Of a stretch of DNA of 52,554 nt, positions 1 to 52,554 are shown piece by piece; position 1 is the stretch's first letter, and each line of letters opens with the position of its first letter. Under the pieces are notes generated by a model. That model searched no databases and was not told the origin of the DNA. It saw only the letters and a program-made list of their open reading frames with translations. Source of the stretch: a virus; the IMG/VR virus record IMGVR_UViG_3300037193_000521, positions 1 through 52,554 of that record. One strand, given 5' to 3'. The position numbers and the translations under genes are program-made.

Positions 1-1
1 C

Positions 2-3000
2 GCCGAGGCGCACGCCGCCGATCCCGCGCCAGTCCCTGAGCGCCCCGCGCCTGCGAAACCGGCCGAGCCCGACTACGCCAGCATGGACCTGCCGGCCCTG
101 CGCGAGCGCCTGAAGTACATCGCCACCCAGGCCAAGGCGTCGGGCGGCTGGAACAAGATGTTCCTCGATGCACGCAAGCAGGTCGAAAAGGCGATCAAGG
201 CCAAGACCGCCGAGGTCCAGGCCGCGAGCAAGCCGGCCGAGGAGCCGCTGGTGGCCGGCCCGTTCGATGAGCGCGGCGCCGCCAACAAGATGATGCTGCG
301 CTTCGCCGAAAGCACGGGCGTGCCGCATGAAGTCGTCGAAGCCGAAGGCAAGTTCCGAATCCAACCGATCCAGGAGGCGAGCGATGCAGGTAACGGAAAT
401 GCTGTTCCCAGTGGAGATGACGGAATCGGAAGCGCTGGACCTGCTGCTGGAGACGGGGCAGTTGACGGAGCTGGAACTGTACCTGCTGGAAGCGTTCGAG
501 CTGACGAGCCCGTTGCCGGACAACCTGATCGAAATGGGCGACAAGGCGATGCAGAAGTTCCTGCTGATGCAGGTGGGACCACTGACGCCAAGCCTGCACT
601 GACCGCCGACGCGCCGGCCGTTGTCGAGCAACCCCAGCGCAAGGGCCAGGCCCGTCGCGACGCCGACCGCGCCAAGCACAAGCGCCAAGAGGAAGCCGTG
701 CGCCAGGCGCAAGAGAACATCGCGCGCCGCCAAGCAGAGAAGGAAGCGGCGGCAATCGCGTCTTCGCCCGAGGAAGTGCCAGAAATGGCACCATCCGAGC
801 CCGAGCAAGCGACGGGCGGCCCGGTCTTCACCCGCGACGAGATCGCCGTCGCCAAGCCCAAGACTAGCCGCCGCAAGCAGCCTAATGGCAGCGTCAGCGG
901 CGAGGTGACCACCACCGTCGACGCGCCGGGCAAAATCACCAGCCCGGAGAACTGGAGCCGCCTGGGCGACGTCGATGCCACCAAGGCGCTGGTGTCGGCG
1001 CGGCTGGGCGAAGACGGCAAGGCGCCATCGAGGAAGGATGCGGTCTGGACCGTGCGCGGCAAGAAGGGGGTAGTCATCGCGCGCGGCCTTACCTACGCCG
1101 ACGCGGTCGAGCGCGCCAAGGACCATGTGATGGGCGCGAATGCGGTGCCCAAGCAACCTGCTGCAGAAGAGGTGGAAGCCCAGCGCCAGACCGCTGAGCC
1201 GGTGGTCGAGAAGTCCGACGAGGATGCCGCCAACGACGAGATGCCGGCCGGCGCCGTGGCCCACATGCCGCCGCCGGACGATGCCGAGCGCCCTGGCGGC
1301 AAGGGGCCGGCCCATGAGACGGAAGCGACCGGCGACGAGCTGGCCCAGTTCGCCGAATCCGTGATCGAGAACCCGAACGAGGCGCGGTCGGTGCGCTATG
1401 GCGAGGTGGGCGAGCAGACTGCCGAAGCGTTCAAGCAGGCCGGCCTGGACGTGGCCGGCTTCGTGCACGTCGTCGACAGCGCCACCGTCAACCACATCAT
1501 GAAGCAGCACGGCAACCCGGAGAAGGAGGCGGCGCGGGGCCAGATCGCGGTGACGCCGAAGGATTTTGCGCGGCTGCCGGACGTGGTGAGCAACCCGGAC
1601 AAGGTCGAGCCGGTCGGCAAGACCAAGCGCGGCCTTGAAGCCGTGCGCTATACCAAGCGCATCAACGGGCACATTGTCGTGGTGGAGGCGGCAAGGACCG
1701 GGCGCCACAGGCTAGCGGTCGTGACCATGTGGAAGACCCGCCCGGGAGCAGATGCCCGGCCCGAGGCCGTCCCCCCTCCTACGTCCGAAACGTTACGGGC
1801 GGGATCTTCCAAGGACAATGTAGCATCGACGCAGGAAGATGCCAACCCTGACACGCAAGCCAAGGCCGGCAACAAGGTGGCCGAGGCCGGCGAGGAACTG
1901 ACCTACAACCGCCGCAACCGCATCCGTACCGGCCTGAAATGGTCCGATGTCGAGGGCATGAACGACGCCCTGAAGGCCAAGGGAACGGTCAAGGCCAAGG
2001 TCTGGCCCAAGCCGGACTACGACGCCCTGATCGCCAGCGGCATGCAGCCGCTGGTCGCCCACATCGTCAAGCAGGTCTACGACTCCGTGTCGGCCAAGCC
2101 GCAGACGGTGCGCGCGCCGGCCGACGCCGACTTCAAGCGCTACATCGAGGCCATGGGGCGGCTCCAGGATGGCGTGATGGCCTGGGCCAACGACAGCCAG
2201 GCCGTGGCCGCGTGGCTAAGTAAGATCGGCTCGCGCGCCTCGCGCATGCTGGGCGCCATGCAGGGCCAACCGGTCGCCCTGGCCGAGCTGGGCGGCGCGC
2301 CGGCGAAGGACTTGTTGCAATCGGTCTACCCGGAAGGCTGGCGCAACTACCAGGACGAGCTGCGCGTCGTCGGCGGCAACAAGGTGCTGCGCGCCCTGCA
2401 GCCGTCGACCGACGAGGCCGTGAAAGCCCTGAAGGAGATCGAAAAGGGCTGGCCGGGCAAGCGCGAGGCGTGGCAGGTACAGGGCTATCAGGTCCTGCCC
2501 AAGTCGGCGCACGAGGTCCAATCCAGCGGATTCGGCAAGTTCAACCTGCGCCTGGGTGGCCGGTTCGTGGCGCAGTTCGACACCAGCGAGCAGGCCGAAG
2601 CCGCCATGAACGAGGCGGCGCCGTTCACCCTGGTCGACAAGTACGGCCGCGCGCAGGGCACGTTCGACACCGAGGCCGCCGCCATCGAGGCGGCGCGCGA
2701 GCGCGTGAAGCGCGAAGGCAAGGACGGCCCGGTCGAAGAAGGCATGAACGTCGCCGACGTCGAGCGTACCGGCACTGACCGTCGCGCCGGCGAGGACGTG
2801 ACGGCCCAACGCCTGATGGACGACTTCGGCTTCCGAGGCGTGAACTTCGGCCGCTGGGTTCCCGACAACGAGCGCCAGCTACACCTGAACCACGCCTTCG
2901 ACTCGTTCCACGACCTGGCCGAGATCCTGGGCGTGCCGCCGCAGGCCATGAGCCTGAATGGCATGCTGGGCATCGCCTTCGGCGCCCAGGGCGGCGGCAA

Positions 3001-6000
3001 GGCGCTGGCGCATTTCGTACCGGGCGTGAACGAGATCAACATCACCCGCACCAACGGCGCCGGCTCGCTCGCCCACGAATGGGGCCACGCCATCGACCAC
3101 TACTTCGCCACCCAGGCCGGGCTGTCGACGACCGAAAACCCGTTCCTGACCGCGCACGCGACGCTGCCGGGCCGGATGGATCGCTTCGTCATGAAGGACG
3201 GCAAGCATGTGCGCGAGACGGTCGACCGCTTCGCCGGCGTGCGCCCGGAGATCGTGGACGCCTTCAAGCGCATCGTCGACACGATGGAGAAGCGCCAGGA
3301 ATCGCGGGAAGAAATGGAGAACCGGCTGGCGCGCGCCAAGGAAGGCGCCGTCAAGCGCGTGGACCAGTGGCTGGCCGCGATCCGCCGCGATTTCAAGGGC
3401 CACGAGGAACGGTTCGACGCCATCGCCGCCAGGATCAAGGCGGGCGAGCTGGGCGAGGGCATGGTCAGGGCGGGCAAGTCCTACCTGTCGCCGACCGTGA
3501 ACGAGCTGCGCGACCTGTACAAGTCGATCACGGGCCGCACCTATTCGCTCGACCAGGTCAACGGCCTGCAGTCGAACATCGACCACTGGCAGTTCGTCAC
3601 CGACGACACCCGGGCCAGCCGCAAGCACGAGCCGCAGAGGGTGTCGACCGAGTACGCCCGCAAGGCGGCCGAGATGGACAAGAACAAAGGCGGCAAGGGT
3701 TATTGGGCCACGCCCTGGGAGATGTTTGCGCGCGCCTTCGACGCCTACGTGTCCGACAAGCTGGAAGCCCAGGCGGCGAAGAACACCTACCTGTCGCACG
3801 CCGGCCGCAACGACCAGACCACGCCGACGGGCGACGAGCGCACCGTCATCGGCCAGGCGTTCGCCGACCTGATCGCGGGCATCGAGGTACGCGAGGAAGG
3901 CGGCCGCCCGGTCATGTACTCGGCCACCGACGCCGGCGCCATCGAACAGCTCATGGCCGACAAGTCGGGCAGCGCCACCGTGACCCGCGAGGGGATCGGC
4001 GAGATCACCATCGAATACGGCGACAAGGACGCCGGCCTGGCCCACATCGCGGCGCGGCGCGGCGCATCGTTCATGGAACGGTTGCCGGACCTGCTGGCGA
4101 CGGGCGAGGTCTACCGCAAGGACAACCAGCCCGACCGGATCTTCATCGGCAACGAGCGCGACGAGGCGGTGATCCGCACTGACCGTGACGGCGCCAAGGA
4201 AAACTGGCTGCTGTCGGCCTACGAGAAGCACCCGGAGGCGAAGCAGTCGCGCTCGGCCGACGAGAAGGTCGACGAGCCCTACGTGCGCTTGTCCGACAAG
4301 GAATTGAAGGACGCGCTGACCATCGGCACGGCGGCTGGCTCCGTCATCGCGCGCCTGATCGAGAACGGCGTGATCGTCATCCACCGCTCGGCGCGCACCC
4401 TGCCGAGCGAGGTGAAGGTCAAGTCGGGCGTGCAGGCGGTGACCATGCCCGACGGCACCATGCACCTGGTCGCCGGCCAGCTCACGAAGAAGAACGCGCG
4501 CGCCGTCCTGCTGCACGAGATGTTCCACTCGGGCGTGCGGCCACTGATCGGCTCGGCCCAGTGGTCGGAACTGATGGGCCGCATGGGCTCGCTCTACCGC
4601 CAGGCCGAGCAGTCCAATGGTAAAGCCCGGGAATTCTTCGACCGCGCCCGCGAGCGCGTGGGAAAGGCGAAGGCCAAGGGCGCCGTGCCGATCCGCATGG
4701 AGGTGGAAGAGTTCGCCGCCTATGCGATCGAGGAATACGAGCGCGCGCCGGACTCCCTGCCGGCGGCCATCCGCAAGTGGGTGGAAGACCTGATCGGCAT
4801 GATCAAGGCGTACCTCCTGGGCAGTTGGGGCAAGCAGATCGGCCAGGTCACGCCGGCGCAGCTATCCGGCCTCGCCAAGTTCGCGCTGGCGAGCATGGAG
4901 GCCAAGCGGCGCGGCTTCCCTGTGCCGGAAGAGGTGTACAGCCTGGACGACGAGCGCACCGTCGAAGTGGACGGCGTGCGCCGCCCGATCCGCGACAGCG
5001 AGGGCAACCTGATCGCCGGCGGCGATTTCATGAAGCAGATCGCCTTCTGGCGCGATTACGCCGGCCAGGTGGACGAGGCCGGCCGCCCGGTCCTGACCGA
5101 ACCGAGCTATTCCGTCGCCGACGACACCCCAGTCGACGAGATCGCCCAGCACATCGACCGCCGCCCGCTGTCCCTGGCCGTCGAGGGCGGCCTGGCGAGC
5201 CTGAAGAAATTCGGCATCCTGCCGATGGTGCCGATGAACTACCTGGTGGACTACGCGCGCCCGAACATGACGGCGGCCGGTGAGTACATGCGAGTCAAGC
5301 GCGCCATGGACACCTACCGGGGAGACAAGCACGGTGAATACGACGCCCACGCGCAGCGCTGGCTGAAGTTCAACGGCAAGAACAAGGCGCACGCCCAGGC
5401 CCTGGCCGACCTGATGCACGAGTCGACCATCGCCCAGGTCGATCCGTCGGCGCCGTATTCGCCGGACCTGTCCGAAGCCGAAAAGGTGATCCTGAAGCGC
5501 CAGCCCAAGAGCGAGGCGGCCGCACGCATCCGCGAGAAGATCGAGGCGGAACCGGCGAGGAAGGAAGCCTACGACGGCCTGGCCGAGCGCTTCAATGCCC
5601 TGCCCGAAGAGGGCAAAGCGCTCTACCGCGACACGCGCGACCTGTACACCAAGCAGGCCAAGGAACTGGACAAGATCATCCTGGAGAACGTCGAGCGTAC
5701 CCTGAAGGCGGCAACCGACAAGGCGCGCGACAAGTACGAGCGCGATGTCGACCAGGCCAAGGCCGAGATGAAGGGTGCCGAGCTGGACAAGGAGCTGAAG
5801 CGCCTGCACGCCGACTACACGAAAGAGGTCGGCCTGGCGAAATACCGCAACCGGGCGCGCCTCGCGGCGCTGCGCCAGGTGTTCGAGGCAAACCGCCTGG
5901 CTGGCCCGTACTTCCCGCTCGCGCGCTTTGGCGAATACTTCGTCGCCGTGCGCGACGAGAACGGCGACATGGTGAGTTTTAACAAGTTCGAGAAGCTGGC

Positions 6001-7975
6001 CGAGGCCCGTAAATTCGAGCAGGACGCCAAGAAGAACCGCAAGCACGAGGTCAAGCTGGGCGTGATGAGCAACCGCGACGAGGTGCGCGGCGCCGTCGAT
6101 CCGAAGTTCCTGGCCGACATCGAGGGCATCCTGGAGAAGTCCGGCGTGCCGTCGGACGTGCAGGACGAGGTCTGGCAGCGTTATCTGAACACCATGCCCG
6201 ACCTGTCGATGCGCAAGCGTTTTATTCACCGCAAGGGCACGGCCGGCTATTCCAGCGACGCGCTGCGCGCTTTTGCCTCGAACATGTTCCACGGCTCGCA
6301 CCAGATGGCGCGCCTGAAATTCTCGCCCGAGCTGACCGAGGCGCTGGACACGATGAGGAAGCAAGGCGAGGAATCGGACAAGCCGGTCGACGCCGGCCTG
6401 CTCGTCAACGAGTTCGAGCAGCGCCACCAGTGGGTGATGAACCCGCAGGGCAACGCGCTGGCGCAGGGCCTGTCCAGCATGGCCTTCGTGTGGAATCTCG
6501 CCATGACCCCGGCTGCAGCGATCATCAACACCTCGCAGACCTTCATGCTGGGCGTGCCGGTGCTCGGTTCTCGCCTGGGCGGCCAGGGTCGCGCGCTGGT
6601 CGAGCTGGCGAAGGCGTCGAAGGAACTGGCGACGTCGAAAAAGTGGACGGTCGAGAATAACCCGCGCCTGAACGCCAAGGAAAAGGAAGCACTGCACGAA
6701 TTCTACCGGCTGGGCCTGATCGACCGCACCCAGGCGCACGACCTGGCCGGCGTGGGCGAAACGGGCGTGGAGTACAGCCCGGTCAAGGCCAAGGTCATGA
6801 AGACGATCTCGTTCATGTACCACCACGCCGAGCGCATCAACCGCGAGGTGACCGCGCTGGCCGCCTACCGGATGGCGCGGCGCCAGGGACAGGGCCACGA
6901 GCAGGCGCTGGAGACGGCGGCCGAGGCGACCTGGGCCACGCACTTCGACTACAGCAACTCGAACAGGCCCCGTTACCTGCAAGGCAACTGGCAGAAGGCG
7001 CTGCTGATCCACCGCCAGCACTCGATCAACATGACCTACCGGCTGTTCCGCGACATGCACGACGCATTCAAGGGAGAGTCCGACCAGGTGCGCAAGGAGG
7101 CGCGCGCGCAGTTCGTCGGCATCATGGCGATGCACGGGCTGATGGCCGGCATCAAGGGCCTGCCGTTCTACGGCATCGCCATGATCGCCGCCGGCATGCT
7201 GTCCGGCCTGGGAGATGACGACGACAAGCTCACCCCCGAGGACCGCCTGAAGAAGACCCTGTACGAGCACCTGCCGAAGTGGCTGGCTGACACCCTGATA
7301 TACGGCGCGCCGTCGGTGGGTTCTGGCCTGTCCGTCACCAGCCGCATCGGCTTCCCCGACCTGTGGTTCCGCTCGCCGGACAAGGAGCTGGAGGGCAAGG
7401 AAGAGGGCCTGTACTACCTGGAGCAGTTCGCTGGCGCCGGTTTCGGCATGGGCATGAAGATCGCGGCCGGCGTCAACCTGATCCGCGACGGGCACTTCGA
7501 GCGCGGCATGGAAAAGCTGCTGCCCAAGGCGATCGGCGACTTGCTCAAGGCGAACCGCTACCGCCGCGAGGGAGCCCTGACGATGACAGGCAACCCGGTG
7601 GTCGACCAGTTCAGCACATGGGAAGTGCTCGGCCAGGCCGCCGGCTTCACGCCGCACAAGGTCACCCAGCAGTACGACGTGAACAACGCGCGCATGCGCC
7701 TGCAGACCGCGATCCAGTCCGAGCGCTCGCAGCTGTTCAACAAGGCATACCTGGCCTTCAAGGTGGAGGACAGCGAAGCCTACGACGAGGCGGTCGAGAA
7801 GATCACCCAGTTCGCGGATAAACACCCCGAGGCCGGCATCAAGGGCAGCACGGTCAGCCAGTACATCCGCAACCGGATGAAGAACGACGCGCGGTCCAAG
7901 GGCGGCCTGATCCTGAACAAGAAGATGGAAAGCGCCATCGATGAAGACCTGGGGCTGATGGAAGACGAGCAATAA
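2..7975 (+). CDS. Giant polyvalent phage protein with PLxRFG C-terminal region, 5' end missing
   Basis: The frame is open from the first bases of the window, so the start lies upstream; 2657 residues are visible. Numbering from the ATG at 83: residues about 455-550 resemble the phage barnase/EndoU/colicin/RelE-like nuclease family (H471, H476-G477, RGQ near 485). Residues about 900-1010 resemble large polyvalent domain 1 and end in HEWGH (998-1002), a zinc-peptidase type motif. A second HExxH, HEMFH, sits at 1478-1482. PLARFG at 1945-1950 is the hallmark of the PLxRFG family, whose C-terminal part of about 700 residues follows, with hydrophobic stretches near residues 2350-2375. Such proteins are usually virion-associated and thought to enter the cell with the DNA, protecting it or modifying the host; that role is inferred here. 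It lies just before the lysis genes. Codon use changes between about 384 and 602, where another gene is nested. Confidence 0.9.
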   Translation, partial: AEAHAADPAPVPERPAPAKPAEPDYASMDLPALRERLKYIATQAKASGGWNKMFLDARKQVEKAIKAKTAEVQAASKPAEEPLVAGPFDERGAANKMMLRFAESTGVPHEVVEAEGKFRIQPIQEASDAGNGNAVPSGDDGIGSAGPAAGDGAVDGAGTVPAGSVRADEPVAGQPDRNGRQGDAEVPADAGGTTDAKPALTADAPAVVEQPQRKGQARRDADRAKHKRQEEAVRQAQENIARRQAEKEAAAIASSPEEVPEMAPSEPEQATGGPVFTRDEIAVAKPKTSRRKQPNGSVSGEVTTTVDAPGKITSPENWSRLGDVDATKALVSARLGEDGKAPSRKDAVWTVRGKKGVVIARGLTYADAVERAKDHVMGANAVPKQPAAEEVEAQRQTAEPVVEKSDEDAANDEMPAGAVAHMPPPDDAERPGGKGPAHETEATGDELAQFAESVIENPNEARSVRYGEVGEQTAEAFKQAGLDVAGFVHVVDSATVNHIMKQHGNPEKEAARGQIAVTPKDFARLPDVVSNPDKVEPVGKTKRGLEAVRYTKRINGHIVVVEAARTGRHRLAVVTMWKTRPGADARPEAVPPPTSETLRAGSSKDNVASTQEDANPDTQAKAGNKVAEAGEELTYNRRNRIRTGLKWSDVEGMNDALKAKGTVKAKVWPKPDYDALIASGMQPLVAHIVKQVYDSVSAKPQTVRAPADADFKRYIEAMGRLQDGVMAWANDSQAVAAWLSKIGSRASRMLGAMQGQPVALAELGGAPAKDLLQSVYPEGWRNYQDELRVVGGNKVLRALQPSTDEAVKALKEIEKGWPGKREAWQVQGYQVLPKSAHEVQSSGFGKFNLRLGGRFVAQFDTSEQAEAAMNEAAPFTLVDKYGRAQGTFDTEAAAIEAARERVKREGKDGPVEEGMNVADVERTGTDRRAGEDVTAQRLMDDFGFRGVNFGRWVPDNERQLHLNHAFDSFHDLAEILGVPPQAMSLNGMLGIAFGAQGGGKALAHFVPGVNEINITRTNGAGSLAHEWGHAIDHYFATQAGLSTTENPFLTAHATLPGRMDRFVMKDGKHVRETVDRFAGVRPEIVDAFKRIVDTMEKRQESREEMENRLARAKEGAVKRVDQWLAAIRRDFKGHEERFDAIAARIKAGELGEGMVRAGKSYLSPTVNELRDLYKSITGRTYSLDQVNGLQSNIDHWQFVTDDTRASRKHEPQRVSTEYARKAAEMDKNKGGKGYWATPWEMFARAFDAYVSDKLEAQAAKNTYLSHAGRNDQTTPTGDERTVIGQAFADLIAGIEVREEGGRPVMYSATDAGAIEQLMADKSGSATVTREGIGEITIEYGDKDAGLAHIAARRGASFMERLPDLLATGEVYRKDNQPDRIFIGNERDEAVIRTDRDGAKENWLLSAYEKHPEAKQSRSADEKVDEPYVRLSDKELKDALTIGTAAGSVIARLIENGVIVIHRSARTLPSEVKVKSGVQAVTMPDGTMHLVAGQLTKKNARAVLLHEMFHSGVRPLIGSAQWSELMGRMGSLYRQAEQSNGKAREFFDRARERVGKAKAKGAVPIRMEVEEFAAYAIEEYERAPDSLPAAIRKWVEDLIGMIKAYLLGSWGKQIGQVTPAQLSGLAKFALASMEAKRRGFPVPEEVYSLDDERTVEVDGVRRPIRDSEGNLIAGGDFMKQIAFWRDYAGQVDEAGRPVLTEPSYSVADDTPVDEIAQHIDRRPLSLAVEGGLASLKKFGILPMVPMNYLVDYARPNMTAAGEYMRVKRAMDTYRGDKHGEYDAHAQRWLKFNGKNKAHAQALADLMHESTIAQVDPSAPYSPDLSEAEKVILKRQPKSEAAARIREKIEAEPARKEAYDGLAERFNALPEEGKALYRDTRDLYTKQAKELDKIILENVERTLKAATDKARDKYERDVDQAKAEMKGAELDKELKRLHADYTKEVGLAKYRNRARLAALRQVFEANRLAGPYFPLARFGEYFVAVRDENGDMVSFNKFEKLAEARKFEQDAKKNRKHEVKLGVMSNRDEVRGAVDPKFLADIEGILEKSGVPSDVQDEVWQRYLNTMPDLSMRKRFIHRKGTAGYSSDALRAFASNMFHGSHQMARLKFSPELTEALDTMRKQGEESDKPVDAGLLVNEFEQRHQWVMNPQGNALAQGLSSMAFVWNLAMTPAAAIINTSQTFMLGVPVLGSRLGGQGRALVELAKASKELATSKKWTVENNPRLNAKEKEALHEFYRLGLIDRTQAHDLAGVGETGVEYSPVKAKVMKTISFMYHHAERINREVTALAAYRMARRQGQGHEQALETAAEATWATHFDYSNSNRPRYLQGNWQKALLIHRQHSINMTYRLFRDMHDAFKGESDQVRKEARAQFVGIMAMHGLMAGIKGLPFYGIAMIAAGMLSGLGDDDDKLTPEDRLKKTLYEHLPKWLADTLIYGAPSVGSGLSVTSRIGFPDLWFRSPDKELEGKEEGLYYLEQFAGAGFGMGMKIAAGVNLIRDGHFERGMEKLLPKAIGDLLKANRYRREGALTMTGNPVVDQFSTWEVLGQAAGFTPHKVTQQYDVNNARMRLQTAIQSERSQLFNKAYLAFKVEDSEAYDEAVEKITQFADKHPEAGIKGSTVSQYIRNRMKNDARSKGGLILNKKMESAIDEDLGLMEDEQ
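384..602 (+). CDS. Small gene nested in another frame of the giant gene
   Basis: A 72-residue acidic, Leu/Glu-rich, probably helical protein, not recognised. It starts at ATG 384, six bases after a perfect AGGAGG (372-377), and ends in TGA at 600-602. Its codons look like the rest of the phage (CTG for most leucines, mostly G or C at position three). In the giant-gene frame the same bases give a low-complexity Gly/Ala/Asp stretch whose third positions are rich in A and T. This is what is expected when the nested frame is the constrained one. Either it is a real nested gene or the giant frame is a fusion running through an old intergenic gene. The function is unknown. Confidence 0.6.
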   Translation: MQVTEMLFPVEMTESEALDLLLETGQLTELELYLLEAFELTSPLPDNLIEMGDKAMQKFLLMQVGPLTPSLH

Positions 7976-7980
7976 AGCGT

Positions 7981-8004
7981 GCCGCCGGCCAAAAAACCGG
8001 CGGC
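7981..8004 (+). terminator. Strong hairpin after the giant gene
   Basis: An 8-bp perfect GC-rich stem (7981-7988 with 7997-8004) encloses the loop CCAAAAAA, six bases after the stop codon. There is no long T-run behind it, so it may pause or stop transcription or stabilise the upstream mRNA. Confidence 0.5.
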
Positions 8005-8022
8005 ATATACACTCTTTGTGGT

Positions 8023-8050
8023 TTGATTTTCTGACCAACGGTCTTAAAAT
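8023..8050 (+). promoter_or_regulatory. Promoter of the lysis cassette with operator-like spacer
   Basis: The -35 is TTGATT (8023-8028) and the -10 is TAAAAT (8045-8050), 16 bases apart. The spacer contains GACCAACGGTC, at the same place where four other promoters of this phage carry ACCAtYGGT-like sequence. The holin start codon follows 29 bases later. Confidence 0.6.
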
Positions 8051-8079
8051 CGGCGCATTACCAACCACGAGCGCGCCGC

Positions 8080-8427
8080 ATGAACGATGAAATCCGAGCC
8101 GCCGGCGCCATCGCCAAGGACGCCGTCACCTGGTCAAGCCAATGGCTGTTGCTGATGGGCGCAATGTTTTTGGCGATCTGGGGAGGTCTGGTGCGGGTGT
8201 CGCGTGAGGTGAAGGTGGGTGAGCATAGCTGGAAAATGCTGGTGTGGATCTTCGTCAGGGAAATGCTGACGTCAGGGTTCACGGGGGTCATGACCTACTT
8301 CGCCTGCCAGGCCATCGGCATTCCACCTGCCTACACCGCCATCCTCGTCGGCATTTCCGGTTGGATGGGCGTGCGCGCCCTGACCGTCTTCGAGTCGATG
8401 TTCAAGTCCAGGTTCAAGGGAGAGTGA
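8080..8427 (+). CDS. Putative phage holin
   Basis: 115 residues with about three hydrophobic segments (near 22-40, 53-80 and 85-105) and a basic C-terminus. It is the first gene after a promoter and lies directly before the endolysin. Size, topology and position fit a holin that times lysis by opening the inner membrane. I do not recognise the exact holin family. The start is the ATG at 8080; upstream, only a weak ribosome site is visible. Confidence 0.75.
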   Translation: MNDEIRAAGAIAKDAVTWSSQWLLLMGAMFLAIWGGLVRVSREVKVGEHSWKMLVWIFVREMLTSGFTGVMTYFACQAIGIPPAYTAILVGISGWMGVRALTVFESMFKSRFKGE

Positions 8428-8428
8428 A

Positions 8429-8863
8429 GTGGACCAGCTACTGATCGCAGAACTGCGTCGCGACGAGGGTGTCGTGACGCACGAGTACAAGGACAGCCTG
8501 GGATACTCGACCATCGGCGTCGGGCGTCTGATCGACAAGCGCAAGGGCGGCGGGCTGTCCGACGACGAGATCGACTACCTGCTCGCCAACGACATCAAGC
8601 GCGCCACGGCCGACCTGGACCGCTATCTGCCCTGGTGGCGCAAGCTGTCGCCCGTGCGCCAGCGCGTCATGATCAACATGACCTTCAACCTGGGGATCGG
8701 CAGCGCGCCGAAAGGCACTGGCCTGCTCGGCTTCAAGAACACCTTGGCGATGATCGAGGCCGGCCGCTACGACGCGGCTGCCGCCGGCATGCTCAATTCC
8801 AAGTGGGCCAAGCAGGTCGGCGCGCGCGCTGATCGTCTTGCCAAAATGATGAGGGAGGGCTGA
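8429..8863 (+). CDS. Endolysin, T4-type lysozyme (GH24)
   Basis: 144 residues. The N-terminal Glu in LRRDEG, followed by the Asp of YKDSLGY and the Thr of STIGVG, is the E-D-T catalytic triad of glycoside hydrolase family 24, which cuts the MurNAc-GlcNAc bond of peptidoglycan. No signal peptide or signal-arrest anchor is seen, so export through the holin is expected. The start is GTG 8429 preceded by GGGAG. It follows the holin after one base and precedes another membrane protein. Confidence 0.93.
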   Translation: MDQLLIAELRRDEGVVTHEYKDSLGYSTIGVGRLIDKRKGGGLSDDEIDYLLANDIKRATADLDRYLPWWRKLSPVRQRVMINMTFNLGIGSAPKGTGLLGFKNTLAMIEAGRYDAAAAGMLNSKWAKQVGARADRLAKMMREG

Positions 8864-8864
8864 C

Positions 8865-9080
8865 ATGCTCGAAAAACTCAAGGGCGCCTGGCGCTCCGTG
8901 ACCGTGTGGTTCAACGGCGCACTGCTGGCGATGTTGCCGGTCTACGAAGTCGTCAAGGAATCGCTGCCCGAGATCCAGTCCTACCTGCCGGACAACGTCT
9001 ACAAGTGGGTCGGCATCGCGGTCGTGATGCTGAACATCGCCCTGCGCTTCAAGACCAACTCGGACCTGGCGCACAAATGA
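8865..9080 (+). CDS. Small membrane protein of the lysis cassette
   Basis: 71 residues with an N-terminal hydrophobic stretch and a second one (IAVVMLNIAL) near the C-terminus. Similar proteins often sit between phage lysozymes and Rz genes and may be a second holin or antiholin. The function is not proven. Its stop overlaps the Rz start (ATGA). Confidence 0.8.
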   Translation: MLEKLKGAWRSVTVWFNGALLAMLPVYEVVKESLPEIQSYLPDNVYKWVGIAVVMLNIALRFKTNSDLAHK

Positions 9081-9586
9081 TCCCCTTGCCCTGGAAGATT
9101 GTCGCCGCGCTCGCGCTCACGGCAGCTCTCTATGGCGGCTGGGCGTGGCGCGAGGCGGTCGTCGAGCAGCGCGGCTATGACCGTGCGGTGGCCGAGCGGC
9201 AGGCCCAGGACGACAAGCGACTGGCCGAGGCGCTGACCGAGACGCGCGCCAAGGAGATCGCCCTACAGGAACGGATCACCCAGGAAGCCGCCACCAGAAA
9301 CGAGGAAAAGACCCGCTATGAACAGACCATTGCTGACTTGCGCACTGCTGCTCGCCGTGGCGACAGCGGGCTGCGCGCACCAGGGAAGTGCTTACCAGCC
9401 GACCCCGCGCCCGCACATCCCGGCGCTGCCGCCGGACCTGGCGCAGAAGAAGGACATGTCCTCTTGCCTGAAACTGCTGAAAGCGTTCTCGGCGCCGCAG
9501 CAGACATTAGACAGGGCGTGCTCGACCGAAACGCGCTGATCGACCTGTACAACCAGATGCGCGCCGTCTGCAACGACGCCAGGTAG
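9077..9586 (+). CDS. Rz: Rz-like inner-membrane spanin
   Basis: 169 residues: an N-terminal transmembrane anchor (about 8-22) followed by a long charged, probably coiled-coil region (30-100), then a Pro/Ala/Gly-rich part. Together with the lipoprotein encoded inside it (9318-9539) it fits a two-component spanin that fuses inner and outer membranes at the last step of lysis. The region after residue about 80 is dual-coded with Rz1, which explains its odd composition there. Confidence 0.85.
   Translation: MIPLPWKIVAALALTAALYGGWAWREAVVEQRGYDRAVAERQAQDDKRLAEALTETRAKEIALQERITQEAATRNEEKTRYEQTIADLRTAARRGDSGLRAPGKCLPADPAPAHPGAAAGPGAEEGHVLLPETAESVLGAAADIRQGVLDRNALIDLYNQMRAVCNDAR
9318..9539 (+). CDS. 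Rz1: Rz1-like outer-membrane lipoprotein spanin, nested in Rz
   Basis: 73 residues, in the +1 frame fully inside Rz. A hydrophobic signal peptide ends in the lipobox TAGC, so the mature protein would start at Cys19. The next part is proline-rich (PTPRPHIPALPP), as in known Rz1 proteins. It would sit in the outer membrane and bind Rz across the periplasm. The nested arrangement is classical for lambdoid spanins. Confidence 0.88.
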   Translation: MNRPLLTCALLLAVATAGCAHQGSAYQPTPRPHIPALPPDLAQKKDMSSCLKLLKAFSAPQQTLDRACSTETR

Positions 9587-9589
9587 GCC

Positions 9590-9784
9590 ATGGACTCAAG
9601 CCGCGCCGCCCTGATCGAAGACATCCGCGACTGGGAGGCACGCGGCAGCGAGCGAATTTACGCCACCGTCGTCGACCGGCGCAGCATCGCGCTGTTCCGC
9701 GAGGACCTGCCGGTCGACGACGAGGCGCTTTCCAGGCTTCTCGACGAGCGGGCTGCAGCACCGCGCAACATTTCAACCCTCTGA
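9590..9784 (+). CDS. Small hypothetical protein after the spanins
   Basis: 64 residues, charged, no recognised motif. It begins three bases after the Rz stop and ends 12 bases before the next virion gene. Similar small genes are common here in Burkholderiales prophages, but I cannot name a role. Confidence 0.65.
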   Translation: MDSSRAALIEDIRDWEARGSERIYATVVDRRSIALFREDLPVDDEALSRLLDERAAAPRNISTL

Positions 9785-9796
9785 CAAGGAGCAATA

Positions 9797-10213
9797 ATGG
9801 CCCAACAATTTTCTGTGGCGGTGCGCAACGCCCGCCTTGACGCCTACGAATCAACCGTCGGCACCGCCCCGAAGCTGCGCTTCTACAGTGGCGCCCAGCC
9901 CGCCAACTGCGCTGCCGCGCGCTCGGGCACGCTGCTCGCCGAACTGACCCTGCCGTCCGACTGGATGGCGGCCGCAGCCAGCGGCGCGAAGGCGATGGCT
10001 GGATCGTGGTCCGGCACTGGCGCAGCGGCGGCCGGCGCAGGCACCAATATCGGCCACTTCGCCATCATGGATTCGGCTGGCACCACCTGCCACCACCAGG
10101 GCAGCGTCACCGTCACCGGCGGCGGCGGCGATATGACCGTCGACAACATCAACCTTGCCCAGAACCAGGCGGTATCGGTGACAGGCTTCACGCTCACCGA
10201 CGGTAACGCATGA
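9797..10213 (+). CDS. Probable virion (tail or fibre-associated) protein
   Basis: 138 residues, Ala/Gly/Thr-rich and predicted to be mainly beta-structured. Its layout (LRFYSGAQPA, later IGHFAIMDSAG and a Gly-rich stretch) resembles small proteins of phage tail-fibre modules and is similar in style to the product at 47620. AAGGAGC lies just before ATG 9797. The stop overlaps the next start. The exact role is unknown. Confidence 0.75.
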   Translation: MAQQFSVAVRNARLDAYESTVGTAPKLRFYSGAQPANCAAARSGTLLAELTLPSDWMAAAASGAKAMAGSWSGTGAAAAGAGTNIGHFAIMDSAGTTCHHQGSVTVTGGGGDMTVDNINLAQNQAVSVTGFTLTDGNA

Positions 10214-10632
10214 GCACGATCCGTGACCGCATCCTGGCGCGGCGCGATCTGGATGCACTGCGGGAGGCGAAGGACCTGGACGGCCTGGCCGCCGCCCTGA
10301 ACACCGAGGTGCATGCCGTACTCACCGAGAGCTGGGTCGATGCGCCGGGCATCATCAACCGCTGCCCCAGCGGCAAGTCGATCCTGCGCAAGCTGAAGGC
10401 CGGCGCCGGCGCCGACGCGATCATCGAGATGGCATGGCAATCGCTGGTGTTCGGCAAAGGGCTGGACTTCGGCGCGGCCAGCACCCTGAACAGCATCGAC
10501 GAGATGCGGCCGGCGCTGGGATTCACCGACACCGAGGTGGCCGAGCTGCAGGCGCTGGGCCAGCAGCCGGTCTATGTCACCCGCGAGCAGGTGAACGACG
10601 CCATGTACAACCCTGACGGATCGGAGAAATAA
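10210..10632 (+). CDS. Hypothetical virion-cluster protein
   Basis: 140 residues, helical and charged; no recognised motif. It overlaps the upstream gene by ATGA and is followed by a GTG-started gene after two bases, so it is translated from the same late mRNA. Possibly an assembly factor of the neighbouring fibre proteins; this is inference from position only. Confidence 0.7.
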   Translation: MSTIRDRILARRDLDALREAKDLDGLAAALNTEVHAVLTESWVDAPGIINRCPSGKSILRKLKAGAGADAIIEMAWQSLVFGKGLDFGAASTLNSIDEMRPALGFTDTEVAELQALGQQPVYVTREQVNDAMYNPDGSEK

Positions 10633-10634
10633 CC

Positions 10635-11009
10635 GTGCCAGCCACCAAAGCCTATTCCTCATTCTTCGCCGCCAGCACCAGCGTTGCTGCTGGAACGACC
10701 AAGGCCAGCCCGGTCACCGGCAGCACGGTCGATGCGCGCACCGCCTACGGTGGCGAGCTGACCTGGCGCATCACCAACGGCGGCGCGCTGGGCGCGGCGT
10801 GCACCATCATGTTCCAGACGTCGGATGACGGGACCGACTGGTACGACTACTTTGCCGTCAGCAGCAGCGACCTGGTGTCCGGCACCGTCACGCAAGGCCC
10901 GAGCGTGACGATGGGCAGAGGCGGCATGTACCTGCGCGCCATCGCCTACGGCAACACTACCAACGCCTGCACCGTCGAGGCCGGCATCCAGATGGTGACG
11001 GCTCTGTAA
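10635..11009 (+). CDS. Hypothetical virion protein, beta-rich
   Basis: 124 residues, started at GTG 10635. It is rich in Thr, Ser, Ala and Gly with alternating hydrophobics, and has the sequence DDGTDWYDY typical of compact beta-sandwich phage surface proteins. Its last base is shared with the next start codon (TAATG). The function is unknown; a fibre or decoration protein is likely. Confidence 0.7.
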   Translation: MPATKAYSSFFAASTSVAAGTTKASPVTGSTVDARTAYGGELTWRITNGGALGAACTIMFQTSDDGTDWYDYFAVSSSDLVSGTVTQGPSVTMGRGGMYLRAIAYGNTTNACTVEAGIQMVTAL

Positions 11010-12364
11010 TGGCGTCACCGCGCTATCAGCCGCGTTCCATTGCCCGGATCGACCGGGCAAATGCGCTTGGCGCCAAGGTCATCGAATGCTTCCCGCTCAA
11101 CGGCTCGTATGTCACCGCGTCGGGGAAGCTGTTCAACATCGGGGGCGGCGCCAGCCGTGGGCTGTCTCCACGCGGCGGGCACAGCCTGCGCGGTTCCGGC
11201 TCGTCGGCGCGCGCCAGCGCCAGCCTGAACCTGGCGGCCCACAGCAAGATCACGGTCGCATTCTGGCTGTACTGGGACAGCTACGCCAACACCGACAATT
11301 TTGCGCTTGAGTTTACCAACGGTTTTAACACAGGGGCCAATGGGTTCTATTTCAATCCGAATAGCAGCAGCCCGTCCGGGGTGTTCGCCATCACGGCGTA
11401 CAATACCGGTACTGGCGGCGCCAATGGCGGCTACTTCTCGCGCCCATCTGCTGGGGAGTGGCACCGCATCCTGGTCACCATCGAGCGCAATGCGTCATCG
11501 GCGCTGTGCTGTGCAGTGTATGTGGATGGTGTGCAGCAGACGGTTACCCAAAATCTTTTCGGTTCGCTGACGGGAAATTTCGCCAACAGCACGTTGCACC
11601 TTTTGAGCCGCAACGGTGCCAGCTTATACGGCACCGGCAACCTTGAACTGCTCACGGTCTATGCGGGCGCGCTGACGGCGGCAGAGGCCGCAGAGGATTT
11701 TCGCAACCCCTATCAAGTCTTCGCGGAACCGGAAGAAGAGGACGAGCCGGCGCCGAGCGGTGACGGCGGAATCAGCGCCACCCTGAACGCGACGCTGGCG
11801 CCAGCGACCCTTGCGGCGACTGCAGCGCTCGCGTCCACGGCGGGGCTCGCAGCGTCATTGGCGCCCGCCACGCTCACCGCCGCCGGCGCCCTGCCGATTG
11901 CCGGTTCGCTGTCCAAGCAACTGGACCCGGCCACCCTGGTCGCGACTGCCGTTGTGGCCGATGAACCATCAGGTGGCGACGGGATCTCGGCCTCGCTGAA
12001 CGCCCAGCTTGCCCCTGCGACCCTGGCCGCATCCGGCGCGCTGACGATCCGCCCAGCGCTGGCGACCACCCTGCAGGACACCACGCTCGCGGCATCCGGC
12101 CAGCTCGCTACCGTCGCCGGCCTGTCACGTTCGCTCGACGATGTCGCCTTGGCGGCGCACGCCAGTTCTCCCGTCGTGGCCCAGCTCGCGGCCACCCTGG
12201 CCGACGCCACCCTGGTCGCACGCATGCGCAGCGTGGTGCTCGATACCCTGCCGGCGCCCAGCTCGCGCACCATGTACGTCAGCGCCGAACCCCGATCATT
12301 TTTCGTGCCGGCCGATGCAATGACCTACAGCGAGCCCGAAGAACCCCGTACAATCCAGGCTTGA
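11009..12364 (+). CDS. LamG-like fibre protein with seven 21-residue repeats
   Basis: 451 residues. Residues about 20-230 look like a concanavalin A-like (LamG) beta-sandwich: ITVAFWLYWDS, the GEWHRILVTIER strand and YVDGV, which suggests glycan or cell-surface binding. Residues about 250-415 hold about seven repeats of 20-25 residues with the core LAPATLAA, broken by DEPSGGDG linkers. The C-terminus (SRTMYVSAEPRSFFVPAD) resembles the end of the protein at 48048. It is the last gene before a strong terminator, so it closes the late unit. A receptor-binding or virion-surface role is inferred. Confidence 0.8.
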   Translation: MASPRYQPRSIARIDRANALGAKVIECFPLNGSYVTASGKLFNIGGGASRGLSPRGGHSLRGSGSSARASASLNLAAHSKITVAFWLYWDSYANTDNFALEFTNGFNTGANGFYFNPNSSSPSGVFAITAYNTGTGGANGGYFSRPSAGEWHRILVTIERNASSALCCAVYVDGVQQTVTQNLFGSLTGNFANSTLHLLSRNGASLYGTGNLELLTVYAGALTAAEAAEDFRNPYQVFAEPEEEDEPAPSGDGGISATLNATLAPATLAATAALASTAGLAASLAPATLTAAGALPIAGSLSKQLDPATLVATAVVADEPSGGDGISASLNAQLAPATLAASGALTIRPALATTLQDTTLAASGQLATVAGLSRSLDDVALAAHASSPVVAQLAATLADATLVARMRSVVLDTLPAPSSRTMYVSAEPRSFFVPADAMTYSEPEEPRTIQA

Positions 12365-12399
12365 TCCATCTCTCCAGCCGCCTCTTCTGTGCGGCCTTT

Positions 12400-12428
12400 G
12401 CCCTGTCCTCACCGGCAGGGCTTTTTTT
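12400..12428 (+). terminator. Rho-independent terminator of the late transcript
   Basis: The stem GCCCTG/CAGGGC (12400-12405 with 12416-12421) is followed directly by seven T residues (12422-12428). It lies 36 bases after the stop of the LamG-like gene. Confidence 0.9.
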
Positions 12429-12443
12429 CGTCATAGCTCAACC

Positions 12444-12472
12444 TTGACCGTTCTGCGGTGTTATAAGATATG
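12444..12472 (+). promoter_or_regulatory. Promoter after the late terminator
   Basis: TTGACC (12444-12449) is a near-consensus -35. The AT-rich stretch 12461-12477 contains possible -10 boxes, GATATG with a 17-base spacer being the best spaced. It restarts transcription for the small genes at 12502 and beyond. Confidence 0.55.
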
Positions 12473-12501
12473 CTATAGGAAAATGAATATTGGAGGCTGA
12501 C

Positions 12502-12681
12502 ATGTTTGAGTTGATCCTGGAAGACTTCGGCATCACCAAGCGCCGCGTGGCGATCGCCGCCGCGCTGGCGGTTCCCGCCGCCGTCATGATCGCGATCTAC
12601 GGCGCGCCGATCACCTACACCCTGGGCGGCGCAGCGACTGGCTATCTTTTTGCAACTCTGGTACATAAATCGAACCAATAG
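12502..12681 (+). CDS. Small membrane protein
   Basis: 59 residues with one long hydrophobic segment (about 14-35) and a second weaker one near the C-terminus. GGAGG lies seven bases before ATG 12502. It is encoded alone behind its own promoter, outside the late operon, so it may be expressed in the lysogen. A membrane-located superinfection-exclusion role would fit the position but nothing in the sequence proves it. Confidence 0.7.
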   Translation: MFELILEDFGITKRRVAIAAALAVPAAVMIAIYGAPITYTLGGAATGYLFATLVHKSNQ

Positions 12682-12767
12682 TTGCACACTGCTCGCTGGT
12701 TTTGAGTTAAAGTAACGTTGCAGTACGAAAACCAATAACAGCAACGTCTACTACCCAGGGAGCCGCC

Positions 12768-13058
12768 ATGAGCCAAGATGCCACCACCGCCGCCTCGATC
12801 ACCGATAAAGAAATCCAGGCTGCCAACAACATGTTCGACGAAGCGATCCGCCAGCTCAAGCTGAAGAACGACGCCGCCCTGTCGCGCGCGCTCGAAGTCG
12901 CCCCGCCGATGATCAGCAAGATCCGCCACGGCCATATCCGCCTGGGCTCCAGCATGATCATCCGCCTGCACGAGACGACCGGCTGGGCCATCCGCACCAT
13001 CAAGGACGCACTGGACGAGAAGTGCCTGAAGCAGCTCGCCGTCGCGCCTGCCGCCTGA
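12768..13058 (+). CDS. Small helix-turn-helix DNA-binding protein
   Basis: 96 residues. Residues about 35-70 (DAALSRALEVAPPMISKIRHGHIRLG) match the helix-turn-helix of XRE-type regulators: a recognition-helix pattern VAPPMISKIRHG followed by a helix. GGGAG precedes ATG 12768. The gene lies between the late terminator and attP, an area where phages often keep lysogeny or host-modifying genes. The target is unknown. Confidence 0.75.
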   Translation: MSQDATTAASITDKEIQAANNMFDEAIRQLKLKNDAALSRALEVAPPMISKIRHGHIRLGSSMIIRLHETTGWAIRTIKDALDEKCLKQLAVAPAA

Positions 13059-13070
13059 TCGGACCCGGCC

Positions 13071-13193
13071 ATGAAAGGCATCTTCAGGAAGGAAATCACC
13101 GACAGCGACGGGGATTACGTCAAGCGCATCTACGTGCTTGGCGTCTGCGTGTACGAGAGCATCGTCCCGCGTCAGCTTGCGGCAAAGCTCTGA
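13071..13193 (+). CDS. Very small hypothetical protein
   Basis: 40 residues, charged N-terminus and a central hydrophobic beta-like stretch (IYVLGVCVYESIV). It starts 12 bases after the HTH gene with a weak GGA upstream. The reading frame has phage-like codon use. The function is unknown. Confidence 0.5.
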   Translation: MKGIFRKEITDSDGDYVKRIYVLGVCVYESIVPRQLAAKL

Positions 13194-13321
13194 CCAGCTT
13201 CACCCGCGCGCTGGCACTCGGGTAAAAGGCCAGCAGGCGCGCACGTCGGACGATCGGTCGACCCCGACCTAAAGCGGGCGAGGCCGGCGCGGGGCGCGCC
13301 AGTAACCCGAATTGGACCTTC

Positions 13322-13610
13322 CTCGGGCCGGCTGCGGGCAAACAGCCGGAAAGATGAGCCCGCGCGCGAGGGTGAGGGAAAGCGCTGGCGGCCTGGAAAG
13401 ACAGGCGCCACAGCAGAATGTCTCGGGAAATTTCGATCAACATCGGTATTTCAAGGGACCGGGGCATTCTGCTGTGGTGAATGCGCAGGCTGATGCGCCA
13501 ACTGGCGGACCACGGTTTCAAACGGTGGGTAGTCAGGGGCGGAAACAAGCGGAGAAGGCTCCGTATGCCGGAGATCAGCACCGGCCACCACTACCCATTC
13601 AGCAGTTTGA
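13322..13610 (+). ncRNA. Candidate structured non-coding RNA beside attP
   Basis: The 441 bases 13194-13634 hold no convincing gene but strong base-pairing. The best element is a hairpin at 13406-13479: 13406-13426 pairs with 13459-13479 over 21 bp (13 perfect pairs in a row, three G-U), and the inside folds again (GAAAT/ATTTC, then TCGAT with ATCGG around CAAC). Other pairs are CCGGCTG/CAGCCGG (13328-13349), GCCTG/CAGGC (13391-13406), CTCCG/CGGAG (13559-13573) and TGGGTAGT/ACTACCCA (13526-13597). The strand is assumed from neighbours. No known RNA family is recognised and no clear promoter or terminator frames it. Confidence 0.45.
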
Positions 13611-13634
13611 TCGCAGTTCCTTACAGGAGCCGTC

Positions 13635-13778
13635 ATGCCGCAACAGCCCCGCCCCACGAAAGAGCAGACCCGGGCCTATCTCCAGGAGCGCCAGCGCTCG
13701 AAGGAGCCGCCGCCGTCGATCGAGGAAATCCGGCGGCAACTCGGGTGGTTCCTCAAGCCCGATCCACGCACCGCCTGA
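13635..13778 (+). CDS. Small hypothetical protein before attP
   Basis: 47 residues, Pro/Arg/Glu-rich with a short helix (IEEIRRQLGWFLKP). CAGGAG lies seven bases before ATG 13635. Small proteins with this kind of TKEQ..AYL..R start are common in Burkholderiales phages, but no function is known to me. It lies between the RNA candidate and the left integrase-arm repeats. Confidence 0.6.
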   Translation: MPQQPRPTKEQTRAYLQERQRSKEPPPSIEEIRRQLGWFLKPDPRTA

Positions 13779-13801
13779 TACAGAACGTATGCCGAACAGA
13801 A

Positions 13802-13821
13802 CCTTGGGACTTCCTTGGGAC
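13802..13821. repeat. Left arm-type integrase site repeats
   Basis: Two direct copies of CCTTGGGAC (13802-13810 and 13813-13821), 11 bases apart. The same core recurs three times on the other side of the attP core in the same orientation, which is the layout of arm-type sites bound by the integrase N-terminal domain. Confidence 0.65.
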
Positions 13822-13872
13822 TTTGCGCGGCGTTGCGTGCGATTCCGCGTGCTTCCGCGAACTAAATGAGAA

Positions 13873-13890
13873 CGGCGCCCAGAGGCGCCG
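13873..13890. terminator. Hairpin left of attP
   Basis: CGGCGCC/GGCGCCG (7 bp) with the loop CAGA. It is followed by an AT-rich stretch but no clear T-run. It could stop rightward transcription of 13635 or leftward read-through from the integrase across attP. Confidence 0.4.
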
Positions 13891-13924
13891 CTTTCAAATT
13901 TCCCTTGTATTTCAAAGGGTTTAA

Positions 13925-13969
13925 TGGTCGGAGCGAGAGGATTTGAACCTCCGACCCCTAGTCCCCCAG
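13925..13969 (-). other. attP: attP core: 3' half of tRNA-Pro(GGG)
   Basis: Read on the minus strand, these 45 bases are an exact tRNA 3' half: anticodon loop CTGGGGG, anticodon stem ACTAG, variable loop GGGTC, T-arm GGAGG TTCAAAT CCTCT, acceptor strand CGCTCCG and ACCA. The 5' half is missing: the bases upstream do not form the anticodon stem, D-arm or acceptor. This is the identity block that restores a host tRNA-Pro gene after integration. It lies 26 bases from the integrase stop, on the side of its 3' end. Confidence 0.88.
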
Positions 13970-13995
13970 CCCAATGGGCTATCTTCCTTAACCCC

Positions 13996-15174
13996 TTACG
14001 CCGACTTCGCTTTTTCTTCGCGGTCAGGCGAACCTTGGGGAAATCCTTGGGACTGCAGGCGATCCTTGGGAGCGCCGCCTTCCATGAGGAAGCGCAGGTC
14101 GTCCATGTCGACGTGGGCATAAAAGCGGGCGGTGGTGGCGATGTCGGCATGGCCGAGCATCTTCTGGGCGGCCTTGAGGTTGCCGGTGCGGCGCACCAGG
14201 CGGGTGGCGGCAGTGTGCCGGTTGTCGTGGAAGCGCATGTCGATCGCCCCGACCTTGACCCGCTTGCGGCGCCAGCGCGACTTCATGCCCTCGTAGGACA
14301 CGGGGTAGCGCTTGCCCTTCTCCAGCCTATATTTCTTCTGGCTGCGCTGGCACAGGTAGGTGAACACGTAGACCGGATGCCGGCCGCGCTGGGGCGCGAT
14401 CACCGCGATCATCTCGTTGGTGAGCGGGACCGTGTGCGGGCGCTGGCCTTTCTGGATCACGGTGATGGTGCGGGCGTCCCAGTCGATCTGTTCCCACTTC
14501 AGGAAGCAGTTCGCCAGGCGCAGGCCCGACGCCAGCGAAAAGCGCCACACGTCGCGATAGCCGTCGCCCAGGTGCTCGACAAAGCCTGGTTCCTCGGCGG
14601 CCTTCAGCTCGCGCACGATCTCGCCGCGCTCCTTGAGCTTGTGCCCCTTCCAATCCGGCTCGTTGTCGAAGCGGGCGCGCCATTTGGACTTGGCCCGGGT
14701 GTAGAGCTTGCGCAGCAGGTCGACAGTGGTGCGGTTGACAGTGGCATTGGCGATGAGCGGGGCCGGGCTGCCGTCCTTCATCGTCTCGCGCCCCTTGAAG
14801 CGCTGGCCGCGCCGCCAGGCGACGAGCAGGGTGATGTCGTTGTCGGTGATCGAGGACAGCAGCCGGTCACCCCCGAAGTAGTTCACCAGCCGCTCCAGGT
14901 CGGTCCAGGTGGTGTCGGCGCCGGCGTGGAACTGGCCGACTTCGGTCCAGTAGCGGCCGGCGGCGACATCGAAGGTCAGCGGCGCATCGCCCTTCACCTG
15001 GGCGGCCTGGGCCTTCTCGGCGTCGAGCTGGCGCCGGGCGGCGTCTTTCGCCTGCTGCTCTACTACTTTGGCCGCTCGCTTTTCCGTTTTTCCCGTAGGG
15101 CCGTGAAAGCGACGACCGTCGAGCTTGAAGTCGTAGACGTAGGTTTTCTGCCCCGTGGGCTTGAAGACAGACAT
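13996..15174 (-). CDS. int: Tyrosine integrase
   Basis: 392 residues, from the ATG at 15174 (the longer open frame upstream reads Arg/His-rich shadow sequence). An arm-binding-like N-terminus (KTYVYDFKLDGRRFHG) and a core-binding domain precede the catalytic domain with R219 (SGLRL), K242, H316 and R319 in HDNRHT, H342 in GHADI and nucleophile Y352. It joins attP to a host tRNA-Pro gene and, with Xis, excises the prophage. The C-terminal 30 residues are low-complexity and overlap the right arm repeats. The Xis-like gene upstream overlaps its start by 112 bases. Confidence 0.95.
   Translation of the reverse strand: MSVFKPTGQKTYVYDFKLDGRRFHGPTGKTEKRAAKVVEQQAKDAARRQLDAEKAQAAQVKGDAPLTFDVAAGRYWTEVGQFHAGADTTWTDLERLVNYFGGDRLLSSITDNDITLLVAWRRGQRFKGRETMKDGSPAPLIANATVNRTTVDLLRKLYTRAKSKWRARFDNEPDWKGHKLKERGEIVRELKAAEEPGFVEHLGDGYRDVWRFSLASGLRLANCFLKWEQIDWDARTITVIQKGQRPHTVPLTNEMIAVIAPQRGRHPVYVFTYLCQRSQKKYRLEKGKRYPVSYEGMKSRWRRKRVKVGAIDMRFHDNRHTAATRLVRRTGNLKAAQKMLGHADIATTARFYAHVDMDDLRFLMEGGAPKDRLQSQGFPQGSPDREEKAKSA
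14033..14072. repeat. Right arm-type integrase site repeats
   Basis: Three copies of the CCTTGGG core (14033-14039, 14045-14053, 14064-14072), in the same orientation as the left pair. They lie inside the 3' coding end of the integrase, where they encode Pro-Gln-Gly type residues. The attP core lies between the two groups. Confidence 0.6.
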
Positions 15175-15389
15175 GGACTCTCCCTGCGCGTTTGTTCGGC
15201 GATGAACTCGGACAGGTCGGCGGCCGTGAACATGATGCGCTTGCGCTTGGCGCCCGTGCCGATAGCCACGTAGCGGATCTTGCCGGCGGCGATCAGCCCT
15301 CGAAGAAGCGTGCGCCCGACGCCAAGGCGGCGCGCCGCATCCTCGAAGTTGATCAGTTCCGGCCCGATTGCATCCCGGTTCGTCGTCAT
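15063..15389 (-). CDS. Excisionase-like helix-turn-helix protein
   Basis: 108 residues from ATG 15389. Residues about 14-65 form a MerR/AlpA-type winged helix: NFEDAARRLGVGRTLLRGLIAAGKI, then a wing RKRIMFTAADLSEFI. Such proteins bend DNA at attP or repress int. Its last 38 residues are Ser/Lys-rich and are read from DNA that also encodes the integrase start, so the tail may be a by-product of overlap. The start codon lies right against a promoter-like -10 (see 15390-15417), which leaves little room for a leader, so the true start or promoter is uncertain. Confidence 0.75.
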   Translation of the reverse strand: MTTNRDAIGPELINFEDAARRLGVGRTLLRGLIAAGKIRYVAIGTGAKRKRIMFTAADLSEFIAEQTRRESPCLSSSPRGRKPTSTTSSSTVVAFTALREKRKSERPK

Positions 15390-15417
15390 TATTCGCACCG
15401 ATGGTTTGAATATGCAA
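15390..15417 (-). promoter_or_regulatory. Promoter/operator copy before xis-int
   Basis: On the minus strand: TTGCAT (15417-15412), a 16-base spacer with AAACCATCGGTG, then CGAATA (15395-15390). It matches the sites at 21408, 22130 and 15727. Because ATG 15389 follows directly, it may act as an operator rather than as a normal promoter. Confidence 0.55.
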
Positions 15418-15450
15418 CCAGCATAATCGTGGTTGTGCAGGGAAAAGAAA

Positions 15451-15468
15451 GGCCGCCCGAAGGCGGCC
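15451..15468 (-). terminator. Terminator of the leftward early operon
   Basis: GGCCGCC/GGCGGCC (7 bp, 15451-15457 with 15462-15468) around a four-base loop. On the minus strand it reads TTCG in the loop and is followed by TTTCTTTTCC. It lies 20 bases after the stop of the gene at 15489. Confidence 0.8.
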
Positions 15469-15488
15469 AGGTGGGAGCGGCTTTGCCC

Positions 15489-15680
15489 TTACCGCTCCAG
15501 GGAGGAAAACATCACGCCCTCGGTCGAGCTGGCGCGCCGGGTCGGCAGCAGGCAGGCCAGCAGGACCACGCCAGAGATGATGAGCGGCGCGCAGATGAAC
15601 ACAGTGGTATTGAAGCCGGTGACGATAAGGAGGATGAACCAGACTGCAAATGCGAGAACGAACGATGCGGCGACGTGCAT
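15489..15680 (-). CDS. Small two-helix membrane protein
   Basis: 63 residues, with two hydrophobic segments (about 3-23 and 27-48) and a short polar tail. AAGGAG lies six bases before ATG 15680. It has its own operator-type promoter at 15727-15754 and its own terminator, so it is a one-gene unit between the dUTPase operon and xis-int. It may act on the cell envelope, for example in superinfection exclusion; this is a guess from topology and regulation. Confidence 0.7.
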   Translation of the reverse strand: MHVAASFVLAFAVWFILLIVTGFNTTVFICAPLIISGVVLLACLLPTRRASSTEGVMFSSLER

Positions 15681-15726
15681 GGCGGCTCCTTCGCGGTGGT
15701 TGGGTGATTCCTGCTTGCTGGTTAGA

Positions 15727-15754
15727 TAATCGCACCAGTGATGAAAAATTGCAA
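15727..15754 (-). promoter_or_regulatory. Promoter/operator copy before the 63-residue membrane protein
   Basis: Minus strand: TTGCAA (15754-15749), 16-base spacer ending in CACTGGTG, then CGATTA (15732-15727). The ATG follows 46 bases downstream behind a good ribosome site. Confidence 0.6.
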
Positions 15755-15759
15755 CCAGT

Positions 15760-15969
15760 TCAGACGCCGCCCGCGCGCTCGATCAGCACCGCCACCAGAC
15801 GCCGGCGCGCGTCCCGCTCGCCCATGCTGACGTGGCCGTGAAGGACACAGGCGCGGCTGTTCCAGGCCACCGTCAGTTCCCGGTGCTCGCACCGCACCGG
15901 CTCGCCTGTCTCCAGGGCGGCGCGCGGGAAGTGCGAGCACGATGCGCAGGTTTCGACTGGGCGGGTCAC
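15760..15969 (-). CDS. Small cysteine-containing protein, probably zinc-binding
   Basis: 69 residues. It starts at GTG 15969, overlapping the stop of the upstream gene (GTGA), which argues for translational coupling. Cysteines at CASC near residues 8-11, then one in VRCEH and one in RACVLHG could bind one zinc. Last gene of the coupled leftward series. Similar small zinc proteins are frequent in phage early regions; the role is unknown. Confidence 0.65.
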   Translation of the reverse strand: MTRPVETCASCSHFPRAALETGEPVRCEHRELTVAWNSRACVLHGHVSMGERDARRRLVAVLIERAGGV

Positions 15970-16163
15970 GGTTTGGCAAGAGCCGGGTCAACTTCGTGCC
16001 AGTCCTTGCTTGGCAACTTCATCAGGACTTGCCGCTTCGCCTCGGCCACGGCGTGCTCAAGCTTGAGCAGTTCGGTGTGACTGATACGAACCTCGGTGCC
16101 GCGCTCGTCCTTTAGGGTGATCCAGCAGGGGTATGGCCCCCAGACCTGTACGTTGATCGCCAT
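15966..16163 (-). CDS. Small hypothetical early protein
   Basis: 65 residues starting at ATG 16163, three bases after the dUTPase stop. The N-terminal part (VWGPYPCWITLKDERGTEVRIS) looks like a small beta-barrel and the rest like a helix. No family is recognised. It is coupled at its end to the gene at 15760. Confidence 0.65.
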   Translation of the reverse strand: MAINVQVWGPYPCWITLKDERGTEVRISHTELLKLEHAVAEAKRQVLMKLPSKDWHEVDPALAKP

Positions 16164-16165
16164 GA

Positions 16166-16633
16166 TCACGCCCCTGTCGAGCCCAGCCCGCCAGCGCCGC
16201 GCGCGGTGTCGCTCAGCTCGTCCACCTCGACGAAGGTGACGCGCTCGACCGGCACCAGCATGGCCTGGGCGATGCGGTCGCCGTTGCGGACCTGATGGGA
16301 CTCGCCATCGTCGCGTGTCAGCTTCACCATCACCTCGCCACGGTAGTCGCTGTCGATGACTCCAACGCAGTTCGCTAGTCGCACGTTGCTGCCGAAGCCT
16401 TGGCCGCTGCGCGAGAAGATCAGCATCACCCAGCCGGAGGGCACCTCGAAAGCCAGCCCCGTGTTGAAAGTTTGATGCCCCTTGAACGGCCAAGTGCGGC
16501 CGTCGCCATACGTCTGAACAGCATGCAACATTGGCACGTTGAAGCAGGCGTGCAGGTCGAAGCAGGCCGCTCCTTCGCTGCCGTAGGTCGGCAGCTTGGC
16601 GTCCGGGTGCAGCTTCTTGATTTTCAGTTCCAT
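16166..16633 (-). CDS. dut: dUTPase
   Basis: 155 residues, full length for a trimeric dUTP nucleotidohydrolase, which turns dUTP into dUMP and pyrophosphate and keeps uracil out of phage DNA. All five motifs are visible: AACFDLHA (22-29), FSRSGQG (73-79), GVIDSDYRGE (91-100), NGDRIAQ (117-123) and RGAGGLGSTG (145-154). An insert with TYGDGRTWPF between motifs 1 and 2 is longer than in bacterial enzymes and is typical of phage versions. It lies mid-way in the leftward early operon. Confidence 0.95.
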   Translation of the reverse strand: MELKIKKLHPDAKLPTYGSEGAACFDLHACFNVPMLHAVQTYGDGRTWPFKGHQTFNTGLAFEVPSGWVMLIFSRSGQGFGSNVRLANCVGVIDSDYRGEVMVKLTRDDGESHQVRNGDRIAQAMLVPVERVTFVEVDELSDTARGAGGLGSTGA

Positions 16634-16681
16634 ACATCCCTTTCAGTAGATGCCGCACGGTGCGGGGTGCGGCGGCCCGGG

Positions 16682-17275
16682 TTATTCGGTGGCCGGCAGG
16701 CTGGCGCGTAGTGCCCGCAGCCATTGAGTGCGGCTGGCGGCCATAGCGACTTCCTCAGTGTGCTTCGTCTCGTGATATTCGATATCCCGAAGGGTGTCGC
16801 GCAGCTTCGTCTCGATCCATTCTGGCCCCGTAAGAGGCTTGGGAGGCGGTATAAGATCGCGGCAATCGAAGCTGATGGATTGCTCAATTTGCTCGATCAT
16901 GAAGGTGCGCAGGCTCCGGTGCTCGTGCGTCGGCGGCTCCCACTTCTCGACCTGCCGCAGCATTTCTTCGTACTTGCTACGCCGGTCCTCATTGTCGACG
17001 ACATCGCGCTGGTGGGCGGCAGCGCGCTCGGCGTTCGCCATCACTGCGGCCGCTGCGATCTCGGCCACTGGCATGGCGCGCAGCTCGGCGAGGGTCGCGC
17101 GCAGCTTTTCCAGCTTTTCCAAGTGGTAGGGCGAAGGCTCGATTTTCTCGGGCACGGGAGCGTCCAGCGGTTCGTCGCGCATCGTGACCAGGGCGCCCAT
17201 TCCGCGCGCGCAGCGCATGGCGAATTGGGTGAACGAAATTCCATCCTTGATTGCTGCTGTGTATCCGGTTGGCAT
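16682..17275 (-). CDS. Hypothetical early protein with coiled-coil
   Basis: 197 residues. The N-terminal 30 residues are mixed; residues about 45-120 are strongly helical and Ala/Glu-rich, likely a coiled coil; the C-terminal half has EWIETKLRDTLRDIEYHETKH. AAGGAGA lies before ATG 17275. It resembles long helical hypothetical proteins in Burkholderiales phage early operons. No function is known. Confidence 0.75.
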   Translation of the reverse strand: MPTGYTAAIKDGISFTQFAMRCARGMGALVTMRDEPLDAPVPEKIEPSPYHLEKLEKLRATLAELRAMPVAEIAAAAVMANAERAAAHQRDVVDNEDRRSKYEEMLRQVEKWEPPTHEHRSLRTFMIEQIEQSISFDCRDLIPPPKPLTGPEWIETKLRDTLRDIEYHETKHTEEVAMAASRTQWLRALRASLPATE

Positions 17276-17317
17276 ACATCTCCTTTCTCGCGCGCCTCAT
17301 CGCCGGCGCGCTTGGCG

Positions 17318-17524
17318 TTACTTAGTTGCCGGCCAGTCCTTCAGCTTCAGGAAGACCGGGATTTCGATCTTGGGCTGGCGGGCGGCGCGCAGGTAGCGCT
17401 GAGCCTGCCGAGCGGACAGCCCGAACTGCCAGGCGATCGCCACGTCGTCGGCGCCAGGGTTGGCGCGCAGGTAGTTGGCAATGCTCGCCAGGGTCGACTG
17501 CGACTTCGGGGTGTTGAATTTCAC
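17318..17524 (-). CDS. Small HTH-like early protein
   Basis: 68 residues from GTG 17524, overlapping the upstream stop by four bases (GTGA). The stretch DDVAIAWQFGLSARQAQRYLRAARQ reads as a helix-turn-helix with a good recognition helix. It may be a small DNA-binding regulator; the ligand is unknown. Confidence 0.65.
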   Translation of the reverse strand: MKFNTPKSQSTLASIANYLRANPGADDVAIAWQFGLSARQAQRYLRAARQPKIEIPVFLKLKDWPATK

Positions 17525-17775
17525 GGCGCCTCGAACAGATCCTGCTGGCGCTGGTCGACCGCCACGCGGATGTAAATCACCACCTCGCCGAACTGGTCGA
17601 TGGCGTCGCAGTCGCGCAGGCCGCGCTTGACGGCTTCCTCGGCGGCTGCCCGGCACACGCTGGCGCGCTGGCGCTGGAACAGGCAGCCCCTGCAGTTCAG
17701 CCCTTCCTCGTCAGGATCGTCCAGCAGCGGGCGCGGTTCGCTCATGCCGAACAGGATGCGCTTCGGGTCCATCAT
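17521..17775 (-). CDS. Small cysteine-rich early protein
   Basis: 84 residues. Four cysteines (CRGC near 29-32, VCRAA near 42, DCDAI near 56) could form a zinc or iron-sulphur site. It starts at the ATG overlapping the upstream stop (ATGATG) and overlaps the next gene, so it is one link of a tightly coupled chain. An alternative start is the Met ten codons further on. The function is unknown. Confidence 0.65.
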   Translation of the reverse strand: MMDPKRILFGMSEPRPLLDDPDEEGLNCRGCLFQRQRASVCRAAAEEAVKRGLRDCDAIDQFGEVVIYIRVAVDQRQQDLFEAP

Positions 17776-18089
17776 GCCGGCGCCCCGAAGAAAGCCGTCA
17801 GCATGGCGTCGCGGCCGTGCCCCACCCACTGCTGGCGGTGGATGCGGATCGGGTGGTCGGCCTTGTCTCCCAGGTCGGCGGTCGGCGCCCAGACTGCAGT
17901 GCGCGTGCCTTCCTGCTTCTCGTTCTCGACCAGGCCGTCAAAGCGCAGGCGCGTGAGGACGTTGCCGATGCGCGCCACGTCCCAGCCGAATGCGGCGCGG
18001 ATATCCAGGGTCGTGCACAGGCCGCGCTCGCGCACGAATTTCAGGATCGCCTCGCGCTGGCCCGACTGGGCGGTGTACTGGTTCGCCAT
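17772..18089 (-). CDS. Small winged-helix protein
   Basis: 105 residues. REAILKFVRERGLCTTLDIRAAFGWDVARIGNVLTRLRFDGLVEN is a typical winged helix-turn-helix. It starts at ATG 18089 behind GGGGGTG; a GTG two codons upstream is possible. Probably DNA-binding, perhaps a regulator of the early operon. Confidence 0.7.
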   Translation of the reverse strand: MANQYTAQSGQREAILKFVRERGLCTTLDIRAAFGWDVARIGNVLTRLRFDGLVENEKQEGTRTAVWAPTADLGDKADHPIRIHRQQWVGHGRDAMLTAFFGAPA

Positions 18090-18091
18090 GA

Positions 18092-18520
18092 TCACACCCC
18101 CAGCGCGGCGAAGGGGCTGGCGATCTTGGACTTCGCCGGCTTCTTTGGCGGGATGCCGCGCTTCCTTGCGCCGGCGCGCAGCCGTGCCTTATAGGCGGCA
18201 TGTTTCACCGGGTCGCCCTTGATGATGACCCAGCGCTCGGACATCGAGCGGGCGCCGCGCGGCTCTGCATCGGGGTTGTCGCCGACGGCATAGCGCGGGT
18301 TCCTGCCCCCGGTCGGCATGTCGTCGTAGCTGATGACGTAGATGCGCTTTTTACCACCGGTGTCGCCGTGCAGGTGACGGATGTAGTTGAGCATCTTGGT
18401 TTTGCTGGCGAACAGTTCGGCCTGCATCTCGGTTCGCACCATCGGCTTGTTCTTCAGTGCCGTGAGCATCCGGTCGATGAACAGGCGCGCGAGTTCGCTG
18501 TCGAAGGTTTCGCGGCCCAT
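18092..18520 (-). CDS. Hypothetical DNA-binding-like protein
   Basis: 142 residues. The first 90 (VRTEMQAELFASKTKMLNYIRHLHGDTGGKKRIYVISY) look like a winged helix with HTH residues about 29-50. The last 40 are Lys/Arg/Ala-rich and basic, suited to nucleic-acid binding. The start ATG overlaps the upstream stop by three bases. No named family is recognised. Confidence 0.7.
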   Translation of the reverse strand: MGRETFDSELARLFIDRMLTALKNKPMVRTEMQAELFASKTKMLNYIRHLHGDTGGKKRIYVISYDDMPTGGRNPRYAVGDNPDAEPRGARSMSERWVIIKGDPVKHAAYKARLRAGARKRGIPPKKPAKSKIASPFAALGV

Positions 18521-18768
18521 CACTTCACCCCCTTGCAGCCCATGTGCGTCTTGCCGTCGGCTGCGATGCGCGGGAGCATGCCGCCGTGGCGGGTGACAAG
18601 GTACTGGCACCCAGCGTCGGGGTCGGTCCATAGGTACATGTCGTTGTTTGCATCCCACATGTACAGCTTGTCGCGCACCGCGCCCTCGGCAGTCGCAAGA
18701 ATCGTCAGCACCACCACGGCGCCCAGCAGCGCCTTGCCGGCGAAGCGGGAGATAGATGCGCAGCTCAT
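18520..18768 (-). CDS. Small secreted or anchored protein
   Basis: 82 residues from ATG 18768, which overlaps the upstream stop (ATGA). An N-terminal hydrophobic segment (KALLGAVVVLTILATAEG) is a signal peptide or anchor; the rest is polar with WDANNDMYLWTDPDAGCQYL and two cysteines, as expected for a periplasmic domain with a disulphide. It may modify the envelope during infection. The family is not recognised. Confidence 0.7.
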   Translation of the reverse strand: MSCASISRFAGKALLGAVVVLTILATAEGAVRDKLYMWDANNDMYLWTDPDAGCQYLVTRHGGMLPRIAADGKTHMGCKGVK

Positions 18769-18935
18769 TTGAGCACCAGGTCGCAGATGACGCCGTAAGC
18801 CATTGCGGAGAGCCAGCCAAGCGAGAAGGTTTCGTTGTCGGTCAGTCCTTTTCGCTTGGTGAACCACAAGGTCGGGAAGAACAGGACCGCCGAGATTGCT
18901 AGGGCGGCCGCGAGATTGAATTCGGTATCACTCAT
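18765..18935 (-). CDS. Small two-helix membrane protein
   Basis: 56 residues, short but well supported: GGAGG lies before ATG 18935, codons are phage-like, and its stop overlaps the next start. Two hydrophobic segments (about 8-24 and 39-55) flank a polar loop (TKRKGLTDNETFS). Adjacent to the anchored protein at 18520, with which it may work at the membrane. No function is known. Confidence 0.7.
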   Translation of the reverse strand: MSDTEFNLAAALAISAVLFFPTLWFTKRKGLTDNETFSLGWLSAMAYGVICDLVLK

Positions 18936-18982
18936 GCGCCCTCCAAGCCGAACGTTTTTGTATCTTTCAGTGCATTCATCAT
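18932..18982 (-). CDS. Possible 16-residue coupled peptide
   Basis: GGGAGAG is followed by ATGATG at 18982-18977, then 16 codons whose TGA overlaps the start of the membrane protein (ATGA). The good ribosome site and the coupling suggest that this mini-gene is translated, perhaps only to couple its neighbour. Too short to judge on composition. Confidence 0.35.
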   Translation of the reverse strand: MMNALKDTKTFGLEGA

Positions 18983-18998
18983 CTCTCCCTGTTGGTGG

Positions 18999-19433
18999 TC
19001 AGTTCAGGCGCACGTTCTTCGCGGCTTCCGGATGGCTTGCGTAGTAGGGCTGGCCGTATTCGCGGAAGTCCGGGGTCATGCAGTTGAATCTGGACCATGC
19101 GCGATCAAGCGAGCGGTTGCCCATTTCGCTGATCATGCGGCCGGGCCAGCTCGGGTGCACAGTCTCATCCGTGATCGCCTGCACGAACCAGTTGTGCGGC
19201 ATCAGGCGGTTGGCGATTTCCAGCAGGCTGCGGCGCGCGGCGCGGGCGACGTCCTTGTCATGCTGCAGATATCCGGCGCCATTCTCAAAGCCGCAGGCTG
19301 GCAGGTTCGGGATCTGACCCAGCGGCGCCATGATGCGCTCGATCTCGGCGCAGGCCGCCTCGTAGGCGCGGCACTTGTCTTCTTCGTAGAACTCGGTGTT
19401 GTCGTTGGCAATGTACTTGGTGATGGTTTTCAT
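18999..19433 (-). CDS. Hypothetical early protein
   Basis: 144 residues. It begins with a beta-like stretch (MKTITKYIANDNTEF) and then is helical with several aromatic residues. GGAGAA precedes ATG 19433. The start is typical of small phage early proteins that act on a cut of the sequence following an N-terminal strand. I do not recognise the family. Confidence 0.72.
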   Translation of the reverse strand: MKTITKYIANDNTEFYEEDKCRAYEAACAEIERIMAPLGQIPNLPACGFENGAGYLQHDKDVARAARRSLLEIANRLMPHNWFVQAITDETVHPSWPGRMISEMGNRSLDRAWSRFNCMTPDFREYGQPYYASHPEAAKNVRLN

Positions 19434-19452
19434 CGCTTCTCCGTGTTTCGGG

Positions 19453-19626
19453 TTATTGGTCGTCGATCATTTCTTTGATCTTGCGCGCCACAGCCTTGTG
19501 GATGGCGTAGCCGTCAGGCATGAACGGATGCTTGGCGCGGTACTCCGGGCCGAACTCAGCCTCGTATTCCTTGAGACGGCGCGTGCGTTCTTCCTCGAAC
19601 AGTCGCTGGTAGAGAGTGTCTTCCAT
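19453..19626 (-). CDS. Small charged hypothetical protein
   Basis: 57 residues, rich in Glu and Arg at the N-terminus (LFEEERTRRLKEYEAEFG) and helical throughout. ATG 19626 overlaps the stop of the HTH gene upstream (TGATG), so translation is coupled. No family is recognised. Confidence 0.6.
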   Translation of the reverse strand: MEDTLYQRLFEEERTRRLKEYEAEFGPEYRAKHPFMPDGYAIHKAVARKIKEMIDDQ

Positions 19627-19838
19627 CACGCCTCCTGGGGCGGCTTGCCGGCGGCGCGGCGGCGCTCGGCATCGAAGGCTTCGACGTCGGCGCGCAGGTA
19701 GCGCAGCCCGCGCTGGCCGGGCAGCAACTGGATCGGCTGGGGGCCGATATTGTCGTGCCGGTAGTTCAGCAGCGTGCGGCGGGTGACGCGCCAGTGGCGC
19801 GCCAGCTCCATCGTGGTCATGTAGGTGGCGTCGGTCAT
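19626..19838 (-). CDS. Small HTH protein (AlpA/excisionase type)
   Basis: 70 residues from ATG 19838, overlapping the stop of the exonuclease gene. MELARHWRVTRRTLLNYRHDN is a helix-turn-helix and GLRYLRADVEAFDAERR the wing and helix of the MerR-like AlpA fold. It lies in the recombination operon and could act in excision or in early control. Confidence 0.7.
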   Translation of the reverse strand: MTDATYMTTMELARHWRVTRRTLLNYRHDNIGPQPIQLLPGQRGLRYLRADVEAFDAERRRAAGKPPQEA

Positions 19839-20617
19839 GCCGCCTCCCGCATCGATTTCGCCATCAGCACCGACAGGTTGGCCTGGACGATGCCGTCGAA
19901 CCGGGCCAGGCCCTTGACCATGTCGTCGATGAAGTTGTCGTCGCGGGGGATGCGCTTGACGAACAGGTCTTTGCCGACAGGTGCTAGGTCGGGCACGTAC
20001 ATGATGAAGTCGAGCCAGCGTCGGCCGGTAATCCAGAGGCCGCCCTGGATTTGATGCATGTACTCGGACACGTCGCCAGTCTGCCACATGGTCAGGATCT
20101 TGGCGCCGTCGATCGGGCATTTGATCTCGATCAGGCCGTCGTTGTTCACCAGCCCGTCGGTCGAGTAGCCGAACAGGTCGTCATCGGTGACGCAGATGCC
20201 GGCCTCGGTCACGAAGGCAGCGTTGCTGTCCTCGTAGGCCATGCGCGCCAGGCGCTCTAGTTCGTGGCCGCGCTCCAGCAGCCAGGTTTTCACTGGGATG
20301 CCGAACGGCTTGCCGCTGGCGCGCTCGATCGACAGGTCGGCCGCGTAGCGCAGGGCGGTGTCGGACGGCTGCTCGGTGTCCTGGCCGGCCAGCGCGCGGG
20401 TGATCAGGTCCGAGCGCGGCACGGCCTTGTAGCCGGCGCGCGCCGCCGCATCCTTCTCGGGCAGGCCGGCGCCGCGCACCAGGTCGACGAACAGTTTTTG
20501 CTGCTGGTTGAGGCCGCCAACGGTGCTCACGGCGTCGGCGAAGCGCGAGGCGGTGCACAGGCCTGCGCGGGCTGCGTGCCAGGCTTCAGTTCCTTGCGGG
20601 CATTCTATGAATTTCAC
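19835..20617 (-). CDS. YqaJ-type phage exonuclease
   Basis: 260 residues. It starts at GTG 20617, overlapping the ERF stop (GTGA). Residues about 5-16 (PQGTEAWHAARAG) are the classic start of the YqaJ/lambda-exonuclease family, and the nuclease core is visible: GHELE, then GYSTDGL with its Asp and LIEIKCP with the Glu-x-Lys motif. It digests one strand of double-stranded ends so that the ERF protein can anneal the exposed strand. The pair is a Red-like recombination system. Confidence 0.92.
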   Translation of the reverse strand: MKFIECPQGTEAWHAARAGLCTASRFADAVSTVGGLNQQQKLFVDLVRGAGLPEKDAAARAGYKAVPRSDLITRALAGQDTEQPSDTALRYAADLSIERASGKPFGIPVKTWLLERGHELERLARMAYEDSNAAFVTEAGICVTDDDLFGYSTDGLVNNDGLIEIKCPIDGAKILTMWQTGDVSEYMHQIQGGLWITGRRWLDFIMYVPDLAPVGKDLFVKRIPRDDNFIDDMVKGLARFDGIVQANLSVLMAKSMREAA

Positions 20618-21360
20618 TGTGCGCCCCCTTCGATCTCGGCCTTGCGCGCGACGCACGCTTGCTTGACCTCGCTGTAGGCATGGCGGTCGTCGACCGCTTT
20701 GATCTCCTTGATCGCGCCGGCCCAGACTTTATCCAGGTCTTCCACGGTGGCTACCTTCTTCACCTCGGCGATCCACTTGTCGGCCAGGCTAGTGTCGAGC
20801 GCGGCGCGGCCGTCGTCGTCGACCTGGTCGTGCGTCGCCAGGCCGGTCGCCGCCAGCAGGGTATGGCGCTGCAGGTAGGTCTGGGCCGAGACGATCGACT
20901 GGATGCTGTTCTTGCCGCCCGATGCATCCGGCGCCGCCTGGAGCGTGAAGCTCTCGCTGTGACCGAGCCGGTGGGTGATGGTGCAGGTGACGATCACCTG
21001 GCCGTCGCGCTGCTCGGTCTTCCAGGAGTGCGAGAAGCCGTGCTTGGCGAGCGCGCCGATGATGGAGTTGGTGACGTTGCCGATGGTGGCATGGTCGTAC
21101 TCGGTCTTGCCCGAGTTGGTCTTGAACGAGACGTGCTTGTCCTTGGTGATGGTCGGCGGGTTCAGCTTGAACTGCGCCATGTCGTCGACATACGCCTTGC
21201 GCGCCTGGTCGGCCTCGTAGCGCTGCTGGAGCGCGTAGAACTTTTCGAGCTGGTCGATGCTGCCGCCCTGCTGCATGACGTACAGCACCATGTCGGCCGG
21301 CGTCGGCGACGCTGGCACGGCCGGCACGCGCGCCGGCTCGGGATGGATGATTTCTTGCAT
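20614..21360 (-). CDS. erf: ERF-family single-strand annealing protein
   Basis: 248 residues from ATG 21360 behind GGAGA. The centre (DHATIGNVTNSIIGALAKHG, then SIQSIVSAQTYLQRHTLLAATG and DDDG) matches the ERF superfamily of P22 and relatives, which anneals complementary single strands during recombination and genome circularisation. The N-terminus is Pro-rich and the C-terminus helical. First gene of the leftward early transcript from the promoter at 21408-21435, next to its exonuclease partner. Confidence 0.9.
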   Translation of the reverse strand: MQEIIHPEPARVPAVPASPTPADMVLYVMQQGGSIDQLEKFYALQQRYEADQARKAYVDDMAQFKLNPPTITKDKHVSFKTNSGKTEYDHATIGNVTNSIIGALAKHGFSHSWKTEQRDGQVIVTCTITHRLGHSESFTLQAAPDASGGKNSIQSIVSAQTYLQRHTLLAATGLATHDQVDDDGRAALDTSLADKWIAEVKKVATVEDLDKVWAGAIKEIKAVDDRHAYSEVKQACVARKAEIEGGAQ

Positions 21361-21407
21361 GTTCTCTCCGTTGGTGTCCGTGCAGCCGTGGTGCTGCACT
21401 GGTTAGA

Positions 21408-21435
21408 ATTCTACACCAATGGTTTGAAAATGCAA
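21408..21435 (-). promoter_or_regulatory. Leftward early promoter with operator-like spacer
   Basis: Minus strand: TTGCAT (21435-21430), spacer of 16 with AAACCATTGGTG, then TAGAAT (21413-21408). This is the best member of the shared promoter-operator set and would drive erf, the exonuclease and the genes down to dut. Confidence 0.75.
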
Positions 21436-21507
21436 CTATATTTGCGTACTCGTGCGCCGTCGTTCCTTATTATGCCACACGAGTGCTCGTGGTGGTGCGG
21501 GTGAACC

Positions 21508-22098
21508 CTAGTGGCGCGTCATCAACACCGGTGACGCCCATTCCAGTGCCACGCTCTCGGCCTGATAGGGATAGAATAGGTTGTAGGTGTTGTCCTTGTA
21601 GCCGCGCTTGACGTTGGAGATCACGACCGGGCCGCCCTGAATCTTGCACACCGACAGCCGGCCGAGCGCGCCAGGGTCGATGCCGTTGGGCGTGCGGAAA
21701 AACGACACTGAGCCATCGGTCCAATCCAAGGGCGAGCCCGCCGTGCGGCACTGCACGGCCTGGGTATCGTCCGGCAGTTCCTCGGGCATCACGGCGCGCT
21801 CGATGACGTCCGGCCCCAAGGGCTCGATCGTGCCGTCGCCCTTGACGGTGCCCACCACCGACGCGCGCCGCCCGGACAGCGGCCGAACGCCCAGGCCCGC
21901 GTTTCCCATCACGTCCACGATAGGCTCACCGAAGATGTTGGAAATCTGCACCAGTTCTTCGGCTTGGAACTTCCTTGCCCCGTTCAGCGCCAGCGACAAC
22001 TGCGAATGGCTTTTCTTCATCACCTTCGCCAAGTCGCGCAGCGACATGCCCCTGTCCATCAGCAGCGCGTCAAAATAGCGCCGGTTGATCTCGTTCAT
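21508..22098 (-). CDS. CI-like phage repressor
   Basis: 196 residues from ATG 22098 behind GAGGTG. Residues 14-45 (MSLRDLAKVMKKSHSQLSLALNG) are a helix-turn-helix. The C-terminal part (residues about 105-190, with LGRLSVCKIQGGPVVISNVKRG and ALEWASPVL) looks like the LexA/S24 fold, but I see no clear catalytic Ser-Lys pair, so it may be a non-cleavable repressor that responds to an antirepressor. It stands opposite the Cro-like gene across a 139-base intergenic region, the usual immunity layout. It probably binds the repeated operator. Confidence 0.8.
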   Translation of the reverse strand: MNEINRRYFDALLMDRGMSLRDLAKVMKKSHSQLSLALNGARKFQAEELVQISNIFGEPIVDVMGNAGLGVRPLSGRRASVVGTVKGDGTIEPLGPDVIERAVMPEELPDDTQAVQCRTAGSPLDWTDGSVSFFRTPNGIDPGALGRLSVCKIQGGPVVISNVKRGYKDNTYNLFYPYQAESVALEWASPVLMTRH

Positions 22099-22129
22099 GG
22101 TCAATTCACCTCTCGGTTATGCGCGGCGA

Positions 22130-22157
22130 TATTCGCACCGCTGTTTTAAAAATACAA
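22130..22157 (-). promoter_or_regulatory. Promoter of the repressor gene
   Basis: Minus strand: TTGTAT (22157-22152), spacer of 16 ending in CAGCGGTG, then CGAATA (22135-22130). It has the common operator half GGTGCGAATA. The repressor start is about 32 bases downstream. Confidence 0.62.
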
Positions 22158-22166
22158 CCGTTATCG

Positions 22167-22200
22167 TTGCTGGATCTTATTTTTTAGCATACCATTGGTA
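22167..22200 (+). promoter_or_regulatory. Rightward early promoter with palindromic operator
   Basis: TTGCTG (22167-22172), a 17-base spacer, and TACCAT (22190-22195). The palindrome TACCATTGGTA (22190-22200) covers the -10, so a bound repressor would block it. Confidence 0.6.
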
Positions 22201-22237
22201 TCGAAACCGAACCGCACGATTCGATAACGGAATTACA

Positions 22238-22507
22238 ATGAACATCACCAACGAAACCCAGGTGGACGGCAAGGCCGCCAAATGGCTGCGCGAGCGCGCC
22301 GGCCTGTCGCAAAAAGCATTCTGGGGCGCCTACCAGGTCACCCAGCCGGGCGGCTGCCGCTACGAGCGCGGCCTGTTCGACATCCCGACGCCGGTGCAGC
22401 GCCTGATCTTCGCTGAGCACGTCGTCGGCTTGAAGATCAACGCCGCCACCGACGAATCCGCCGCCGAACTCGTGCGCCTGGCGGCCCGCGCCAACACCAA
22501 TAACTAG
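22238..22507 (+). CDS. Cro-like HTH regulator
   Basis: 89 residues from ATG 22238. LRERAGLSQKAFWGAYQVTQPGGCRYERG is an XRE-type helix-turn-helix with a slightly unusual turn. It is the first rightward gene opposite the repressor and so takes the position of cro. It likely competes at the same operators to favour lytic growth. Confidence 0.75.
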   Translation: MNITNETQVDGKAAKWLRERAGLSQKAFWGAYQVTQPGGCRYERGLFDIPTPVQRLIFAEHVVGLKINAATDESAAELVRLAARANTNN

Positions 22508-22516
22508 GGGCAATAG

Positions 22517-22744
22517 ATGTCAGACGACGCAGACCTGGCGGGCGACCGCTTGGAAAGAGAGATGGAAGCCGCGATGCAGGCGGTGCAGCGGCGCGCGGCG
22601 GTTGACGCCATGAAGCCGCTGCCAGTCCTGTGCCTGAACGGATGCGGCCACACGCCTACTGAGCGCGGCCGGTACTGTTCCAGTGAATGCCGCGAAGATC
22701 ATGAAAGCAGGCTCGCGCGCGCCAAGCGCATGGGGGCGCGATGA
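22517..22744 (+). CDS. DksA/TraR-like zinc-finger protein
   Basis: 75 residues. CLNGCGHTPTERGRYCSSEC gives a C4 zinc finger of the TraR/DksA type after a helical, charged N-terminus. TraR-like phage proteins bind the RNA polymerase secondary channel and shift promoter choice. The finger is clear, but the acidic tip residues of DksA are not obvious, so the role is tentative. AGGGGCAA precedes ATG 22517. Confidence 0.7.
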   Translation: MSDDADLAGDRLEREMEAAMQAVQRRAAVDAMKPLPVLCLNGCGHTPTERGRYCSSECREDHESRLARAKRMGAR

Positions 22745-23238
22745 GCATGTCCGGCCACCAGTCGCCCAATATGGGCAGCGATGAATGGCTGACGCCGCCG
22801 GATATCATGGCGCAGCTCGGCCACTTCGACCTTGACCCGTGCTCGCCGATCAACCGGCCCTGGATGACCGCCGACAAGCACTTCACCGTCGAGGACGACG
22901 GGCTGGCGCAGGAATGGGCTGGCCGCGTCTGGTGCAACCCGCCGTTCGGGCGCGAGGCGATCAAGTGGCTGCGCCGCATGGCCCAGCACGGCAACGGCAT
23001 CGCCCTGATCCCGGCACGCACCGAAACCGAGATGTTCTACGAGTGCGTCTGGGGCGCCGCCGACGCGGTGCTGTTCATCAAGGGTCGGCCTCACTTTCAC
23101 CGCGTGGATGGCTCGCGCGCTTCTTTCAACTCGGGCGCGCCGATCGCGCTGATCGCCTACGGCGTGCACAACGTCGCCGTGCTGGCCGCCAGCCAGCTCG
23201 GGATCGTGCTGCCCATCATTCGGAGGGCTGCAGCATGA
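22741..23238 (+). CDS. Phage DNA N6-adenine methyltransferase
   Basis: 165 residues. The start GSDEWLTPPDI, then HFDLDPCS and WCNPPFG (the catalytic D/N-P-P-F/Y motif) identify the phage Dam-type family that methylates adenine N6 with S-adenosylmethionine. No target-recognition domain is present beyond this core. It is coupled to its neighbours by ATGA overlaps. It probably protects phage DNA from host restriction. Confidence 0.92.
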   Translation: MSMSGHQSPNMGSDEWLTPPDIMAQLGHFDLDPCSPINRPWMTADKHFTVEDDGLAQEWAGRVWCNPPFGREAIKWLRRMAQHGNGIALIPARTETEMFYECVWGAADAVLFIKGRPHFHRVDGSRASFNSGAPIALIAYGVHNVAVLAASQLGIVLPIIRRAAA

Positions 23239-23417
23239 GCCACCACGACCGCATGCGCGAGCACGGCACCCCCATCGAACGCGACGGCACGGCCAGCGAC
23301 CAGGACGAACCGCTGCATCTCCCTGGCGAGCTGCCTGCGTGGGCTGAAGCACTGGGCTTCCTGTTCGTCGCGGCCTGCATCGGCGCCAGCGTCTACTTCG
23401 CATGGGTCGCCCGATGA
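23235..23417 (+). CDS. Small single-pass membrane protein
   Basis: 60 residues: a charged N-terminal 35 residues and one hydrophobic helix (WAEALGFLFVAACIGASVYFAWV) at the C-terminus, as in tail-anchored proteins. ATG 23235 and the stop overlap both neighbours (ATGA). Function unknown. Confidence 0.7.
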   Translation: MSHHDRMREHGTPIERDGTASDQDEPLHLPGELPAWAEALGFLFVAACIGASVYFAWVAR

Positions 23418-23758
23418 ACGCCGACGTCGAATTCAACGTCTTCAAGGCGCTCGACTTCATCCGCGATCACGCGCCGCTCTACGCCAAGGCCAAGAGCGAG
23501 CGGATCTACCTCGAAGAGTTCCGCAAGTCCAAGAAGGCGCTGCTGATGCGCGAGGCCGAGCTGGTCGGCCACAAGACGGCGGCCATGCAGGAGCGCGAAG
23601 CCTACGCGCACCCGGACTACATCGCCGTGCTCGACGGCCTGCGCGCTGCGGTCGAAGAGGAAGAACGCCTGCGCTGGCTGATCGTCGGCGCCCAGGCAAA
23701 GATCGAATGCTGGCGAACGATCGAGGCGAACCGCCGCGCCGAAGCGAGGGCGCTATGA
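23414..23758 (+). CDS. Hypothetical helical early protein
   Basis: 114 residues from ATG 23414, coupled by ATGA to both neighbours. The sequence is almost fully helical and charged, with a start NADVEFNVFKALDFIRDHAPLYAKAKSERIYLEEF that is common to a family of small phage proteins of unknown role. Confidence 0.75.
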   Translation: MNADVEFNVFKALDFIRDHAPLYAKAKSERIYLEEFRKSKKALLMREAELVGHKTAAMQEREAYAHPDYIAVLDGLRAAVEEEERLRWLIVGAQAKIECWRTIEANRRAEARAL

Positions 23759-24018
23759 CGGCCTGCACCTACGCCCGCTTCTGCGGCAAGCGCATGGCCC
23801 AGGGCGACCGCGCCAACGGCTGCAACGACGTCGACGAGCAAGCCTGCGACCCGGTCGTGAGCGTGCGCACCCCGACGCCGACGGCGCCCGCCGCCCCGGT
23901 CGAGCAGCCCTACCGCAAGTGCTCGAATTGCTACCTGCGCATCACCAAGCGTGAATGGACTGCCGCTAGGGGCGACCTGGCCTGCCGGTGCGGCTCCTTC
24001 TCGTGGGTGGAGCTGTGA
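23755..24018 (+). CDS. Small zinc-ribbon-like protein
   Basis: 87 residues from ATG 23755. Two cysteine pairs, KCSNC (near 57-60) and CRC (near 78-80), form a likely zinc ribbon in the C-terminal half, and N-terminal cysteines (CTYARFC, CND) may form a second site. The middle is a Pro/Ala/Thr linker. It lies directly before ninG and overlaps it. Function unknown. Confidence 0.65.
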   Translation: MTACTYARFCGKRMAQGDRANGCNDVDEQACDPVVSVRTPTPTAPAAPVEQPYRKCSNCYLRITKREWTAARGDLACRCGSFSWVEL

Positions 24019-32340: not shown

Positions 32341-33402
32341 ATGGCCGCTGAACTGAACCTGTTGCCGTGCCCTTTCTGTGGCGTACAGCTTGAAGGCGAG
32401 ATTGACGACGGAGCGAGCTTTCACACCCATCCCGAAGGGGAATGCATGTTCAGCGGGTGGGAATTCGATCAACTCAACCTGTCGCGCTGGAACCGCCGCG
32501 CCGCACCGTCAGCCAGTGTTGCGCCTTCTAACGAAGCCCCATGTGCAAGCGACGAGCTGCCGCCACCTGACTACACGCAAAATGTAATGGGCGGTGACAA
32601 CATCGACTACTACACCGCCGACAAGGTACGGGCGATCCTCGCAGCAGATCGCCGCGCACGGCAGGGCGAGCCGTTGATGATGCAGCGGTACAGCATTGAT
32701 TGCGACGGCCTACCATTCACTGATAGCGAAGGGGTTTGGATCGCATACAGCGACTACGCCGCCACCAAGGCAGCAGCACCTGCTGGGGATGCGCGAGAAC
32801 AGTCCCAGCAAGAGCACGTAATGCCGCCCACGCGCGGCACCGGTAGTCAACACAAGGTCACGCGTCTGGATCTGCTCAGCCTGATCCGCACGCAAATCCA
32901 CCGCGCCTACGCGTCCGCAATCGACCGCGAGGAAATCGACAGCAAGTACATGGACGAAATCGAGGAAGCGCTACGAGCCGTCTACGCGGAAGCAGAGTTA
33001 GCCAGCCGGTTCCGCGCGCAGGGCGGAATAACGAGCGCCGAGGGCTCCGTAATCAATTACGGTAGCCATGGAGACAACGACCGTTGCCGCGCAGCAGGAA
33101 GCGAGAAGGCGCAAGCCGATACCGGGATTCCGACTGCGGCAGAGGTGGAGAAAGTCGACCTGACGCCGAATTGGGCAGGCGAGTTCAAGAGCTATGAGCA
33201 GTGGGTTGCCAAGGGCCGAAGCTGGCTTAAGTCGGAAAGCCACCGCCCGCCTATTTGCGTGGATGCCAAGGGCCGACGCTGCTCAATCGGTGCTGACATG
33301 GCGCGTGCGCGTGACGAAGGTACGTTTCCCGTCCGTTACTTCTGGGACTGTGAAGCCGCTCCCTCCCATCCATCGGAGGCGAAAGCCGGGGAGGATGCAT
33401 GA
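32341..33402 (+). CDS. Lar-like N-terminus fused to mosaic early protein
   Basis: 353 residues. The first 55 (LLPCPFCG, WNRRAA) match the Lar-type restriction-alleviation proteins, with a zinc-binding CPFC and a paired Cys-containing loop. The rest is a mosaic with LASRFRAQGGITS, which recurs in 29459. Lar proteins reduce restriction by type I enzymes; whether this long form does is unknown. ATG 32341 follows the upstream stop after three bases. Confidence 0.65.
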   Translation: MAAELNLLPCPFCGVQLEGEIDDGASFHTHPEGECMFSGWEFDQLNLSRWNRRAAPSASVAPSNEAPCASDELPPPDYTQNVMGGDNIDYYTADKVRAILAADRRARQGEPLMMQRYSIDCDGLPFTDSEGVWIAYSDYAATKAAAPAGDAREQSQQEHVMPPTRGTGSQHKVTRLDLLSLIRTQIHRAYASAIDREEIDSKYMDEIEEALRAVYAEAELASRFRAQGGITSAEGSVINYGSHGDNDRCRAAGSEKAQADTGIPTAAEVEKVDLTPNWAGEFKSYEQWVAKGRSWLKSESHRPPICVDAKGRRCSIGADMARARDEGTFPVRYFWDCEAAPSHPSEAKAGEDA

Positions 33403-33539
33403 CCTTGATCAGCCTGATCGCCTTCCTGGCCGGCCTGGCGCTTGCCATTGCCGCCATCTACCTGACCCACACCCCGACCCTGTGCTCGCACGACTGCGAC
33501 CAGGGCCGGAAATGCAACTGTGAAAGGATTGAATCATGA
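33399..33539 (+). CDS. Small membrane protein with cysteine tail
   Basis: 46 residues: one hydrophobic helix (LISLIAFLAGLALAIAAIYL) then a C-terminal cluster CSHDCDQGRKCNC. ATGA overlaps on both sides show translational coupling. The cysteines could bind a metal or form disulphides on one side of the membrane. Confidence 0.6.
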   Translation: MTLISLIAFLAGLALAIAAIYLTHTPTLCSHDCDQGRKCNCERIES

Positions 33540-33763
33540 ACACCACCGAACACACCTGCCCGATCTGCCAGGGCACGGGCATGACCCGATCCGGGTCTTT
33601 GGATTGCAGCTACCAGGGCTGCAACGCGGCGACCGAGCGCGCCAGGTTCAACGAGCGCCTGGAGCGCGAGCAGGGCGTCAAAGGCCCGTGGATGCTGCTG
33701 GAGGTGGCCTGGGCCGCCTACCGCATGGGCCAGGAGTCGATGGGGGCGCGCAATGCCGGGTAA
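33536..33763 (+). CDS. Small zinc-ribbon protein
   Basis: 75 residues. CPICQGTGMTRSGS plus a second pair (CSYQGC) resembles a DnaJ-type CxxCxGxG ribbon. The C-terminal half is helical. It overlaps the next gene by 11 bases. Possibly a nucleic-acid-binding accessory factor. Confidence 0.68.
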   Translation: MNTTEHTCPICQGTGMTRSGSLDCSYQGCNAATERARFNERLEREQGVKGPWMLLEVAWAAYRMGQESMGARNAG

Positions 33764-34196
33764 TTCAAGGAAGCCGCGCAAGGCCGTGACCAATCCTCTG
33801 CTGCTCATGGTCGGCAAGCAGAAGGTCGGCCAGGAGGACGCCGACAAGATCGCCATGCCCCTGATGATCCACCTGGACGCGGCCAAGCGCGGGCAGTGCA
33901 CGGACGCCGGCTGCAACACCCTGGCCGAGCACCTGATCGCCGCCAGCCTGATCGCGGCCGCCACGCGCTCGAAGGCGTTTCACGACCAGGTGACGCAAGC
34001 CTATGTGATGCTGAAGAAGGCCGCTGAGCGCCCGACGAAGCTGCTGGACCTGACCACAGGGGAATACATGGCAATCCGCGAGGCGATTGCCACCTACGTG
34101 CGCGCGCTGCCCAACGTCGAGATCCGGGTCATGCGCGGGGCGATGGACGAGGCGGTCAAGCGGCTGCACGGCGCCAGCGAGGCGGCGAAGACCTGA
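33753..34196 (+). CDS. Phage hypothetical helical protein
   Basis: 147 residues. Start basic (GNSRKPRKAV), then nearly all helical, with LAEHLIAASLIAAATRSKAFHDQVTQAYVML. Proteins of this size and style sit at the end of early operons of Burkholderiales phages. The function is unknown. Confidence 0.72.
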   Translation: MPGNSRKPRKAVTNPLLLMVGKQKVGQEDADKIAMPLMIHLDAAKRGQCTDAGCNTLAEHLIAASLIAAATRSKAFHDQVTQAYVMLKKAAERPTKLLDLTTGEYMAIREAIATYVRALPNVEIRVMRGAMDEAVKRLHGASEAAKT

Positions 34197-34210
34197 CCGC
34201 TGCACGCCGA

Positions 34211-34331
34211 TAGCCAATCTCTATCGGCGCTTCTGTTTCATTGTGACAATCAATTAGTCGATACGAATTGCATCATGGATAATGCTGTTCATGGGCAGCG
34301 CACAGGGCGCGGCGAATACTGAAAGGGCATC
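34211..34331 (+). promoter_or_regulatory. Regulatory leader B, copy of leader A
   Basis: TAGCCAATCTCTATCGGC begins it; with the bases just before, this forms an 8-bp hairpin (GCCGATAG/CTATCGGC). Then TTAGTC (34254-34259), 18-base spacer and GATAAT (34278-34283), then GCGCAC and a GC-rich leader. The element order and distances match 28212-28334. Confidence 0.6.
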
Positions 34332-34571
34332 ATGGCAAAGCGCGACAAATACGAAGTGGTGGACTTCACCAGCGGCGGGTTCTTCATCCACGGTGGGAAC
34401 ATGACCGAAAACTACTTCAAGCACAAAGCCGAAGCCGACGAGGTTTGCGCCGCCCTGAACATGGTTGAGCGTCTGAAAACTCGCACCTTCCAGCGCAAGC
34501 TGGACACCCTGAGCGAAGCCGTCCGTGTTCTGGATGAGGCGCTGAAGGAAGGCACCGAGGACCGCTACTAA
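34332..34571 (+). CDS. Small hypothetical protein behind leader B
   Basis: 79 residues, N-terminal beta-like (YEVVDFTSGGFFIHGG), then helical and charged. AAAGGG precedes ATG 34332. Unrelated in sequence to the gene behind leader A. No family recognised. Confidence 0.7.
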   Translation: MAKRDKYEVVDFTSGGFFIHGGNMTENYFKHKAEADEVCAALNMVERLKTRTFQRKLDTLSEAVRVLDEALKEGTEDRY

Positions 34572-34580
34572 CGACAACCC

Positions 34581-34596
34581 GCGCCCTTCGGGGCGC
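34581..34596 (+). terminator. UUCG hairpin between two small genes
   Basis: GCGCCC/GGGCGC with a TTCG loop, ten bases after the upstream stop. No T-run follows, so it may set the expression ratio of the two genes rather than stop transcription. Confidence 0.4.
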
Positions 34597-34614
34597 ATCA
34601 CTGGAGACATGAAC

Positions 34615-34791
34615 ATGAGCAAGGCACAACAAACCCAGGCAGAGCGCGAGCGTATGAACCTCGAAAACCACAGGGAGCGCGTGGAGTGGCTGAGTGCAGA
34701 TGCGCCGCGCTGGGCCTGCGGCACGCTGGTGGATGCCCACTCGCGGCATGTCCTGCTCCAGCAAAGCCGCGCCGCGCTCGGCGCCGCCTAA
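34615..34791 (+). CDS. Small hypothetical protein
   Basis: 58 residues from ATG 34615 (GGAG eight bases upstream; ATG 34609 is too close). Charged and helical (ERERMNLENHRERVEWLSADAPRWACGTLVDAH). Last rightward gene before the opposed pair. Function unknown. Confidence 0.6.
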   Translation: MSKAQQTQAERERMNLENHRERVEWLSADAPRWACGTLVDAHSRHVLLQQSRAALGAA

Positions 34792-34824
34792 ACCCCAACC
34801 CGCGCCCGCTCCGGTGGACGCATG

Positions 34825-34851
34825 AAAAAGCCCGGCACAACAGGCCGGGCT
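34825..34851 (-). terminator. Terminator for the leftward pair
   Basis: AGCCCGGC/GCCGGGCT (8 bp, 34829-34836 with 34844-34851) followed on the minus strand by TTTTT. It lies 28 bases after the stop of the gene at 34879. Confidence 0.78.
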
Positions 34852-34878
34852 GTAGCACTCGTCCAACACCAGTCCAAC

Positions 34879-35238
34879 TCACACCATCACCACCATCCAC
34901 GCCACCACATCCAGGCTGTGGGGCGTGACCAGCTTGCAGTAACCCTCGATCAGCAGCTCGTGCCCGCCTGGCGCCTTGATGCCCAGCGCCCCCAGCACCT
35001 GCTCGACCGCATCACGGATGCGCGGCGCGCTTGGCTGGCTCAGCGGCTCGACATCAAGCCCGTTCGCGCCGGCATGCGCTTCATCGAACGGCACCTGCGC
35101 CCAGTGCTCGATCCGGTCGACACCGTTGCCCATGTCGGTCAACCGGAACGACACAGAAACAACTCTCGGCACGCGCGGCGCAATACGCTGGTGTTCAGAG
35201 TATTCGCGCGCGATCGGTTCAGAATTATCAAACTTCAA
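34879..35238 (-). CDS. Hypothetical leftward protein
   Basis: 119 residues from TTG 35238, placed eight bases after GGGGG; a longer frame from ATG 35298 has no ribosome site and its start lies in the loop of a palindrome. The protein begins with KFDNSEPIAREYSEHQRIA, has VVSVSFRLTDMGNGVDRIEHW, and its C-terminal half is a helix plus a hydrophobic stretch. No family is recognised. It is followed by a leftward terminator. Start choice is uncertain. Confidence 0.6.
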   Translation of the reverse strand: MKFDNSEPIAREYSEHQRIAPRVPRVVSVSFRLTDMGNGVDRIEHWAQVPFDEAHAGANGLDVEPLSQPSAPRIRDAVEQVLGALGIKAPGGHELLIEGYCKLVTPHSLDVVAWMVVMV

Positions 35239-35287
35239 CTTAGAGCCCCCGGTTAAATAGCCACCGCCTATTATCTCTCGGCAAGTG

Positions 35288-35306
35288 TTTCTGCGCATCG
35301 CAGAAA
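35288..35306. repeat. Perfect palindrome between the leftward genes
   Basis: TTTCTGCG, CAT, CGCAGAAA: 8-bp arms around three bases. It lies between the stop at 35314 and the next gene, and a GATAAT-like -10 follows on the minus strand. It may be an operator for the adjacent regulator. Confidence 0.45.
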
Positions 35307-35313
35307 TAGCAGG

Positions 35314-35736
35314 CTAAGTAGGCCTCAATTTGTTCGCAATGGCTTCCCTGTCCAATTTGGACAGTTCCGCTGCGGCCTTGTGTACCGCCTGCGACATGTC
35401 GTAGGTGGCCTGGATAAGCGCTGGGCTGTTCAGCTTCGCCACGATCAGCTTGGCAGCCGATTCGCTATCCAGCTCCACGAGGCCAGCCGTCTGAAGTTCG
35501 CGCAACTTCCTCACCACCGTCGGGCGCGGCATTCCTATGAAGTCGGAGAGCTTATGCGCTGTCATCGGCTTGCCTTCGGCCTGCCCGATGAACACGGCCG
35601 CCAGCAACAGCACATCGTCTGCCTGGGAGCCGACCCGCTCGGTGCCGACGTATTCCGTCGATGCCGTGCGCGTCAATGAGATGACCAGGCGAGCCAAAAT
35701 CAGCCGGTACTTCACGAACTTGATGCGGGACGGCAT
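35314..35736 (-). CDS. Winged-helix transcription regulator
   Basis: 140 residues. GKPMTAHKLSDFIGMPRPTVVRKLRELQTAGLVEL is a clear winged helix of the MarR/IclR kind; the N-terminal part is a long helix and the C-terminal part another one, suited to dimerisation. GGGAGGGGG precedes ATG 35736. It stands divergently next to the terminase promoter, so it may control late genes. Its own promoter region carries two GGTTCTGT repeats. Confidence 0.8.
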   Translation of the reverse strand: MPSRIKFVKYRLILARLVISLTRTASTEYVGTERVGSQADDVLLLAAVFIGQAEGKPMTAHKLSDFIGMPRPTVVRKLRELQTAGLVELDSESAAKLIVAKLNSPALIQATYDMSQAVHKAAAELSKLDREAIANKLRPT

Positions 35737-35802
35737 GGCGCCCCCTCCCGTACTCCACCTCCCTTAGCCTCGCCCATCCCCCAAACACGACAGTTTCAGG
35801 AA

Positions 35803-35838
35803 GGTTCTGTTGTGATACCATTGGTTCTGTTTTATAAC
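35803..35838 (+). promoter_or_regulatory. Late promoter before terminase with direct repeats
   Basis: TTGTGA (35810-35815), 17-base spacer, TATAAC (35833-35838). The spacer starts with TACCATTGGT, the phage operator core. GGTTCTGT occurs twice (35803-35810 and 35823-35830), 20 bases apart, two helical turns, suiting a dimeric activator or repressor. Confidence 0.65.
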
Positions 35839-35885
35839 CAGGTGATCTATCCGGCCTGGCATAACCAATACACAAGGTATAACCC

Positions 35886-36446
35886 GTGGGGAACGATACG
35901 AGTTCAGGGAAGGCGAAGCGCAGCACGAAGCCGGCCAAGAAGGCGTCGGCCGCTGCTGCTGCGCCCCAGGAGCCGAGAAAGCCCGGCCGCCCGAGCGACT
36001 ACAGCCAGGAGATCGCCGACCAGATTTGCTCGCGGATCGCGGAAGGCGAACCATTGCGCCAGATTTGCCGGGATGAGGGAATGCCGCCCTGGCGCACGGT
36101 CTACAACTGGGTCGAGGCGCACGAAGAATTTAAGGCACGCATCGCGCACGCGCGGGAGCTTGGCGAGGAAGCCATCGCCCAGGACTGCCTGAAGATCGCC
36201 GACGACGGCTGGAATGACACCTACATCGACGACAACGGCAACCGGCGCACGGACACCGATGTCATCCAGCGCTCCAAGCTGCGCATCGAGACGCGCCTGA
36301 AGCTGCTGGCGAAGTGGAATCCCCGCAAGTGGGGGGAAAAGGTCGACCTGAACCACGGTGGGCAGAAGGACAACCCACTGGTCACGCTGTTGCAGCAGGT
36401 CAGCGGCACAGCCCTGCCTGTCGTCAAGGACGCTGACGAGGAATGA
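35886..36446 (+). CDS. terS: Terminase small subunit
   Basis: 186 residues from GTG 35886. A basic, Ala-rich N-terminus precedes KPGRPSDYSQEIADQICSRIAEGEPLRQICRDEGMPPWRTVYNW, a helix-turn-helix typical of small terminases, then a long helix and a C-terminal tail with VTLLQQV that likely binds the large subunit. It recognises the packaging start site on the DNA. Its stop overlaps the large-subunit start (ATGA). Confidence 0.85.
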   Translation: MGNDTSSGKAKRSTKPAKKASAAAAAPQEPRKPGRPSDYSQEIADQICSRIAEGEPLRQICRDEGMPPWRTVYNWVEAHEEFKARIAHARELGEEAIAQDCLKIADDGWNDTYIDDNGNRRTDTDVIQRSKLRIETRLKLLAKWNPRKWGEKVDLNHGGQKDNPLVTLLQQVSGTALPVVKDADEE

Positions 36447-37987
36447 CCGCGACCACGCAGGCCGAGCAGCAAGCCGCAGCGGAGTTGGCCCGGAACCTGG
36501 CCGACCCGATGTGGCGCCTGTGCAATCTGTACCGCATCATCATCAAGGGCGACGAGGACGAGGAAGGGCTGGTCATCCAGTTCAAGCCCAACCGGGCACA
36601 GCGCCGCTTCCTGGCGCGCCTGCACCACAGGAACATCATCCTCAAGGCCCGCCAGCTCGGCTTCACCACTCTGATCTGCATCGCCTGGCTGGATCACGCC
36701 CTGTTCAACCCGAACAGCCGTTGCGGCATCATCGCCCAGGACCGCGAGACGGCCGAGGCCATCTTCACCGACAAGGTCAAGTTCGCCTACGACAACCTGC
36801 CCGACGCGCTGAAGGCGGCCATGCCGCTGACCAAGTGCACCACAAGCGAGCTGCGCTTCGGCCATAACAACAGCATGATCCGCGTGGCGACGTCGGTTCG
36901 TGGTGGCACATACCACCGCCTGCACATCTCCGAATTCGGGAAAATCTGCGCCAAGTACCCGGACAAGGCCAAGGAAGTCGTTACCGGCTCGATCCCGGCT
37001 GTCCCGCTGTCGGGCGTGCTGGTCATCGAGTCGACCGCCGAAGGGCGCGAGGGCGAGTTCTACGAGATGACCCAGCGCTCGATCGCGCTGCACCAGGCCA
37101 AGAAGGAACTGACCGCGCGCGACTACCGCTTCCACTTCTTCCCCTGGTGGCAGGCGCCCGAGTACCGCATGCCGGCCGACAGCGTCATCATCACCGACAA
37201 GGACCGGGAATACTTCGAGGCGCTGGAGGCGAAGATGGAATGCACCATCGAGCCGGACCAGCGCGCATGGTATGTCGCCACGCGCAACGCCGACTTCCCC
37301 AGCAAGCCAGAGCGTATGTGGCAGGAGTACCCGAGCACGCCCGAAGAAGCCTTCCAGAAGTCGACCGAGGGCACCTACTACGTCAACGAGCTGGCCCTGG
37401 CGCGCAAGCAAGGCCGCATCACCATCGTGCCGTGGGAGAAGTCGATTCCAGTCAATACCTTCTGGGACATCGGCCTGAACGACGAGATGGCGATCTGGTT
37501 CCACCAGCGCATCGGCATGCAGGACCGCTTCATTCGCTACTACGAGAACAGCGGCGAGACGTTTTCCCACTACGTCAGCTACATGCAGGGCCTGGGCTAC
37601 GTCTGGGGCCGGCACTACCTGCCGCACGACGGCGACACGAAGCGCCTGGGCACCGTCCAGAACTGGACCCCCAAGCAGATGCTGGAAGACCTGGGCCTGC
37701 GCAACATCGAGATCGTCGAGCGCATCGACCGCGTGCAAACCGGCATCCAGATGGTGCGCGACGTGTTCGGGGCGTGCTGGTTCGACGAGAAGGACTGCCA
37801 GCAGGGCCTGATCCACCTGGAGAACTACCGCAAGGAATGGGACACCCGCCTGGCGGTCTGGAAGGACGAGCCGCGCCACGACAAGGCCAGCAATGGCGCC
37901 GACGCATTCCGCCAGTTCGCCCAGGGCTTTCAGGGCGGCGCCGGCGGCACCTACAAGCGCCGCAAGAGCAGTTGGCGAACCGCTTAA
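36443..37987 (+). CDS. terL: Terminase large subunit
   Basis: 514 residues. Walker A-type KARQLGFTT (68-76), Walker B LHISEFGK (160-167, E164), coupling motif IEST (195-198) and the C-terminal RNase H-like nuclease with FWDIGLNDEMA (340-350, D342) are in the correct order. The Walker A is of the R-Q-L-G-F type seen in P22-like terminases. It pumps DNA into the prohead and cuts it. Headful packaging is therefore likely, which cannot be verified here. Confidence 0.93.
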   Translation: MTATTQAEQQAAAELARNLADPMWRLCNLYRIIIKGDEDEEGLVIQFKPNRAQRRFLARLHHRNIILKARQLGFTTLICIAWLDHALFNPNSRCGIIAQDRETAEAIFTDKVKFAYDNLPDALKAAMPLTKCTTSELRFGHNNSMIRVATSVRGGTYHRLHISEFGKICAKYPDKAKEVVTGSIPAVPLSGVLVIESTAEGREGEFYEMTQRSIALHQAKKELTARDYRFHFFPWWQAPEYRMPADSVIITDKDREYFEALEAKMECTIEPDQRAWYVATRNADFPSKPERMWQEYPSTPEEAFQKSTEGTYYVNELALARKQGRITIVPWEKSIPVNTFWDIGLNDEMAIWFHQRIGMQDRFIRYYENSGETFSHYVSYMQGLGYVWGRHYLPHDGDTKRLGTVQNWTPKQMLEDLGLRNIEIVERIDRVQTGIQMVRDVFGACWFDEKDCQQGLIHLENYRKEWDTRLAVWKDEPRHDKASNGADAFRQFAQGFQGGAGGTYKRRKSSWRTA

Positions 37988-38003
37988 CCACCAAGGAGAG
38001 ATG

Positions 38004-38345
38004 ATGAAATTCGAGCAGCCGAATATCGCGGAAGCTGAAATGAAGCAAGCGGAAGCGCTGATCGCCGGCGTCAAAAATCACCCACTCAAGGGGATGATTG
38101 TCGGCGCACTCGAAAGTTGGGCGAACAAAGGCTTTCCAGAAGACTCGTCTGTCGACGGCAGCGAGTCTTCTGATGGGCCTATTGGGGCGCCTGATGGCAA
38201 CTGGCAAGTTAAGCACTATGCCACCCCAGAGCTGCGTGAGCGCGCGATGGACATGGCGCTGCGCACACCGGGCCTGCACGGACGCGAGGACGTGCTGTTC
38301 TACGCGCAGAAGTATGTCGATTTCATCCTGGGTGGTGCAGCATGA
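38004..38345 (+). CDS. Hypothetical protein between terminase and portal
   Basis: 113 residues from ATG 38004 (AAGGAG has the better spacing to it than to ATG 38001). It is helical and acidic at the start, with HATPELRERAMDMALRT in the C-terminal half. Small genes are common at this place in podovirus genomes. No family is recognised. Confidence 0.7.
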   Translation: MKFEQPNIAEAEMKQAEALIAGVKNHPLKGMIVGALESWANKGFPEDSSVDGSESSDGPIGAPDGNWQVKHYATPELRERAMDMALRTPGLHGREDVLFYAQKYVDFILGGAA

Positions 38346-38776
38346 CCGACCGCACCCACGCCATCGACCTGACGCGCCACCACTTCAAGCGCGAACTCGG
38401 CGAGCTGACCCTGTACGGCACATGGCTCTACAACGACGACCAGGAAGACTACGAGCCGGCCCTGGTCATCATTCCAACGCTGCGCCGCACCGGCTTCAAG
38501 CCTTGCGTGGTGGCATTGTCTGCCGCATGGAAATATAATGACGACGCCCGCTACCTCGCCTATGCGACGCGTATTTTTATGCGCGACCTGGGCATGACGG
38601 ACTGCCTGACCAACGCGCACAAGCTGGGATCGCTGATCTACGACCACCTGGGCGACCTGGTGACGATGCCGCCCAGCCCGACCAGCTCGATCCTGGTGGG
38701 TGAGGCCGTGGTCGATATCGGCGGGAAGAAGCGCACCATTCAACTGCTCGACCACGAGCCGCTGCAGCAGCTTTGA
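38342..38776 (+). CDS. Hypothetical protein upstream of portal
   Basis: 144 residues. LTLYGTWLYNDDQEDYEPALVIIP followed by helical parts; no catalytic motif. The start overlaps the previous stop (ATGA) and the stop lies 27 bases before the portal start. Such proteins recur next to P22-type portal genes; the role is unknown. Confidence 0.72.
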   Translation: MTDRTHAIDLTRHHFKRELGELTLYGTWLYNDDQEDYEPALVIIPTLRRTGFKPCVVALSAAWKYNDDARYLAYATRIFMRDLGMTDCLTNAHKLGSLIYDHLGDLVTMPPSPTSSILVGEAVVDIGGKKRTIQLLDHEPLQQL

Positions 38777-38802
38777 TGCTGTTTGACCGATAGGGAATCG
38801 CT

Positions 38803-41055
38803 ATGTTCGACCTGAACGATCCAGAAAAAACGAAGGTAATCCACGATTCCCCGGTCGACCGGCTTGTGCTGGACGATACCACCGAAGAGGAAAAGCCGGC
38901 GCACGCCTTGGATGCGACCGACAAGATCGAGCTGCGCGACACGTTGCTGTCCTGGTATCGCCTGGAGCTAGACCGTCAGGCCGAGAACCGCGCGCAGCAG
39001 GCGACCGACGAGGATTACTACGATCACATCCAGTGGAGTGCCGAGGACGCCCAGGCGTTGCGGGATCGCGGCCAGGCGCCAATCGCTTACAACGTCATCG
39101 CCCAGACGCTGAACTGGATCTTCGGCTCTGAAAAGCGTGGGCGCACCGATTTCAAGATCCTGCCGCGCGGGAAGGAAGACAGCAAGCCTGCCGAGGCCAA
39201 GACCAAGTACATGAAGTACCTGAGCGATGTGAACCGCACGCCGTTCCACCGCTCGCGCGCCTTCGAGGATGCTGCTAAGGTCGGCATCGGCTGGATCGAG
39301 TGCGGCGTGCAGGACGAGGACGACGGCGAGCCGATCTACGACCGCTACGAGTCCTGGCGCAACATGCTGTGGGACAGCGCGTCGACGGAGCTGGACGGCT
39401 CGGACATGCGCTACCAGTTCCGCTCGCGTTGGGTCGACGAGGACATCGCGATTGCCCTGTTCCCCGACCGGGCCGAGCTGATCCGCAATTCGGTCAGCAA
39501 CACCGGCGTGTACGGCATCGGATCGCTGATGGACGGCGACGACGCGATGGACGGCGCCGAGGCAGACCGGGAGCTTAACGGCTCGATCGCCAGCGTGTCC
39601 GTGCACAACCGCCGGCGCGTGCGCCTGATCGAAGCCTGGTATCGCAAGCCGGCCAAGGTGAAGCGCATTCGAGGCGGCGCCTTCAACGGCCAGTCCTACG
39701 ATGAGCGCGACCCGCGCCACAAGGAAGACGTCGAAGCAGGCCGCGCCATCCTGGCCGAGAAGGTCATGATGCAGACCCGGGTGGCGATCATGACCGTCAA
39801 CGGCTTGCTGTACGAGGACGTCAGCCCCTACCGGCACAATCGGTTCAAGTTCGTGCCGATCTGGGCCTACCGCCGTGGCCGTGACGGGCTGCCCTACGGC
39901 GCCATCCGTGGCCTGCGCGACATCCAGGACGACATCAACAAGCGCGCCTCGAAGGCGCTGCACATCCTGTCGTCCAATAAGGTGATCATGGACGAAGGCG
40001 CCATCGACACCGAGCAGATGACGATGGAGGAATTCGCAGACGAGGTGGCGCGCCCGGATGCGATCATCGTCAAGAAGACGGGCAAGCAGCTCGAACTGAA
40101 CGTCGACCGCGAGCTGGCACCGGCGCACCTGGAACTGATGAGCCGAAACATCAGCATGGTGCAGCAGGTTGGCGGCGTCACCGACGAGCTGATGGGTCGG
40201 ACCACGAACGCCACGTCGGGCGTGGCCGTGCAGGCGCGCCAGGAGCAGGGCAGCCTGACGACTTCCAAGCTGTTCGACAACCTGCGCCTGGCGGTGCAGA
40301 TGCACGGGGAGCTGCAGCTTTCCCTGATCGAGCAGTTCGTGACGGAAGAGAAGCAATTCCGCATCACCAACCAGCGCGGCACGCCAGAATTCGTCACCAT
40401 GAACGACGGCTTGCCCGAGAACGACATCACCCGCACCAAGGCCGACTTCGTGATCAGCGAGGCCGACTGGCGCGCCACCATGCGCCAGGCCGCGCTCGAC
40501 CAGCTCACCGAGATGCTGATGAAGATGCCGCCGGAAGTGGGCCTGGTCGTGCTGGACCTGGTCGTCGAGTCGATGGACGTGCCGAACCGCGACGAGATCG
40601 TCAAGCGCATCCGTGCCATCAACGGCCAGCAAGACCCGGATGCGACCGAGCCGACCCCGGAAGAGATGCAGGCGAAGCAGGCGCAGGCCGAGCAGCAGGC
40701 CCTGGCCCAGCAGATCCAGATGGAAAGCGCCGCAGCCGACATCCGCAGCAAGAACGCCAGGGCCGCCAAGGACGAGGCCGGCGCCGCGCTGGTGAAGGCG
40801 CAAACCGTGGCCCAGAACATGACGGCCGCCACCAACGCCATGACCGCCGCCACCCAGGTCATCCAGATGCCGACCATCGCCAAAGTGGGCGACAACCTGC
40901 TCAAGCAAGGTGGATGGGCCGGCGGCGACCCGACGCAAGGAGTGCCGGCCGCACCTGTGGCCGCACAAGGAATTCCGCCCCAAGCGGTGCAGCAACCACC
41001 GGCACAGGCAATGCCGCCTGAAGCGCCGATGGAACAACCACAACAAGGAGCCTGA
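38803..41055 (+). CDS. P22-type portal protein
   Basis: 750 residues, the usual length for P22-type portals. The conserved start of the family is seen (WYRLELDRQAENRAQQATDEDYYD, then APIAYNVIAQTLNWIFG), followed by the RSRAFEDAAKVGIGWIE wing and KALHILSSNKVIMDEGAI. The last 130 residues are Gln/Ala-rich and helical with a Pro-rich tail, the barrel region of P22 portals. It forms the twelve-fold ring for DNA entry and tail binding. Confidence 0.92.
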   Translation: MFDLNDPEKTKVIHDSPVDRLVLDDTTEEEKPAHALDATDKIELRDTLLSWYRLELDRQAENRAQQATDEDYYDHIQWSAEDAQALRDRGQAPIAYNVIAQTLNWIFGSEKRGRTDFKILPRGKEDSKPAEAKTKYMKYLSDVNRTPFHRSRAFEDAAKVGIGWIECGVQDEDDGEPIYDRYESWRNMLWDSASTELDGSDMRYQFRSRWVDEDIAIALFPDRAELIRNSVSNTGVYGIGSLMDGDDAMDGAEADRELNGSIASVSVHNRRRVRLIEAWYRKPAKVKRIRGGAFNGQSYDERDPRHKEDVEAGRAILAEKVMMQTRVAIMTVNGLLYEDVSPYRHNRFKFVPIWAYRRGRDGLPYGAIRGLRDIQDDINKRASKALHILSSNKVIMDEGAIDTEQMTMEEFADEVARPDAIIVKKTGKQLELNVDRELAPAHLELMSRNISMVQQVGGVTDELMGRTTNATSGVAVQARQEQGSLTTSKLFDNLRLAVQMHGELQLSLIEQFVTEEKQFRITNQRGTPEFVTMNDGLPENDITRTKADFVISEADWRATMRQAALDQLTEMLMKMPPEVGLVVLDLVVESMDVPNRDEIVKRIRAINGQQDPDATEPTPEEMQAKQAQAEQQALAQQIQMESAAADIRSKNARAAKDEAGAALVKAQTVAQNMTAATNAMTAATQVIQMPTIAKVGDNLLKQGGWAGGDPTQGVPAAPVAAQGIPPQAVQQPPAQAMPPEAPMEQPQQGA

Positions 41056-41056
41056 C

Positions 41057-41983
41057 ATGAGCGATAGCGCAACGAACGACGAGATCCTGGCCGGCATGAC
41101 GGCCGAGGAAATCGAGCTGAGGAAGCAACTGGAAGAGGAAGGCGCCGGCGACGGCGACGAAGGCACGGACGACGACCAGGACGAGGGCGGTGATGACGAC
41201 GGCGAAAACGAAGGCGCGGATGGTGATGACGCTGGCGCTGCTGATGCCGGTGACGATGGCGCAGCCGATGCTGGCGAAGGCGATGACGGCCAGCCTGCCG
41301 GCGATGACGCGGGCGAACAGGGCGCAGCGACGAGCGAACCGCCACGCGCGCCCCTGCTGGTAGCCGAAGCGCCGGCCGACGCTGACGTCAAGCTCAAGGA
41401 GATTGCGGACAAGAAGGCCGAGCTGCGCAAGCAGTACGACGACGGCGGCATCACCTTCGACGAGTACGAGGCCCAAAAGGACGAGCTGAACGACCAGAAG
41501 ACCGAGATCGAGCTGGCCGTGCGCGAGGCGAACCTGGCGCAGAAGCTCGAAGCCCAGCGCCAGCAGAACCAGTGGGATGCCGACTGCGCATCGTTCCTGG
41601 ACGCGCACAAGGACCATTACAAGGGCGAGGCCAACGTCGAGCGGTTTTCCGACCTGAACGAGATGATCAAGGCGATTGCCAAGATGCCTCGCTACGCTCA
41701 ACTGACCGGACCGCAACTGCTGGAGAAGGCACACGAGCTGACCCTGACCGCGCGCGGTGAGGCGGTCGCCAAGCCGGCGCCCAAGGCCGACGCCAAGCCA
41801 GCCAAGCCTGCCGCCGTGCCGAAGCCTAATCTGCCGCCGAACATCGGCAAGGTGCCAGCTGCAGCGCAAAGCGACACCGGCGAGGGCCGCTTCGCTGCGC
41901 TGGAGAAGCTGGACGGCTTCGCACTGGAAAAGGCCCTGGCGAAGATGTCGGACGCCGACCGCGAAGCCTTCTACGCTCAATAA
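41057..41983 (+). CDS. Scaffolding protein
   Basis: 308 residues from ATG 41057 behind AAGGAG. Residues about 30-95 are a very acidic Asp/Glu/Gly/Ala region, then a coiled-coil stretch (KLKEIADKKAELRKQYDDGG, LNDQKTEIELAVREANL), then a Lys/Pro/Ala-rich linker and a helical C-terminus (FAALEKLDGFALEKALAKM). Position before the capsid gene and composition fit a head scaffold released after assembly. Confidence 0.82.
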   Translation: MSDSATNDEILAGMTAEEIELRKQLEEEGAGDGDEGTDDDQDEGGDDDGENEGADGDDAGAADAGDDGAADAGEGDDGQPAGDDAGEQGAATSEPPRAPLLVAEAPADADVKLKEIADKKAELRKQYDDGGITFDEYEAQKDELNDQKTEIELAVREANLAQKLEAQRQQNQWDADCASFLDAHKDHYKGEANVERFSDLNEMIKAIAKMPRYAQLTGPQLLEKAHELTLTARGEAVAKPAPKADAKPAKPAAVPKPNLPPNIGKVPAAAQSDTGEGRFAALEKLDGFALEKALAKMSDADREAFYAQ

Positions 41984-42003
41984 CCAACCGCTAAGAGGAC
42001 ACC

Positions 42004-42198
42004 TTGCTCAAGATCGACCTGAAACCGGGGGAGGCCATCACCATCGGCAACGTCGTGGTGACCTTGGAAGAGAAGTCAGGAAAGCTCGCCCGGCTGTCGG
42101 TCCAGGCCGATAGGTCGATCCCGGTGAAGCGGGTGACCGCCGGGCAAGGAGGAATCGCCAAGCTGGTCGCGGAGAACGGCATTACGCACAAGCCGTAG
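42004..42198 (+). CDS. CsrA-like small protein
   Basis: 64 residues from TTG 42004 behind AGAGGAC. The pattern LKIDLKPGEAITIGNVVVTLEEKSG followed by ARLSVQADRSIPVKRV follows CsrA strand by strand: PGE.I.IG, then a Gly turn, R-L-S-V-A and a V-K-R at the RNA-binding end. CsrA binds GGA in mRNA leaders and controls translation. If this works the same way it could regulate capsid or host mRNAs. Sequence similarity is modest. Confidence 0.55.
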   Translation: MLKIDLKPGEAITIGNVVVTLEEKSGKLARLSVQADRSIPVKRVTAGQGGIAKLVAENGITHKP

Positions 42199-42221
42199 TC
42201 GTTTCTTCGCGGCCTATATGG

Positions 42222-42250
42222 TTGCATTTTCAAACCACCTGCCTAATAAT
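42222..42250 (+). promoter_or_regulatory. Promoter before the capsid gene
   Basis: TTGCAT (42222-42227), 16-base spacer TTTCAAACCACCTGCC, then TAATAAT (42244-42250). The first half of the spacer is identical to the leftward early promoter; the operator half is degenerate. It would allow extra capsid mRNA. Confidence 0.65.
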
Positions 42251-42315
42251 CGCACCATCTTCGCAGGCGCAGGAGTGCTCGAAGGGATCAATTAACCTTT
42301 GTGAAAGGCACTCCT

Positions 42316-43419
42316 ATGGCTACCACGCAGTTCGGCACCAACAACCCGATGACCCAGAAGAAGTGGTCGTCGGGCCTGGCCTATGATCAGGCCAAGCAGT
42401 CTTACTTCACCGGCCGTTTCGTCGGTGAGTCGGACAACCACATCATCCAACAGAAGAACGACCTGGCTTCCGACGAGGGCGACCGCATCTCGTTCGACCT
42501 GTGCGTCCAGCTCCGCAACAAGCCGACCTACGGCGACGATCGCGTGGAAGGCAAGGAAGAAAAGCTGAAGTTCTTCACCGACGAAGTGCGCATCGACCAG
42601 GTGCGTCACTCGATCTCCCTGGGCGGCCGCATGAGCCGCAAGCGCATCGCGCACGACCTGCGCAAAGTCGGCAAGGACCGCATGTCGGGCTACTTCGCCA
42701 AGCTGACCGACGAATTCATGTTCATGTACCTGTCGGGCGCGCGCGGCTCGAACGAGGACTTCATCGAAGACACCACCTTCACCGGCTTCGCTGGCAACTC
42801 GTTCCAGGCCCCGGATGCCGATCACATCCTGTACGGTGGCTCGGCCACCTCGAAGGCGTCGCTGACCGCGAACGACAAGATGACCCGTGCGGTCGTCGAG
42901 CGCGCCGTCAACAAGGCATCGATGATGCAGGCCCGCAACCCGAAGACCGCCAACATGGTCCCGGTCACCAACGGTGCCGAAGAACAGTACGTGATGGTCA
43001 TGTCGAAAGACCAGGAATACGACCTGCGCAACGCTGACGCCACGGGCTGGCTGGAAATCCAGAAGGCTGCCGCCGCTGCCGAAGGCAAGAGCAACCCGAT
43101 CTTCCGTGGCGGCCTGGGCATGATCAACAACGTGGTCCTGCACTCGCACCGTTCGGTGATCCGCTTCAACGACTACGGCGCCGGCTCCAACGTCAACGCA
43201 GCACGCGCCTTGTTCATGGGCCGCCAGGCTGGTGTCGTCGCTTACGGTAACGCCGGCGGCGGCGTGCGCTTCTCGTGGGAAGAAACCGAGAAGGACTACA
43301 AGAACGAGCCGGGCCTGGCCTGCGGCTTCATCGGCGGCATCAAGAAGACCCGCTTCAACGAAGCCGACTTCGGCGTGCTGTCGATCGACACCGCAGCCAA
43401 AGACCCGAACGCAGCCTAA
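42316..43419 (+). CDS. Major capsid protein, N4-gp56 family
   Basis: 367 residues from ATG 42316 (an in-frame GTG at 42301 is possible). The N-terminus MATTQFGTNNPM, then WSSGLAYDQAKQSYFTG and DRISFDLCVQLRNKPTYGDDRVEGKEE are typical of this HK97-fold family. DEFMFMYLSGARG and the C-terminal GYFRGGVRFSWEE-like strand (here GGVRFSWEETEKD) also match. It is preceded by the scaffold and its own promoter. It forms the icosahedral head. Confidence 0.92.
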   Translation: MATTQFGTNNPMTQKKWSSGLAYDQAKQSYFTGRFVGESDNHIIQQKNDLASDEGDRISFDLCVQLRNKPTYGDDRVEGKEEKLKFFTDEVRIDQVRHSISLGGRMSRKRIAHDLRKVGKDRMSGYFAKLTDEFMFMYLSGARGSNEDFIEDTTFTGFAGNSFQAPDADHILYGGSATSKASLTANDKMTRAVVERAVNKASMMQARNPKTANMVPVTNGAEEQYVMVMSKDQEYDLRNADATGWLEIQKAAAAAEGKSNPIFRGGLGMINNVVLHSHRSVIRFNDYGAGSNVNAARALFMGRQAGVVAYGNAGGGVRFSWEETEKDYKNEPGLACGFIGGIKKTRFNEADFGVLSIDTAAKDPNAA

Positions 43420-43427
43420 TGCGTGAC

Positions 43428-43448
43428 GGCCCGGTGACGAGCCGGGCC
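43428..43448 (+). terminator. Hairpin after the capsid gene
   Basis: GGCCCGG/CCGGGCC (7 bp) with a seven-base loop, nine bases after the stop. A T-rich stretch comes only about 20 bases later, so it may act as a partial terminator or as an mRNA stabiliser. Confidence 0.5.
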
Positions 43449-43486
43449 TGATCGCTCGCGTCAACATTCTTTTTCTGGAGCTTTAC

Positions 43487-43969
43487 ATGGCTACTTACGC
43501 ATCGAAATTCACCAGCGACGTGCTGACCACCGTGGCCGGCGCCTGCGCTGGCGACGTGGTCGTCAACGACTACTTCTACGACCTGCCGACCACGCAGAAC
43601 GTCGCCGGCAACATCATCGACATCGGCACCCTGCCTGGTGGTCACACCGTCTCGGACGTTATCCTGGCGCCGGACGACCTGGACACCAACGGCACGCCGA
43701 CCCTCACCCTGGACGTCGGAATCATGTCCGGCACCCCGGGCGACACCGTCTCGGCTCGTACCTGCGGCGCTGAAATCTTCTCGGCATCGACCGCCGGCCA
43801 ATCCGGCGCGGTGGCGCGTCCGACCCTGAAATCGGCATTCACAATCGCCGCGACCGAAAGCGACCGCTCGATTGGCGTCAAGATTGTGGCGCAGTCGGCA
43901 ACCGCTGCAGCCGGCCGCATCCGCCTGCGCGTGTTCATGCACGCAGCCGACCGCAACGTCACCTTCTAA
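43487..43969 (+). CDS. Probable head decoration or structural protein
   Basis: 160 residues, beta-rich, with Thr/Ala/Gly runs and no catalytic motif. It lies right after the capsid gene, where phages place decoration proteins. Start ATG 43487 with GGAG upstream. Its regular sequence (LTLDVGIMSGTPGD, RIRLRVFMHAADRNV) fits a beta-sandwich. Confidence 0.72.
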   Translation: MATYASKFTSDVLTTVAGACAGDVVVNDYFYDLPTTQNVAGNIIDIGTLPGGHTVSDVILAPDDLDTNGTPTLTLDVGIMSGTPGDTVSARTCGAEIFSASTAGQSGAVARPTLKSAFTIAATESDRSIGVKIVAQSATAAAGRIRLRVFMHAADRNVTF

Positions 43970-43982
43970 GTGGCCTGACCTG

Positions 43983-44006
43983 GTGGGGGCTTCGGCCCCT
44001 ACTTTC
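43983..44006 (+). terminator. Likely terminator after the decoration gene
   Basis: An 8-bp stem (43983-43990 with 43995-44002, one G-U pair) closes a TTCG loop and is followed by TTTC. Confidence 0.6.
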
Positions 44007-44032
44007 ACATCAATCACACATCGGGAGAGAGC

Positions 44033-44602
44033 ATGGACATCGAATGCAAACTGAAGCGTGAAGGCGGTAGCTTCGTTGAGCTGGGCAAGAACACCTATCA
44101 CTTCGCCCCGCGCGAAGACGGCGCGCACGTCGCCACCGTCGCCATTGAGGCGCACCAGGAGCGCCTGCTGTCCATACCTGAAGCCTACAAGCCATACCTG
44201 AAGGGCGCCAAGCCTGTCGCAGCGCCCGTGAGCGCTCCGGTGCAGGCGCCGACCGAACAACCGGTCGCGCAGGTCGACGTCGAAATCCTGCTCGGCTCGT
44301 CCGAACACCCGGCCAGCTTCGACATCAACGGCAAGACCTACCAGCTCGGCGACGTGGTCGCGATAGCGCACCTGCAATCGGGCCTTGAAGCCGACCAGTG
44401 GAACGCCCTCTCCGACGAGGACCGCGCCGACCTGATCGACGCCCAGCTCGACAAGCTCGCGGCCGACACCAACGGCGACGGCGAAGTCGACAACGCCGAG
44501 GAGCGCGCCGCCCTGGTCAAAGAGTACGAAGCCAAGTTCAACAAGAAGCCCAACGGCCGCATGTCGATCGCCAAGATCCGCGAAGCCCTCGCAGCAGAAT
44601 AA
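44033..44602 (+). CDS. Head-cluster protein with EF-hand-like calcium loop
   Basis: 189 residues. The first 60 form a beta-rich domain (ECKLKREGGSFVELGKNTYHF); then a Pro/Ala linker (65-78), a second small domain and DTNGDGEVDNAEE near 144-156, which has all ligands of a canonical EF-hand loop (D1, N3, D5, E7 backbone, D9, E12). The end is helical with a Lys-rich part. A structural protein stabilised by calcium is likely. Confidence 0.72.
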   Translation: MDIECKLKREGGSFVELGKNTYHFAPREDGAHVATVAIEAHQERLLSIPEAYKPYLKGAKPVAAPVSAPVQAPTEQPVAQVDVEILLGSSEHPASFDINGKTYQLGDVVAIAHLQSGLEADQWNALSDEDRADLIDAQLDKLAADTNGDGEVDNAEERAALVKEYEAKFNKKPNGRMSIAKIREALAAE

Positions 44603-44611
44603 GGAACCAAC

Positions 44612-46270
44612 ATGCAGCAGTACGCCGATGTCGTTCTGGACCCGAAGGGCAATGTCATCAAGGCCGCGTCCGTGCGCGTGCTGCTGCTCGATAACACCCT
44701 TGCCACCATCTATTCCGCCAATGGCGGCACACCGACGTCCAACCCGTTGACCACCGACACGCTCGGGCGCTTCGCGTTCTATGCTGCCAACGGCGACTAC
44801 AAGCTGGAAATCTCGGTCGCGGGCACGGTAATCACAACGGTCGGGCCGGTGACGCTGTTCGATGTGGATGACGCCGGCCTTGCGACGCTGTCTGATCTTC
44901 AGGCACAGGCAACCGCGACGTTTGTTGGCGGCACAACGACTGCAGCAATTCAGGCAGTGCTCGACACCTTGCCGGCCCGTGTGGTCGTGCGCGCGGGCGT
45001 GCGCAACCTGGCGGCACCACTGGTGATCAAGAACAGCGACATCGAGCTGGTATTCGAGCCTGGCGCGAAGCTGGTGGCAGCCGCGTCGATGTCGGCCATG
45101 ATCTACAGCGAGGACAAGCACCGCGTCACCATCGTCCCGCCTGAGATGGACGGTGCCGGCTTGGCTGAAACCTGCATCCACTCCCGCTGCGTGGCCGCCA
45201 GCGTCGAGGATTTCCGAGTGGAAGACGGCGGCAAACTGTACGGGACAGCAACCGATGCTGTCTCGCTGTCGAAGGCCGCCATTCTGGTCGACAGTTTGGC
45301 AGGGGAAGGCGGCGCATTTCGTCACAAACGGGTGCGGATCGTTCGCCCGGTAATCGGCACCTGCGGCACGCATGGCGCGCTGGCCGCCTACGCCGATGAT
45401 GTGCACTTCCTGCTCGCCAGGATTGACGGCGCGGCCAATCACGGCTTCGAGGCGGTAGGCTGCACCGATGTGACCGTAGCGTTCTGCCAAGTCGACAACT
45501 GCGGCCTGTCGGCGCTTGGCGTCGGCTCCAAGACCAGGGGCTTCCTGATTGCCTTCAATCGAGGCAAGAACAACGGCGGCGACGGGACCATCACGGTCGA
45601 GCACAACAGCGTCCAGGGGGCAGTCTACAAGAACGATTTCAAGGACTGCCGCACCGTGGGCATCAATATCAGCTGGGCAGACGAGAGCCTGGCTGGCGAG
45701 CCGCACAACAAGTGCCAGGATGTGGATGTGATCGACAATGTGCTGTGGGCAAAGGCTGGCGTTGTGACATTTCAGGCGATCAATGCCTACAGTGGTGACG
45801 GCGCCGCGCGCGGCAAGCGCCTGACTGTGCGAGGCAACAAGTCGCGCGGCTTCAACGGCGGGGCAGTCATCACGCGCTTTGATCACGTCGATTACCTGGA
45901 CAATCGGGCCGACGACCTGAAGGGAGCGAATACCTACGTGGCGAAGTTTGCAGCAGTCAGCTTCGCCACCACCGGAAACAACTCGACCGACACCGATACG
46001 GGCGACCACGCCATCCAGATCATCGCCGACGACGGCGGCACGCACTGCGACCGCATCAGCGTGCGCGGCGGCTACATCTTCGCCGCAGGCAGCGGCGCCA
46101 AGGCGTGCATCAAGATCGACGGCACCGGCATCCACCACGTCTCTGGCATCGGCACCAATGGCGCGCTCCACCACGTCCTGATGACCGGCGCATCCTCGTG
46201 CCAGGCTGGAGGCAACTGGGGCAATCTGGCCGGGGCAAGCGTAAGCGGCGGCACCCTGACGCCTTGGTAA
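44612..46270 (+). CDS. Tailspike with beta-helix
   Basis: 552 residues. The N-terminal 80 residues (VVLDPKGNVIKAASVRVLLLD, GGTPTSNPLTTDTLGRFAFYA, DYKLEISVAG) form a head-binding beta-sandwich seen on many phage tailspikes. The rest has the repeating pattern of a right-handed parallel beta-helix with inserted polar loops, usual for polysaccharide-binding or degrading spikes. No clear catalytic triad can be read. It lies early in the tail region, right after the head genes. Confidence 0.8.
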   Translation: MQQYADVVLDPKGNVIKAASVRVLLLDNTLATIYSANGGTPTSNPLTTDTLGRFAFYAANGDYKLEISVAGTVITTVGPVTLFDVDDAGLATLSDLQAQATATFVGGTTTAAIQAVLDTLPARVVVRAGVRNLAAPLVIKNSDIELVFEPGAKLVAAASMSAMIYSEDKHRVTIVPPEMDGAGLAETCIHSRCVAASVEDFRVEDGGKLYGTATDAVSLSKAAILVDSLAGEGGAFRHKRVRIVRPVIGTCGTHGALAAYADDVHFLLARIDGAANHGFEAVGCTDVTVAFCQVDNCGLSALGVGSKTRGFLIAFNRGKNNGGDGTITVEHNSVQGAVYKNDFKDCRTVGINISWADESLAGEPHNKCQDVDVIDNVLWAKAGVVTFQAINAYSGDGAARGKRLTVRGNKSRGFNGGAVITRFDHVDYLDNRADDLKGANTYVAKFAAVSFATTGNNSTDTDTGDHAIQIIADDGGTHCDRISVRGGYIFAAGSGAKACIKIDGTGIHHVSGIGTNGALHHVLMTGASSCQAGGNWGNLAGASVSGGTLTPW

Positions 46271-46293
46271 CCTGATCACAGAGGGCGCAACCC

Positions 46294-46989
46294 ATGACCA
46301 TCACCATCAACTACACCGCGCCGCCGACATCGGTTGCGCAGAACATCGTCCAGATCGAGGTGGCCGACTTGCTGCGCCGCATGGGCAACCTCATGCTCGA
46401 CGCCGAGCACATCCGCTGGACCACCGAAGAGGCGATCGACTGGTTCAACGACGGCGCGCGAGAGATCGTGCTGCGCCGCCCTGCTGCTCGTGCCGTCACC
46501 AAGCTGATCGCGCTCACCCCTGGCACCTACCAGCAGGCGCCGCAGGGCACCAGCCAGGTGCTGGACGTCGTGCGCAACATCAAGGCCGACGGCAAACCTG
46601 GGCGGGCGATCCGCATCACTGACCGCCAGCAGATGGATGCAGTGGACCCGGACTGGCACAGCGCGCGCGCCGGCGAGACGCGCCACTACATGCTCGACGA
46701 GCGCAGCCCGACCGCCTTCTACGTCTACCCGCCGGCCAATGAGGACGCCCTGGTCGAAGCCCTGCTCGCCGAGCCGCCGCCGGCCGTCACCCAGGTGACC
46801 GACTCGATCGACATGCGCATCGAGTTCCTGGGCGCCATCCTGCACTGGGCCGTCTACCGCTGCCACACCAAGGACAGCGAGTACGCGCAAGGTTCCGTAG
46901 CCGCACTGCACTACCAGGCTTTCACCGATGCGATCGGCGCACCCGCGCAGGCCGCCCAAGTCAACTCTGCCACTCAGAACAGCGCCTGA
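46294..46989 (+). CDS. Head-to-tail adaptor protein
   Basis: 231 residues. The N-terminal half (IVQIEVADLLRRMGNLMLDAEHIRWTTEEAIDWFNDG) has the helical start of the DUF6682-type phage adaptors, and YVYPPANEDALVEALLAEPP is typical of the second half. Likely part of the ring below the portal. Overlaps the next gene by one base. Confidence 0.8.
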   Translation: MTITINYTAPPTSVAQNIVQIEVADLLRRMGNLMLDAEHIRWTTEEAIDWFNDGAREIVLRRPAARAVTKLIALTPGTYQQAPQGTSQVLDVVRNIKADGKPGRAIRITDRQQMDAVDPDWHSARAGETRHYMLDERSPTAFYVYPPANEDALVEALLAEPPPAVTQVTDSIDMRIEFLGAILHWAVYRCHTKDSEYAQGSVAALHYQAFTDAIGAPAQAAQVNSATQNSA

Positions 46990-47609
46990 TGAAACCACTC
47001 GACGCCTTCCTCAACAAGATCAACCCGTATGCGCCGGGCTGCGCGATCCCGACCGCTTTCAACGCGATCCGGGATGCGGCCATCGAGTTCTGCGAGAGAA
47101 CACGCCTGTGGCGCTGGGAGGACGAATTTGACGTGTCGGCCTCCGACGCCGAGGCGATCAGCACGCCCTACGGTTCGGTCCTGCTCGACATCGAGAAGGT
47201 CAGCTTCGACGGCGAACCGCTCGAACCCAAGACCGTCGCCTGGCTGGATGAGCACATGAACGGCTGGCGCACCGGCGCCGTCGCGGGCCAGCCGAAGTAC
47301 CTGACCCAGTTGGAGCTGAACACGATCCGCCTTGTTCCCGGCCAAGCGGGAACGGTGAACATCAGCGTCTGGCTCAAGCCGTCACAGGACTGCATGGACT
47401 TGCCCGCCTTCCTGTCCGACCAGTTCCGGGAAGTCATCGCCCACGGCGCGCTGGGGCGCATCCTCATGATGCCGTCTCAGCCCTTCACCAATGGCGACCT
47501 GGGCGCCGGGTTCCTCGCCAGCTTCGAGAGCAAGCTGACGCAGCTATCGGGCAAGGGCATCACGGGTCAGCAGCGTGCGCGCGTGCGCACCCGAGCATCC
47601 TTCATGTAA
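46989..47609 (+). CDS. Virion protein (head-tail connector or tail tube-like)
   Basis: 206 residues. The start KPLDAFLNKINPYAPGCAIPTAFNAIRDAAIEFCERTRLWR and LSDQFREVIAHGALGRILMMP are found in a family of podovirus virion proteins that follow the adaptor. It probably takes part in the head-tail joint. Function is inferred from neighbours. Confidence 0.75.
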   Translation: MKPLDAFLNKINPYAPGCAIPTAFNAIRDAAIEFCERTRLWRWEDEFDVSASDAEAISTPYGSVLLDIEKVSFDGEPLEPKTVAWLDEHMNGWRTGAVAGQPKYLTQLELNTIRLVPGQAGTVNISVWLKPSQDCMDLPAFLSDQFREVIAHGALGRILMMPSQPFTNGDLGAGFLASFESKLTQLSGKGITGQQRARVRTRASFM

Positions 47610-47619
47610 CGGAGAACGA

Positions 47620-48048
47620 ATGAGCGCAGCATCGAACTACACCGAAGAAAACCACATGGCCGCGCTGTGCGACGGCGTCCCGTATCCGCTGCCGACCGGC
47701 ACCTGGATCTCGCTGCACACTGCCGCCCCTGGCAAGACCGGCGCCAACGAGGTGACCCTGGACGCTTGGCCGGCCTATGTGCGCCGCGACGCGGAACAGG
47801 GCGGCGCCATCGGCACGGGCTGGACCACGACGGCCAACGGCGAGCGCAAGAACGCAAAACAGCTCACGTACCCGTCGTTCAACCCGGCGAACCTGGACGC
47901 CGAGATCACGATCGTCGGCTGGACCGCGTGGGATGCGCCCGTTGGCGGCAACCCGCTGTTCGGGGCGCTGCTGGAAACGGATCGCCTTCACAAGCGGGGC
48001 GACGTGTTCGTGTTCGACATCCACGCCCTGACCGCGAAGCAGTCCTGA
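47620..48048 (+). CDS. Fibre-module virion protein
   Basis: 142 residues from ATG 47620 behind GGAGAA. GTWISLHTAAPG, then an extended beta-rich region with WTAWDAPVGGNPLFGALL and GDVFVFD. The layout resembles small virion proteins found next to fibre genes, and is similar to the product of 9797. It shares its last base with the next start (TGATG). Confidence 0.75.
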   Translation: MSAASNYTEENHMAALCDGVPYPLPTGTWISLHTAAPGKTGANEVTLDAWPAYVRRDAEQGGAIGTGWTTTANGERKNAKQLTYPSFNPANLDAEITIVGWTAWDAPVGGNPLFGALLETDRLHKRGDVFVFDIHALTAKQS

Positions 48049-48677
48049 TGGAACGCTACACGCTCAACGAAACGCCGCTCGCCGGCGCCGCGCTGATGTT
48101 CGGGCGTGGTGCCGCAGCGCAGTCGCTGATCGTGGGCGGCGCCGGGCACCTGGTCATGCAAGGCAGGCCGGCGCCGGCCGCGATGACCGTCTTGGCTGAT
48201 GGCGATGGCGTACTGGCGCAGCTCGGGCGCGGCACGGCAAACATGAGCATGAGCGCAGCAGGCCGGGCGTACCTGATCATGCGCGGCCTGGCGCGCGCGG
48301 CGCTGTTGGCGCTCGACGCCCTGGGCAACGGGGCAGTGATCCCGGCGGCGCGCGGCGTGGCGGCCATGACCATGACGGCTCTAGGGCGTGGCATGAACGC
48401 GGTGCGCGGATCGAGCGCTGCTGACCTGTTGCTGGGCGCGCAGGCGCGCGGCACGGTGGCGAAGCTCGGCGCCGGCCTGGCCGACCTGGTCATGACGGGC
48501 AGTGCTGGCATTCCGCGCCCCTTCAAGCTGCCATCCAGGTTCTCCCGCGCGCACGCCTCGCGTCAGGTGCGCGTGCCGCACGCGTCGATCACGCGTGAGC
48601 TGAATGGTGGCGATCGCACCACGGCCGTCGAGCGCGAGCACCGCACCATCATCGTTGCCCCGGAAAGGAACCCATAA
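48048..48677 (+). CDS. Virion protein with six 20-residue repeats
   Basis: 209 residues from ATG 48048. Residues about 25-145 hold six repeats of 20-21 residues of the form hydrophobic strand, G, polar, A, GRG.A, e.g. GRGTANMSMSAAGRAYLIM. The C-terminal part (RVPHASITREL, TTAVEREHRTIIVAPERN) is like the end of the LamG-like protein at 11009. Probably a fibre-associated protein; the repeats may build a beta-solenoid. Confidence 0.75.
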   Translation: MERYTLNETPLAGAALMFGRGAAAQSLIVGGAGHLVMQGRPAPAAMTVLADGDGVLAQLGRGTANMSMSAAGRAYLIMRGLARAALLALDALGNGAVIPAARGVAAMTMTALGRGMNAVRGSSAADLLLGAQARGTVAKLGAGLADLVMTGSAGIPRPFKLPSRFSRAHASRQVRVPHASITRELNGGDRTTAVEREHRTIIVAPERNP

Positions 48678-48958
48678 TGCAGGTCTTCGATAAACAGCCG
48701 GGTGACACGCTCGACTACGACGCCGATTTCACGAACTGGCTGCCCGAGGGCGACACCATCACCAGCGCCACGGCCGTGTGCGACATCACGGGCACCGATG
48801 CGCTGGAGATCATCGCCGTGTCGTGGGAATCGCCAATCGTGAAAGTCTGGGCCGAGAAGGGCGTCGACAAGGTCAACTACAAGGTCACCGTGACCGCATC
48901 GACCCAGGGCGGCCGGATCAAGGAAACTGATTTTCGCATTCGCGTGAGGGAAAAATAA
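48677..48958 (+). CDS. Small fibre or tail adaptor protein
   Basis: 93 residues, beta-sandwich-like: FDKQPGDTLDYDADFTNWLPEGDTI, TDALEIIAVSW, then VNYKVTVTASTQGGRIKETDFRIRV. Similar small proteins often precede fibre genes in Burkholderiales phages. ATG 48677 overlaps the previous stop by one base. Role inferred. Confidence 0.75.
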   Translation: MQVFDKQPGDTLDYDADFTNWLPEGDTITSATAVCDITGTDALEIIAVSWESPIVKVWAEKGVDKVNYKVTVTASTQGGRIKETDFRIRVREK

Positions 48959-49692
48959 TGGGCGTGCGCTACTCCAACAACGGGTCATCAGTGCTGGTGA
49001 ACTCGATTTCCGATTCGGCCACCAGCATCTCGATCACGCCAGGCGATGGCATCAAATATCCGGCGCTGGCTGCTGGCGACTGGTGCATGCTTACACTGGT
49101 CAAACTCGTCGGCGGCGAGCCGGTCTACGAGATCGTCAAGGCGACCGCGCGCGTGGTCGACGTGTTCACCATCGTGCGCGCCCAGGAAGGCACCCTCGCC
49201 ACCACGTTCTCGGCCGGCGACAAGGTCGACCTGCGCTTCACCGCCGACGGCTTGAACAGCAAGTTCGACAAGTCCGGTGGCACCATTACGGGCGAGGTAG
49301 ACCTGGTCGACAACGTGTTCAAGGGCGCGGTGGTGCAGGACTGCGGCAGCAAGGTCGCCACCGTTCCCGCGCCGGTTGGCACGTCGCACACCATCGACTA
49401 CCGCAACGGGTCGTACCAGGTCTGGAGCCCGCCGCCTGGGCCGTGCACCTTGACCATCACCAACTGGCCGCCCGCCGGCGTGAACGGCGAGCTGTGGATC
49501 GAGGGCGCAAACCTGGGGCAATGCACGATCACGACGTCTGTTGCGCTGGACTACCTGAAACCGGACGGCACCTATGCGACCACGACGTCGATGAACACCA
49601 ACCAGGGCGCGACGCTGCGCAATACCGGCATCGACAACGTCCTGATCTGGGGGCGCGAAGGCGCGCCGAAACGCGCGAAGGTGGCGCGCTAA
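48958..49692 (+). CDS. Tail fibre-type protein
   Basis: 244 residues. The N-terminal 100 residues (YSNNGSSVLVNSISDSATSISI, YEIVKATARVVDVFTIVRAQEGT) match the shaft-base domain of phage fibres that is shared with the protein at 50369. Then FDKSGGTITGEVDLVDN, a repeat typical of short fibres, and a beta-rich tip. Likely a receptor-binding component. Confidence 0.82.
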   Translation: MGVRYSNNGSSVLVNSISDSATSISITPGDGIKYPALAAGDWCMLTLVKLVGGEPVYEIVKATARVVDVFTIVRAQEGTLATTFSAGDKVDLRFTADGLNSKFDKSGGTITGEVDLVDNVFKGAVVQDCGSKVATVPAPVGTSHTIDYRNGSYQVWSPPPGPCTLTITNWPPAGVNGELWIEGANLGQCTITTSVALDYLKPDGTYATTTSMNTNQGATLRNTGIDNVLIWGREGAPKRAKVAR

Positions 49693-49704
49693 CATGGAGA
49701 AGAC

Positions 49705-50259
49705 ATGCGAAAAATCCTGGGGGTGGCAATGAGCCTGATGATGATGCTGGCGGCGTGCGGCGGCACCTCGCTCAAGACACAGACCTTTACCAGCAATGCA
49801 ACCTGGACCGCGCCGACGTCGGTGTCGAGCCTGGTGTCGCTTGTCGGCAAAGGCGGCACTGGTCAGCCGGAAAGCGAACAGTACATGCTGCGCTACACCA
49901 GCCAGACCAACATCTACAAGCGCCGCCGTTCGGACGGTGTCGTGGAAGTGACCTACGGGTCGATACAAACGCATATCGGCTCGGCTCCGAGCGATTACTG
50001 TCTTTCTCCGATTCAGACCCCTGGCGATCCGGTGTACTCCGAATCCTGGACGTGTGTGGACTACACCGACACATCCTACTGGCAGTACATCCCTCCAACC
50101 ACCGGCGATAGCACGACTGGCTTCGGCAAGACATTCCCTGGCGGCTATGGCGGGCCGGCATCTCCTGCGACCTACAACGAGGTTGCCGTCACGCCGGGGC
50201 AGAGCTATTCGCTCGTCATTCCGTCGGGCGGCTCCATCACGATCAGCTACTACGAGTAG
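49705..50259 (+). CDS. Lipoprotein with fibre-like domain in the tail operon
   Basis: 184 residues. The signal sequence MRKILGVAMSLMMMLAAC has a basic start, a hydrophobic core and a lipobox, so the mature protein would start at Cys18 and be lipid-anchored in a membrane. The next part, QTFTSNATWTAPTSVSSLVS with VGKGGTG, has the same beta start as the fibre at 51531. A phage fibre domain on a lipoprotein could shield the receptor, as known superinfection-exclusion lipoproteins do. Not proven. Confidence 0.72.
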   Translation: MRKILGVAMSLMMMLAACGGTSLKTQTFTSNATWTAPTSVSSLVSLVGKGGTGQPESEQYMLRYTSQTNIYKRRRSDGVVEVTYGSIQTHIGSAPSDYCLSPIQTPGDPVYSESWTCVDYTDTSYWQYIPPTTGDSTTGFGKTFPGGYGGPASPATYNEVAVTPGQSYSLVIPSGGSITISYYE

Positions 50260-50368
50260 GCCCGAGCCTGTAAAATCGCCCCATGCTGCAGCCCTACCTG
50301 ATCAAGCCCGAACCCGAGTCATCACGACCGAAAGCCACCCTTTCGATCAATGATGACAAGGAGTTCCT

Positions 50369-51529
50369 ATGCCGATCAAACTGGGCAACAACGCCAGGGC
50401 GCACTTGGCTGCGCCGCTGGCAGACGATGGGTCGACCATCGTGCTGAACGAAGCAGAAGCCGCCACCTTCCCCTCGCTCGCCGTGGGCGAGTGGTTCCCG
50501 ATGACCCTGGCCGACGCCGATGGTCATCTTGAGGTGGTGAAGGTCACCGAGCGCAGCGCCAATATTTTGACGGTCACCCGTGCACAAGAGGCGACCGAAG
50601 CGCGCGCATGGCTCGCAGGCGACCGCGCCGAGATCCGCCTGACCGCCGGCGTGATCGACCAGGTGCGCATCGAGGGCGAGCAGTTCGCCAGCACGGCGGC
50701 CACGAATGCGAAGAACACCGCCAACAGCTACACCGACAGCACGGCCACGACGCTGCGCGGCGAGCTGAATTCGGCCATAGCGGGCGAGCGCTCGACGAGC
50801 GCCGGCGAGATCGCCAGTTTGACCACCACGGTGAACACGAAGTTCCCCACCGCCGGCGGCACGATCACGGGCAACACGACGGTGACCGGCGACATCACGA
50901 CCTACCGGCCGGCGTCGCCGACCACGGGCGTGATCTTCTTCGGCAATGCGGGCAACCGCTACCTGTTCTACGACGGCACGAACTACAACATGCCGAGCGC
51001 CCAGCTCTACGTGAACGGCTCGCAGGTGTGGCACGGGGGGAATTTTAATCCGGCCAACTACCTGCCGCTGTCCGGCGGCACCATCAGCGGCAGCCTGCAG
51101 ATCAACAGCGGCGCGCCGCAGATCAACTTATACGACACCGATTGGGGGATGCGTTACCTGCATTGCAACGGCGGCAACGTCGGCTTCCTGAACAACGGCG
51201 GTGGCTGGGCCTGCTATTCCAGCAATGACGGTTCGTTCGTCGCCACCGGCAACATCGGCGCGTATTCGGATCGCAAGCACAAGAAGCACATCAAGACCCT
51301 CAAGGATGGCCTGTGGCTGGTCGAGCAGCTACGTGGTGTCCGGTATGTGGACCGCAGGACCGGCGCGGCGCGCGTGGGTGTCATCGCGCAGGAAGTGCGC
51401 GAGGTGCTACCGGAAGTGGTCGGCGAAGGCGTGGACGGCCTGCATGTCGACTACGGGAACATCGTCGGGCCGCTTGTGGAGGCTGTGAAGGCGCTGGCCG
51501 CGCGCGTGAAAAAGCTGGAGGGAGGCTGA
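50369..51529 (+). CDS. Tail fibre with S74 intramolecular chaperone
   Basis: 386 residues. The N-terminal part (GNNARAHLAAPLADDGSTIVL, VVKVTERSANILTVTRAQE) is like the start of 48958. The middle has fibre repeats (AGGTITGNTTVTGDI, PLSGGTISGSLQIN). The last 90 residues (YSDRKHKKHIKTLKDGLWLVEQL, GVIAQEVREVLPEVV, VDYGNIVGPLVEAVKAL) are the S74 intramolecular chaperone that cuts itself off after trimerisation; the catalytic Ser and Lys are at the start (YSDRK). AAGGAG precedes ATG 50369. Confidence 0.9.
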   Translation: MPIKLGNNARAHLAAPLADDGSTIVLNEAEAATFPSLAVGEWFPMTLADADGHLEVVKVTERSANILTVTRAQEATEARAWLAGDRAEIRLTAGVIDQVRIEGEQFASTAATNAKNTANSYTDSTATTLRGELNSAIAGERSTSAGEIASLTTTVNTKFPTAGGTITGNTTVTGDITTYRPASPTTGVIFFGNAGNRYLFYDGTNYNMPSAQLYVNGSQVWHGGNFNPANYLPLSGGTISGSLQINSGAPQINLYDTDWGMRYLHCNGGNVGFLNNGGGWACYSSNDGSFVATGNIGAYSDRKHKKHIKTLKDGLWLVEQLRGVRYVDRRTGAARVGVIAQEVREVLPEVVGEGVDGLHVDYGNIVGPLVEAVKALAARVKKLEGG

Positions 51530-51530
51530 C

Positions 51531-52259
51531 ATGGCGCTGCCTTCCTCTGGACTGATCTGGCTGTCCCAGATGCGCGACGAGTTCGGCAACTGGGGGCCGC
51601 CCAACTGGCTGACACACTACTACCGGGGGCAGCTCACCACGACCAACAACACCAACGTGCCAACTAGCGGCGCGATCTGGTTCAGCCAGCTACACGGGGC
51701 GGTCAAGCCGGTGCCAGGCTCGTCGAACTACGTCAACCCTGGCACCTTCACCTTCACGGTGCCGCCTTACACGAGCCTGCGCGTTCGCGTGTGGGGCGCG
51801 GGCGGGGCGACGGTGGGCGGCACGGCCGGCACGCGTAGCATTTTCAACGGGCCATCTTCGCTCGACGTTATCGGCAATCCCGGCGGCACGGGCACGAACC
51901 AGTCCGAGGCAAACGCCGGCAACGCGGGTGGCGCTGGCGGCACCTATTCCGTGCCATCTGGCGGATCGGGCGGCAACGGCGCCAAGGGCGGCGGCATCTT
52001 CTATTACGACGTGTCTTCGCGCGCGGCGTCCGGCTCCGGCTCCATCGATCCAGGCGGCGGTTCGCACGGAGCGGCAACCGGCAACATCGGCTACATCCGT
52101 GGCTTGGGGGGTGGTGCTGGCTATGCCGATTACACATTCGGCGTCGGCCAGCTCGCGGTCGGCGGCCAGTACAGCCTCACGGTCGGCAAGGGCGGAACCT
52201 CGCCGCAAGGGTCGAGCTACAACGCCAACGACGGCCGCGTCTACATCACCTGGTCGTAG
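51531..52259 (+). CDS. Glycine-rich tail fibre protein
   Basis: 242 residues. SSGLIWLSQMRDEFGNWGPP and the second similar stretch SGAIWFSQLHGAV suggest a duplicated base element. Then GTFTFTVPPYTSLRVRVWGAGG and a long Gly-rich region (about 90-190) as in receptor-binding tips of fibres with poly-glycine helices. The start is ATG 51531, one base after the upstream stop codon. Receptor binding is likely. Confidence 0.8.
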   Translation: MALPSSGLIWLSQMRDEFGNWGPPNWLTHYYRGQLTTTNNTNVPTSGAIWFSQLHGAVKPVPGSSNYVNPGTFTFTVPPYTSLRVRVWGAGGATVGGTAGTRSIFNGPSSLDVIGNPGGTGTNQSEANAGNAGGAGGTYSVPSGGSGGNGAKGGGIFYYDVSSRAASGSGSIDPGGGSHGAATGNIGYIRGLGGGAGYADYTFGVGQLAVGGQYSLTVGKGGTSPQGSSYNANDGRVYITWS

Positions 52260-52294
52260 ATCATCGGAAGCATTTCGGAAAGGAACAGGAACTC

Positions 52295-52554
52295 ATGGCG
52301 GTCATCAAACTTGAGGGCTTTACGGGCGAGGCGCCGCGCGTCACGCCTCGCTTGCTCCCGGCCACGGGCGCGCAGATCGCGGAGTCCGTGCGCCTGGAGG
52401 ATGGCGAATTGTCGTCCTTCCGAAAACCGTTCCCGATCCATAACCTGGTCGGCGCCACCGACGGGGAGGTGAAGACGATCTACCGGCACCTGGGCGAGTG
52501 GCTGTGGTGGGAAACGGTCGTGCACGCCGTACCCGGCCCGGTGGCCCAGGACCG
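52295..52554 (+). CDS. Tail protein, 3' end outside the window
   Basis: 86 complete residues are visible. The start MAVIKLEGFTGEAPRVTPRL with YRHLGEWLWWETVVHAVPGPVAQD is that of a phage virion family which I recall as continuing with a TGDG-type stretch. GGAACAGG precedes ATG 52295. If the molecule were closed at these ends the frame would run into the giant gene, but the expected continuation is missing, so more sequence is needed. Confidence 0.75.
   Translation, partial: MAVIKLEGFTGEAPRVTPRLLPATGAQIAESVRLEDGELSSFRKPFPIHNLVGATDGEVKTIYRHLGEWLWWETVVHAVPGPVAQD

Follow-up and report, generated by a model that had tools for sequence, protein, structure and literature searches.

A Putative Small Gene Overprinted on a Linker of Giant Phage Protein Genes

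Results

The Giant Gene and Its Nested Frame

The window, by which we mean the entire stretch of DNA analyzed here (positions 1 to 52,554 of the 52,554-nucleotide virus record IMGVR_UViG_3300037193_000521), begins inside a giant gene, the frame of which is open at the contig edge and has its true start beyond that edge (Table 1). The giant protein matched the DarB-like family phrog_10089 in a profile comparison, and the presence of LPD39, LPD1, and the effector domain PBECR3 in one very long protein identifies it as a large polyvalent protein. Proteins of this kind, that is, the DarB-like or LPD/PLxRFG class, have been described as injected (PMC5512222), and the giant protein of the Bcep22-like phage JC1 was detected in virions (PMC9144972).

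A second coding frame lies in its entirety within the giant gene, on the same strand and in the +1 frame, and has start signals of its own. The preliminary description of this locus had placed an AGGAGG motif 6 bases upstream of the ATG codon of a 72-codon frame, and its coordinates were exact. Purine-rich stretches resembling Shine-Dalgarno sequences were also located upstream of the homologous start codons described below. No further nested candidates emerged when the assigned forward genes of the window were scanned. The scan gave a second signal at position 47667, which we rejected as a gene-boundary artifact since the better frame at this site belongs to the gene at 47575-48048. The long open reading frame at 47667-48677 begins within the frame at 47575-48048, the codon use of which is better, and the true start of the gene in the longer frame probably lies further downstream.

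Table 1. Features of the giant gene, the nested gene, and the candidate frames in Bcep22-like phages
Feature	Positions	Strand	Basis or remark
Giant gene for DarB-like/PLxRFG large polyvalent protein	2..7975	+	2657 aa shown
Helical motif conserved in the giant, LRERLKYIATQAKASGGWNKM...VEKAIKAK	77..223	+	Alignment; precedes the nested gene in all DarB-like relatives
Second giant segment, GPFDERGAANKMM...KFRIQPI	257..370	+	Sequence comparison; immediately 5' of the nested start
Shine-Dalgarno AGGAGG of the nested gene	372..377	+	Sequence; 6-nt spacer GCGAGC to ATG 384
Giant-frame reading over the nested gene	383..601	+	Linker rich in Gly, Ala, and Asp, GC3 0.29; its sequence is not specifically conserved between genera
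Nested gene, 72 aa, MQVTEMLF...TPSLH, +1 frame relative to the giant	384..602	+	Sequence, codon use, homologs; ATG 384, stop TGA 600-602
PBECR3 nuclease-like domain of the giant	1406..1741	+	Pfam PF18812, E=7.5e-25; 3' of the nested gene
LPD1 domain of the giant	3683..3886	+	Pfam PF18796, E=9.5e-16
LPD39 domain of the giant	5207..5779	+	Pfam PF18858, E=1.5e-54
+1 frames in Bcep22-like phages	L005:4332-4496, L006:4332-4520, L008:4353-4517, L009:4332-4478, L035:5356-5520, L037:5353-5493		

Codon Use in the 2 Overlapping Frames

The G+C content at codon positions 1, 2, and 3 of the nested frame was about 0.62, 0.28, and 0.86, which resembles that of other genes, and the codon log-odds between positions 384 and 599 were +0.55 per codon in the nested frame versus -0.39 in the giant frame. 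In a sliding window, the GC3 value of the giant frame decreased from 0.9 to between 0.24 and 0.32 across the nested frame and returned to about 0.8 past position 602. Over this stretch, only the nested frame had gene-like codon use. The sliding-window analysis had been proposed in the preliminary description, which reported phage-like codon use in the nested frame and a Gly/Ala/Asp-rich giant-frame stretch with A/T-ending codons that returned to normal after about position 602, and both observations were borne out.

As a null model, the giant protein was synonymously recoded in 20,000 trials. The probability that the +1 frame stays open for 72 codons was 0.82, and the combination of AGGAGG with a start codon, which had a probability of 0.13, was mildly unusual. 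A GC3 value as low as the observed value of 0.29 was obtained in 0 of the 20,000 trials, for which the expected value was 0.90. Thus, the length of the frame and its ribosome site may be due to chance, but its codon composition is not. The lowest GC3 value in the other 73-codon windows of the giant gene downstream of position 602 was 0.71, and the minimum in 73-codon windows of 13 other genes was 0.55.

Homologs in DarB-Like Giant Genes

Used as a direct query, the 72-residue protein gave no match in tblastn searches of phages and plasmids or when viral and genome contigs were scanned for patterns. Relatives were reached only when the helical motif that is conserved in the giant ahead of the nested gene served as the query, and later via other members of the nested family. 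A tblastn search with residues 1 to 128 of the giant retrieved giant proteins from Bcep22-like phages, Pavtok/PEp14, Lastavirus, Parlo, Skulduggery, and Itty13. In several of these, the linker past the shared motif shows a dip in the GC3 value of the giant frame, and in this linker Pavtok, PEp14, Stean, ZX1, and Parlo contain +1 frames of 70 to 76 amino acids that end with LH before the stop codon. The motif query also identified 23 viral loci, which yielded an intact nested gene in 5 more viruses (L018, L019, L030, L031, and L039). In total, nested homologs of 67 to 76 amino acids were found in the +1 frame of the same linker in Erwinia, Klebsiella, and Serratia phages and in 5 metagenomic viruses, with a TGA, TAA, or TAG stop codon at the same place. 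None of these nested frames was annotated in the phage records examined, and tight alignments of the nested proteins used as scan queries identified no new contigs. Stretches resembling the second giant segment, immediately ahead of the nested start, were present in L018, L019, and L030 and absent in the Erwinia and Serratia phages.

A profile built from the 5 metagenomic members ranked the nested frame of the window first among 902 six-frame open reading frames, with E=6e-9 compared to 4.8 for the next match; a profile from the Erwinia, Klebsiella, and Serratia members alone also ranked it first, but only with E=0.04. In shuffle tests on the 11 initial members (55 pairs), the median Z-score was 5.3 standard deviations for the nested proteins and 1.2 for the overlapped giant segments, so the resemblance of the nested proteins is not a by-product of the giant reading frame. 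In the Erwinia trio, the substitutions at giant codon positions 1, 2, and 3 numbered 20, 21, and 65 just upstream of the overlap versus 55, 39, and 49 within it, a shift from position 3 to position 1 for which the chi-square value is only indicative because the pairs are not independent. Codon use, profile matches, and substitution pattern all indicate that selection acts on the nested protein over and above its action on the giant frame. The suggestion that constraint lies on the nested frame was thus sustained by the codon log-odds, the homolog comparisons, the recoding trials, and the substitution shift. In L030, a single codon separates an in-frame stop codon of the nested frame from the ATG, and the product must therefore start at that ATG in this virus.

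According to the preliminary description, the case for the nested gene would fail if relatives retained the giant protein through this stretch with stop codons in the nested frame. One relative of many, L026 (IMGVR_UViG_3300011523_000001), fits that description: its nested homolog at positions 5098-5305 is interrupted by one in-frame TAG codon, on either side of which the 2 halves are still recognizable as members of the family (E=8.9e-9 and 2.3e-5). We regard it as a recently broken copy or a case of an amber codon rather than as evidence against the nested gene.

The Bcep22-like phages contain a +1 frame of 46 to 62 amino acids with AGGAGG before the ATG at the position equivalent to the nested gene (Table 1). 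At these loci, the GC3 value of the giant frame was 0.33 to 0.46 versus an expected value of 0.86, and there were fewer third-position changes. None of these frames matched the profile of the nested family and they were not counted as members; they are possibly a diverged form or a different nested gene.

Homologs in Other Giant Genes

With the ZX1 member as the query, a weak match was obtained inside the virion RNA polymerase (vRNAP) gene of Erwinia N4-like phages. The vRNAP genes of Pastis, S6, and Fifi011 contain a +1 nested frame of about 70 to 74 amino acids that ends with SLH before the stop codon, and a profile based solely on the DarB-type members identified just these 3 N4-like frames (E=6e-9, 8e-9, and 1e-6), the next match having an E-value of 1.1. 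In the vRNAP of N4, the N-terminal domain and the polymerase are connected by a flexible linker some 100 residues long (907-1007; PMC12633501), and the nested gene of Pastis overlies vRNAP codons of about 917 to 988. The GC3 signal was weak in the N4-like members with lower G+C content (P 0.007-0.12).

A search of Pseudomonadota genomes identified a nested copy in 1 of 398 (contig G477); there was no other match among 399 genomes of the same order, and none in 289 alphaproteobacterial genomes. The copy is located in the +1 frame within a giant open frame that spans 2542 amino acids or more at the start of the contig (L064:2-7630, G477:C40), and the next genes on this contig from a bacterial genome resemble, as judged by eye, phage structural genes. 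It is the most diverged copy and ends with PANRLPL. A match in Vibrio phage 51E28 (E=3) was in frame with an annotated 113-amino acid gene of different sequence and was dismissed as chance.

The family thus comprises 15 members: those in the window, L018, L019, L030, L031, L039, Pavtok, PEp14, Stean, ZX1, Parlo, Pastis, S6, Fifi011, and G477. The phase is identical in all 15, and each lies within a linker rich in Ala, Gly, Pro, and Asp. When each nested protein was recoded with the codon use of its own giant gene, the giant phase was open in 0.4% to 53% of the trials and the other phase in 0% to 3%. The giant phase reads as Ala, Gly, Pro, and Asp, with a hydropathy of -0.3 to -0.9, and the other phase mostly as Arg, Cys, and Ser with stop codons. 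A G+C-rich gene for a Leu-rich helical protein thus yields a stop-free linker one phase over and a stop-filled reading in the other phase, so that it can hide in one phase only. In the low-G+C members, the giant phase is rarely open by chance, which implies that both frames have been kept.

Presence and Absence in Sister Phages

The giant proteins of the phages SopranoGao and ZX1 are 96% to 99% identical over the N-terminal 1000 residues ahead of the nested cassette, which is present in ZX1 where SopranoGao has a short linker, the difference being 57 codons in frame. No nested gene, and no copy elsewhere, was found in Itty13, Skulduggery, LASTA, N4, Frozen, Ea9-2, and others. This distribution indicates that the nested gene is accessory and dispensable, the giant being continuous with or without it, and its clean absence in sister phages together with the TAG codon in L026 speaks against the nested gene being essential to the giant protein itself.

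The same 2 giant proteins (L065/L066), near identical in their N-terminal parts, have different helicase/methylase middles, a comparison that points to domain swapping within one genus. The SopranoGao giant gene (L016) also shows another GC3 dip near positions 5112-5303, with an open +1 frame of 63 amino acids, and the linkers of giant genes may hold other nested genes.

Predicted Structure of the Nested Protein

AlphaFold2 models of 8 members showed helices at residues 14-23, 29-38, and 46-63, with a mean pLDDT of 80. The product is predicted to consist of 3 helices, a SHOCT-like hairpin followed by a C-terminal amphipathic helix ending in P-x-x-SLH; no similar structure was found with Foldseek and other structure searches. 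Residues 11 to 37 of the Klebsiella ZX1 member align with the whole SHOCT model (Pfam PF09851, E=1.8e-4), and the Pastis member matches it with E=0.03. However, the best member scored 21.6 bits compared to the curated Pfam cut-off of 27, the protein in the window has no Pfam match, and the nested family differs from SHOCT by its additional conserved C-terminal helix and P-x-x-SLH end. A weak collinear match of residues 27 to 61 of the window protein to phrog_13357, a family of unknown function, was also obtained (E=0.018), but this family was matched by only 1 of 11 members, probably by chance.

The net charge of the members ranges from -13 to +7, so that no simple binding role follows and binding to nucleic acids is unlikely. 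We also considered an immunity protein for the PBECR nuclease domain of the giant, and rejected it because the nested gene also resides in the vRNAP genes of N4-like phages, and these polymerases are not known as nucleases.

Discussion

Judged by its sequence and above all by its relatives, the nested frame in the window is almost certainly a real protein gene, and very probably an unannotated one that arose by overprinting, in the +1 frame, of the flexible linker that connects domains of a giant virion protein. Late in infection, ribosomes would start internally at the AGGAGG and ATG on the giant mRNA and produce a 72-residue protein of 3 helices, while ribosomes in the giant frame would translate these bases into an Ala/Gly/Asp linker. 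Made from the same message, the nested protein could be a small accessory to the giant protein that helps, for instance, to hold, package, or eject it, a role to which we assign a little less than an even chance. On a broader and more tentative reading, a portable overprinted cassette may move between unrelated giant ejected virion proteins, here the DarB-like polyvalent proteins, the N4-like virion RNA polymerases, and the polyvalent proteins of prophages, always into a flexible linker and in the phase that reads as a linker, and encode a dedicated helper for packaging or ejection. It is also quite possible, if somewhat short of an even probability, that the gene is real but a passenger whose function, such as host takeover, exclusion, or counter-defense, has nothing to do with the giant protein, and that the linkers of late giant genes merely tolerate a second frame. 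Such an unrelated function would fit the clean presence and absence in near-identical sister phages, the broken copy in L026, the occurrence of one family in giant genes of different kinds, and the variable charge. A free passenger should, however, sometimes stand alone, and no such copy, which the preliminary description had proposed to look for in relatives, was found in the phage, plasmid, viral, and genome contig searches; moreover, the host proteins belong to the giant polyvalent or vRNAP classes that have been described as injected.

The preliminary description had offered 2 origins, a giant linker forced to accept the nested gene, which is the better supported of them, and a fusion of 2 genes flanking an older small gene into one frame that runs through it. 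In favor of such a fusion, the nested frame has native codon use, and where the DNA is rich in G+C, a gene of this kind often leaves the giant phase open unaided. We nevertheless consider the fusion improbable, since the giant frame is unbroken at this site in every relative examined, including the sister phages that lack the nested gene, and since the presence of the small gene in several giant genes of different kinds would require repeated fusions. Even less probable is a programmed +1 frameshift, by which the nested frame would supply a truncated giant protein with another C-terminus rather than form a separate gene: the nested frame is open for 11 to 136 codons upstream of its start in most members (30 codons in the window, where a frameshift is accordingly less improbable than in L030), but this upstream reading is cut to a single codon in L030, the starts are preceded by Shine-Dalgarno-like stretches, and conservation begins at the start. 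That the frame has opened by chance over a linker of low complexity and odd codon use, with no gene present, we regard as hardly credible, for although the open frame is expected and the ribosome site not very rare in the recoding trials, the GC3 trough was never reproduced, profiles match in independent phages, phase, place, and stop are shared by 15 loci, and the homologs do not follow from homology in the giant frame.

Known examples of embedded phage genes are Rz1, which lies within Rz (spanins), and E, which lies within D of phiX174. As in these pairs, a small gene is here contained wholly within another phage gene, in a shifted frame and with its own start. It differs in that it overlaps the linker of a giant virion protein and recurs in different giant genes. 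In contrast to Rz1-type spanins, the protein in the window has no cysteine and hence no lipobox, it has no Rz1-like signal or other sign of being a lysis protein, and the host gene encodes a giant polyvalent protein rather than the i-spanin of a lysis cassette. Large polyvalent proteins (PMC5512222) and the N4 virion RNA polymerase (PMC12633501) are the classes that host the nested cassette, and we found no mention of a nested gene in them in the open-access papers searched or in the record annotations examined. The present nested gene recurs in the same phase inside different kinds of giant proteins and has been missed by those annotations.

Reviews describe the newer of 2 overlapping frames as the disordered one (PMC8227390). 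Here, this usual picture is reversed, in that the small nested protein is conserved and helical while the host frame is a disordered linker. GC3 troughs in the linkers of giant phage genes provide a simple search rule by which more nested genes may be found. How giant ejected proteins are threaded through the narrow tail is unexplained (PMC12633501), and the nested protein is a concrete candidate for a helper of these proteins.
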